From contig CALVBW010000024.1 in assembly GCA_944325945.1 (NCBI GenBank), positions 1 through 32,229 on the forward strand: 32,229 nt of DNA, written 5' to 3'. This DNA comes from Candidatus Gastranaerophilales bacterium (GTDB lineage Bacteria > Cyanobacteriota > Vampirovibrionia > Gastranaerophilales > Gastranaerophilaceae). Under the pieces are notes generated by a model that saw nothing but the letters and a program-made list of their open reading frames with translations, did not search any database and was not told the origin of the DNA. Both the position numbers and the translations under genes were made by a program. This document shows, piece after piece, positions 1 to 32,229 of this stretch. Within the stretch, counting starts at the first letter, position 1; each line of letters starts with the position of its first letter.

Positions 1-30
1 GCAATATGCGTTTCTCGCCACTATCATTCA

Positions 31-69
31 GCCATTAAAAAAGCCGCATAAAGCGGCTATTTTAATGGC
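31..69 (-). terminator. Terminator of tRNA-Asp, long two-part hairpin
   Basis: On the minus strand an inner stem (AGCCGC/GCGGCT, 42-58) is followed by a T run. It is enclosed by a perfect 10-bp outer stem, 31-40 with 60-69. The outer stem includes the GCCA 3' end of the tRNA, so the unprocessed transcript could fold the CCA end into the terminator hairpin. Role as terminator is inferred from the shape and position. Confidence 0.8.
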
Positions 70-142
70 GGGAACGACGAGGCTCGAACTCGCGACCTCA
101 TGCGTGACAGGCATGCGCTCTAACCAACTGAGCTACGCTCCC
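66..142 (-). tRNA. tRNA-Asp (GTC)
   Basis: The minus strand folds as a complete cloverleaf. The 7-bp acceptor stem (GGGAGCG with CGTTCCC) has one G-T pair. The D arm is GCTC/GAGC, the anticodon stem is CATGC/GCATG around loop CTGTCAC, and the T arm has loop TTCGAGC. The anticodon GTC reads aspartate codons. The CCA end is encoded in the DNA (66-68). It is transcribed alone, with its own promoter upstream and a hairpin terminator directly at the 3' end. Confidence 0.97.
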
Positions 143-156
143 ATTTGACATTTATT

Positions 157-185
157 ATTATAAAATGCTGAAAAAAAAATTGCAA
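157..185 (-). promoter_or_regulatory. Sigma70-type promoter of tRNA-Asp
   Basis: On the minus strand, TTGCAA (-35, 180-185) and TATAAT (-10, 157-162) are separated by 17 bases. The -10 ends 14 bases before the mature tRNA 5' end, so the expected start near 150 leaves a short leader for RNase P. Confidence 0.7.
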
Positions 186-196
186 TAACTTTTTTT

Positions 197-227
197 AAAA
201 AGGCTCGATTTATTATCGAGCCTTTTT
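197..227 (-). terminator. Terminator of the GH57 gene
   Basis: A perfect inverted repeat (GGCTCGAT/ATCGAGCC) with A and T runs on its two sides lies six bases after the stop of the GH57 branching-enzyme gene on the minus strand. It separates that gene from the tRNA promoter. Confidence 0.85.
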
Positions 228-233
228 AATTTT

Positions 234-1955
234 CTAATTATATAACGGAGCGAGTTTTTTAGCCTGCTGCGGAATTACTCCCTCTTCTATCGGCAGATAG
301 ACCCTGTAGTCAATTTCTGAGAAACAGTTATCTATGCTTTCAATATTTCTTAACTCGTCCTCATTAATATTTCCGCTTTCAATCATATCGCAGATTTTTT
401 CAAATCTGTCAACGTGCTCTCTGAAACGGTCTGTTGCATAATCCTTAGCCTGCCATGTTGTAATCAGGAACGGCCAATCAGAACTTTGCAAAAGCAGATT
501 TTCTCTTGCCATCTGATTTAAAGCTCTATGGAGGAGCTTATCCTGCGGAATTTCTTCATATTTAGACGCAATTTCTGTTGCGCGTTTTTCACAGGAATGA
601 ATAATCGGCCACATCCATTCAGTTAAATGGTTATTCCATACGTAGAAGTGACCGCCCTGTCCCCAGGAGCTTTCAGGAATTTGAATAGCTTCTGTCGGAG
701 GATGAGCATGAATATATTCACCTGCTGTCATTCTTTCAACTTCCGGCAGATATGTATGGAATTTTTTGATAACCTGTTTAATAAATTCCACACCCTCAAA
801 CCACCAGTGTCCGAACAATTCTGTATCAAAAGACACCATTACAAGCCCTTCTTTACCGTTATGCGCCATTTTATAATCATTCAACAGGTGGTAAATAAGT
901 GTTGTATAATGATCAGAGTTTTCATTTACTTTGTTCAATGCCAATACAGGATCATAAAGCATTTTATCGCCCAAATCGGTTGTCGGAGAAGTTATTCTCC
1001 AATAATGCATGCCGGATTTATCGTCTTTTCTGTGGAATTCTCTGAAACATCCGTCACCCGGGTATCCGTCAGCAGCTGACCAAACCTGATAACCTGCGCG
1101 GTCATTTCTTCCCATAACCGCAACCTGTGCATCAGGAAGCCAGTATGCGGAATATGTATCATAACCCGTTGCGGCACGTTCCGGCAACGGAATATATTCA
1201 ATGTTTCCGTATACACCGATTACACGTCTGTTTCCGATTGACTTTCCGCCTTCAATTACATGAGATTCTGTAAAGAAATATTCAATTCCGTTATTTTGAA
1301 GCGTAACTTCAATAGCAGGACGCCAGTGTTTTTTACCGTCTTTACCTGTATATTCGTAACCTTGTCTGTATGCACATTCAGGTAACCAGCAGCCTTTTGC
1401 CTGTTTACCGAAAAGTCTTTTTGTAGTATCTGAACCTACTTTGAATTGAGCATTCAAATTATTATCAGTTGCCAATAATGGTGAAAAACCATGAGTTGCA
1501 CCGGATGTGGTAATTTCAATACATCCTAAGTCCTGATACTTTCTGAATGCGCCAATTAAATCCATTCCGTATTTGTTTACGAAAGAATCTTTTATGTGAT
1601 TAAACCAGTCAAAATAATATTTTGCCAGATATTTTAAATGCTGTGAATGCGCAACTTTCGGATCAGGATATCTCTCCAGATCCTTTGAAACTTGTGCTAT
1701 TCTGGAATCAAGATATTTAACAAAACCATGTTTTAAATATTCATCATTGAGCTGCTCTGCCAGAATCGGTGTAATACCGACAGTCAACTTTGCCTTGATA
1801 CCTTCATCATATAATTCCGCAATTGCATTCAAAAGCGGTACATATGTTTCTGCCATACATTCATAAAGGTTTTCTTCCCCGAAAGGCCACATACCCGCCT
1901 TTCTATAGTATGGAAGATGGCTGTGTAACATAAATACGAATTGTCCTGTTGACAT
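234..1955 (-). CDS. 1,4-alpha-glucan branching enzyme, GH57 / DUF1957 family
   Basis: This enzyme creates alpha-1,6 branches in glycogen-like storage glucan in the cytoplasm by cutting an alpha-1,4 chain and re-attaching it. The 573-residue protein has the GH57 motifs in order: HSHLPY at 11-16, ATHGFSPL near 153, WLPECAY at 190-196 with probable nucleophile Glu193, and SFDTELFGHWW near 375 with probable acid/base Asp377. Length fits the bacterial and archaeal GH57 branching enzymes, which have a C-terminal helical domain. The ATG is preceded by GGAGG six bases upstream on the minus strand. It is monocistronic, closed by the hairpin at 197-227. No other glycogen genes are nearby. The alternative is a GH57 amylase of other specificity, but the WLPEC and DTELFGHWW pattern favours branching. 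Confidence 0.9.
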   Translation of the reverse strand: MSTGQFVFMLHSHLPYYRKAGMWPFGEENLYECMAETYVPLLNAIAELYDEGIKAKLTVGITPILAEQLNDEYLKHGFVKYLDSRIAQVSKDLERYPDPKVAHSQHLKYLAKYYFDWFNHIKDSFVNKYGMDLIGAFRKYQDLGCIEITTSGATHGFSPLLATDNNLNAQFKVGSDTTKRLFGKQAKGCWLPECAYRQGYEYTGKDGKKHWRPAIEVTLQNNGIEYFFTESHVIEGGKSIGNRRVIGVYGNIEYIPLPERAATGYDTYSAYWLPDAQVAVMGRNDRAGYQVWSAADGYPGDGCFREFHRKDDKSGMHYWRITSPTTDLGDKMLYDPVLALNKVNENSDHYTTLIYHLLNDYKMAHNGKEGLVMVSFDTELFGHWWFEGVEFIKQVIKKFHTYLPEVERMTAGEYIHAHPPTEAIQIPESSWGQGGHFYVWNNHLTEWMWPIIHSCEKRATEIASKYEEIPQDKLLHRALNQMARENLLLQSSDWPFLITTWQAKDYATDRFREHVDRFEKICDMIESGNINEDELRNIESIDNCFSEIDYRVYLPIEEGVIPQQAKKLAPLYN

Positions 1956-2095
1956 TTACGCCTCCTATAAGTTATCTTTAATATAACCCGATTTTATATA
2001 TTATATATATAGCACAAATGATTATAAAATATAACCCTTTAGAATTAGTTCTAATGAATAATTTTACAAATATTAATATATTGTCTTTTTAACAC

Positions 2096-2123
2096 TTGCA
2101 AATAAAGTTTTTTCGGATAAAAT
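2096..2123 (+). promoter_or_regulatory. Promoter of rpsT
   Basis: TTGCAA (2096-2101) and TAAAAT (2118-2123) are separated by 16 bases, giving an approximately 58-base 5' leader before rpsT. Leaders of this length on S20 genes elsewhere serve in feedback control. No particular structure is claimed here. Confidence 0.55.
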
Positions 2124-2188
2124 ATGAATTACTCACATCCTCAAAAGGCAAAGTCATTACTTGCCGCAAAATGTGAAAGGAAATAAAA

Positions 2189-2455
2189 ATGGCAAATATT
2201 AAATCTGCTAAAAAAAGAGTATTAATTGCTGAAAAAAACAGAGTAAGAAATGTAGCGTTCAAAACATCTATTAAAACAGCAGTTAAAAAAGTGTTAGAAC
2301 TTGCAAAAGGTGATGACAAAGAAGCTTTAAACAAAGCAATGTCAAGAGCATACCAATTATGCGACAAAGCCGTTTCAAAAGGTATCTTACACAAAAATAC
2401 GGCAGCAAGAAAAAAATCAAGATTAACACTTGCTGTAAACAAATTAGCAAAATAA
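2189..2455 (+). CDS. rpsT: 30S ribosomal protein S20
   Basis: S20 is a small basic helical protein that binds 16S rRNA early in assembly of the 30S subunit. The 88 residues begin MANIKSAKKR, the family signature, and contain the NKAMSRAYQ and KGILHKNTAARKKSRL regions typical of S20. Length matches the family. The ATG follows AAAGGA. The gene stands alone between its own promoter and a strong terminator. Confidence 0.97.
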   Translation: MANIKSAKKRVLIAEKNRVRNVAFKTSIKTAVKKVLELAKGDDKEALNKAMSRAYQLCDKAVSKGILHKNTAARKKSRLTLAVNKLAK

Positions 2456-2469
2456 GATTAAAAGCCAAA

Positions 2470-2494
2470 AGCACCTCAAGCGAGGTGCTTTTTT
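2470..2494 (+). terminator. Terminator of rpsT
   Basis: AGCACCTC/GAGGTGCT stem (2470-2477 with 2482-2489) with a four-base loop and a T run, 15 bases after the rpsT stop. Confidence 0.9.
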
Positions 2495-2549
2495 ATATTA
2501 CATTTTACCAATCCAAAAAAAATTTAATATACATGCCCGACATATAAAT

Positions 2550-3386
2550 TTACATTATCATCAAAAGTTCTCTGATAACTTTAGTGGCAACTGCAGTTGA
2601 TACACCTGAAGCATCATAATCAGGTGCGAGTTCAACAACATCCGCGCCGATTATGTCAAATTTTTTCAGATACTTAAACCAGCCGATAAGTTCGTTAAAC
2701 TGCATTCCGCCGCTTTCGGGTGTGCCTGTACCGGGCATGACCGACGGATCTAATACATCCAAATCGACTGTTACAAAGATTTTTTTATTTTTCAGAACGT
2801 CAAGTTCATGAAATTCGTGAATAAGGGTATTATTCTGTTTCATAAATTCAAATTCTTCTTTCATACCTGAGCGAATACCGATTTGTTTAATATTTTCGGG
2901 TCCGACGATTTTAGATGCGTGACGGATTACGGCGGAATGCGACATTTCTTCGCCTAAATATTCTTTCCTCAAATCCGTATGCGCGTCAAAATGAACTATT
3001 GCAAGGTCTTTATAAAATTTTGAAACAGCTTTAATCTCGGGCAGTGTTACGAGGTGTTCACCGCCGATTCCGAAAACTCTTTTGCCGTCTTTATAAATAT
3101 CCTCGACATTTTGTTCTATAACATCTAAAGATTTATAAGTATTTCCGAGCGGCAATTCCAAATCGCCGGCATCATGAAAATTCACGTTTTCAAGGTGTTT
3201 ATCAAAATTCGGCGAATATTCTTCCAACCCCCAGCTTGCGAGCCTGATTTGCTCAGGTGCAAATCGGGAACCCGGACGGTATGACACTGTCCCGTCAAAC
3301 GGAAGTCCCAGCATAATTATATCGGATGAATCGTAATCAGGATTTTGTCCCATCCAGTTTCTGTCTAAAAACGGTCCTTTAAGCAT
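2550..3386 (-). CDS. speB: Agmatinase / ureohydrolase family protein
   Basis: It probably hydrolyses agmatine to putrescine and urea, a step of polyamine synthesis. All ureohydrolase metal ligands are visible in the 278-residue protein: GGEH with His111, DAHTD with Asp134, His136 and Asp138, and VDLDVLDP with the last two Asp ligands, followed by PGTGTPESGG. Two Mn ions are expected. The open frame continues 11 codons upstream, but the ATG at 3386 has AAGGAG nine bases away and matches the usual N-terminus. Arginase or guanidinobutyrase is possible, since specificity cannot be read from the motifs alone. No speA or speE is adjacent. Confidence 0.85.
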   Translation of the reverse strand: MLKGPFLDRNWMGQNPDYDSSDIIMLGLPFDGTVSYRPGSRFAPEQIRLASWGLEEYSPNFDKHLENVNFHDAGDLELPLGNTYKSLDVIEQNVEDIYKDGKRVFGIGGEHLVTLPEIKAVSKFYKDLAIVHFDAHTDLRKEYLGEEMSHSAVIRHASKIVGPENIKQIGIRSGMKEEFEFMKQNNTLIHEFHELDVLKNKKIFVTVDLDVLDPSVMPGTGTPESGGMQFNELIGWFKYLKKFDIIGADVVELAPDYDASGVSTAVATKVIRELLMIM

Positions 3387-3666
3387 TTTTTCTCCTTGTT
3401 TTCGATTATTATAACACAAAGCTAAATCTCATATAAATGAAGGATAAATTTTGTTTTAAAAAGGTTTATTCTTATAACATAAATCCCGATTTATTACCGG
3501 ACTTTTACAAAATGTAAACAAAATGGCATGGCGGGCATGCCCGTTAAGTGTCAGTATTACGAATTGTAACCAAAAATTAAGAAATATTAATTTAGGCTGA
3601 AATCATGTCAAAATCATGGTTTCGGGAGTAGATAAAAAGGGGGTGAGAGACCTGAAAATAAAATAG
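3387..3666. other. Intergenic region between speB and yggS
   Basis: No convincing gene lies in this stretch. It holds a probable -10 box for speB on the minus strand (TATAAT, 3408-3413) and a perfect 12-bp palindrome CGGGCATGCCCG at 3532-3543. A short open frame, MSKSWFRE, starts at ATG 3605. The palindrome has no T run and is not a good terminator. Its function is unknown. Confidence 0.5.
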
Positions 3667-3695
3667 TTGTCCACCTTGAAAGGTTAGAGTAAAAT
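3667..3695 (+). promoter_or_regulatory. Candidate promoter of the yggS-sepF operon
   Basis: TTGTCC (3667-3672) and TAAAAT (3690-3695) are separated by 17 bases, about 47 bases upstream of the yggS start. Match is moderate (4/6 and 5/6). Confidence 0.45.
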
Positions 3696-3742
3696 TAAAA
3701 TATGCTCTGACACGGGGCGGATTTCTTGTAGAGGTGAAGATA

Positions 3743-4405
3743 GTGCAAGAGACAATCAAAAAAAATCTTTTACAAATACAAGAAGACATTGCACCTTATA
3801 GACCAAATATCATTGCAGTTACAAAATATTTCGACGAAAATGCCATAATTGAAGCGTATAACGCAGGGTTAAGGAATTTCGGAGAATCAAGAGTAATTGA
3901 GGCATCAGAAAAGATTAACAATCTGCCGCAGGAAATAAGAAAAAATTCAACATTTCATTTTATAGGGCATTTACAAACTAATAAGGTGAAAAAAGCAATA
4001 GAAATTTTTGATTATATACATTCTGTGGATTCTGTAAAGCTTGCTGAAAAAATATCTGAAGAAGCAGGCGAAATCGGAAAAGTTCAAAAGATTTTAGTCC
4101 AGATAAATAATGCCGGCGAAGAACAAAAATTCGGATTATCCAAAGACGAAGTTTTTGACGTTTTCGCCCGAATAATTAAATTAAAAAACCTTGACATAAA
4201 AGGGGTTATGAATATGGCTCCTTTAGGAGCACAGGACGACGAATTAACAAGACTTTTCCGGGAAATAAGGGAGATTAGAGATAATCTTGAAAAAAAATTT
4301 GACTGTAAGCTGAATGATATATCTATGGGTATGAGTCAGGATTACAAAATAGCAGCCCGCGAGGGTTCAACAATGTTAAGAATTGGTAGAAAATTATTTA
4401 TGTAA
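3743..4405 (+). CDS. yggS: YggS family pyridoxal-phosphate homeostasis protein
   Basis: YggS/PROSC proteins bind pyridoxal 5'-phosphate without known catalysis and keep its free level in balance. The N-terminal region has IIAVTKYF, where the lysine is the PLP Schiff-base residue. Next come the GESRV motif, FHFIGHLQTNK, and the C-terminal SMGMSQDYKIAAREGSTMLRIGR phosphate-binding loop. The single barrel domain of about 220 residues is the family's length. A GTG at 3734 is in frame, but the GTG at 3743 has GAGGTG six bases upstream and is preferred. It precedes sepF by 20 bases, the order known from cyanobacteria and Firmicutes. Confidence 0.9.
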   Translation: MQETIKKNLLQIQEDIAPYRPNIIAVTKYFDENAIIEAYNAGLRNFGESRVIEASEKINNLPQEIRKNSTFHFIGHLQTNKVKKAIEIFDYIHSVDSVKLAEKISEEAGEIGKVQKILVQINNAGEEQKFGLSKDEVFDVFARIIKLKNLDIKGVMNMAPLGAQDDELTRLFREIREIRDNLEKKFDCKLNDISMGMSQDYKIAAREGSTMLRIGRKLFM

Positions 4406-4425
4406 AATAAAACGGAGGAATAACG

Positions 4426-4926
4426 GTGGCAGTAGTAACAGACAAAATTAAATCAGTAGTAGACTTCTTGGTAAAAGGATTTGAACCGAGAGAAACAATA
4501 TTTGATGAAATGGCCGAAGAGATGGGTGATGAATATGAAGTTCAGGATAACCTTGCAGTTGATCCGAAATATTCATATCAAGCAACTACAGACAGATCAA
4601 ATGACTTGAAGGTTGTTAATCATCCGAATTTCAGAGGCTATGAAGTAATAGTTATGGAGCCGCGTTCATTTGATGACGCTGCAAATATTGTTCAATATTT
4701 AAAAGACAGAAAAACAATTGTTTTGAATCTTCATCTTTTGGATAAAGAACAATCACAACGCACAATCGACTTTGTATGCGGTGCGGCACATGCATTAAAC
4801 GGCAAACCCCAAAAAGTAGGCGATTTAGTATTTGTATTCACTCCGAGTAATGTAACTTTGTCTGTTGAATTGAATGCAAACCAGAATAAATTTAATGATT
4901 CTTTGTGGAGAGCTCCTTTACAGTAG
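4426..4926 (+). CDS. sepF: Cell division protein SepF (Cdv2)
   Basis: SepF anchors FtsZ filaments to the membrane and helps form the division septum. The 166-residue protein has a variable N-terminal part, then the conserved globular domain at about 65-150: VVMEPRSFDDAANIV, then KTIVLNLHLLDKEQSQRTIDFVCG, then VGDLVFVFTPSNV. This is the usual pattern, with the ring-forming glycine in GDLVF. Start is GTG with GGAGG seven bases upstream. It is in an operon with yggS and ends at a hairpin terminator. No FtsA is visible in the window, so SepF may be the main membrane tether here (inference). Confidence 0.95.
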   Translation: MAVVTDKIKSVVDFLVKGFEPRETIFDEMAEEMGDEYEVQDNLAVDPKYSYQATTDRSNDLKVVNHPNFRGYEVIVMEPRSFDDAANIVQYLKDRKTIVLNLHLLDKEQSQRTIDFVCGAAHALNGKPQKVGDLVFVFTPSNVTLSVELNANQNKFNDSLWRAPLQ

Positions 4927-4974
4927 GAGATAAACAATAGATTCATTGGGTATGAGAAGAGATAGTTGTTATAT

Positions 4975-5002
4975 AAAGGGAATTCAAATTCCCTTTTTTT
5001 TT
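4975..5002 (+). terminator. Terminator of yggS-sepF
   Basis: AAAGGGAATT at 4975-4984 is complementary to AATTCCCTTT starting at 4987, with a two-base centre and a long T run. It lies just upstream of the nadK promoter. Confidence 0.85.
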
Positions 5003-5008
5003 ATTTTG

Positions 5009-5017
5009 TGATATAAA
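5009..5017 (+). promoter_or_regulatory. Extended -10 promoter of nadK, leaderless
   Basis: TGATATAAA is an extended -10 (TG-n-TATAAA). The -10 hexamer ends exactly six bases before the nadK ATG, and there is no Shine-Dalgarno between them. Transcription is therefore expected to begin at or within a base of the start codon. Confidence 0.6.
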
Positions 5018-5023
5018 TTTTTT

Positions 5024-5818
5024 ATGAAAAATTTTGCAATTTGTTATAATAAGTCGATTGAGCATTCCGTGGAAGTTATGAATGAGCTGAAAAGTATTTT
5101 AGCCGACAATAATTATTTTGCGGATGTCCTTGATATAGATGATTTAAAAAGAGGGTATGACTTTGTTTTTGTAATAGGCGGCGACGGAACGATTTTGAAA
5201 GCTGCAAGATTTTACGCCAAAACATCTACTCCGATTTTCGGGATAAATCTGGGAAGATTAGGGTATCTTTCCCAATCTTCAAAAGAAAATATTCAAATAT
5301 CTGTTCAAAAAATTCTTCAAGGACAATACAGGATTGAAAACAGAATTATGCTTCAAAGCGGTGACAAAGTTGCATTGAATGATTTTGTTGTAAAAGGCAC
5401 CACAACAGGCAGAACTTCAAGGTTTTCCCTGAAAATTAACGGTAAACTTATATGCGACTATCTTGCTGACGGAATTATTGTTACAACTCCGACAGGCTCC
5501 ACCGCATACGGACTTTCAGCAGGCGGACCGGTTATTTCACCAGAATTAAATGCCTTCGTTATAGTTCCAATTTGCCCGCATACATTGACTGCACGTCCTA
5601 TTGTAATCCCTGATAATGAAATTATTACAATTTGTTCCGATAAAGACTTGACAAATTACGTTGCATCAACTGACGGTCAGGAATTTTATGAATTCGCTAA
5701 AGAAATTGAAATTAAAAAATCCGAATATACAGCGAAACTGGCACTTTTAGACGATGCGGAATTTTATTCTATTTTAAGAAATAAACTTCACTGGGGAATC
5801 TCTCCGGCCAATATTTAA
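5024..5818 (+). CDS. nadK: NAD kinase
   Basis: NAD kinase phosphorylates NAD to NADP in the cytoplasm. The 264-residue protein has the GGDGT motif at 52-56 and the second conserved stretch LADGIIVTTPTGSTAYGLSAGGP at about 147-169. It also has GINLGRLGYL near 73 and PICPHTLTARPIV near 186. Length is at the short end of the bacterial range but all core motifs are present. No ribosome binding site precedes the ATG, and a -10 box ends six bases upstream, so the mRNA is probably leaderless. It lies between sepF and ftsZ. Confidence 0.95.
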   Translation: MKNFAICYNKSIEHSVEVMNELKSILADNNYFADVLDIDDLKRGYDFVFVIGGDGTILKAARFYAKTSTPIFGINLGRLGYLSQSSKENIQISVQKILQGQYRIENRIMLQSGDKVALNDFVVKGTTTGRTSRFSLKINGKLICDYLADGIIVTTPTGSTAYGLSAGGPVISPELNAFVIVPICPHTLTARPIVIPDNEIITICSDKDLTNYVASTDGQEFYEFAKEIEIKKSEYTAKLALLDDAEFYSILRNKLHWGISPANI

Positions 5819-5869
5819 TTGATTTTAAAAAAATATATTAATTTTTGTTCATAATTGGCATGGAAATTA

Positions 5870-5898
5870 TTGTACTTTTTTTCTATTTAAAATAGTAT
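5870..5898 (+). promoter_or_regulatory. Promoter of ftsZ
   Basis: TTGTAC (5870-5875), 17-base spacer, TAGTAT (5893-5898). The predicted leader is about 80 bases and contains a small GC-rich dyad (CCCGC with GTGGG, roughly 5919-5938) that could be an operator or RNA hairpin. Confidence 0.55.
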
Positions 5899-5985
5899 GT
5901 TATTATATTATTGTCGAACCCGCTTAGTCGATGTGGGCAAAATAACTCAAAAACAAGTAATATCAATATATAAGAGGTAAAAATA

Positions 5986-7143
5986 GTGGAAAATTTCGTA
6001 TCAGATATCTTTGCAAAAAAAGATGACACAACAAGCACTCCCGTAAACAGGTCTCCAATCAACCCTACAAATATCAAGGTAGTCGGCGTAGGCGGAGGCG
6101 GCGGTAACGCAGTAAACCGAATGATTAAAGCCGGATTATCAGGCGTAGAATTCTGGTTGATGAATACAGACTTACAAGTTTTAGAATATGGTCAAACTAA
6201 AAATAAAATTCAGCTTGGCGCATCTTCTACAAACGGCTTGGGCGCAGGCGGAGATCCGTCAATCGGTGAAAAAGCCGCAGAAGAAGCACAGCAAGAGATT
6301 ACAAATGCCCTTGAAGGTGCAGATATGGTATTTATTACCGCAGGTATGGGCGGTGGTACAGGTACCGGGGCAGCACCTGTAGTTGCTAAAATTGCAAAAG
6401 AATTAGGAATTTTGACAATTGCTGTTGTTACAAAACCTTTCTCCTGGGAAGGTAAGAAAAGACAAAATCAGGCTGTCCAAGGTTTGGAAAAACTCAGAGA
6501 AGCTGTTGATGCGGTTATCGTAATTCCTAACGATAAATTGTTACAGGTAGTTGACAGACAGGTTTCATTGACAGAATCATTCATCATTGTTGATGAAGTT
6601 CTGTTGAGAGGTGTTCAGGGTATATCTGATATCATTACCGTTCCAGGACTTATTAACGTTGACTTTGCCGATGTTAAAAATGTTATGCAGGCATCAGGCT
6701 CAGCACTTATGGGTATCGGTCGCGGTCAGGGTGAAGGCAGAGCTATTAAAGCTGCTGAAATCGCCATTAACTCTCAATTGCTTGAAACTTCAATCAATGG
6801 CGCATCCGGCGTTATTGTTAATATCACAGGCGGTCCTGATATGACTCTTCATGAAATCACTGACGCTGCTAATATTATTCACGATGCAGTTCTTGATGAT
6901 GCAACAGTTATTATCGGTACTGCAGTCAATGAAAATATTCAGGGAGAAATTCAGGTTACTGTTATTGCAACAGGATTTGAATTAAAAAATCAATCAGTTG
7001 AAGAAAAACCTGAAACAAGACAGTTGAATGCTGCAGATTTCTTTGCAAGCACAGGTTCTTTCAATCAACCGAGAAGAACTTCTATTCCGGAAGTTTCACC
7101 GAGTTTTACAAATATTGAAATTCCGGACTTCTTGAAAAAATAA
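5986..7143 (+). CDS. ftsZ: Cell division protein FtsZ
   Basis: FtsZ is the tubulin-like GTPase that forms the division ring. The 385-residue protein has an N-terminal extension of about 29 residues, then [16 protein letters not shown], then the tubulin signature [10 protein letters not shown] at about 125-134. The T7 loop NVDFADV is near 223. After a linker of about 40 residues comes the C-terminal peptide IPDFLKK, the docking site for SepF or FtsA. Start is GTG with AGAGG upstream. It has its own promoter and terminator. Presence of SepF just upstream suggests SepF as the tether. Confidence 0.98.
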
Positions 7144-7169
7144 TAACAAAATAGAAGTATGAAAAAGTG

Positions 7170-7196
7170 AGGGACGAAGTAATTCGTCCCTTTTTT
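7170..7196 (+). terminator. Terminator of ftsZ
   Basis: GGGACGAA/TTCGTCCC stem (7171-7178 with 7183-7190), four-base loop, T run; 26 bases after the ftsZ stop. Confidence 0.9.
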
Positions 7197-7353
7197 CTAT
7201 ATTTGTAACGATATGTAAACTTGATTAAAAACCTTATATCAAGGTGCATACAAGGGTATAGTTCGTTTGAATTTTTGGCGAGAAAGTCAATAATTTCTTC
7301 TAAAAATTTTTAATAGATACATAGGGGATATTAAAAACATATTGGAGGATATT

Positions 7354-9015
7354 ATGGCAACAGATGGCGTTACATTTGCTGGTGGAGAATCACCGTTGCA
7401 CAATTTGAAACTTTTAAGAAAACAACAAAGAAAAACATGGAAAAACGCTGCAAAAGCATTAAATTATGTCAATGCAAATCAAACTACAGGAATTAGTGCC
7501 CAACAGATAAATGATCTGGTCGGCATTGGAAGAGCCAGATCTTATAATCAAGTTCAATCTTATGCAAAAGAGTTTGAACAGGCATTTTTAAGACGTGATG
7601 CTTTAAATTATGTCAATGCAAATCAGACAAGAGGAATTAATGCTCAACAGATAAATGATCTGGTCGGTATTGGAAGAGCCAGATCTTATAACCAAGTTCA
7701 ATCTTATGCAAAAGAATTTGAACAGGCACTTTTAAGAAATGATGCTTTAAAAGCTGCACGAGAAGCAAGCAAACCGGTACACATAACTGCTGAACAAATA
7801 GACAGAACCCTGAGAATCGGTTCCGGTAGAACACCCCAGCAGTTGGAAGCCTATGCAAAAGAATTTGAACAGGCACTTTTAAGAAATGATGCTTTAAAAG
7901 CTGCACGAGAAGCAAGCAAACCGGTACACATAACTGCCGAACAAATAGACAGAACTCTGAGAATCGGTTCCGGTAGAACACCCCAGCAGTTGGAAGCTTA
8001 TGCAAAAGAATTCAAACAGGCATTAGGAACTAAGGGTGGCAAATTTGGTACATTAGGCAACTTCTTTAAAGGTGCAAAAGGTAAATATGCGATTGCAGGT
8101 GCTGCGGCAGCACTTCTTATTGGCGGCGGAATAGCTCTGTTTGGCGGGAAAAAAGATAAAGAAGAAGCTGTTCCTGAAAAAACTGATGGTATTGTTATAC
8201 CTGAAATTAAAGAACCGGACAAAACAGTGCCCGTAGATGAACAACCGGAGGCAAAACCGGATGATGCACCGACTGCTGATGTAATTAAACCGGCTGACGG
8301 TTCCGGAATTCCTGCAGGTGTTGTTCCTGATGATGAAGAACCTGAGGTAAAACCGGAAAAAGATACTCCTGCGGCTGTTCCTGAGGATAAAAAACCTGAG
8401 GTAAAACCGGAAGAAGATACTCCTGCGGCTGTTCCTGAGGATGAAAAACCTGAGGTAAAACCGGAAAAAGATACTCCTGCAGCTGTTCCTGAGGATGAAA
8501 AACCTGAGGTAAAACCGGAAGAAGATACGCCTGCGGCTGTTCCTGAGGATGAAGAACCTGAGGCAGAACCGGAAGTTCCGACTGCTGAACCATCAAATGA
8601 AAATGCAGCTATTATTGGCTCACTACAGGATCAAATTCGTGCAAATAAGGCAGAAAATAAAGAATTACGTAACGAAATAAAAGAAATTCGCAAAGCAGAA
8701 CGTAAAGAACGACAAGCGGAAAGATTAGCGGAATTTCAGGCAGAACAGGAAGCACGAAAAGAACAATGGGCACAAATACAGGCAGAAAGAGCCATTAAAC
8801 GTGCAGAAAGAACTGCAAGAAATAGAATAAAACGTGCAGAACGTCAGGCTAAATTTGAAGAAGCACAAGCATTAAGACAGGCACAGGCTGCGGAACAAAG
8901 AGCAATAAATGCAGAAATACGTGCAATTAGACAGGAAGCACAAAAAGAAATACGTAGAATTCGTTTAGAAACCAGAAAAGACGTTTTGGAATATAAACTT
9001 GAACAAATCGCATAG
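7354..9015 (+). CDS. Lineage-specific repeat protein with one membrane helix and coiled coil
   Basis: I do not recognise a family. From the ATG at 7354, which has GGAGG five bases upstream, the 553-residue protein has five parts. Residues 1-34 contain VTFAGG at 6-11. Four tandem repeats of about 48 residues follow at 35-224, in two pairs. Each ends in a Q-x-x-S/A-Y-A-K-E-F-x-Q-A segment and holds a helical A-Q-Q-I or A-E-Q-I element. One hydrophobic helix lies at about 245-263. An acidic Pro/Glu/Lys-rich stalk follows at about 270-410, with 18-residue repeats. The last part, 415-553, is a highly charged Arg/Lys/Glu coiled coil. The domain order suggests a membrane-anchored scaffold with a spacer and a long helical rod. 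No signal peptide is seen. Function is unknown. Confidence 0.85.
   Translation: MATDGVTFAGGESPLHNLKLLRKQQRKTWKNAAKALNYVNANQTTGISAQQINDLVGIGRARSYNQVQSYAKEFEQAFLRRDALNYVNANQTRGINAQQINDLVGIGRARSYNQVQSYAKEFEQALLRNDALKAAREASKPVHITAEQIDRTLRIGSGRTPQQLEAYAKEFEQALLRNDALKAAREASKPVHITAEQIDRTLRIGSGRTPQQLEAYAKEFKQALGTKGGKFGTLGNFFKGAKGKYAIAGAAAALLIGGGIALFGGKKDKEEAVPEKTDGIVIPEIKEPDKTVPVDEQPEAKPDDAPTADVIKPADGSGIPAGVVPDDEEPEVKPEKDTPAAVPEDKKPEVKPEEDTPAAVPEDEKPEVKPEKDTPAAVPEDEKPEVKPEEDTPAAVPEDEEPEAEPEVPTAEPSNENAAIIGSLQDQIRANKAENKELRNEIKEIRKAERKERQAERLAEFQAEQEARKEQWAQIQAERAIKRAERTARNRIKRAERQAKFEEAQALRQAQAAEQRAINAEIRAIRQEAQKEIRRIRLETRKDVLEYKLEQIA
7456..8026 (+). repeat. Four tandem coding repeats of about 144-147 bp
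   Basis: Units begin near 7456, 7600, 7744 and 7891. Units 1 and 2 are nearly identical to each other. Units 3 and 4 are also nearly identical, and share the C-terminal A-K-E-F-x-Q-A part with 1 and 2. The pairs look like two recent duplications on top of an older one. All units keep the reading frame. Confidence 0.9.
8341..8571 (+). repeat. 54-bp tandem repeats encoding a Pro-Glu-Val-Lys stalk
   Basis: Unit starts at 8341, 8395, 8449 and 8503 give an exact 54-bp period, with a decayed fifth at 8557. Each encodes 18 residues (P-E-V-K-P-E-x-D-T-P-A-A-V-P-E-D-x-K). Copies differ at only a few bases, so unit number probably varies between strains. Confidence 0.92.
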
Positions 9016-9032
9016 TGTGATATTTATCATAA

Positions 9033-9064
9033 AAAAGACCGCTTTAAAAAAAGCGGTCTTTTCA
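9033..9064. terminator. Bidirectional terminator between the repeat-protein gene and fba
   Basis: AAAAGACCGCTTT at 9033-9045 pairs perfectly with 9050-9062 around an AAAA loop, with A and T runs on the two sides. It can serve both convergent genes. Confidence 0.9.
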
Positions 9065-9079
9065 TATTGAAAAAAATAA

Positions 9080-10039
9080 TTAGTCTTGAGCATGACCTGC
9101 TGTACCGAGAACGTCACGCATTTTGTGCATAACCATTTCTTTAACAGCAGTTCTTCCCGGTCCCATATATTCTCTCGGGTCGAATTTTTCAGGATGTTCA
9201 ATAAAGAATTCTCTGATAGTTGATGTCATTGCAAGTCTCAAGTCTGTATCAATGTTAATTTTAGCAACACCGTGTTTAGATGCGTAAGCCAGCATTTCTT
9301 CAGGAACACCTTGAGCGTCAGGCAAGTTGCCGCCGAATTTGTTGCATTTTTCAACGAATTCTTTAGGAACAGATGAAGAACCGTGTAAAACTAACGGATA
9401 ATCATAGCCTACAACTGCATTTACAGCTTTTTTAATTTCAGCCAATCTTTCAAAATCAAGTTTAGCTTCGCCTTTGAATTTGTAAGCGCCGTGAGAAGTT
9501 CCGATAGCAACCGCTAATGAATCGCAGCCTGTTTCTTTAACAAATCTTGCTGCTTCTTCAGGATCAGTGTATGTTGAATCTTTAGCGTGAACTTTAACAT
9601 CATCTTCAACGCCTGCGAGTTTACCGAGTTCTGCTTCAACTGAAACTCCGCGCGGATGAGCGTAATCTACAACCTGTTTAGTCAATTTGATGTTTTCTTC
9701 GAGCGGGAATCTTGAACCGTCAATCATAACTGATGAGAAACCGCCGTCGATACATGCTTTACAAATTTCAAAATCAGCACCGTGATCAAGGTGTAAAGCG
9801 ATAGGTACTGTAGTTGTAGCCAGAGCAGCTTCAACCAATTTGATTAAGTATGTCTGGTTAGCATATTTTCTTGCACCTGCTGAAACCTGCAAAATAATAG
9901 GTGATTGAGTTTCTTCAGCAGCTTCTGCAATACCTTGCAAAATTTCCATGTTGTTTACGTTGTAAGCACCGATAGCATATCCGCCTGCCAATGCTTTTTT
10001 GAACATCTCTCCTGTTCCAACTAATTTTCTTTCACTCAT
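9080..10039 (-). CDS. fba: Class II fructose-1,6-bisphosphate aldolase
   Basis: It splits fructose 1,6-bisphosphate into dihydroxyacetone phosphate and glyceraldehyde 3-phosphate in glycolysis, using zinc. The 319-residue protein shows YNVNNME near 26 and LHLDHG with His83, Asp85 and His86 (catalytic Asp and zinc ligand). It also shows SVEAELG, AIGTSHGAYKF with a zinc-ligand His, VLHGSSSVP, and KINIDTDLR in the phosphate-binding loop. This is the class IIB pattern. The open frame extends 18 codons further, but the ATG at 10039 has AAGGAG seven bases upstream on the minus strand and gives the normal N-terminus. Confidence 0.96.
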   Translation of the reverse strand: MSERKLVGTGEMFKKALAGGYAIGAYNVNNMEILQGIAEAAEETQSPIILQVSAGARKYANQTYLIKLVEAALATTTVPIALHLDHGADFEICKACIDGGFSSVMIDGSRFPLEENIKLTKQVVDYAHPRGVSVEAELGKLAGVEDDVKVHAKDSTYTDPEEAARFVKETGCDSLAVAIGTSHGAYKFKGEAKLDFERLAEIKKAVNAVVGYDYPLVLHGSSSVPKEFVEKCNKFGGNLPDAQGVPEEMLAYASKHGVAKINIDTDLRLAMTSTIREFFIEHPEKFDPREYMGPGRTAVKEMVMHKMRDVLGTAGHAQD

Positions 10040-10159
10040 TTGAGTTCTCCTTCTTTTGTAAAATTTTACACACATCAAGTGTATTACAAACATTTATGGA
10101 TTACAAGCAAAAAAGTTTTTCAGGATATCGTTAAGATATATTAAATTTGTTCAAAACTC

Positions 10160-10188
10160 TTTACAAACCTGAAAAACATTGCTATAAT
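10160..10188 (+). promoter_or_regulatory. Sigma70 promoter of the 369-residue protein gene
   Basis: TTTACA (10160-10165), 17-base spacer, consensus TATAAT (10183-10188). The 5' leader would be about 95 bases long. Confidence 0.75.
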
Positions 10189-10290
10189 AGGCTCAAAAGG
10201 TTAGTGAATTGAAAAAATTAAATATTAATGGTAGCAAAAAAGGTTTTTAGGTGTTTTCTGATGAAAAAGTACTAAAAACAAGGAGTTGTT

Positions 10291-11400
10291 ATGGCAATTC
10301 AAGCAATATCAAGTGTTACGAATAAGGGTTATTCAAATATAAGTTTTGGAAAACGCGGGGAAAAACCTGTAAAAAATCATAACGTTACAAGTCCGATGAA
10401 AGCGGTTCCGCTTGCGGTATTAATAGCAATGAGCCCTTTGACAACAACAAATGCGGAAAATATTATGAGAGCCGAAAGCAATGCAAATACGATTGAACTT
10501 GCTCAAAATCCGCAATCCAGAGTGCTTATGTATGCCGAAGGTTTCACCTCACAAAACGGAACAAAAGTTGCTGTCATGGCGTTCAACACAAAAGGCGGCA
10601 CCGACAGCTTTGATCAAATTTTGTTGAAAGCCGGTGAGTTTACTTTTGAGGCTAAGGATCTTGTGGATAGAGAAATTTATTTATATACCGGAAATAAAGG
10701 CAAAGAAGGACCTTTAACGTATAAAGAAGTTATTGCTGAAACTGAGATTGAAGGTAAAAAAGAAAGATTTAGTTTTCTTGATCCTAATATTGTAAATTAT
10801 GTGGAAGCTATTGTGTCTCAGCCGACAAACCAAAGTAATCTTCAAGGTGTCCGTAAAGCTCATAATAATCTTATTATTGCTAATTCAAAAGGCGATTTGC
10901 TTTTTGTTGATGATAAATATTTGAATCAGGTATTTTTGCCAGCTATGAAAAAAGCTTTTGAAATTTCTTCATCAGGTGATGAAATAATCAACCGTAAGAT
11001 GAAAGAGCAGTTAAATGCTCAAGAATTGAAGAATATCGAAGTAGAGGGATTATATGGAAATTATAAATTAAGATTTTATGACATAGACGGTAATAAAGAT
11101 AATTATGAGCATATTTATATCCAAAATGACAGCGGCAAAGAATTCTTAATTACAGGAATTAATCAAATAGATGGCAGACTTCATGGTGTAGACAAAATGT
11201 TATCAATGGGACAAATTTATGCTATTTTGTCTCAGCCCAACATTATGGCTGCCGCGGCAGGTGAAACGCCTTATATCATGACTGATGATATACTTGCAAA
11301 GGAAATTGTTGATGCCATGTCATCACCAGAATATAATAAGGATAAAGGTACAATATCAATTACAAGTAAAACCTCAAATTTAGCTCTTGGTGATGAATAA
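10291..11400 (+). CDS. Lineage-specific protein with N-terminal SFG motif and hydrophobic segment
   Basis: No family recognised. The 369-residue protein starts at an ATG with AAGGAG seven bases upstream. Residues 16-21 read NISFGK. A hydrophobic stretch at about 38-50 (AVPLAVLIAMSPL) ends near an N-A-E site, like an atypical signal peptide placed 35 residues in. The remainder is mixed alpha/beta and soluble, with no cysteine pairs and no catalytic motif I can name. The architecture resembles the 141-residue protein at 25269: F-S/G motif, basic residues, hydrophobic segment, A-x-A-like end. It may be exported. It is followed by the 834-residue gene 96 bases later. Confidence 0.75.
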   Translation: MAIQAISSVTNKGYSNISFGKRGEKPVKNHNVTSPMKAVPLAVLIAMSPLTTTNAENIMRAESNANTIELAQNPQSRVLMYAEGFTSQNGTKVAVMAFNTKGGTDSFDQILLKAGEFTFEAKDLVDREIYLYTGNKGKEGPLTYKEVIAETEIEGKKERFSFLDPNIVNYVEAIVSQPTNQSNLQGVRKAHNNLIIANSKGDLLFVDDKYLNQVFLPAMKKAFEISSSGDEIINRKMKEQLNAQELKNIEVEGLYGNYKLRFYDIDGNKDNYEHIYIQNDSGKEFLITGINQIDGRLHGVDKMLSMGQIYAILSQPNIMAAAAGETPYIMTDDILAKEIVDAMSSPEYNKDKGTISITSKTSNLALGDE

Positions 11401-11496
11401 TTATATGTAAACAAATGTAACAACATGAAAACATGCTGAAATAGAGCATTTGGGAATGTTTTTATATAAATAAGTGTTAAAAACAGAGAGAAAATA

Positions 11497-14001
11497 ATGG
11501 CTTTTGGTGACAGTAAAATTCAACAGAATGTGAGTGTAACTCCTACGCAAAACGCACATACAAGTGCTGTTACATCCGGTACGGCGGATAGTGCTGCAAT
11601 TGTCGTGCCTGTTTCTGTTGATGAAGAAGCATTAAAATTATTGGGTTTGACACCGGAACAATATACTTTGCTTTCGCCTGAGGAAAAAGCTAAAGTAAAT
11701 AATCAGATTAAGCAAATTATAAATAAGGCTGATGAGCCTAATTTTGGGATAACAGGTTTATCTGTAGAAAAAACGAATACAAAGGCTACAGATGACCAAT
11801 TAGCACCAACAGATAATCCTATAGAAGTAAAAGCCGAAGTCCAAAATAAAGAAAGTATTCTGCGTGATGATATTCCTAAGCAAACTATAACAGAAAAAGA
11901 CTGGAAACAATTGTCGCCGGAACAGAGGTGGACTCTTGCGCAGGCCAAAATGGATGAACTGTTAAAAGATGTTCCTGAAGATCAAAAAGATGCTGCAAGA
12001 CAAGAGCTATTAGACAATCGCATAAAACAAACACGTGGATTTTCTGACGAGCGTTGGGCGAATATGTCTGATGCACGTAAAGAACGTTTGCGTGAACGAT
12101 TCAAGTCTGATTATAATTTGGTTATTGAAAACGGATTTACAAAAGAAGATATTTCGGCATTATCATATGAAGAAAAACTCCATTTAGATATTGAGACAAA
12201 AGACAAACAAATTAAAAAATTAACCGAGTCTTTAAAAGATATGTCAATAAATTATGAAGCCGGCAGCATAGAAAACCCTGAAGAGGTACGTGAAAATAAA
12301 GAAAAATTAATAGCTAAACTAAAAGCCGACCAAGAAAAAATGATTCAAAATGATGAGTTGTTTGAGGCTATAAAATCTTTTGGTGAGACTCTTTCAATAA
12401 AACCTTCTATTGATATTAAAACCAATCCCGTAGCTGAATTATCAAAATATAAACAAGATGTAATAAATTTTGAAGAAGTCCTATCTGGAAATAAATCTGG
12501 GGATTCCAAAGTGCCGATTTATCCGGAATTACCCGGAACAAAGAGGGAACAGGAAAAAACATCTTTTGAAAGAGATTTTAAAACGCTGTATGGACATGAA
12601 TTTGATGCCCAAAATGAGGCTGACATAACTAAATTTAAAAAAATAATGGCGAATAAATTTAAAGAACTTCCCCAGGAAGAACAGACAATGGCTCGACTTA
12701 GTTATTTTAATGGAGTAGTTCTGGAATTGGCAGAGAAAACACAATCTCCTAACAAGAAAGTAAGCCAAAAAGCGGAAGATGATTTAAATATTATAATAGA
12801 CACAGCTACAGATTTGGGTATTACGAAAGATTTAATCGACAGAATGGCTAGAGGAGAGAAGTTATCTCAAGAAGAAATTCAAACTTTAAATGCAGCGTTG
12901 GGTGATTTATCCGGAGTAATCCATAAAACAATAAAAGCACCAAGTATTCATAAAAAAAATTTAGCTAAAGATATTGCTACTATACAGGGCTATATGCTTG
13001 CGGATTACGGTGTGAAACCCAGTGATGAATTTAACAATATGTATAAAAACGACAAATACACAGAATTCGTCGGTGACGGTTTAAGACTAGTTAAAAATTC
13101 AAAAGCTGTCGGCGGCTATTTAAAAACAATGTTGCCGCAATTGGCTGCAAGTGTTCAATCTTCTGAATTTGATAAGAACATGTTGTCTTATGCCGATACT
13201 TTTGAAGATGATAATGACAAAATTGAATTCCAAAAGCAATTGTTTGATATAGTTGGTGATTTGGCTGTTGAAAACCAGAGCCATGCTTTTAAAACAACAA
13301 TGTCATCAAAATTCGACGAGGTTCAGGAATATGCCGCAAGTAATATCTACAAATTGGACGAAAGCGTCAGAGATTGGGCAAGCGAGTATACCAAATCTCT
13401 CGGCAAAGAAAATCTTACAGATGCCATAAGAACCGAGCCTCCTGCACCTGATAATATTTCGGACAGGACATCTGCAAATAATTCTGATCCGGTATCTGAA
13501 ACTTATAACAACAGTCCTGTTACGAATACTATTATTAACAATCAGCCTTCTGTAATGGTTTCTTATGATGATTTGACTCCGAATACTCAAACGGTCTATA
13601 ACACAATTGAAACTACTGACGGTATGATTTCACATGATGATGCCGTCAAAAACTTCAAACAATTAACAAGAGCAGAACAGGAAAATCTTTTAAAAGCATT
13701 ACCTAAAAAATTATTTGACAGATTGCCTGTTACAATATGTGACAACTTCCCTGAACTTGTTCCGGCTTTTGTTGATACAGGAAGAGGCACAGAAATATTC
13801 AGCCGCTGCAGTTCCAGTCTTGTTAAAACTTCTGCGGTGAAATATATGAATACAAGCGGCGATAAAACCCGTAAACAACTTCAAGCATATATGACAGCAC
13901 ATCCTGAGGAATTTAACAAGATGACTCAAGAGGCAGTCTTAGGAAGAAAAGACCAGCCTGATGAACCTAAAAAAACTGTTGATTTTGAAAGAATTGGTTG
14001 A
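11497..14001 (+). CDS. Large lineage-specific helical repeat protein
   Basis: No family recognised. The 834-residue protein is hydrophilic and mostly helical, with no membrane segment or signal peptide. A degenerate helical repeat with the core L-S-P-E-E/Q-K/R recurs at about 50-75 (LLSPEEKAKV), 130-150 (QLSPEQRWTL), 187-205 (MSDARKERL) and 220-235 (LSYEEKLHL). Near the C-terminus (about 720-830) a related L-T-R-A-E-Q-E-N-L-L element leads into a Pro-rich L-P-K-K-L-F-D-R-L-P segment. Start is ATG after GAGAG, a weak ribosome site. It may be cotranscribed with the 369-residue gene. A structural or secreted effector-like role is only a guess. Confidence 0.75.
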   Translation: MAFGDSKIQQNVSVTPTQNAHTSAVTSGTADSAAIVVPVSVDEEALKLLGLTPEQYTLLSPEEKAKVNNQIKQIINKADEPNFGITGLSVEKTNTKATDDQLAPTDNPIEVKAEVQNKESILRDDIPKQTITEKDWKQLSPEQRWTLAQAKMDELLKDVPEDQKDAARQELLDNRIKQTRGFSDERWANMSDARKERLRERFKSDYNLVIENGFTKEDISALSYEEKLHLDIETKDKQIKKLTESLKDMSINYEAGSIENPEEVRENKEKLIAKLKADQEKMIQNDELFEAIKSFGETLSIKPSIDIKTNPVAELSKYKQDVINFEEVLSGNKSGDSKVPIYPELPGTKREQEKTSFERDFKTLYGHEFDAQNEADITKFKKIMANKFKELPQEEQTMARLSYFNGVVLELAEKTQSPNKKVSQKAEDDLNIIIDTATDLGITKDLIDRMARGEKLSQEEIQTLNAALGDLSGVIHKTIKAPSIHKKNLAKDIATIQGYMLADYGVKPSDEFNNMYKNDKYTEFVGDGLRLVKNSKAVGGYLKTMLPQLAASVQSSEFDKNMLSYADTFEDDNDKIEFQKQLFDIVGDLAVENQSHAFKTTMSSKFDEVQEYAASNIYKLDESVRDWASEYTKSLGKENLTDAIRTEPPAPDNISDRTSANNSDPVSETYNNSPVTNTIINNQPSVMVSYDDLTPNTQTVYNTIETTDGMISHDDAVKNFKQLTRAEQENLLKALPKKLFDRLPVTICDNFPELVPAFVDTGRGTEIFSRCSSSLVKTSAVKYMNTSGDKTRKQLQAYMTAHPEEFNKMTQEAVLGRKDQPDEPKKTVDFERIG

Positions 14002-14051
14002 TTTTTTGATATGTTTGTAATTTAATTGTCTTACAGCGGTTTATTTATGAG

Positions 14052-14135
14052 ATTCTGAAACACCTACCGGCTACGCCGACGGATACAGGCTCACACAACT
14101 CGTTCCTCGTTGGTTCGTTTTGTAAAGCTCAGAAT
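14052..14135. repeat. Small REP/MITE-like element upstream of ispH
   Basis: The 84-bp stretch is bounded by perfect 7-bp inverted ends ATTCTGA (14052-14058) and TCAGAAT (14129-14135). It contains an internal GC-rich near-palindrome (CCGGCTACGCCGACGG). Its composition is clearly more GC-rich than the flanks. The right end contains the first bases of the ispH ATG. Being a dispersed repeat is inferred, as only one copy lies in this window. Confidence 0.5.
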
Positions 14136-15051
14136 GACAAATATTAATCCGCGAGTCCAAAAGAAAGAAGACAATTTTAAATTGCCGAAAGAAATTATTT
14201 TAGCAAAACACGCGGGATTTTGCTACGGCGTGAAAAGAGCCGTTGAAACCGCTAAAAAATTAAAAGCCGAAAACCCTGATAAAAATGTTTTTGTGCTGGG
14301 TGAACTTATCCATAACACTCAGGTTATTCACGAATTGGAAAGCTTAGGGATAAAAACCTTAACCGAAATTCCTGAAAAAGGCGAAGGGATTTGTGTTATC
14401 AGAAGTCATGGCGAAAGCCCGCAGGTTATTGAAAGAATTAAACAAGCAGGTTTTGAACCTGTGGATTTGACCTGCCCAGACGTCAAAAAGGTACAGCAAA
14501 AAGCAATTGAACTTGCAAAAGACGGGTATTATGTAGTTATTGTCGGGAAATCCGAACACCCCGAAGTCATTGCGATTAAGGCAAATGCCGAACTCTATAC
14601 CGACAAAGTAGTTGTTGCAAGTTCCGTTGAAAAATTAAAACCGCTTGAGGCTGAATTAAAATCACACAAAAAAATCGGAGTGGTTGTTCAAACAACTCAA
14701 AGAATTACAACCCTGACGCCGATTGTGGAATATCTGACGACTATAGCAAAAGAATTACACGTAGCAAATACAATCTGCGCAAGCACTTCCATGCGCCAGA
14801 CCGAGGCAAAAGAATTGGCGCAAAACAGTAACCTTATGATTGTTGTTGGTTCCAAAAAAAGCGCCAACACCACCCATTTGGCTGAAATTTTGAAAGATAT
14901 TACAAAAACAATTCACATTGAAAACGACGAAGAATTGGAAAATTATGTTGAATTAATTGAAAATGCTGAAAAAATTTCAATCACCGCAGGGGCTTCTACC
15001 CCTCAAGAAGTTATTGAAAAAGTAATTAATAAAATTAGAAAAGGAGAATAA
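14134..15051 (+). CDS. ispH: 4-hydroxy-3-methylbut-2-enyl diphosphate reductase
   Basis: IspH is the last enzyme of the MEP isoprenoid pathway, making IPP and DMAPP with a [4Fe-4S] cluster. The three cluster cysteines are Cys30 (HAGFCYGV), Cys114 (DLTCPDV) and Cys215 (NTICASTS). His60 (GELIHN), His142 and Glu144 (SEHPEV) are the expected substrate and proton-relay residues. Length is 305 residues from ATG 14134, slightly long because about 18 residues precede the usual IILAKHAGFC start. There is no clear Shine-Dalgarno, and the ATG lies in the end of a repeat element. A TTG at 14110 is an alternative start. The stop is one base from the rpsA start. Confidence 0.94.
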   Translation: MTNINPRVQKKEDNFKLPKEIILAKHAGFCYGVKRAVETAKKLKAENPDKNVFVLGELIHNTQVIHELESLGIKTLTEIPEKGEGICVIRSHGESPQVIERIKQAGFEPVDLTCPDVKKVQQKAIELAKDGYYVVIVGKSEHPEVIAIKANAELYTDKVVVASSVEKLKPLEAELKSHKKIGVVVQTTQRITTLTPIVEYLTTIAKELHVANTICASTSMRQTEAKELAQNSNLMIVVGSKKSANTTHLAEILKDITKTIHIENDEELENYVELIENAEKISITAGASTPQEVIEKVINKIRKGE

Positions 15052-15052
15052 A

Positions 15053-16126
15053 ATGACAGCAACATTAGAAAAAACATCAATGGATGAATTTGAAAAACTT
15101 TTGGAAGAAAGCTTTTCAAAATCTTATTCAGTAGCCGATATCGTTGAAGGTACGGTTGCAAAAAAAGAACAGGACGGATATTTAATCAGTATTCGCGGTG
15201 CAAAAACAGAAGCATTTTTACCGAATAAAGAAATTCCGTCAGGCGAAGGCGCTGAAACTCTTGAAATCGGCGACGAAAAAGAATTCTACGTTTTAAAAGA
15301 AGAAAATGACGAAGACGGAATGATTTTGTCACTTAAACGTATTGCATTTGCTCAAGCATGGGCACAATTGAATGACGCAAAAGTTCAGGGCGACACTATC
15401 TTAGCAAAAGTTGTTTCAATCGTAAAAGGCGGCGTTCTGGTTGACGTGGCTGATTTGAAAGGATTTATCCCGTCATCACAATTGAGAACCGGCACTCCGT
15501 TCGACGGTCTGGTTGATCAGAAGATTGAAGTTAAAGTTCTTGAAGCTGATCCTAAGAAAAATAAATTAATCCTTTCTCAGCGTATGGCTGTAGCGGAACA
15601 GCGTGATCAGGTTGTTGATAATATCTTGTCAACTCTTGAAGAAGATCAAATCGTTAAAGGTGAAGTCGTAAGAATCGCTGATTTCGGCGCATTTGTTGAT
15701 ATCAACGGAATTGACGGTTTACTGCCGATTTCCGAAATTTCATGGTCAAGAATCAAACACCCGTCAGATGTAATTTCTCTAGGTGAAACAATTGAAGTTA
15801 AAATTATAAAAATTGATAATGAATTAAAAAGAATTTCATTATCTTTAAAGAGAATGGGTGAAGATCCGTGGCAGCAAATTGAAGGTCAGTTTGAAGAAGG
15901 CCAGGTAATTACTGGTACAGTTAATAAAGTAACCGGTTTCGGCGCATTTATTAACATTTTCCCCGGTGTTGAAGCGTTATTGCCGGTTTCTGAAATGGCA
16001 GAAGAAAACGTTAATCCGTTTAACCAATTCAAAGTTGGCGACAGTGTTGAAGTTTTAATTAAAAAATTCACACCTCAAGAACACAGAATTGCGCTGAGCA
16101 TCAAAGACATCAACAAAGATGCATAA
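15053..16126 (+). CDS. rpsA: 30S ribosomal protein S1 (four S1 domains)
   Basis: S1 proteins bind mRNA on the 30S subunit and aid initiation on structured or weakly matched leaders. The 357-residue protein contains four S1 (OB-fold) units, at about 28-100, 117-182, 198-267 and 284-353. The last two carry the ADFGAFVDI and TGFGAFINI core patterns. E. coli S1 has six, while shorter forms are usual in other phyla. The start is one base after the ispH stop, with AAGGAG inside the end of ispH, so the two are translationally close. ispH-S1 linkage, even fusion, is known in clostridia. A strong terminator follows. Confidence 0.93.
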   Translation: MTATLEKTSMDEFEKLLEESFSKSYSVADIVEGTVAKKEQDGYLISIRGAKTEAFLPNKEIPSGEGAETLEIGDEKEFYVLKEENDEDGMILSLKRIAFAQAWAQLNDAKVQGDTILAKVVSIVKGGVLVDVADLKGFIPSSQLRTGTPFDGLVDQKIEVKVLEADPKKNKLILSQRMAVAEQRDQVVDNILSTLEEDQIVKGEVVRIADFGAFVDINGIDGLLPISEISWSRIKHPSDVISLGETIEVKIIKIDNELKRISLSLKRMGEDPWQQIEGQFEEGQVITGTVNKVTGFGAFINIFPGVEALLPVSEMAEENVNPFNQFKVGDSVEVLIKKFTPQEHRIALSIKDINKDA

Positions 16127-16130
16127 ATTA

Positions 16131-16158
16131 AAAAAAGCTCCCTTTCGGGAGCTTTTTT
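16131..16158. terminator. Bidirectional terminator between rpsA and panC
   Basis: AAAAAAGCTCCC (16131-16142) and GGGAGCTTTTTT (16147-16158) form a perfect stem with a TTTC loop. The panC stop codon abuts it directly, so it ends both convergent operons. Confidence 0.92.
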
Positions 16159-17010
16159 TTATAACATGATATTATCTATAAGCCGTACATCGCCGATTTT
16201 TACAGCTATAAAAACTCGTGTGTTATCATCAGCAACAGCTTTTTCATCAAGAGTATCCGCATCCATAAACTCCAGATATTCAAGATTATGATGTTCATTT
16301 AAAAAACTATAGGCTGTATCTTTTAAAGCCTCAACATCAGTGATACCTTTATCATAACACGCTTTAATATTAAACAGAATTTTACTTAACGCAAGTGCAT
16401 CTTCTTTTGCACCATCTGTCAGGTATTTGTTTCTGGAACTCAAAGCAAGCCCTGAAGGTTCTCTTACTATAGGACATGGAATAATTTCCACAGGTATATT
16501 CAAATCCCGCACCATTTTACGAATAATTATAAGCTGCTGGGCATCTTTTTGTCCGAAAAATGCAAAATCAGGCTGAACAATATTAAATAATTTATTCACA
16601 ACGGTACAAACCCCGTCAAAATGTCCCACTCTGGATTTTCCGCACAATTTATTGACATAAAAATAAGGAGGGATTACATACGTTAAAAAATCATTAGACA
16701 AAATATGACCTTCACCGTACATTTCTTTAGGACTGGGTGCAAAAACAATATCAGCGCCGACATCTTCACAAAGCCTGTTATCCTCCTCAAGAGTTCTCGG
16801 GTATTTATCTAAATCTTCTCCGGGACAGAATTGAATCGGATTTACAAAAACAGAAACAACGGTTCTGTCGCATTTTTCAACAGATTTTTCAATAAGACTT
16901 TTATGCCCGTTATGAAGAGCCCCCATTGTCGGTACTAATCCTATTGACAAATTCTGTTTTTTCCAACTTTTAATCTTCTCTCTAACTTCAGCTATACTGT
17001 GTAAAATCAT
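16159..17010 (-). CDS. panC: Pantothenate synthetase
   Basis: PanC joins pantoate and beta-alanine with ATP to make pantothenate, the coenzyme A precursor. The 283-residue protein has the nucleotidyltransferase HxGH-type motif HNGH at 33-36 within PTMGALHNGH. It also has FFGQKDAQQL and the SSRNKYL signature that replaces KMSKS in this family. Length is normal. AGGAG precedes the ATG within the intergenic gap. It is the last gene of the minus-strand run pxpA-yvcK-panB-hypothetical-panC, with 12 bases to the previous gene. Confidence 0.96.
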   Translation of the reverse strand: MILHSIAEVREKIKSWKKQNLSIGLVPTMGALHNGHKSLIEKSVEKCDRTVVSVFVNPIQFCPGEDLDKYPRTLEEDNRLCEDVGADIVFAPSPKEMYGEGHILSNDFLTYVIPPYFYVNKLCGKSRVGHFDGVCTVVNKLFNIVQPDFAFFGQKDAQQLIIIRKMVRDLNIPVEIIPCPIVREPSGLALSSRNKYLTDGAKEDALALSKILFNIKACYDKGITDVEALKDTAYSFLNEHHNLEYLEFMDADTLDEKAVADDNTRVFIAVKIGDVRLIDNIML

Positions 17011-17022
17011 AATAATTTACTC

Positions 17023-17511
17023 CTATCCTAAAACAGATAATTTAATCCCGTTCAACTTTTCCAATGTTTCTTCGCAAGCATATGATTCTTCTTTATGAAT
17101 CAGATCCCTGATGTTGTGAAGTTTTTGCATAACCTTGAGCTCTGCTTCATTCAAATTCGCAATATTGGCGGCAGTTTTTTTATTAATTACCGGTTTATTA
17201 ATATCCGCACCTAAAGTGTTTTTAACGTAATCGTTAAGCAAAGTTAAAGCATTAACATTACTTGACGCAACAGCAGCATCATTTTTATATAATACAGCTT
17301 TATAATCTTTATACTCAAGCTTATATATATCATCTGTACCGTCATTTAACAAATAATCAACCGAATTTATAAATTTCCCTGTTGTTTTATAATCATATTT
17401 ACTATGGGTATCAAAATAAGCCTGATTAAAAGCCATATTCAATTCCGGTGAAGGTTCAAACCGCGCTGTAAAATTTGTATTCAAATTCATGGAATTAATT
17501 TTGGGTATCAT
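17023..17511 (-). CDS. Hypothetical protein between panB and panC, N-terminal FTA motif
   Basis: No family recognised. The 162-residue protein starts at an ATG with a very strong AAGGAG eight bases upstream. N-terminal residues 12-18 (TNFTARF) match the F-T-G/A motif seen in several other unknown proteins of this window. The rest is a small alpha/beta domain with KLEYKDYKAVLYKND, then a helical C-terminal half with two cysteine-free stretches and one cysteine. No membrane helix. It sits inside an apparent pantothenate operon, but the motif class suggests an insertion unrelated to pantothenate synthesis (inference). Confidence 0.8.
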   Translation of the reverse strand: MIPKINSMNLNTNFTARFEPSPELNMAFNQAYFDTHSKYDYKTTGKFINSVDYLLNDGTDDIYKLEYKDYKAVLYKNDAAVASSNVNALTLLNDYVKNTLGADINKPVINKKTAANIANLNEAELKVMQKLHNIRDLIHKEESYACEETLEKLNGIKLSVLG

Positions 17512-17586
17512 ATGTATATCTCCTTTGTCTGTTTTAAAATATAAAAAATATTTTTTGTTAATAGAAATAACATCCTATATAATTTT

Positions 17587-18432
17587 TCACATAGAATGCA
17601 TTTTTAATTGTTTCAATTCATCTTCGGCCAGTTTAAAGACTTCATCATCTGCAGGATAAAAGCCATGTTTTACATCATAATCAAACTGCTTAGCACAATT
17701 TAAAATCAAAGATTTCATATCACCGTATTTACGTGCGAATTTTGGCTTAAATTCGGAAAATTTTCCAAGCATGTCATCAGAGACCATGACCTGTCCCGTG
17801 CAATACCTTCCCGCGCCGCATGAAATCGTCGGCACTGTTAAATTTTCCGTAATATACTGCGCGCTTTCTTCCGGAACCATTTCAAGAACTATTGAAAACA
17901 CACCTGCTTTTTCGAGCTCTTTTGCCTGATCAAGAATATTCAATGTAGCATCAAAAGATTTACCTTGAATATTATATCCGCCGATTGTATTCAAAAATTG
18001 GGGAGTAAAGCCCAGATGCCCCATTACAGGTACACCTGATTCAACACATCTTTTTATAACGTTTAGAATATAATCACTGCAGCCTTCAATTTTTACGGCA
18101 TTGGCGCCATATTTAACCATATTGCAGACATTTATCAAAGCGGATTCAATATCAATATTATAACTCATAAACGGCATATCCGTTACAACCATAGCACGAT
18201 TAACTCCACGTGCAACGGCTTTTGTAAAAATTGACATCTCATCAACCCCGACGCTATGGGTTGTGTCATATCCTAAAGCCACCATTGCAAGGCTGTCGCC
18301 TATTAAAATTATGTCTATTCCTGCTTCGTCAAGGTATTTTGCGGTTGAATAGTCATAAGCTGTTAAAACCGAAAATTTTTCACCGTTATTTTTAATTTTT
18401 TGGATTGTATTTACAGAAACTTTTTTAATCAT
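17587..18432 (-). CDS. panB: 3-methyl-2-oxobutanoate hydroxymethyltransferase
   Basis: PanB adds a hydroxymethyl group from methylene-tetrahydrofolate to ketoisovalerate, the first step to pantoate. The 281-residue barrel protein has LTAYDYSTAKYLDEAG, then IGDSLAM with metal ligand Asp46, then YDTTHSVGVDEM. Further on are GHLGFTPQ and LEMVPEE with the catalytic glutamate, the standard set. The start codon overlaps the yvcK stop by one base (TAATG), implying translational coupling. panC is two genes downstream. panE, ilvC and panD are not in the window. Confidence 0.96.
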   Translation of the reverse strand: MIKKVSVNTIQKIKNNGEKFSVLTAYDYSTAKYLDEAGIDIILIGDSLAMVALGYDTTHSVGVDEMSIFTKAVARGVNRAMVVTDMPFMSYNIDIESALINVCNMVKYGANAVKIEGCSDYILNVIKRCVESGVPVMGHLGFTPQFLNTIGGYNIQGKSFDATLNILDQAKELEKAGVFSIVLEMVPEESAQYITENLTVPTISCGAGRYCTGQVMVSDDMLGKFSEFKPKFARKYGDMKSLILNCAKQFDYDVKHGFYPADDEVFKLAEDELKQLKMHSM

Positions 18433-19790
18433 TATACATTACATTCCTGTTTTTCGTCTTCTTGAATTGAAAAACATCCGTAGCCATCTCTGAGAACTTT
18501 TTTGTACCAGTATAAAATTGCTCTTGCGACACGATGAGAACTGTGCCGTACAAGACCTTCACGGCTGTCTTCAATTAATTTTTTAGAACACAACGTTACG
18601 CCTAATCTTTTCAAATTTCCGCGGTCCAATTTAACGGGGAAGGATCCGGCCTGTTGGTATTTTTCAGCCATATTCGCAGGCAAATAATCATTTACAAGAA
18701 CCGCATCAACAATTTTTCTGCTGTTTGCATGCTGCATTAATGCTTTAACATGATCAGACACGGCATAACCGTCAGTTTCACCCGGCTGAGTCATTATATT
18801 ACATACATAAATCTTTTTAGCTTTTGATTTTGCAATTTCTTCTGAAATTTCATTAACAAGCAAATTCGGGATTACACTTGTATATAAACTTCCGGGGCCT
18901 AAAATTATCAAATCAGCATCTTTAATTGCGGCGATTACATCTTCCAGAGCTTTACAATGTTTAGGATCTGTATATAATCTTTTGATACGTCCATGAGCCT
19001 CCGGAATATTTGATTCGCCTTTAATTATTCGACCGTCTTCCATTTCGGCAATCAGCTTCATATCATCAAGCGTTGCGGGTAAAACGCGGCCTCGTATTGA
19101 CAAAACATTTGAGGACTCTTTAACCGCACGAACCATGTCGCCGGTAATTGCACATAATGCTGTCAAAAATAGATTACCAAAGCTGTGACCTTCCAGACCT
19201 TCTCCGGTTTTAAATCTGTATTGGAAAAGCTTTGTAACCAAATCTTCGTCATCTGCAAGCGCAGCAATACAGTTTCTTATATCCCCCGGCGGCAAAATAC
19301 CCATTTCTTCACGAAGCCTTCCTGAACTTCCTCCGTCATCACCAACTGTGACGACTGCTGTAATATTATTTGTTATGTGTTTTATACCTTTTAACAGCAT
19401 TGAAAGTCCTGTACCACCGCCGACAGCAACAATTTTGGGACCTCTGTTAAGTTTTCTTCTTCTGTATAAATGTTCCAATAAAGAATTATCACCTTTTTCA
19501 TCATTAAGATCCAATATTGAAAGATTGGTTTTTTGCCATCCTTTAAAAAATATTGCTGCTCCGAACATACAAATAGCAAATGCAAGCCACTCTGTGGATA
19601 CATTATTTGCGATTTTTCTTATAAATTCCATTGTATAAAATATCGGTTTAATATCAATTAAAATCAATATTCCGAGAGTCATTAAAATAGCACCGAATAA
19701 TATAAGTGCAAACCATCTTTTCACCTGCAAACCCGGTATCAGCCAGCCTGCATCTTTAGGTATTCTTACATTTGCCGTAAATCTTTTCAT
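18432..19790 (-). CDS. yvcK: YvcK/GlmR (CofD-like) protein with N-terminal membrane helices
   Basis: YvcK/GlmR proteins are UDP-sugar-binding regulators that help direct carbon to cell-wall precursors and affect cell shape. The 452-residue protein has two membrane helices at about 27-48 and 68-83, then the CofD-like domain from about 118. That domain carries VAVGGGTGLS at 121-130, VGDDGGSSGRLR near 152, and ILGPGSLYTSVIPNLLV. The N-terminal membrane extension is common in cyanobacterial homologues and absent from B. subtilis YvcK. Start is ATG with GAGG upstream. It overlaps panB by one base and follows pxpA by 15. Confidence 0.92.
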   Translation of the reverse strand: MKRFTANVRIPKDAGWLIPGLQVKRWFALILFGAILMTLGILILIDIKPIFYTMEFIRKIANNVSTEWLAFAICMFGAAIFFKGWQKTNLSILDLNDEKGDNSLLEHLYRRRKLNRGPKIVAVGGGTGLSMLLKGIKHITNNITAVVTVGDDGGSSGRLREEMGILPPGDIRNCIAALADDEDLVTKLFQYRFKTGEGLEGHSFGNLFLTALCAITGDMVRAVKESSNVLSIRGRVLPATLDDMKLIAEMEDGRIIKGESNIPEAHGRIKRLYTDPKHCKALEDVIAAIKDADLIILGPGSLYTSVIPNLLVNEISEEIAKSKAKKIYVCNIMTQPGETDGYAVSDHVKALMQHANSRKIVDAVLVNDYLPANMAEKYQQAGSFPVKLDRGNLKRLGVTLCSKKLIEDSREGLVRHSSHRVARAILYWYKKVLRDGYGCFSIQEDEKQECNV

Positions 19791-19805
19791 TATAATTAAC
19801 CCTCT

Positions 19806-20603
19806 TTACTCTACCCAGCCTGACGCACACGCATTTTTATAATTTACCGGGAGTGGTGTTATAATTTCTCTTGCCTGTGTTATCAAATCCAGCGCATTAG
19901 ATATTCTGTTTGTAAAATGTATTGTATCCGCTTTAACAACTGTTTTGCCGCATTCATTATTCATAACCTGTGAATTATTTAACAATTCTTTCAATCTTCC
20001 TATTGAAACATTTGTGTTTTCAATATCTTTTGCGGAAAAATCAACTGTTCCGTCAACATTATATGATTTTTCAAGAGAAATTTCATGTGCAACCGGAATA
20101 TTAACATATTCACCTACTTTTGCGGTAACATCACCGGACGCGCCATAATATACCAGCCATTCGGAACATTTTTTGATCGCACCGGCAATCATAGACGCAA
20201 AATGAAAATCCTGTGCCGCCATAGTATACATAGCACCATGCGGTCTTACATGCTCAATTTCCAATCCGTAAGATTTTGCAAAAGACATTAAAGCCCCTAC
20301 CTGATAAACGACAAGTGCTTCAATTTCATCATCGGATAATTGCATCGGACGATAGCCGAAACCTTGAATGTCATCAAAACCTATATGTGCACCGACAACA
20401 ACGTTTTTTTCCTTTGCCAGCAATAGAGCTTCCTTTATACTAATAGGATCACCCGCATGGAATCCGCATGATATGTTTACCGAGCTTACATAATCCAACA
20501 ACCGGTATTCCGAAATGTTTCTGTAAACACCGAAACTCTGCGCCAAATCACAATTGAAATCTATATTTTTTATCTGTTTTTTTTCCAGTATTTCCTGCAT
20601 CAT
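19806..20603 (-). CDS. pxpA: LamB/YcsF family protein (5-oxoprolinase subunit A-like)
   Basis: PxpA works with PxpB and PxpC in ATP-dependent opening of 5-oxoproline to glutamate. Family motifs are visible: IDFNCDLAQSFG, VNISCGFHAGDP, GAHIGFDDIQGFGYRPM and EHVRPHGAMY. The family consensus has P where this one has I in GAHxG. Start is ATG at 20603 or the next codon at 20600, both behind GAGGAAA; an upstream in-frame ATG lacks a site. Length is about 265 residues. No pxpB or pxpC genes are adjacent, so the partner subunits are either elsewhere or missing. A TATAAT at 20622-20627 is the likely -10 for the whole five-gene run. Confidence 0.88.
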   Translation of the reverse strand: MMQEILEKKQIKNIDFNCDLAQSFGVYRNISEYRLLDYVSSVNISCGFHAGDPISIKEALLLAKEKNVVVGAHIGFDDIQGFGYRPMQLSDDEIEALVVYQVGALMSFAKSYGLEIEHVRPHGAMYTMAAQDFHFASMIAGAIKKCSEWLVYYGASGDVTAKVGEYVNIPVAHEISLEKSYNVDGTVDFSAKDIENTNVSIGRLKELLNNSQVMNNECGKTVVKADTIHFTNRISNALDLITQAREIITPLPVNYKNACASGWVE

Positions 20604-20753
20604 TATTTCCTCTTTGACATAATTATACAACATAAACACGACAATAACACATCTTTATAAAATATTAATTTACAATGACTAATTAAACAACTAATATTTG
20701 TGTACATTTTGCCGGATTATAATACCATTTACAGTTACCGTATTCAAAAAACT

Positions 20754-21803
20754 TTATTTTTCGGCAATTCGATTTTCAAGTTTTTTATTATACATTACAG
20801 AAGAAATGAAGGCAGCGGCAATAAAACCAAAGCCAATCAAACCTGTCACAACCTCCGGCACTTCTTTTACGGTTGAAATAAACATTATTGCCGCTAATGC
20901 ACCGATAGCCCAGTGCGCGCCGTGTTCAAGATAAATAAACCGGGCGAGTGTTTTCTTTTCAACAAGCATAATAGTTAATGACCTTACAAACATAGCCCCG
21001 ATTGCAAGCCCGATTGTAATAATGATAATATCTTTACTCAATGCAAAAGCACCCAAAACCCCGTCCAGAGAAAAAGAAGCGTCAATCAATTCAAGATAAA
21101 TAAAACTTACCAAACCGGTACATTTAGCACCTTCCGCGCATTTTGCAAGCCGCATTTGCTCATGGTGTTCCAGATAATGAGTAAGCCCGTCTATCATCAG
21201 ATAAACTAAAATTCCGCATAAACCGGAAATGACAACACTCAGCTTTTGTTCTGCCGGAACAACATCATATAAAACCAGCAAAATCAACATTGATAAAATA
21301 GTTTCAATACTTTTCACATGATCCAGATGTGCAAGCGGTTCCTCTATTTTTTTAATCCAGTGAACATCTTTTTTATGGTTAAAGAAATAATGCAAAAACA
21401 GCATCATCAAAAACATTCCGCCGAAAGATACAATCGGCGCATGAGTTTGATGCAGATAATAAGCATATTTATCAACATTTGTCAGGGCAATTTTTGTAAC
21501 CTCTAACATGCTTAATTTAGCAAAAACAGCTACGACTAATATCGGGAACAAAAACCTCATACCAAAAACAGCAATTGCAATACCCCATGTTAAAAATCTG
21601 TGACGCCAGACAGGTGTCATTTTTTCTAACTTCATGGCATTAACAACCGCATTATCAAACGACAAACTAACTTCAAGTATGCCAAGTATAATTGCAATAA
21701 AAACACACAGCCAGCCTGTTCCGGGGTGTACACGTTCGCCCCAGAAATACGCGCCTATAAGACCTGCCGCCGTTACTATATATGATCCTGTAAAATAATT
21801 CAT
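20754..21803 (-). CDS. DUF475 / TerC-like integral membrane protein
   Basis: The 349-residue protein has about nine hydrophobic helices. TerC-type features are an acidic helix near 45-55 (EVSLSFDNAVVNAM) and its internal counterpart near 235-250 (LELIDASFSLDGVLGAFALS). These paired Glu/Asp-bearing helices are typical of the family, which is linked to metal export or membrane stress. A cytoplasmic His-rich loop (HHEQMRLAKCAEGAKC) lies in the middle. ATG is preceded by GAGGAG. It is a single gene with its own promoter, divergent from the radical SAM gene. Substrate cannot be read from the sequence; manganese is a possibility from related TerC proteins. Confidence 0.88.
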   Translation of the reverse strand: MNYFTGSYIVTAAGLIGAYFWGERVHPGTGWLCVFIAIILGILEVSLSFDNAVVNAMKLEKMTPVWRHRFLTWGIAIAVFGMRFLFPILVVAVFAKLSMLEVTKIALTNVDKYAYYLHQTHAPIVSFGGMFLMMLFLHYFFNHKKDVHWIKKIEEPLAHLDHVKSIETILSMLILLVLYDVVPAEQKLSVVISGLCGILVYLMIDGLTHYLEHHEQMRLAKCAEGAKCTGLVSFIYLELIDASFSLDGVLGAFALSKDIIIITIGLAIGAMFVRSLTIMLVEKKTLARFIYLEHGAHWAIGALAAIMFISTVKEVPEVVTGLIGFGFIAAAFISSVMYNKKLENRIAEK

Positions 21804-21824
21804 AAATCTTTCTCCTCAAATTCA

Positions 21825-21854
21825 TTTATAACATAAAAATTAAGGCTTTGTCCA
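21825..21854 (-). promoter_or_regulatory. Promoter of the DUF475 gene
   Basis: Minus strand TGGACA (21849-21854), 18-base spacer, TATAAA (21825-21830) preceded by TGT, an extended -10. Transcription would start near 21818, just ahead of the ribosome site. Confidence 0.6.
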
Positions 21855-21866
21855 GCAAAAATCTCC

Positions 21867-21896
21867 TTGTAAAAATATTTTGACGTGCAATAATAT
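21867..21896 (+). promoter_or_regulatory. Candidate promoter of the radical SAM gene
   Basis: TTGTAA (21867-21872), 18-base spacer, TAATAT (21891-21896). Divergent from and close to the DUF475 promoter. Other pairings are possible in this AT-rich stretch. Confidence 0.35.
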
Positions 21897-21916
21897 ACAG
21901 TATAGGAAGGGATGAC

Positions 21917-22531
21917 ATGTCAAATACTCTTGCATACTTATTAGACGGCAAAATTTATATAAATTTAACCAACAGATGTACAAATTCCTGTATTTTTTGT
22001 CTCAGAAACGACAAAGACGATGTTTGCGGCAAAAATATGTGGCTTGACAGCGAAAATTTCACGGCACAAGATGTGATTGAACAAATTGAAGAGCTGCCGC
22101 TGTCCGCAGAAATCACCTTCTGCGGATATGGTGAACCCTTATTAAAACTTGATATATTAAAAGAAGTTGCAGAATATATTAAAGAAAAGCACCCTGATAT
22201 TAAACTGCGCATCAACACAAACGGTCACGCAAATTTTGTTTATAAAAGGAATATATGCGAAGAATTAAAAGGCTTGATAGATACAATTTCCGTAAGCTTA
22301 AACGGCGCGACAGAAGAAGAATATAATGAACTGTCCAAACCCTCATTCAAAGGTGCTTACGATGAAGTTAAAAAATTCATAAAAGCCTCATCAGATGCAG
22401 GAATTAAAACAATTGCAACAATTGTAGAAGGTTACAAAGGCAGACATCTGGATATAGAAGCCTGCGAAAATATTGCAAAAGAACTCGGCGCAACACTCAG
22501 GGTTCGCGAATGGATAGAAAACGGATACTAA
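21917..22531 (+). CDS. Radical SAM protein, TatD-associated type
   Basis: The 204-residue protein carries the [4Fe-4S]/SAM motif as CTNSCIFC (Cys21, Cys25, Cys28) and a SAM-contact GYGEPLL near 75. It also has the INTNGH strand typical of radical SAM barrels. It is short, with no C-terminal accessory cluster domain. It resembles the small family that is often encoded beside or fused to TatD nuclease, here without TatD. The reaction is unknown. ATG is preceded by GAAGGGATG, a moderate ribosome site. It is followed by the inverted-repeat cassette, which starts four bases after the stop. Confidence 0.85.
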   Translation: MSNTLAYLLDGKIYINLTNRCTNSCIFCLRNDKDDVCGKNMWLDSENFTAQDVIEQIEELPLSAEITFCGYGEPLLKLDILKEVAEYIKEKHPDIKLRINTNGHANFVYKRNICEELKGLIDTISVSLNGATEEEYNELSKPSFKGAYDEVKKFIKASSDAGIKTIATIVEGYKGRHLDIEACENIAKELGATLRVREWIENGY

Positions 22532-22534
22532 TAG

Positions 22535-22559
22535 AAGTTACTAAGATACTAAGGCACTA
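22535..22559 (+). repeat. Left arm of 25-bp inverted repeat
   Basis: Exactly complementary to 22953-22977. Further ACTAAG motifs follow inside, to about 22569, and match the opposite side imperfectly. Confidence 0.95.
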
Positions 22560-22583
22560 GGGCACTAAGACAAAGGATAAAAG

Positions 22584-22955
22584 ATGTATTACAAAGATAT
22601 GGAAGTTTGGAAAGAATCTATAAAGCTTGTAACTGATATCTATAAAATTACAGAAACATATCCTCAATCCGAACTTTTTGGATTAACAAATCAAATAAGA
22701 AGATCTGTTATTTCTATTCCTTCAAACATTGCAGAAGGCTCTGTAAAACATTCGGACAAAGAATCTTTAAGATTTTTGGATATTGCTCTGGGCTCCTTAG
22801 CTGAACTGGATACTCAAATGCTTATATCCCAAAATCTTAATTTTATAAATAATTATGATACTATAGAACAACAAATTTCTAAGGTTAGAGCTTTGCTAAT
22901 CGGACTTGCAAAATATTACGAAAAACAACTTAATGATAAGAACTTAGTAACTTAG
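22584..22955 (+). CDS. Four-helix-bundle protein (S23 / 23S rRNA IVS family)
   Basis: The 123-residue protein has the family pattern: YKDMEVWKESIKLVTDIYKIT, then LTNQIRRSVISIPSNIAEG near 40-58. ESLRFLDIALGSLAELDTQ comes next, then two more helices. Structures of relatives are pentameric helical bundles with a basic surface; the family also includes Avd of diversity-generating retroelements. Biochemical role is unknown, nucleic-acid binding is likely. ATG is preceded by AAAGGA. The stop codon lies inside the right arm of the inverted repeat, so gene and arms form one compact unit. No reverse transcriptase or variable repeat is visible. Confidence 0.92.
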   Translation: MYYKDMEVWKESIKLVTDIYKITETYPQSELFGLTNQIRRSVISIPSNIAEGSVKHSDKESLRFLDIALGSLAELDTQMLISQNLNFINNYDTIEQQISKVRALLIGLAKYYEKQLNDKNLVT

Positions 22956-22977
22956 TGCCTTAGTATCTTAGTAACTT
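22953..22977 (-). repeat. Right arm of 25-bp inverted repeat
   Basis: Reverse complement of 22535-22559 without mismatch. It includes the stop codon of the four-helix-bundle gene. Confidence 0.95.
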
Positions 22978-23016
22978 TGATATATAATATAAATGTATAA
23001 AAGAAAGGACTAAACA

Positions 23017-25173
23017 ATGAACAGCAATTTAGACAAAATCATGAAACCGAAATCAATAGCGGTTATCGGTGCGTCAACAAAAGAACACACAATCGGTTCC
23101 GACTTGATGAAAAGATTACAGGAATACAACTTCAACGGAAAAATTTATCCGGTAAACCCGAAAGGCGGGATAATTGAAGGATTGCAGGCTTACACCTCCG
23201 TTTTGGAAATTCCCGGAGAAGTTGACCTTGCAATTATAGTCGTAAATGCAAAATTTGTTTTATCAACAATTGACCAATGCCACGAAAAAGGTATCAAAGG
23301 TCTTTGTATAATCACGGCAGGCTTTAAAGAAACCGGCGCAGAAGGTGCAGAAGCCGAAAAACAATTGCTGGCAAAAGTCAGAGAATACGGCATGAGATGC
23401 GTAGGTCCGAACTGCCTCGGCGTTGTAAACACTCACCCTGATATCAGAATGGACGGATGTTTCGCAGAATCTTTACCTGAACGCGGAAACATCGGTTTTG
23501 TATCTCAATCCGGTGCTTTGGGCGGCGGTATCTTGAATATATTAAAAGACTTGAATTTAGGTTTTGCTCAATTCATATCAATTGGCAATCAGGCCGATGT
23601 TAATGCTGAAACAGCTATGGAATACTGGGAAAATGAAGACGACGTTGAACAAATTCTTCTTTATATGGAATCTATTCAAAATCCGTCTAACTTCAGAAAC
23701 TTAGCATCAAGAATTTCTAAGAAAAAACCGATTCTGGCATTAAAAGCAGGAAGATCAGCAGCCGGTGCATCAGCTGCATCTTCACACACAGGCTCTTTAG
23801 CAGGTGCTGATAAAGCTGCAAATGCTCTTTTGCAGCAATCCGGCGTTATAAGAGAATACTCTTTGAAAAACCTTTTTGCAACAGCAAAAGTTTTTGCTAA
23901 CTGCCCGATTCCGAAAGGTGACAGAGTAGCTATTATTACTAACTCAGGCGGTCCCGGAATTATGGCAACCGATGCGGTTTGCGAATACGGTATGCAAATG
24001 GCTAAAATTTCTGACGCGACAAAAGAAAAATTGAGAAGCTTTCTGCCATCTGCCGCATCCGTTAAAAACCCTATCGACATGATTGCATCAGCACCTATTG
24101 AACACTATAAACAAACTCTTGAAACGGTTATTGCTGATGAAAATGTTGATATGATTATGGTAATTTACCTGCCGTTCTTAGGTTTGAAAGATATTGACGT
24201 TGCAAAAGCTGTTATGGAAATCAAAGAACAGTATCCGCACAAACCTGTTATCGGCGTATTTATGACTAAGAACGAATTCTTTACAAAACTTTCAGATATG
24301 AAAGTTAATATGCCATTCTTTATGTACGCAGAAGAAGCTGCTGACGGATTCAACAGATTAAATCAACAAAGACTCTGGATGGAAAGACCGCAGGGCAAAG
24401 TTCCATGCTACGATGTTGATAAAGCCAAAGTTGAAAAAATCATTAAATCAGCGCTTTCTGAAGGTAGAGATCAATTAACAACTCTGGAATCAATTGATGT
24501 TTTACAAGCATACGGAATCAGAGCTTGCAAATACGGTCTTGCAACTAACGAAGAAGAAGTCGTAACACTTGGCAACTCAATCGGATACCCTGTTGTTATG
24601 AAAATGACTTCTAAAACAACATCACACAAAACCGATGTCGGCGGTGTTAGAGTAAATATTCAATCAGAAGAACAACTCCGCGCAGAATACAAAGACCTTA
24701 TTGAAAAATTAACCGAAAAAGGACTTATTGAAGGACTTGAAGGCGTAATTATTCAGGAAATGGTAAAAGGCAACCGCGAAATGGTTTGCGGTATTGCAAC
24801 AGACCCGCAATACGGTCCTATGATGATGTTCGGTCTGGGCGGTGTGTTTGTTGAAGCTTTGAAAGATGTAACCTTCAGAATTGCTCCTTTGACAGATCAG
24901 GATGCAAAAGAAATGGTTAAATCAGTTAAAGCATACAAATTACTTCAAGGTGCAAGAGGAACAAAACCCGCTGATATGGATCAAATTGAAGAAACTCTTC
25001 TTCGTTTGTCACAACTGGTTAATGACTTCAAATTCATTGACGAACTTGATATTAACCCGTTGTTAATCAGTGAAAAAACAGGCGAAGGCATTGCAGTTGA
25101 CGGCAGAATTAAGGTCAGAATGAAAGAAGCTAAAGAAGCTCTGGCTTGTGAATGCGCTGCTTGCTCTTGCTAA
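23017..25173 (+). CDS. Acetyl/acyl-CoA synthetase (ADP-forming), fused alpha and beta subunits
   Basis: This enzyme converts an acyl-CoA, ADP and phosphate to acid, CoA and ATP, giving substrate-level ATP during fermentation. The 718-residue protein has a CoA-binding Rossmann domain at about 8-135 (IAVIGAS). Two succinyl-CoA-ligase-like domains follow, with the phosphorylated histidine His257 in SSHTGSLAG, then NSGGPGIMATD. An ATP-grasp domain occupies about 485-705, with PVVMKMTSKTTSHKTDVGGV, IIQEMVKGNREMVCG and MMFGLGGVFVEAL. The tail ends in a cysteine-rich CECAACSC, four Cys in eight residues, which is not a usual family feature. Start is ATG with AAAGGA upstream. Terminator follows. Confidence 0.93.
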   Translation: MNSNLDKIMKPKSIAVIGASTKEHTIGSDLMKRLQEYNFNGKIYPVNPKGGIIEGLQAYTSVLEIPGEVDLAIIVVNAKFVLSTIDQCHEKGIKGLCIITAGFKETGAEGAEAEKQLLAKVREYGMRCVGPNCLGVVNTHPDIRMDGCFAESLPERGNIGFVSQSGALGGGILNILKDLNLGFAQFISIGNQADVNAETAMEYWENEDDVEQILLYMESIQNPSNFRNLASRISKKKPILALKAGRSAAGASAASSHTGSLAGADKAANALLQQSGVIREYSLKNLFATAKVFANCPIPKGDRVAIITNSGGPGIMATDAVCEYGMQMAKISDATKEKLRSFLPSAASVKNPIDMIASAPIEHYKQTLETVIADENVDMIMVIYLPFLGLKDIDVAKAVMEIKEQYPHKPVIGVFMTKNEFFTKLSDMKVNMPFFMYAEEAADGFNRLNQQRLWMERPQGKVPCYDVDKAKVEKIIKSALSEGRDQLTTLESIDVLQAYGIRACKYGLATNEEEVVTLGNSIGYPVVMKMTSKTTSHKTDVGGVRVNIQSEEQLRAEYKDLIEKLTEKGLIEGLEGVIIQEMVKGNREMVCGIATDPQYGPMMMFGLGGVFVEALKDVTFRIAPLTDQDAKEMVKSVKAYKLLQGARGTKPADMDQIEETLLRLSQLVNDFKFIDELDINPLLISEKTGEGIAVDGRIKVRMKEAKEALACECAACSC

Positions 25174-25191
25174 TTTATTTAAATTAAAAAT

Positions 25192-25219
25192 AAAAAAGCC
25201 CCTTAACGGGGCTTTTTTA
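25192..25219 (+). terminator. Terminator of the acyl-CoA synthetase gene
   Basis: GCCCC (25198-25202) pairs with GGGGC (25208-25212), extended by flanking A and T runs, five-base loop. Confidence 0.88.
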
Positions 25220-25268
25220 ATAGCAAATTTTTTTTTTAGGAGTTTTGAAAAAGAACAGGAGGTAATCT

Positions 25269-25694
25269 ATGAAAATTTTGCCGGTCAGACATAATCCTGC
25301 ATTTAGCGGTAGAAATAATTCTTTGAAAACAGGAGCTGCTATACTTATACTTTCAACGCCAATTTATGCTCAAAATAATACGCCGCCGGCATTACCTGAT
25401 TGTTTTATTTATGGGATTGATAAAACTGAAAACAAATCTTATGAACAAATATTTTTTGAAATAGATAATCTTTCAAAACCCGATAATGAACTTAGCTCTG
25501 AAGAAGTGGTTTTAGCAACGCGTAAACTCTGGAAAAACACCCATAAAGGTGAAGAAATGCCAATTGTTGAAGAATATTATGCAGAAGATACGTTTGAAAG
25601 ACTTGCAAAAAACTATAATACGAAAAATTCAGATGAAAAAACAATTGATTTTGCTGAATACATGGCAATTATGAATGACTATGAGAAAGAATAA
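25269..25694 (+). CDS. Small lineage-specific protein with FSG motif and hydrophobic segment
   Basis: No family recognised. 141 residues from an ATG with AGGAGG seven bases upstream. N-terminal order: PAFSGR at 10-15, a basic residue, a hydrophobic stretch GAAILILSTPIYA at about 22-34, then AQNN. That resembles a signal peptide ending in Y-A-Q, but displaced by the first 20 residues. The mature part is acidic with no conserved cysteines. The stop overlaps the next start by one base (TAATG), so the pair is translationally coupled. Probably exported or membrane-associated (inference). Confidence 0.8.
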   Translation: MKILPVRHNPAFSGRNNSLKTGAAILILSTPIYAQNNTPPALPDCFIYGIDKTENKSYEQIFFEIDNLSKPDNELSSEEVVLATRKLWKNTHKGEEMPIVEEYYAEDTFERLAKNYNTKNSDEKTIDFAEYMAIMNDYEKE

Positions 25695-26362
25695 TGCAAA
25701 TTAATAACCACACCCCGCAAAAAATTAATTTTCAGGCAATCCATATTGCGAACTGTAAAAATATAATTAAAAATACGGAAACAAACATAAAATTATATTC
25801 ATTAGACGCTAAAAATGACCGTCCGTTCTTAATTAGACTGCCTGGCGCCATTAATATGAAAAATCTCATGCCTGATATGACGGATTATGCATACGGAAGA
25901 TGGCATGACATGCTTCAATTTGCAGTTATGGGTGCGTTGGAACAGGACAAAAAAACTTTAATTGCCGCAACAGATAACAAACCTTGCGGAATTGCCGTAT
26001 TTTTACCAGGTAAAAATAAATTTCACCTCGATTGTATTTGTACATGGCCTGTAGAATTCGGCAAAAAAGTAACATTGGCAGGCTCAACTCTTTTTAAACA
26101 ATTGTTTGAGATTTTCATCCAATCAAAAGCCGATAAAATAAAACTTGAAGCAATAACAAACGGTCCGTTTGATAATGTTTCAAAGTATAAAAAACTGGGT
26201 TTTATAGATTTAGGATGGATGAATGACCATGAAATTTTGATGGAAACTAATGTTCCAAGGGTAAAATCAACATTGCAGCGGCTTAATGATTTAATTTTTA
26301 CGGAAGAAATCCAAAACAGTCCTAAAGAAAATCTGCTTGAAACGCTTAATTTACAAATTTAG
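25694..26362 (+). CDS. GNAT-like acetyltransferase with N-terminal INFQA motif
   Basis: The 222-residue protein begins with a 12-residue lead ending in INFQA at 11-15. The body looks like a GNAT fold: a strand KPCGIAVFLP, then FHLDCICTWPVEFGKKVTLAGSTLFKQLFEIF where the CoA-binding loop and helix would be. A strand KIKLEAITNG and a helix ending in KYKKLGF follow, the classical GNAT C-terminal signature. The Q/R-x-x-G-x-G/A loop is not canonical, so acetyltransferase activity is uncertain. It is coupled to the preceding gene by a TAATG overlap. Substrate unknown. Confidence 0.65.
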   Translation: MQINNHTPQKINFQAIHIANCKNIIKNTETNIKLYSLDAKNDRPFLIRLPGAINMKNLMPDMTDYAYGRWHDMLQFAVMGALEQDKKTLIAATDNKPCGIAVFLPGKNKFHLDCICTWPVEFGKKVTLAGSTLFKQLFEIFIQSKADKIKLEAITNGPFDNVSKYKKLGFIDLGWMNDHEILMETNVPRVKSTLQRLNDLIFTEEIQNSPKENLLETLNLQI

Positions 26363-26515
26363 AACATTTTTAACTGGAATTTCCAAAGAATTTGCCAGAG
26401 CAACAATTTTTTTGACTGTAAGATTTTGCTCGCCGCGTTCAACTTTACCTATATAATTTGTAACGAACAATTCACAATATGCATTTGACAAATTATTAAA
26501 TGCTATAATCAACTT
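26351..26515 (-). pseudogene. Remnant of an XRE-family helix-turn-helix gene
   Basis: The minus strand encodes, without interruption to a stop at 26351, a segment ending NYIGKVERGEQNLTVKKIVALANSLEI and a short tail. This is the recognition-helix and C-terminal half of an XRE/HTH_3 domain (S/T-x-Y-I-G-x-I-E-R-G). The N-terminal helices and any start codon are missing, and the frame runs into the divergent spmA start. The last bases overlap the end of the GNAT-like gene. A decayed regulator gene whose 5' part was replaced is the best reading. Confidence 0.7.
26501..26509 (+). promoter_or_regulatory. Extended -10 promoter of spmA, leaderless
   Basis: TGCTATAAT is a perfect extended -10. The hexamer ends six bases before the spmA ATG, with no Shine-Dalgarno. 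A TTGACA at 26485-26490 is only 13 bases away and too close to be a normal -35. Confidence 0.65.
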
Positions 26516-27187
26516 ATGAATTACATATTTTATTTTTTAATTGTAATTTCAATAATATTCGGCGCAATAAACGGCAGATTGACGGATGTTGTGAATTCAA
26601 TTTTGACGGGTGCCGAACTTTCGGTTAAGGTTGCATTTTCACTAATCGGCATAATGGCATTCTGGCTGGGGATGATGAAAATAGCCGAAGAATGCGGACT
26701 TATAAAAATTATTGCAAAACTTATAAAGCCGGTCACAAAACGTTTATTCAATGAAATACCGGAAGAAAGTCCGGCTCTTGGCGACATTGCAATGAATTTT
26801 GCAGCAAATGCCTTTGGCTTAACCAATGCTGCAACACCAATCGGTTTAAAGGCAATGGAAGAATTACAGAAGGAAAATATTGATAAAACTTCCGCATCAA
26901 ACGCTATGTGTATGCTTCTTGCAATGAATACGGCGGGATTTCAGCTAATTCCGGCGACAGTACTTGCTGTTTTAATCGGAATAGGTTACAAAAATCCGAC
27001 GGAAATAATTGCACCGACACTTTTAGTCACAACAATAGCATTTGTATCGGCAATTATTTTAGCGAAAATTTTCCAAAGATTTTGGACTATACAAAACCCT
27101 CGCCCATTGGGGGAGAGGGAGCAGTTGTGCGAGCAAAGCGAGCTACAAATGCGGGTGAGGGGTGGTGAAACATGTTCCAGCAAATAA
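26516..27187 (+). CDS. spmA: Nucleoside recognition (Gate) domain protein, SpmA-like
   Basis: SpmA and SpmB are paired integral membrane proteins with the Gate/nucleoside-recognition fold. They affect spore core dehydration in Bacillus but are widespread in non-sporulating bacteria, where their role is unclear. This 223-residue protein has about five hydrophobic helices and the NFAANAFGLTNAATPIGLKAMEEL signature at 94-117. MLLAMNTAGFQLIPATV follows. From about residue 194 the sequence is unlike the family: it is encoded by an inserted repeat element and ends in a hydrophilic Arg/Glu-rich tail. The mRNA is probably leaderless. It overlaps spmB by 16 bases. Confidence 0.88.
   Translation: MNYIFYFLIVISIIFGAINGRLTDVVNSILTGAELSVKVAFSLIGIMAFWLGMMKIAEECGLIKIIAKLIKPVTKRLFNEIPEESPALGDIAMNFAANAFGLTNAATPIGLKAMEELQKENIDKTSASNAMCMLLAMNTAGFQLIPATVLAVLIGIGYKNPTEIIAPTLLVTTIAFVSAIILAKIFQRFWTIQNPRPLGEREQLCEQSELQMRVRGGETCSSK
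27096..27163. repeat. REP/MITE-like element inserted at the spmA-spmB junction
   Basis: A 68-bp GC-rich stretch has imperfect inverted ends, ACCCTCGCCC (27096-27105) and GGGTGAGGGGT (27153-27163). Two internal hairpins lie inside: CCCATTGGGGG and GAGCAAAGCGAGC regions. It differs sharply in composition from the flanking AT-rich code. It supplies the last part of spmA and the purine-rich sequence in front of the spmB ATG. Multi-copy status is inferred from form only. Confidence 0.6.
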
Positions 27188-27708
27188 TGAACCTCCTGTC
27201 ACTGTGGGCGCTTCCGGCGATTCTTTTATTGATTTTAACAATGGGACTGGCAAAAAAAGTTCCTATATATGAAACATTTACAACAGGTGCAAAAGACGGC
27301 TTCAAGGTTGCCGTAAATATTATTCCGTATTTAGTCGCGATAATCGTTGCAATATCAATGTTCAGAGCCTCAGGCATAATTGAAATGCTTGAACAGACAC
27401 TATCCGGAATACTTTCCCGAATTCATGTTCCTGCAGACGTAATCCCGATTATGATTGTAAGATCGCTTTCTGGCTCTGCTGCACTCGGAGTATTCTCAGA
27501 CATTGCAAACACTCTCGGTCCTGATGATTACGCAACAAAATTATCAGCAATAATGGTTGGCTCAAGCGAAACAACTTTTTACGTTTTAGCTGTATATTTC
27601 GGAGCTGTCGGAATTTCAAAACTCCGGTATGCCTTGCTTGTAGGACTTCTGGCTGATTTTATCGGAATTGTTGCAGCAGTTTGTGTGTGTAATTGGATGT
27701 TTCTTTAG
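27172..27708 (+). CDS. spmB: Nucleoside recognition (Gate) domain protein, SpmB-like
   Basis: Partner of SpmA. The 178-residue protein has about four membrane helices and the SpmB motifs: VPIYETFTTGAKDGFKVAVNIIPYLVAI, then RSLSGSAALGVFSD. GSSETTFYVLAVYFGAVGI is the third. Start is ATG 27172 preceded by a GAGGGGTGGTG purine stretch that belongs to the repeat element. An in-frame ATG five codons on is an alternative. The 3' end overlaps the convergent zinc-ribbon gene by 50 bases. Confidence 0.92.
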   Translation: MFQQIMNLLSLWALPAILLLILTMGLAKKVPIYETFTTGAKDGFKVAVNIIPYLVAIIVAISMFRASGIIEMLEQTLSGILSRIHVPADVIPIMIVRSLSGSAALGVFSDIANTLGPDDYATKLSAIMVGSSETTFYVLAVYFGAVGISKLRYALLVGLLADFIGIVAAVCVCNWMFL

Positions 27709-28033
27709 ACTCTGCCCAGCTTTGAGTATATTCAAAGTGTTCGTTTGGAATTATTGTTTTAACTAAAACAGCATAATTTATATCAATAAAATTAATTTTA
27801 TTAATACGTTCCGTAATAAATTCTTTTGCACCGCAATTATGACAAAATTTTTCGACGGGAACAATTTGACCGTTTTTGATAACAGCTTTATGCTTAACCC
27901 CGCAGCAGGCGCAGCGCACAATAAACCACTGATTTTCAATCAATTCGCCGCAATCCGGACAATAGCCAAAATCTTTATCCGGTGAAAATTTATCATGTTT
28001 ACATTTACCTTTAAAAAACTCCATAATTATCAT
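27659..28033 (-). CDS. Small zinc-ribbon protein
   Basis: The 124-residue protein has three CxxC knuckles: CPDC at 25-28, CACC at 41-44 and CHNC at 64-67. Together with Cys11 these could form one or two zinc sites. The C-terminal half lacks recognisable motifs. No family name can be given with confidence; such ribbons often bind nucleic acid or protein. The ATG at 28033 has no Shine-Dalgarno but a promoter ending six bases upstream, which favours it over the ATG three codons later. It converges on spmB with a 50-base coding overlap. Confidence 0.8.
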   Translation of the reverse strand: MIIMEFFKGKCKHDKFSPDKDFGYCPDCGELIENQWFIVRCACCGVKHKAVIKNGQIVPVEKFCHNCGAKEFITERINKINFIDINYAVLVKTIIPNEHFEYTQSWAESKETSNYTHKLLQQFR

Positions 28034-28039
28034 ACAAAG

Positions 28040-28067
28040 ATAATAATGATTATTAAAAAAAAGTCAA
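28040..28067 (-). promoter_or_regulatory. Promoter of the zinc-ribbon gene, leaderless
   Basis: Minus strand TTGACT (28062-28067), 16-base spacer, TATTAT (28040-28045), then six bases to the ATG at 28033. It begins right after the stop of the preceding gene. Confidence 0.65.
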
Positions 28068-28068
28068 T

Positions 28069-29211
28069 TTATCGTGTTCTATGGTTATCTTTTAAACGGC
28101 CTGTTGTATATAAATAATCAAGAATTCTAAAGTTCATTAGATTTCTATAATCTTTCATTGCAGTTGAATAGTTATTAATAATACCGTCTTTAATTCTTGG
28201 CATATTTTTGAGTCTTTCATCAGGGATTAAACCGGTTTTATATTTCATGGGGTTGTAAATCCCCCATGCTGCCGGCGGATAATAAGTAGATCTGCATTCA
28301 TTAGTATTCTTATTATCAAGAATACTTTGCAAAACATCCGCAGACATATCATGATAAACCTGTTTTATATTATATTTTTGTAATTTTTCAGGCATTAAAG
28401 CAGTCGGCAGGGCAAAATAATTTTCGTATCCCAAATCATCGAGATATTCAATAGAACCCATTGTAAAAAGTTCTATTGATTGCCCAAAGTCATCTAATAC
28501 ACCGGCCTTTTCCGCAAATTGAGACATCAAATCCAAATATGATGTTAAACCTGCACCTGAATGAATATAATCAGTTATTATTATAGGCAAACCCGATTTT
28601 TGCGCTCTGCGAACTAAAGATACAGGATCACATTTAATCCTTTTCATATATTGTCTGTAGGCAGCAATTTCACTTTCTGTAGGCTGTTTTTCATCTATTT
28701 TGTATAAATTCTGACCTAACCCCATTTGATCTCTGCGGTACCAATTTGACGAAAACGCCGCCAATGCGTAATCTTCAATACCATCTTTCATCCAAATTGA
28801 AGCATTCAAAAACCATTTTGGGCTCCTGCCTACACAAACAATTTTATTAGGTCTAAACTTATTATAAGATTCCGCGACGCCCAAAAAGTCCTTCATATCC
28901 CGCTCTTTACTTAACGGTAACCTATTATTCAAAGGTCTTACCGGCGAATACAACTCATTTATATCAATCAGGTTATAATAATTATTATATTTATAGCGTA
29001 AATCTTCTTTTTGTTTTTCGGTTAAATTTATATACTGTTCATATTCAATATCTTCAGTTAATCTTTCATTACCCGAAAATGTAATATTTTTACTGCTTAC
29101 AAAACAATCCTGAGCAGTTCTGTTCAACCTTACAAATGAACCATTTACAGGTTTTCTAACCGAATAATTTTTATTGAAATTTGAAAAAGATACAGGTGTA
29201 ACAGCCAACAT
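28069..29211 (-). CDS. Phosphoribosyltransferase-like protein with N-terminal ITFSG motif
   Basis: The 380-residue protein has an unusual N-terminal stretch with NITFSG at 42-47 (and VSFSN at 7-11). The central part contains NKIVCVGRSPKWFL and, later, LPIIITDYIHSGAGLTSYLDLM. The second resembles the PRPP-binding loop of type I phosphoribosyltransferases (hydrophobic strand, D-x-x-x-S/T-G-x-T/L), and the first a GRSP phosphate loop. Activity is unproven and the family is not known to me. ATG follows AAGGA four bases upstream, a close ribosome site. It lies in a minus-strand run with the small genes upstream and ends just before the zinc-ribbon promoter. Confidence 0.7.
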   Translation of the reverse strand: MLAVTPVSFSNFNKNYSVRKPVNGSFVRLNRTAQDCFVSSKNITFSGNERLTEDIEYEQYINLTEKQKEDLRYKYNNYYNLIDINELYSPVRPLNNRLPLSKERDMKDFLGVAESYNKFRPNKIVCVGRSPKWFLNASIWMKDGIEDYALAAFSSNWYRRDQMGLGQNLYKIDEKQPTESEIAAYRQYMKRIKCDPVSLVRRAQKSGLPIIITDYIHSGAGLTSYLDLMSQFAEKAGVLDDFGQSIELFTMGSIEYLDDLGYENYFALPTALMPEKLQKYNIKQVYHDMSADVLQSILDNKNTNECRSTYYPPAAWGIYNPMKYKTGLIPDERLKNMPRIKDGIINNYSTAMKDYRNLMNFRILDYLYTTGRLKDNHRTR

Positions 29212-29226
29212 ACATAAATCCTTATA

Positions 29227-29502
29227 TTATTTATAACTATTTAGCGCAGAATAAATAGCAAGAGCTTCTTTCATACCGTCAACAAAATCCATATTTCCTA
29301 AAAGTATTTCATTCATAGCACGGTATTTTATTTCTTCCGCATCATGAGTCAAAGCATATTGTGCACCCAGGGCTTTTTCCAATAAGACCTGTTCAGGCGT
29401 TAATTTTTTAGGCATTATAGTTTTTGTCTTTTTTAATTCACTTTTTGCCGTTTTACCTTGACTTCCCGTAAATACAGGTGAAATAGGATTTATAACTGAC
29501 AT
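29227..29502 (-). CDS. Small protein with N-terminal VFTG motif
   Basis: No family recognised. The 91-residue protein starts at ATG 29502, which has AGGAGG six bases upstream; a longer frame from 29529 lacks a site. Residues 9-14 are PVFTGS, followed by a Lys-rich stretch, then two predicted helices containing EQVLLEKALGAQYALTHDAEE. Hydrophilic, no cysteines, no membrane segment. It is 15 bases upstream of the phosphoribosyltransferase-like gene on the same strand, and the two are probably cotranscribed. Confidence 0.75.
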   Translation of the reverse strand: MSVINPISPVFTGSQGKTAKSELKKTKTIMPKKLTPEQVLLEKALGAQYALTHDAEEIKYRAMNEILLGNMDFVDGMKEALAIYSALNSYK

Positions 29503-29544
29503 TTTGCCTCCTGATAAAATAAAAACCAAACAAAAATAATTTTG

Positions 29545-29967
29545 CTAAAAAGTTTTCACAAGAAAAATTTGAATATCTTTATTTAACCTCTCAACCCTTT
29601 TGACATACCTCAAATCAGCCCAGTTATTCAAAATCAGGACAACAGCAGGTTTTCTATGCGTCAATTCTGCGTAATACAAGGACTGCCCGACACTTTCAGC
29701 CCATTTTTTAGCAAAATCAAATTCTATTGCATAATCTTTTGTAAGGCAATCAACCCGTGTCATATCCCACAGAACAGCTTCTTTTCTTCCGAAATCCATT
29801 TTGCACCATTGGGTTACATAAAAATCCTCTGTTTTATCTGCAGGCATCTGCTGAGTTTCATAAAGTTCCAACGGTACGTAATTTAATCCCAAATAATAAA
29901 GCCCGGTAAACATTAATAAAAAAGTCACGGCAAAAGTTATAATTTTATTTTGATACTTCCTGCGCAT
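29545..29967 (-). CDS. Small membrane-anchored protein
   Basis: No family recognised. From ATG 29967 the protein has 140 residues. It has a basic N-terminus (MRRKYQNK), one membrane helix at about 9-30, then a soluble domain with EAVLWDMTRVDCLTKDYAIEFDFAKKWAESVGQSLYYA. The D-C-x-x-x-x-Y-x-I-E-F-x-x-x-K-K-W pattern recalls restriction-endonuclease-like (PD-ExK) folds, where Asp, Glu and Lys would be catalytic; this is tentative. The frame is open 23 codons further upstream, but the promoter lies there and its -10 ends six bases before this ATG. Confidence 0.75.
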   Translation of the reverse strand: MRRKYQNKIITFAVTFLLMFTGLYYLGLNYVPLELYETQQMPADKTEDFYVTQWCKMDFGRKEAVLWDMTRVDCLTKDYAIEFDFAKKWAESVGQSLYYAELTHRKPAVVLILNNWADLRYVKRVERLNKDIQIFLVKTF

Positions 29968-29973
29968 AAGATT

Positions 29974-30002
29974 ATTATAAAGAATCTGAAGAGTAAAATC
30001 AA
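29974..30002 (-). promoter_or_regulatory. Promoter of the 140-residue membrane protein gene, leaderless
   Basis: Minus strand TTGATT (29997-30002), 17-base spacer, consensus TATAAT (29974-29979), then six bases to ATG 29967, no Shine-Dalgarno. This is the clearest of the four leaderless arrangements in the window. Confidence 0.75.
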
Positions 30003-30053
30003 CCGAAAATTTTCGGGACTTATATAAAAATTCCACAGATATTATAAAAAAAT

Positions 30054-30085
30054 AAAAAGCGACAAGATAATTCTGTCGCTTTTTT
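30054..30085 (-). terminator. Terminator of the 367-residue protein gene
   Basis: AGCGACA (30058-30064) pairs with TGTCGCT (30074-30080), with A and T runs outside; it lies 12 bases beyond the stop at 30098. Confidence 0.85.
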
Positions 30086-30097
30086 ACAATATATTAC

Positions 30098-31201
30098 TTA
30101 TACTTCAAATGGTAAATTTTCTTTTTGGATTAATTCCAGGATTTTCTCCTTAGAAACTCCCGCTCCTGAGCCATAAGGATTTAGCGTAGAATATTTTCCC
30201 ATATTTGGCTTATTCTCATTCCAGAAATAATACCATGTATTTTCATCTGCTCCGCATTTTTCAAGAACATTACCCTGCTTATCCCTAAAGATAGTTATCG
30301 GAAACCTACCCTTTTCTGTAATAATTTGAGAGGAAACATTGTTTTTAGGGTTAAATTCAGTTATCCAGGATTTAATAACTTCTCCTTTTTCATTTAGTTC
30401 TTCGGTTACCTTTTTACCGTCAACAATTCTTTGTTGCCTCATTGGTTCATGGAAAGAAACAGTGGATCTAACACCTTTTTTGATAAGTTCACGTTTACCT
30501 GAATTTAAATGTTCTAACTTATCATAAGTATATTTTTGCTCTAAGCCGTTAGCATAAGTTTCTAAATTTCTTGTAAGTCGTGTAACTGTACCATCCGGTT
30601 TAATAGTAGTTACTATATCGTGATTTTTGTCGCCTTGTTTATAATTTCCGTTTATATCATTGTCCAAATATTTATTATCATACCCACCGCGTTTTTTTGT
30701 AATAACACGGGTACCATCTGCATGTCTTTCAACTATAGTCGTTTTGGGATCACCAACAAAATAATAATTGTGCTCAATAGCCCTGAGTTTACCATCCGAA
30801 TAATACTTTATGCCTCTTGGGCCTTTAGACTCAGACAACCTACCGCCATAGTACCTTAATTCATAACCGTTTTTAGTGTAAATAGAACCTGTAAATTCTT
30901 TTCCGTTGAATATTGCTTTTCCTTTTTCAAATTTTCCGAACTGTTTAAATAAATCCATATCCATATGAGTCAAATTTTCCGGAATATTTGGTTTTAAAGG
31001 CATATTAGGTTTAACCATTTTTTTACCGCGTGTTGCAATAAAAATACCACCGGCGGCAAGAGCTGCTAAAGCTGTATATAATAAAGCTTTATTACCTTTT
31101 CTTTCCTCTGCGGCAAAAGAAGTAAATGCAACATTGTGCCTTTGGGGTGCCGCATATTTTTGCATATTAGGAACATTTTGATAGCTTACATCAATTGTCA
31201 T
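30098..31201 (-). CDS. MORN-like repeat protein with N-terminal AFTS motif and membrane helix
   Basis: No exact family recognised. 367 residues. NVAFTS at 23-28 is followed by a short charged linker and a membrane helix at about 39-55. The outer part contains short Tyr/Gly-rich strand repeats (YTKNGYELRYYGGRL, GIKYYSDGKLRAIEHNYY, TTIKPDGTVTRLTRNL). These resemble MORN-type or wall-associated beta repeats. Cysteine appears once, near the C-terminus. ATG follows GTAGG. The layout suggests a surface or envelope protein exposed through a single anchor (inference). It diverges from the XRE regulator. Confidence 0.7.
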   Translation of the reverse strand: MTIDVSYQNVPNMQKYAAPQRHNVAFTSFAAEERKGNKALLYTALAALAAGGIFIATRGKKMVKPNMPLKPNIPENLTHMDMDLFKQFGKFEKGKAIFNGKEFTGSIYTKNGYELRYYGGRLSESKGPRGIKYYSDGKLRAIEHNYYFVGDPKTTIVERHADGTRVITKKRGGYDNKYLDNDINGNYKQGDKNHDIVTTIKPDGTVTRLTRNLETYANGLEQKYTYDKLEHLNSGKRELIKKGVRSTVSFHEPMRQQRIVDGKKVTEELNEKGEVIKSWITEFNPKNNVSSQIITEKGRFPITIFRDKQGNVLEKCGADENTWYYFWNENKPNMGKYSTLNPYGSGAGVSKEKILELIQKENLPFEV

Positions 31202-31316
31202 TTTAACCTACTTTCTTTTTTCTACACATTTAATATAAAAATAAAAAATATCAAAAATTGCCCAAAATTTCAATGTATTACTTCTATTTTTTATAAAATA
31301 CTGAATTAGTGCGACA

Positions 31317-31345
31317 TTCAGACTTTACAAAAATTAATATATAAT
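31317..31345 (+). promoter_or_regulatory. Promoter of the XRE regulator gene
   Basis: TTCAGA (31317-31322), 17-base spacer, consensus TATAAT (31340-31345), with a leader of about 50 bases. Confidence 0.55.
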
Positions 31346-31376
31346 GATACAACAATTAGAAAACAAGTAATAAAAT

Positions 31377-31389
31377 GATGTAGTACATC
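31377..31389. promoter_or_regulatory. Palindromic operator candidate upstream of the XRE gene
   Basis: GATGTA-G-TACATC, perfect 6-bp arms around one base, lies between the predicted transcription start and the XRE start codon. XRE repressors often bind such dyads to control themselves. Confidence 0.45.
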
Positions 31390-31401
31390 CAAAGGCGAAA
31401 T

Positions 31402-31731
31402 ATGGACATAAAAAAAGAACTTGGTGAAAAAATAAAAAGATTACGGAAAAAAAGCGGCTTTACGCAAGAAAAACTTGCCGAAATCATAAATATTTCATCA
31501 AGAAACTTGAGTAACATTGAACTCGGTTTAAGTTATCCAAAACCTGAAACACTTGAAAAAATTATAGAGACACTGGATATTTCAACTAATAAACTTTTTG
31601 AAACAGAGCATTTGAAAACAGATGACGAACTCGTAAACAGAATTAATCTATACATAAACTCTGCAAAAAGCAATCGCCCAAAACTTGAACTAATATATAA
31701 AATTTTACGTGATTTATGCGAAGAGACTTAA
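31402..31731 (+). CDS. XRE-family transcriptional regulator
   Basis: The 109-residue protein has an N-terminal helix-turn-helix at about 8-62: LGEKIKRLRKKSGFTQEKLAEIINISSRNLSNIELGLSYPKPETLEKI. This is the Cro/C1 pattern with S-x-x-x-L-S-N-I-E as recognition helix. The C-terminal 45 residues are helical and probably dimerise. ATG follows AAAGG six bases upstream. It lies between an envelope-type gene and the rRNA operon end. A dyad in its leader suggests autoregulation. Confidence 0.9.
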   Translation: MDIKKELGEKIKRLRKKSGFTQEKLAEIINISSRNLSNIELGLSYPKPETLEKIIETLDISTNKLFETEHLKTDDELVNRINLYINSAKSNRPKLELIYKILRDLCEET

Positions 31732-31770
31732 AACTATTTAGCTTCGCCGCTGCCGCAACAAAATTTGCAT

Positions 31771-31809
31771 AAAAAAAAGAGGAACAACTTTTTGTTATTC
31801 CTCTTTTTT
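31771..31809. terminator. Terminator hairpin, outermost copy
   Basis: AAAAGAGGAA with TTCCTCTTTT arms, also complementary inside (AACAA/TTGTT). It serves the XRE gene on the plus strand and rRNA readthrough on the minus strand. Confidence 0.8.
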
Positions 31810-31817
31810 AAAATTAG

Positions 31818-31880
31818 ATGTAACGGACTATCTTTCCAGGCGGGTGCTACGCACGTAGCCACGACGCCAAGTATCTTCGC
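31818..31880 (-). pseudogene. Partial 5S rRNA copy, 3' portion
   Basis: On the minus strand this repeats the 3' end of the 5S gene from GCGAAGATACTTGGCG through CCGCCTGG and AAGATAG to the ATCT end. A hairpin (GGCTAC-GTGC-GTAGC) is inserted at the helix IV tip. The 5' half of 5S is absent. Confidence 0.7.
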
Positions 31881-31900
31881 CGCCGTAACGAAATTCGCAC

Positions 31901-31940
31901 AAAAAAAAAGAGGAACAACTTTTTGTTATTCCTCTTTTTT
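31901..31940 (-). terminator. Terminator hairpin, middle copy
   Basis: Near-identical to 31771-31809, in the same position relative to the neighbouring partial 5S copy. Confidence 0.8.
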
Positions 31941-31948
31941 AAAATTAG

Positions 31949-32012
31949 ATGTGGCGGGCTATCTTCCCAGGCGGGTGCTACGCACGTAGACACAACGCCA
32001 AGTATCTTCGCC
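31949..32012 (-). pseudogene. Partial 5S rRNA copy, 3' portion
   Basis: Second partial copy with the same boundaries and the same inserted helix IV hairpin (TCTAC-GTGC-GTAG) as 31818-31880. It shares more with that copy than with the intact 5S. Confidence 0.7.
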
Positions 32013-32034
32013 GCTGGCCGCAACAAAATTCACA

Positions 32035-32072
32035 TAAAAAAGAGAAACAACTTTACGTCATTCCTCTTTTTT
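32035..32072 (-). terminator. Terminator of the 5S rRNA gene
   Basis: AAAAAGAG/CTCTTTTT arms with a less perfect middle than the two outer copies; lies about eight bases beyond the 5S 3' end. Confidence 0.7.
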
Positions 32073-32080
32073 AAAATTAG

Positions 32081-32199
32081 ATGTCGGCAACGGGCTATCT
32101 TCCCAGGCGGTGGCCCGCCAAGTATTTTCGCTGAAATGAGTCTTTACGACCGTGTTCGGGATGGGAACGGGTGGTTTCCTCACTCTTGGTCACCGACAA
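32081..32199 (-). rRNA. rrf: 5S ribosomal RNA
   Basis: The minus strand carries the conserved 5S core CCCATCCCGAACACGG at about 32149-32164. The terminal helix pairs TGTCGG near 32198 with CCGACA near 32082. Helix IV is GGCGG/CCGCC. Total length is about 118 bases. Ends are set from the terminal helix and may be off by one or two bases. Its 5' side faces the window end, where 23S rRNA would be expected. Confidence 0.92.
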
Positions 32200-32229
32200 A
32201 CTTGGTAACCTGTGCTTGAAGCACTTTGA

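What the first reader, a model, noticed from the sequence alone, without database searches (positions are those of the whole stretch)
22535..22977. IVS-like cassette outside rRNA: four-helix-bundle gene within a perfect 25-bp inverted repeat
The S23-type gene and its arms form a compact 443-bp unit, and the gene's stop codon lies in the right arm. In 23S rRNA intervening sequences the same protein family is enclosed by pairing ends that are cut out of the rRNA. Here the unit sits four bases after a radical SAM gene and 40 bases before the acyl-CoA synthetase. The transcript could fold into a long closed hairpin processed by RNase III, or the unit could be a small mobile element using ACTAAG heptamers.
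Basis: partly seen in the sequence, partly recalled or inferred. Interest (0 to 1): 0.7.

Follow-up and report, generated by a model that had tools for sequence, protein, structure and literature searches.

The report
Intervening-sequence-like S23 cassette behind stop codon
A tiny gene of the kind otherwise known as a passenger inside ribosomal RNA genes sits here in a hairpin between two ordinary genes, and comparison with relatives shows that such hairpin cassettes are widespread, settle again and again right behind the stop codons of operon genes, and may be the wider family from which the ribosomal insertions come.

Summary
An S23/IVP gene (PF05635, E 1.4e-34) lies inside 35-nt inverted arms whose outer 25 bp pair perfectly; its stop codon is in the right arm. 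The arms are tandem 8-nt units (xxACTAAG). This is not a local oddity: 88 of 118 non-rRNA S23 loci from many phyla have inverted arms of 7- or 8-nt units, against 16 of 254 control ORFs. Unit sequences differ between loci but track the S23 protein (Mantel p 0.0005). Cassettes usually start at the stop codon of the upstream operon gene, in sense, and recur at the same junctions (rimP|nusA, groES|groEL, HAD|thiolase). Close relatives have empty or differently filled sites. The window's copy is 99.1% identical to that of a species whose flanking genes differ by 6-7% (S23 dS 0.039, neighbours 0.26-0.67). The same arms are dispersed about 65 times in the genome. Coxiella's 23S rRNA IVS also has heptamer repeats before its S23 gene. 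Best reading: an IVS-type mobile cassette living in mRNA operons. RNase III processing and the mobility enzyme are inferred only; the genome has no reverse transcriptase or Y1 transposase match. New variant of a known kind.

The parts
22535..22569 (+). left arm: tandem 8-nt units TTACTAAG ATACTAAG GCACTAGG GCACTAAG
   Evidence: other copies in genome
22572..22576 (+). AAAGG, likely ribosome-binding site of the S23 gene
   Evidence: sequence, (inference)
22584..22955 (+). S23 / 23S rRNA intervening sequence protein gene (123 aa, four-helix bundle family)
   Evidence: PF05635 E 1.4e-34, TIGR02436, PDB 2GSC E 3.5e-24
22943..22977 (+). right arm, inverted copy of the left arm; holds the S23 stop codon
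22532..22534 (+). ancestral stop codon of the radical SAM gene (TAA in G068 and G072, TAG here, read-out already ended by a new TAA at 22529-22531)
21917..22531 (+). upstream operon gene: TatD-associated radical SAM protein
   Evidence: TIGR04038
23017..25173 (+). downstream gene: ADP-forming acyl-CoA synthetase-like
   Evidence: Pfam; NCBIfam

Best explanation
This is one copy of a widespread family of small mobile cassettes: an S23/IVP gene enclosed by inverted arrays of 7-8-nt repeats, settled between the stop codon of one operon gene and the ribosome-binding site of the next. Shown here: the anatomy, its recurrence across phyla, the stop-codon address, empty and alternately occupied sites, the joint inheritance of arms and protein, and a spread of this copy younger than the split of two host species. 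Inferred: the cassette is co-transcribed with the operon; the arms pair so that the S23 message lies in the loop of a long hairpin; RNase III can cut it as in rRNA intervening sequences; the S23 oligomer binds the repeat hairpin and takes part in carrying the cassette to new sites, with host enzymes doing the strand work. The dispersed gene-less hairpins with the same arms are probably non-autonomous or decayed relatives.
For: Arms at 88/118 S23 loci versus 16/254 control ORFs, period 7 or 8, none at Avd loci. Left arm within -12..+6 nt of the upstream stop codon in 33/56; 55 of 60 non-viral armed loci in sense between co-directional genes. Empty sites at rSAM|ACS and rimP|nusA. rimP|nusA in G000 and G062: flanks 91-96% identical, S23 67% and arms different. 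Element 99.1% identical between G000 and G068, S23 dS 0.039 against 0.264, 0.363 and 0.671 for neighbours. Arms co-vary with protein (Mantel r 0.26, p 0.0005). Window S23 is closest to a cassette with the same arms at another site in another genus. dN/dS 0.045-0.165. Dispersed arms: 14 inward, 0 outward pairs. Coxiella IVS has heptamers before S23 and RNase III cleavage.
Against: No transposition seen directly; no target-site duplication defined. S23 has no known catalytic activity. G069 and G070 have many arms but no S23 match, so the arms persist or spread without it. G072 and G038 keep half-arms, so loss as well as gain shapes the site. The stop-codon address may be partly selection for harmless places in short spacers. 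Site sharing among close relatives (panB|rluD, L178/L180 at sdhA|sdhB) looks vertical.
Confidence: 0.62

Rival explanations
1. The arms are a REPIN/MITE-like repeat moved by a Y1 (REP-associated) transposase or another unseen enzyme, and S23 is only a passenger gene caught between two arms.
For: Arm-rich genomes G068, G069, G070, G072, G038 (and G060, few arms) have a Y1_Tnp gene; of the arm-poor genomes only G067 has a (partial) one. Gene-less MITE-like hairpins with a conserved core exist. G069 and G070 have arms without S23.
Against: The window's own genome is arm-rich and has no Y1_Tnp match. The Y1 genes of G068 and G069 are not flanked by these arms. It does not explain why S23 in particular sits between such arms across phyla, with unit sequences that track the protein.
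Confidence: 0.2
2. The S23 gene is an ordinary operon gene with a host function and the arms are a processing or terminator hairpin that regulates the downstream gene.
For: Sense orientation within operons, purifying selection on S23, very stable hairpin, vertical inheritance at some sites.
Against: Sporadic presence: 5 of 16 genomes of the genus have an S23 match; many empty junctions; the same gene beside unrelated operons; different S23 lineages at the same junction.
Confidence: 0.1
3. No dedicated mobility: hairpins arise from slippage of short repeats and template switching, which copies one arm into its inverse, and S23 genes spread by ordinary homologous recombination of flanks.
For: Arms of each locus match each other better than those of other loci, as template switching would produce; repeat number varies.
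Against: Divergence between G000 and G068 drops at the left arm's edge and resumes 44 bases past the right arm, not over a long flank tract. Different S23 genes lie in nearly identical flanks at rimP|nusA.
Confidence: 0.13
4. Part of a diversity-generating retroelement (S23 homologous to Avd).
For: NF033474 (Avd) gives a weak hit, 23.5 bits.
Against: Score far below the Avd cut-off of 80; no PF00078 reverse transcriptase match in the genome; Avd loci of relatives lack arms.
Confidence: 0.02

Closest known systems
23S rRNA intervening sequence (IVS) with S23p ORF, as in Coxiella burnetii (PMC4990558)
   Same: S23 ORF in sense, about 430-440 nt, pairing ends, short tandem repeats before the ORF, sporadic distribution
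   Different: Sits between protein genes in an operon, not in rRNA; 8-nt units here; intact gene under purifying selection, whereas Coxiella's is decaying; RNase III cleavage not shown here
GGGAATC heptamer repeats of Xanthomonas and Nostoc (PMC4692102)
   Same: Heptamers, many as convergent inverted pairs, mostly just behind stop codons
   Different: Described as repeats and G-quadruplex formers; the paper has no mention of S23; a link to S23 cassettes was not tested here
MITE / REPIN hairpins
   Same: Dispersed inverted repeats without a gene, inward pairs
   Different: Arms are arrays of 7-8-nt units that vary between families; no Y1 transposase match in this genome
Small GIY-YIG genes between inverted repeats (G068, G064 at rimP|nusA)
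   Same: One small gene between inverted repeats, same insertion site
   Different: Unrelated protein and unrelated repeats
DGR accessory protein Avd
   Same: Homologous four-helix-bundle family
   Different: Below the Avd cut-off; no reverse transcriptase match; Avd genes of relatives lack the arms

Membership tests
S23 / 23S rRNA IVP protein family (PF05635, TIGR02436) | Profile match above the curated cut-off | tested here: met
   118.9 bits, cut-off 33.8; 117.7 bits, cut-off 24
rRNA intervening sequence (IVS) | Inserted in a 23S (or 16S) rRNA helix | tested here: not met
   Flanked by radical SAM and acyl-CoA synthetase-like genes
rRNA intervening sequence (IVS) | Pairing ends enclosing the insert | tested here: met
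rRNA intervening sequence (IVS) | S23 ORF in sense with the host transcript (ORF-bearing IVS) | tested here: met
   Same strand as both neighbours
rRNA intervening sequence (IVS) | Tandem heptamers before the ORF (Coxiella) | tested here: met
   Present as octamers here and heptamers in most relatives; Coxiella from PMC4990558
rRNA intervening sequence (IVS) | Excision by RNase III | not testable with these tools
   needs RNA data
Transposon / insertion sequence | Own transposase and target-site duplication | tested here: not met
   The only gene between the arms is S23; no clear duplication at two sites with empty counterparts, though boundaries are not exact
REPIN/RAYT | Y1 transposase in the genome, flanked by the repeat | tested here: not met
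   No match in G000; those of G068 and G069 not flanked by the arms
DGR (Avd) | Reverse transcriptase and Avd-level score | tested here: not met

The most novel reading that the evidence does not exclude
S23 plus heptamer/octamer hairpin arms is a distinct, undescribed class of self-spreading cassette that homes behind stop codons of operon genes in many phyla; rRNA intervening sequences are its rRNA branch, and much of the intergenic heptamer-repeat content of such genomes is its gene-less debris.
Probability: 0.35. Interest if true: 0.87.

Novelty: new variant of a known kind. Interest (0 to 1): 0.74.

Why it matters
The origin and function of rRNA intervening sequences and of S23 are described as unclear in the Coxiella IVS paper (PMC4990558), which traces the element type back to 1990. 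If they are the rRNA branch of a mobile cassette that usually lives in mRNA operons, the question becomes testable: S23 should bind the repeat hairpins, RNase III should cut them, and marked cassettes should move. It would also give intergenic heptamer repeats a possible common origin and add a way in which operon mRNAs are split.

Tried and rejected
Chance repeat: rejected by z-score and recurrence. Reverse-transcriptase link: no match. Y1 transposase as carrier: not in G000 and not flanked by arms, but its correlation with arm-rich genomes keeps it as a rival. 23S insert in this species: no 23S match in the assembly. No S23 match in the phage collection. Beggiatoa TAACTGA repeats (PMC4679880): heptamers with stops in all frames, but no mention of S23 and almost no inverted pairs, so not claimed as the same. 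Ten literature searches in the open-access library gave no description of armed S23 cassettes outside rRNA; some early ones used phrases without hyphens and would miss hyphenated spelling, and subscription papers and preprints are not covered. No structure prediction was run because homology to 2GSC fixes the fold.

Full report
What is there. The window comes from a 1.63-Mb, 32-contig genome. Between a TatD-associated radical SAM gene and an acyl-CoA synthetase-like gene lies a 443-bp unit: two 35-nt inverted arms (22535-22569, 22943-22977; 91% complementary, outer 25 bp perfect) around a 123-aa S23/IVP gene. The RNA fold is far better than shuffles (z -5.35). Each arm is a run of 8-nt units of the form xxACTAAG. 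The S23 stop codon is in the right arm. Compared with the sister genome G068, the arm starts directly behind the ancestral stop codon of the radical SAM gene.

The arms are not unique. The own genome has a second S23 gene between rimP and nusA, again enclosed by inverted octamer arrays but with the core AATAAG. ACTAAG arms occur in about 65 clusters; neighbouring arms within 600 bp form 14 inward inverted pairs, no outward pair and 8 same-direction neighbours (reversed-pattern control 0). AATAAG arms are dispersed as well (47 sites, control 4) and include a MITE-like hairpin of roughly 115-125 bp with a conserved core. So there are at least two arm families, each with one S23 cassette and many gene-less hairpins.

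The architecture is general. Across 60 genomes of the taxonomic family, the intact S23 genes over the Pfam cut-off have such arms (the weakest, L081, by visible repeat arrays rather than by score), each with its own unit sequence; homologous Avd genes have none. A scan of a collection of 84,980 species genomes (80 named loci kept, many phyla) and of viral contigs gave the same picture. On 118 S23 loci, inverted arms (score 24 or more) are present in 88, against 16 of 254 control ORFs from the same loci (Mann-Whitney p 1.7e-34); the best repeat lag is 7 or 14 nt in 50 of 75 arms and 8 nt in 22. Some rows are near-duplicates and the loci were chosen by likeness to a seed alignment, so the exact percentage should not be over-read. 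Arm similarity rises with S23 protein similarity (Mantel r 0.26, p 0.0005): arms and gene travel together.

Address. Of 60 non-viral armed loci with close neighbours on both sides, 55 lie in sense between two co-directional genes and 2 are antisense to both. The left arm begins at the upstream stop codon: 33 of 56 lie within -12 to +6 nt. In viral contigs the S23 gene is often antisense, but the cassette still tends to abut the stop codon of the transcriptionally upstream gene. Left arms carry stop codons in all three sense frames in 43 of 81 cases, versus 13 of 81 for the same arms on the other strand and 16% of shuffles. The same junctions are occupied in different genera or higher groups: rimP|nusA (eight loci), groES|groEL, HAD|thiolase, thiolase|acyl-CoA dehydrogenase, sdhA|sdhB, the two parts of metH (gene names from translated ends, by recognition rather than profile). 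Part of this stop-codon address may be selection: a short operon spacer has little other harmless room.

Evidence for movement. At rSAM|ACS the cassette is present only in G000 and G068 among the congeners whose junction could be read; G072, about 95% identical, lacks it but keeps part of the left arm, and G038 keeps the end of the right arm, which reads as older occupation followed by deletion. At rimP|nusA, six congeners are empty; G000 and G038 carry AATAAG cassettes; G062 and G060 carry cassettes with other arms; G066 has an internally deleted S23 between kept arms; G068 and G064 carry a GIY-YIG-like gene between unrelated inverted repeats (GIY-YIG by recognition). G000 and G062 share the flanks at 91-96% identity but their S23 genes are only 67% identical. 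The cassettes of the window and of G068 differ at 4 of 443 positions, all in the ORF (S23 dS 0.039), while neighbouring genes have dS 0.26, 0.36 and 0.67; differences resume at the base before the left arm and 44 bases after the right arm. The nearest S23 relative of the window gene in another genus (67-69% aa) sits at rimP|nusA with the same ACTAAG-type arms. S23 genes are under purifying selection (dN/dS 0.045-0.165). S23 cassettes with heptamer arms also occur on cyanobacterial plasmids, one of them antisense between ribonucleotide reductase genes.

Relation to rRNA intervening sequences. [quoted passage not shown] The window unit matches in size, protein family, pairing ends, sense orientation and repeats, but it is not in rRNA. 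It most likely works like an IVS and is not an rRNA IVS.

Mechanism, shown and inferred. Shown: anatomy, recurrence, address, empty and alternately filled sites, recent spread of this copy, co-variation of arms and protein. Inferred: co-transcription, hairpin formation in vivo, RNase III cleavage, binding of the arms by the S23 oligomer, and S23-dependent mobility. The genome has no reverse transcriptase match and no Y1 transposase match, so a resident enzyme of either kind is unlikely; host replication or repair acting on the hairpins, assisted by S23, is my preferred but untested route. The correlation of Y1 transposase with arm-rich genomes keeps a passenger scenario alive.

Known or new. 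A paper on Xanthomonas and Nostoc describes GGGAATC heptamers, many as convergent inverted pairs, mostly close behind stop codons, without mention of S23 (PMC4692102). This may be the same phenomenon seen from the repeat side, but I could not test it. I found no description of armed S23 cassettes outside rRNA in the open-access library. I rate it a new variant of a known kind (IVS), with a fair chance that the whole class deserves its own name.

Noticed in passing
L233 (G068) and L235 (G064), rimP|nusA junction: A small GIY-YIG-like gene between inverted repeats GTCATTCTGAGCGAAGCGAAGAATCT occupies the same junction that holds S23 cassettes in congeners; a hot spot for one-gene inverted-repeat elements.
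   Followed up: partly
L003-L024, L285-L288 (many contigs of G000): Many dispersed ACTAAG arms lie just upstream of, and in frame with, type IV prepilin-like genes (..KKAAFTLAEVLITLGIIGVVAAMTIPT), so arm units appear to encode part of the leader region.
   Followed up: no
G000:C31:69071-69480 (L034) and C31:80232-80462 (L042): Arrays of same-direction ACTAAG arms every 90-100 bp, with other small palindromes between them.
   Followed up: no
L269-L284: MITE-like hairpins of about 115-125 bp with (xxAATAAG)n arms and a conserved core (tgttatataaaaagcaatcttg..ccgctcagattaat) in G000, G038, G068 and G069.
   Followed up: partly
L242 (G066, rimP|nusA) and L083 (G044): Internally deleted S23 genes with repeat arms kept, a possible path from S23 cassette to gene-less hairpin.
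   Followed up: partly
L097 (G065), rSAM|ACS junction: A different small ORF of about 110 codons, without ACTAAG arms, fills the junction that holds the S23 cassette in G000.
   Followed up: no
L293 (Pseudanabaena plasmid, between cas6 and cas4): S23 gene with long AAAAGCY heptamer arrays on both sides in direct, not inverted, orientation.
   Followed up: no
G070: A genome-specific arm family AATAAGCSAATAAGCS in over 130 pattern matches, with no S23 match in a 97% complete genome.
   Followed up: no
window 7342-9015: Large ORF with protein-level tandem repeats (AKEFEQALLRNDALKAAREASKPVHITAEQIDRTLRIGSG and EVKPE-type segments).
   Followed up: no
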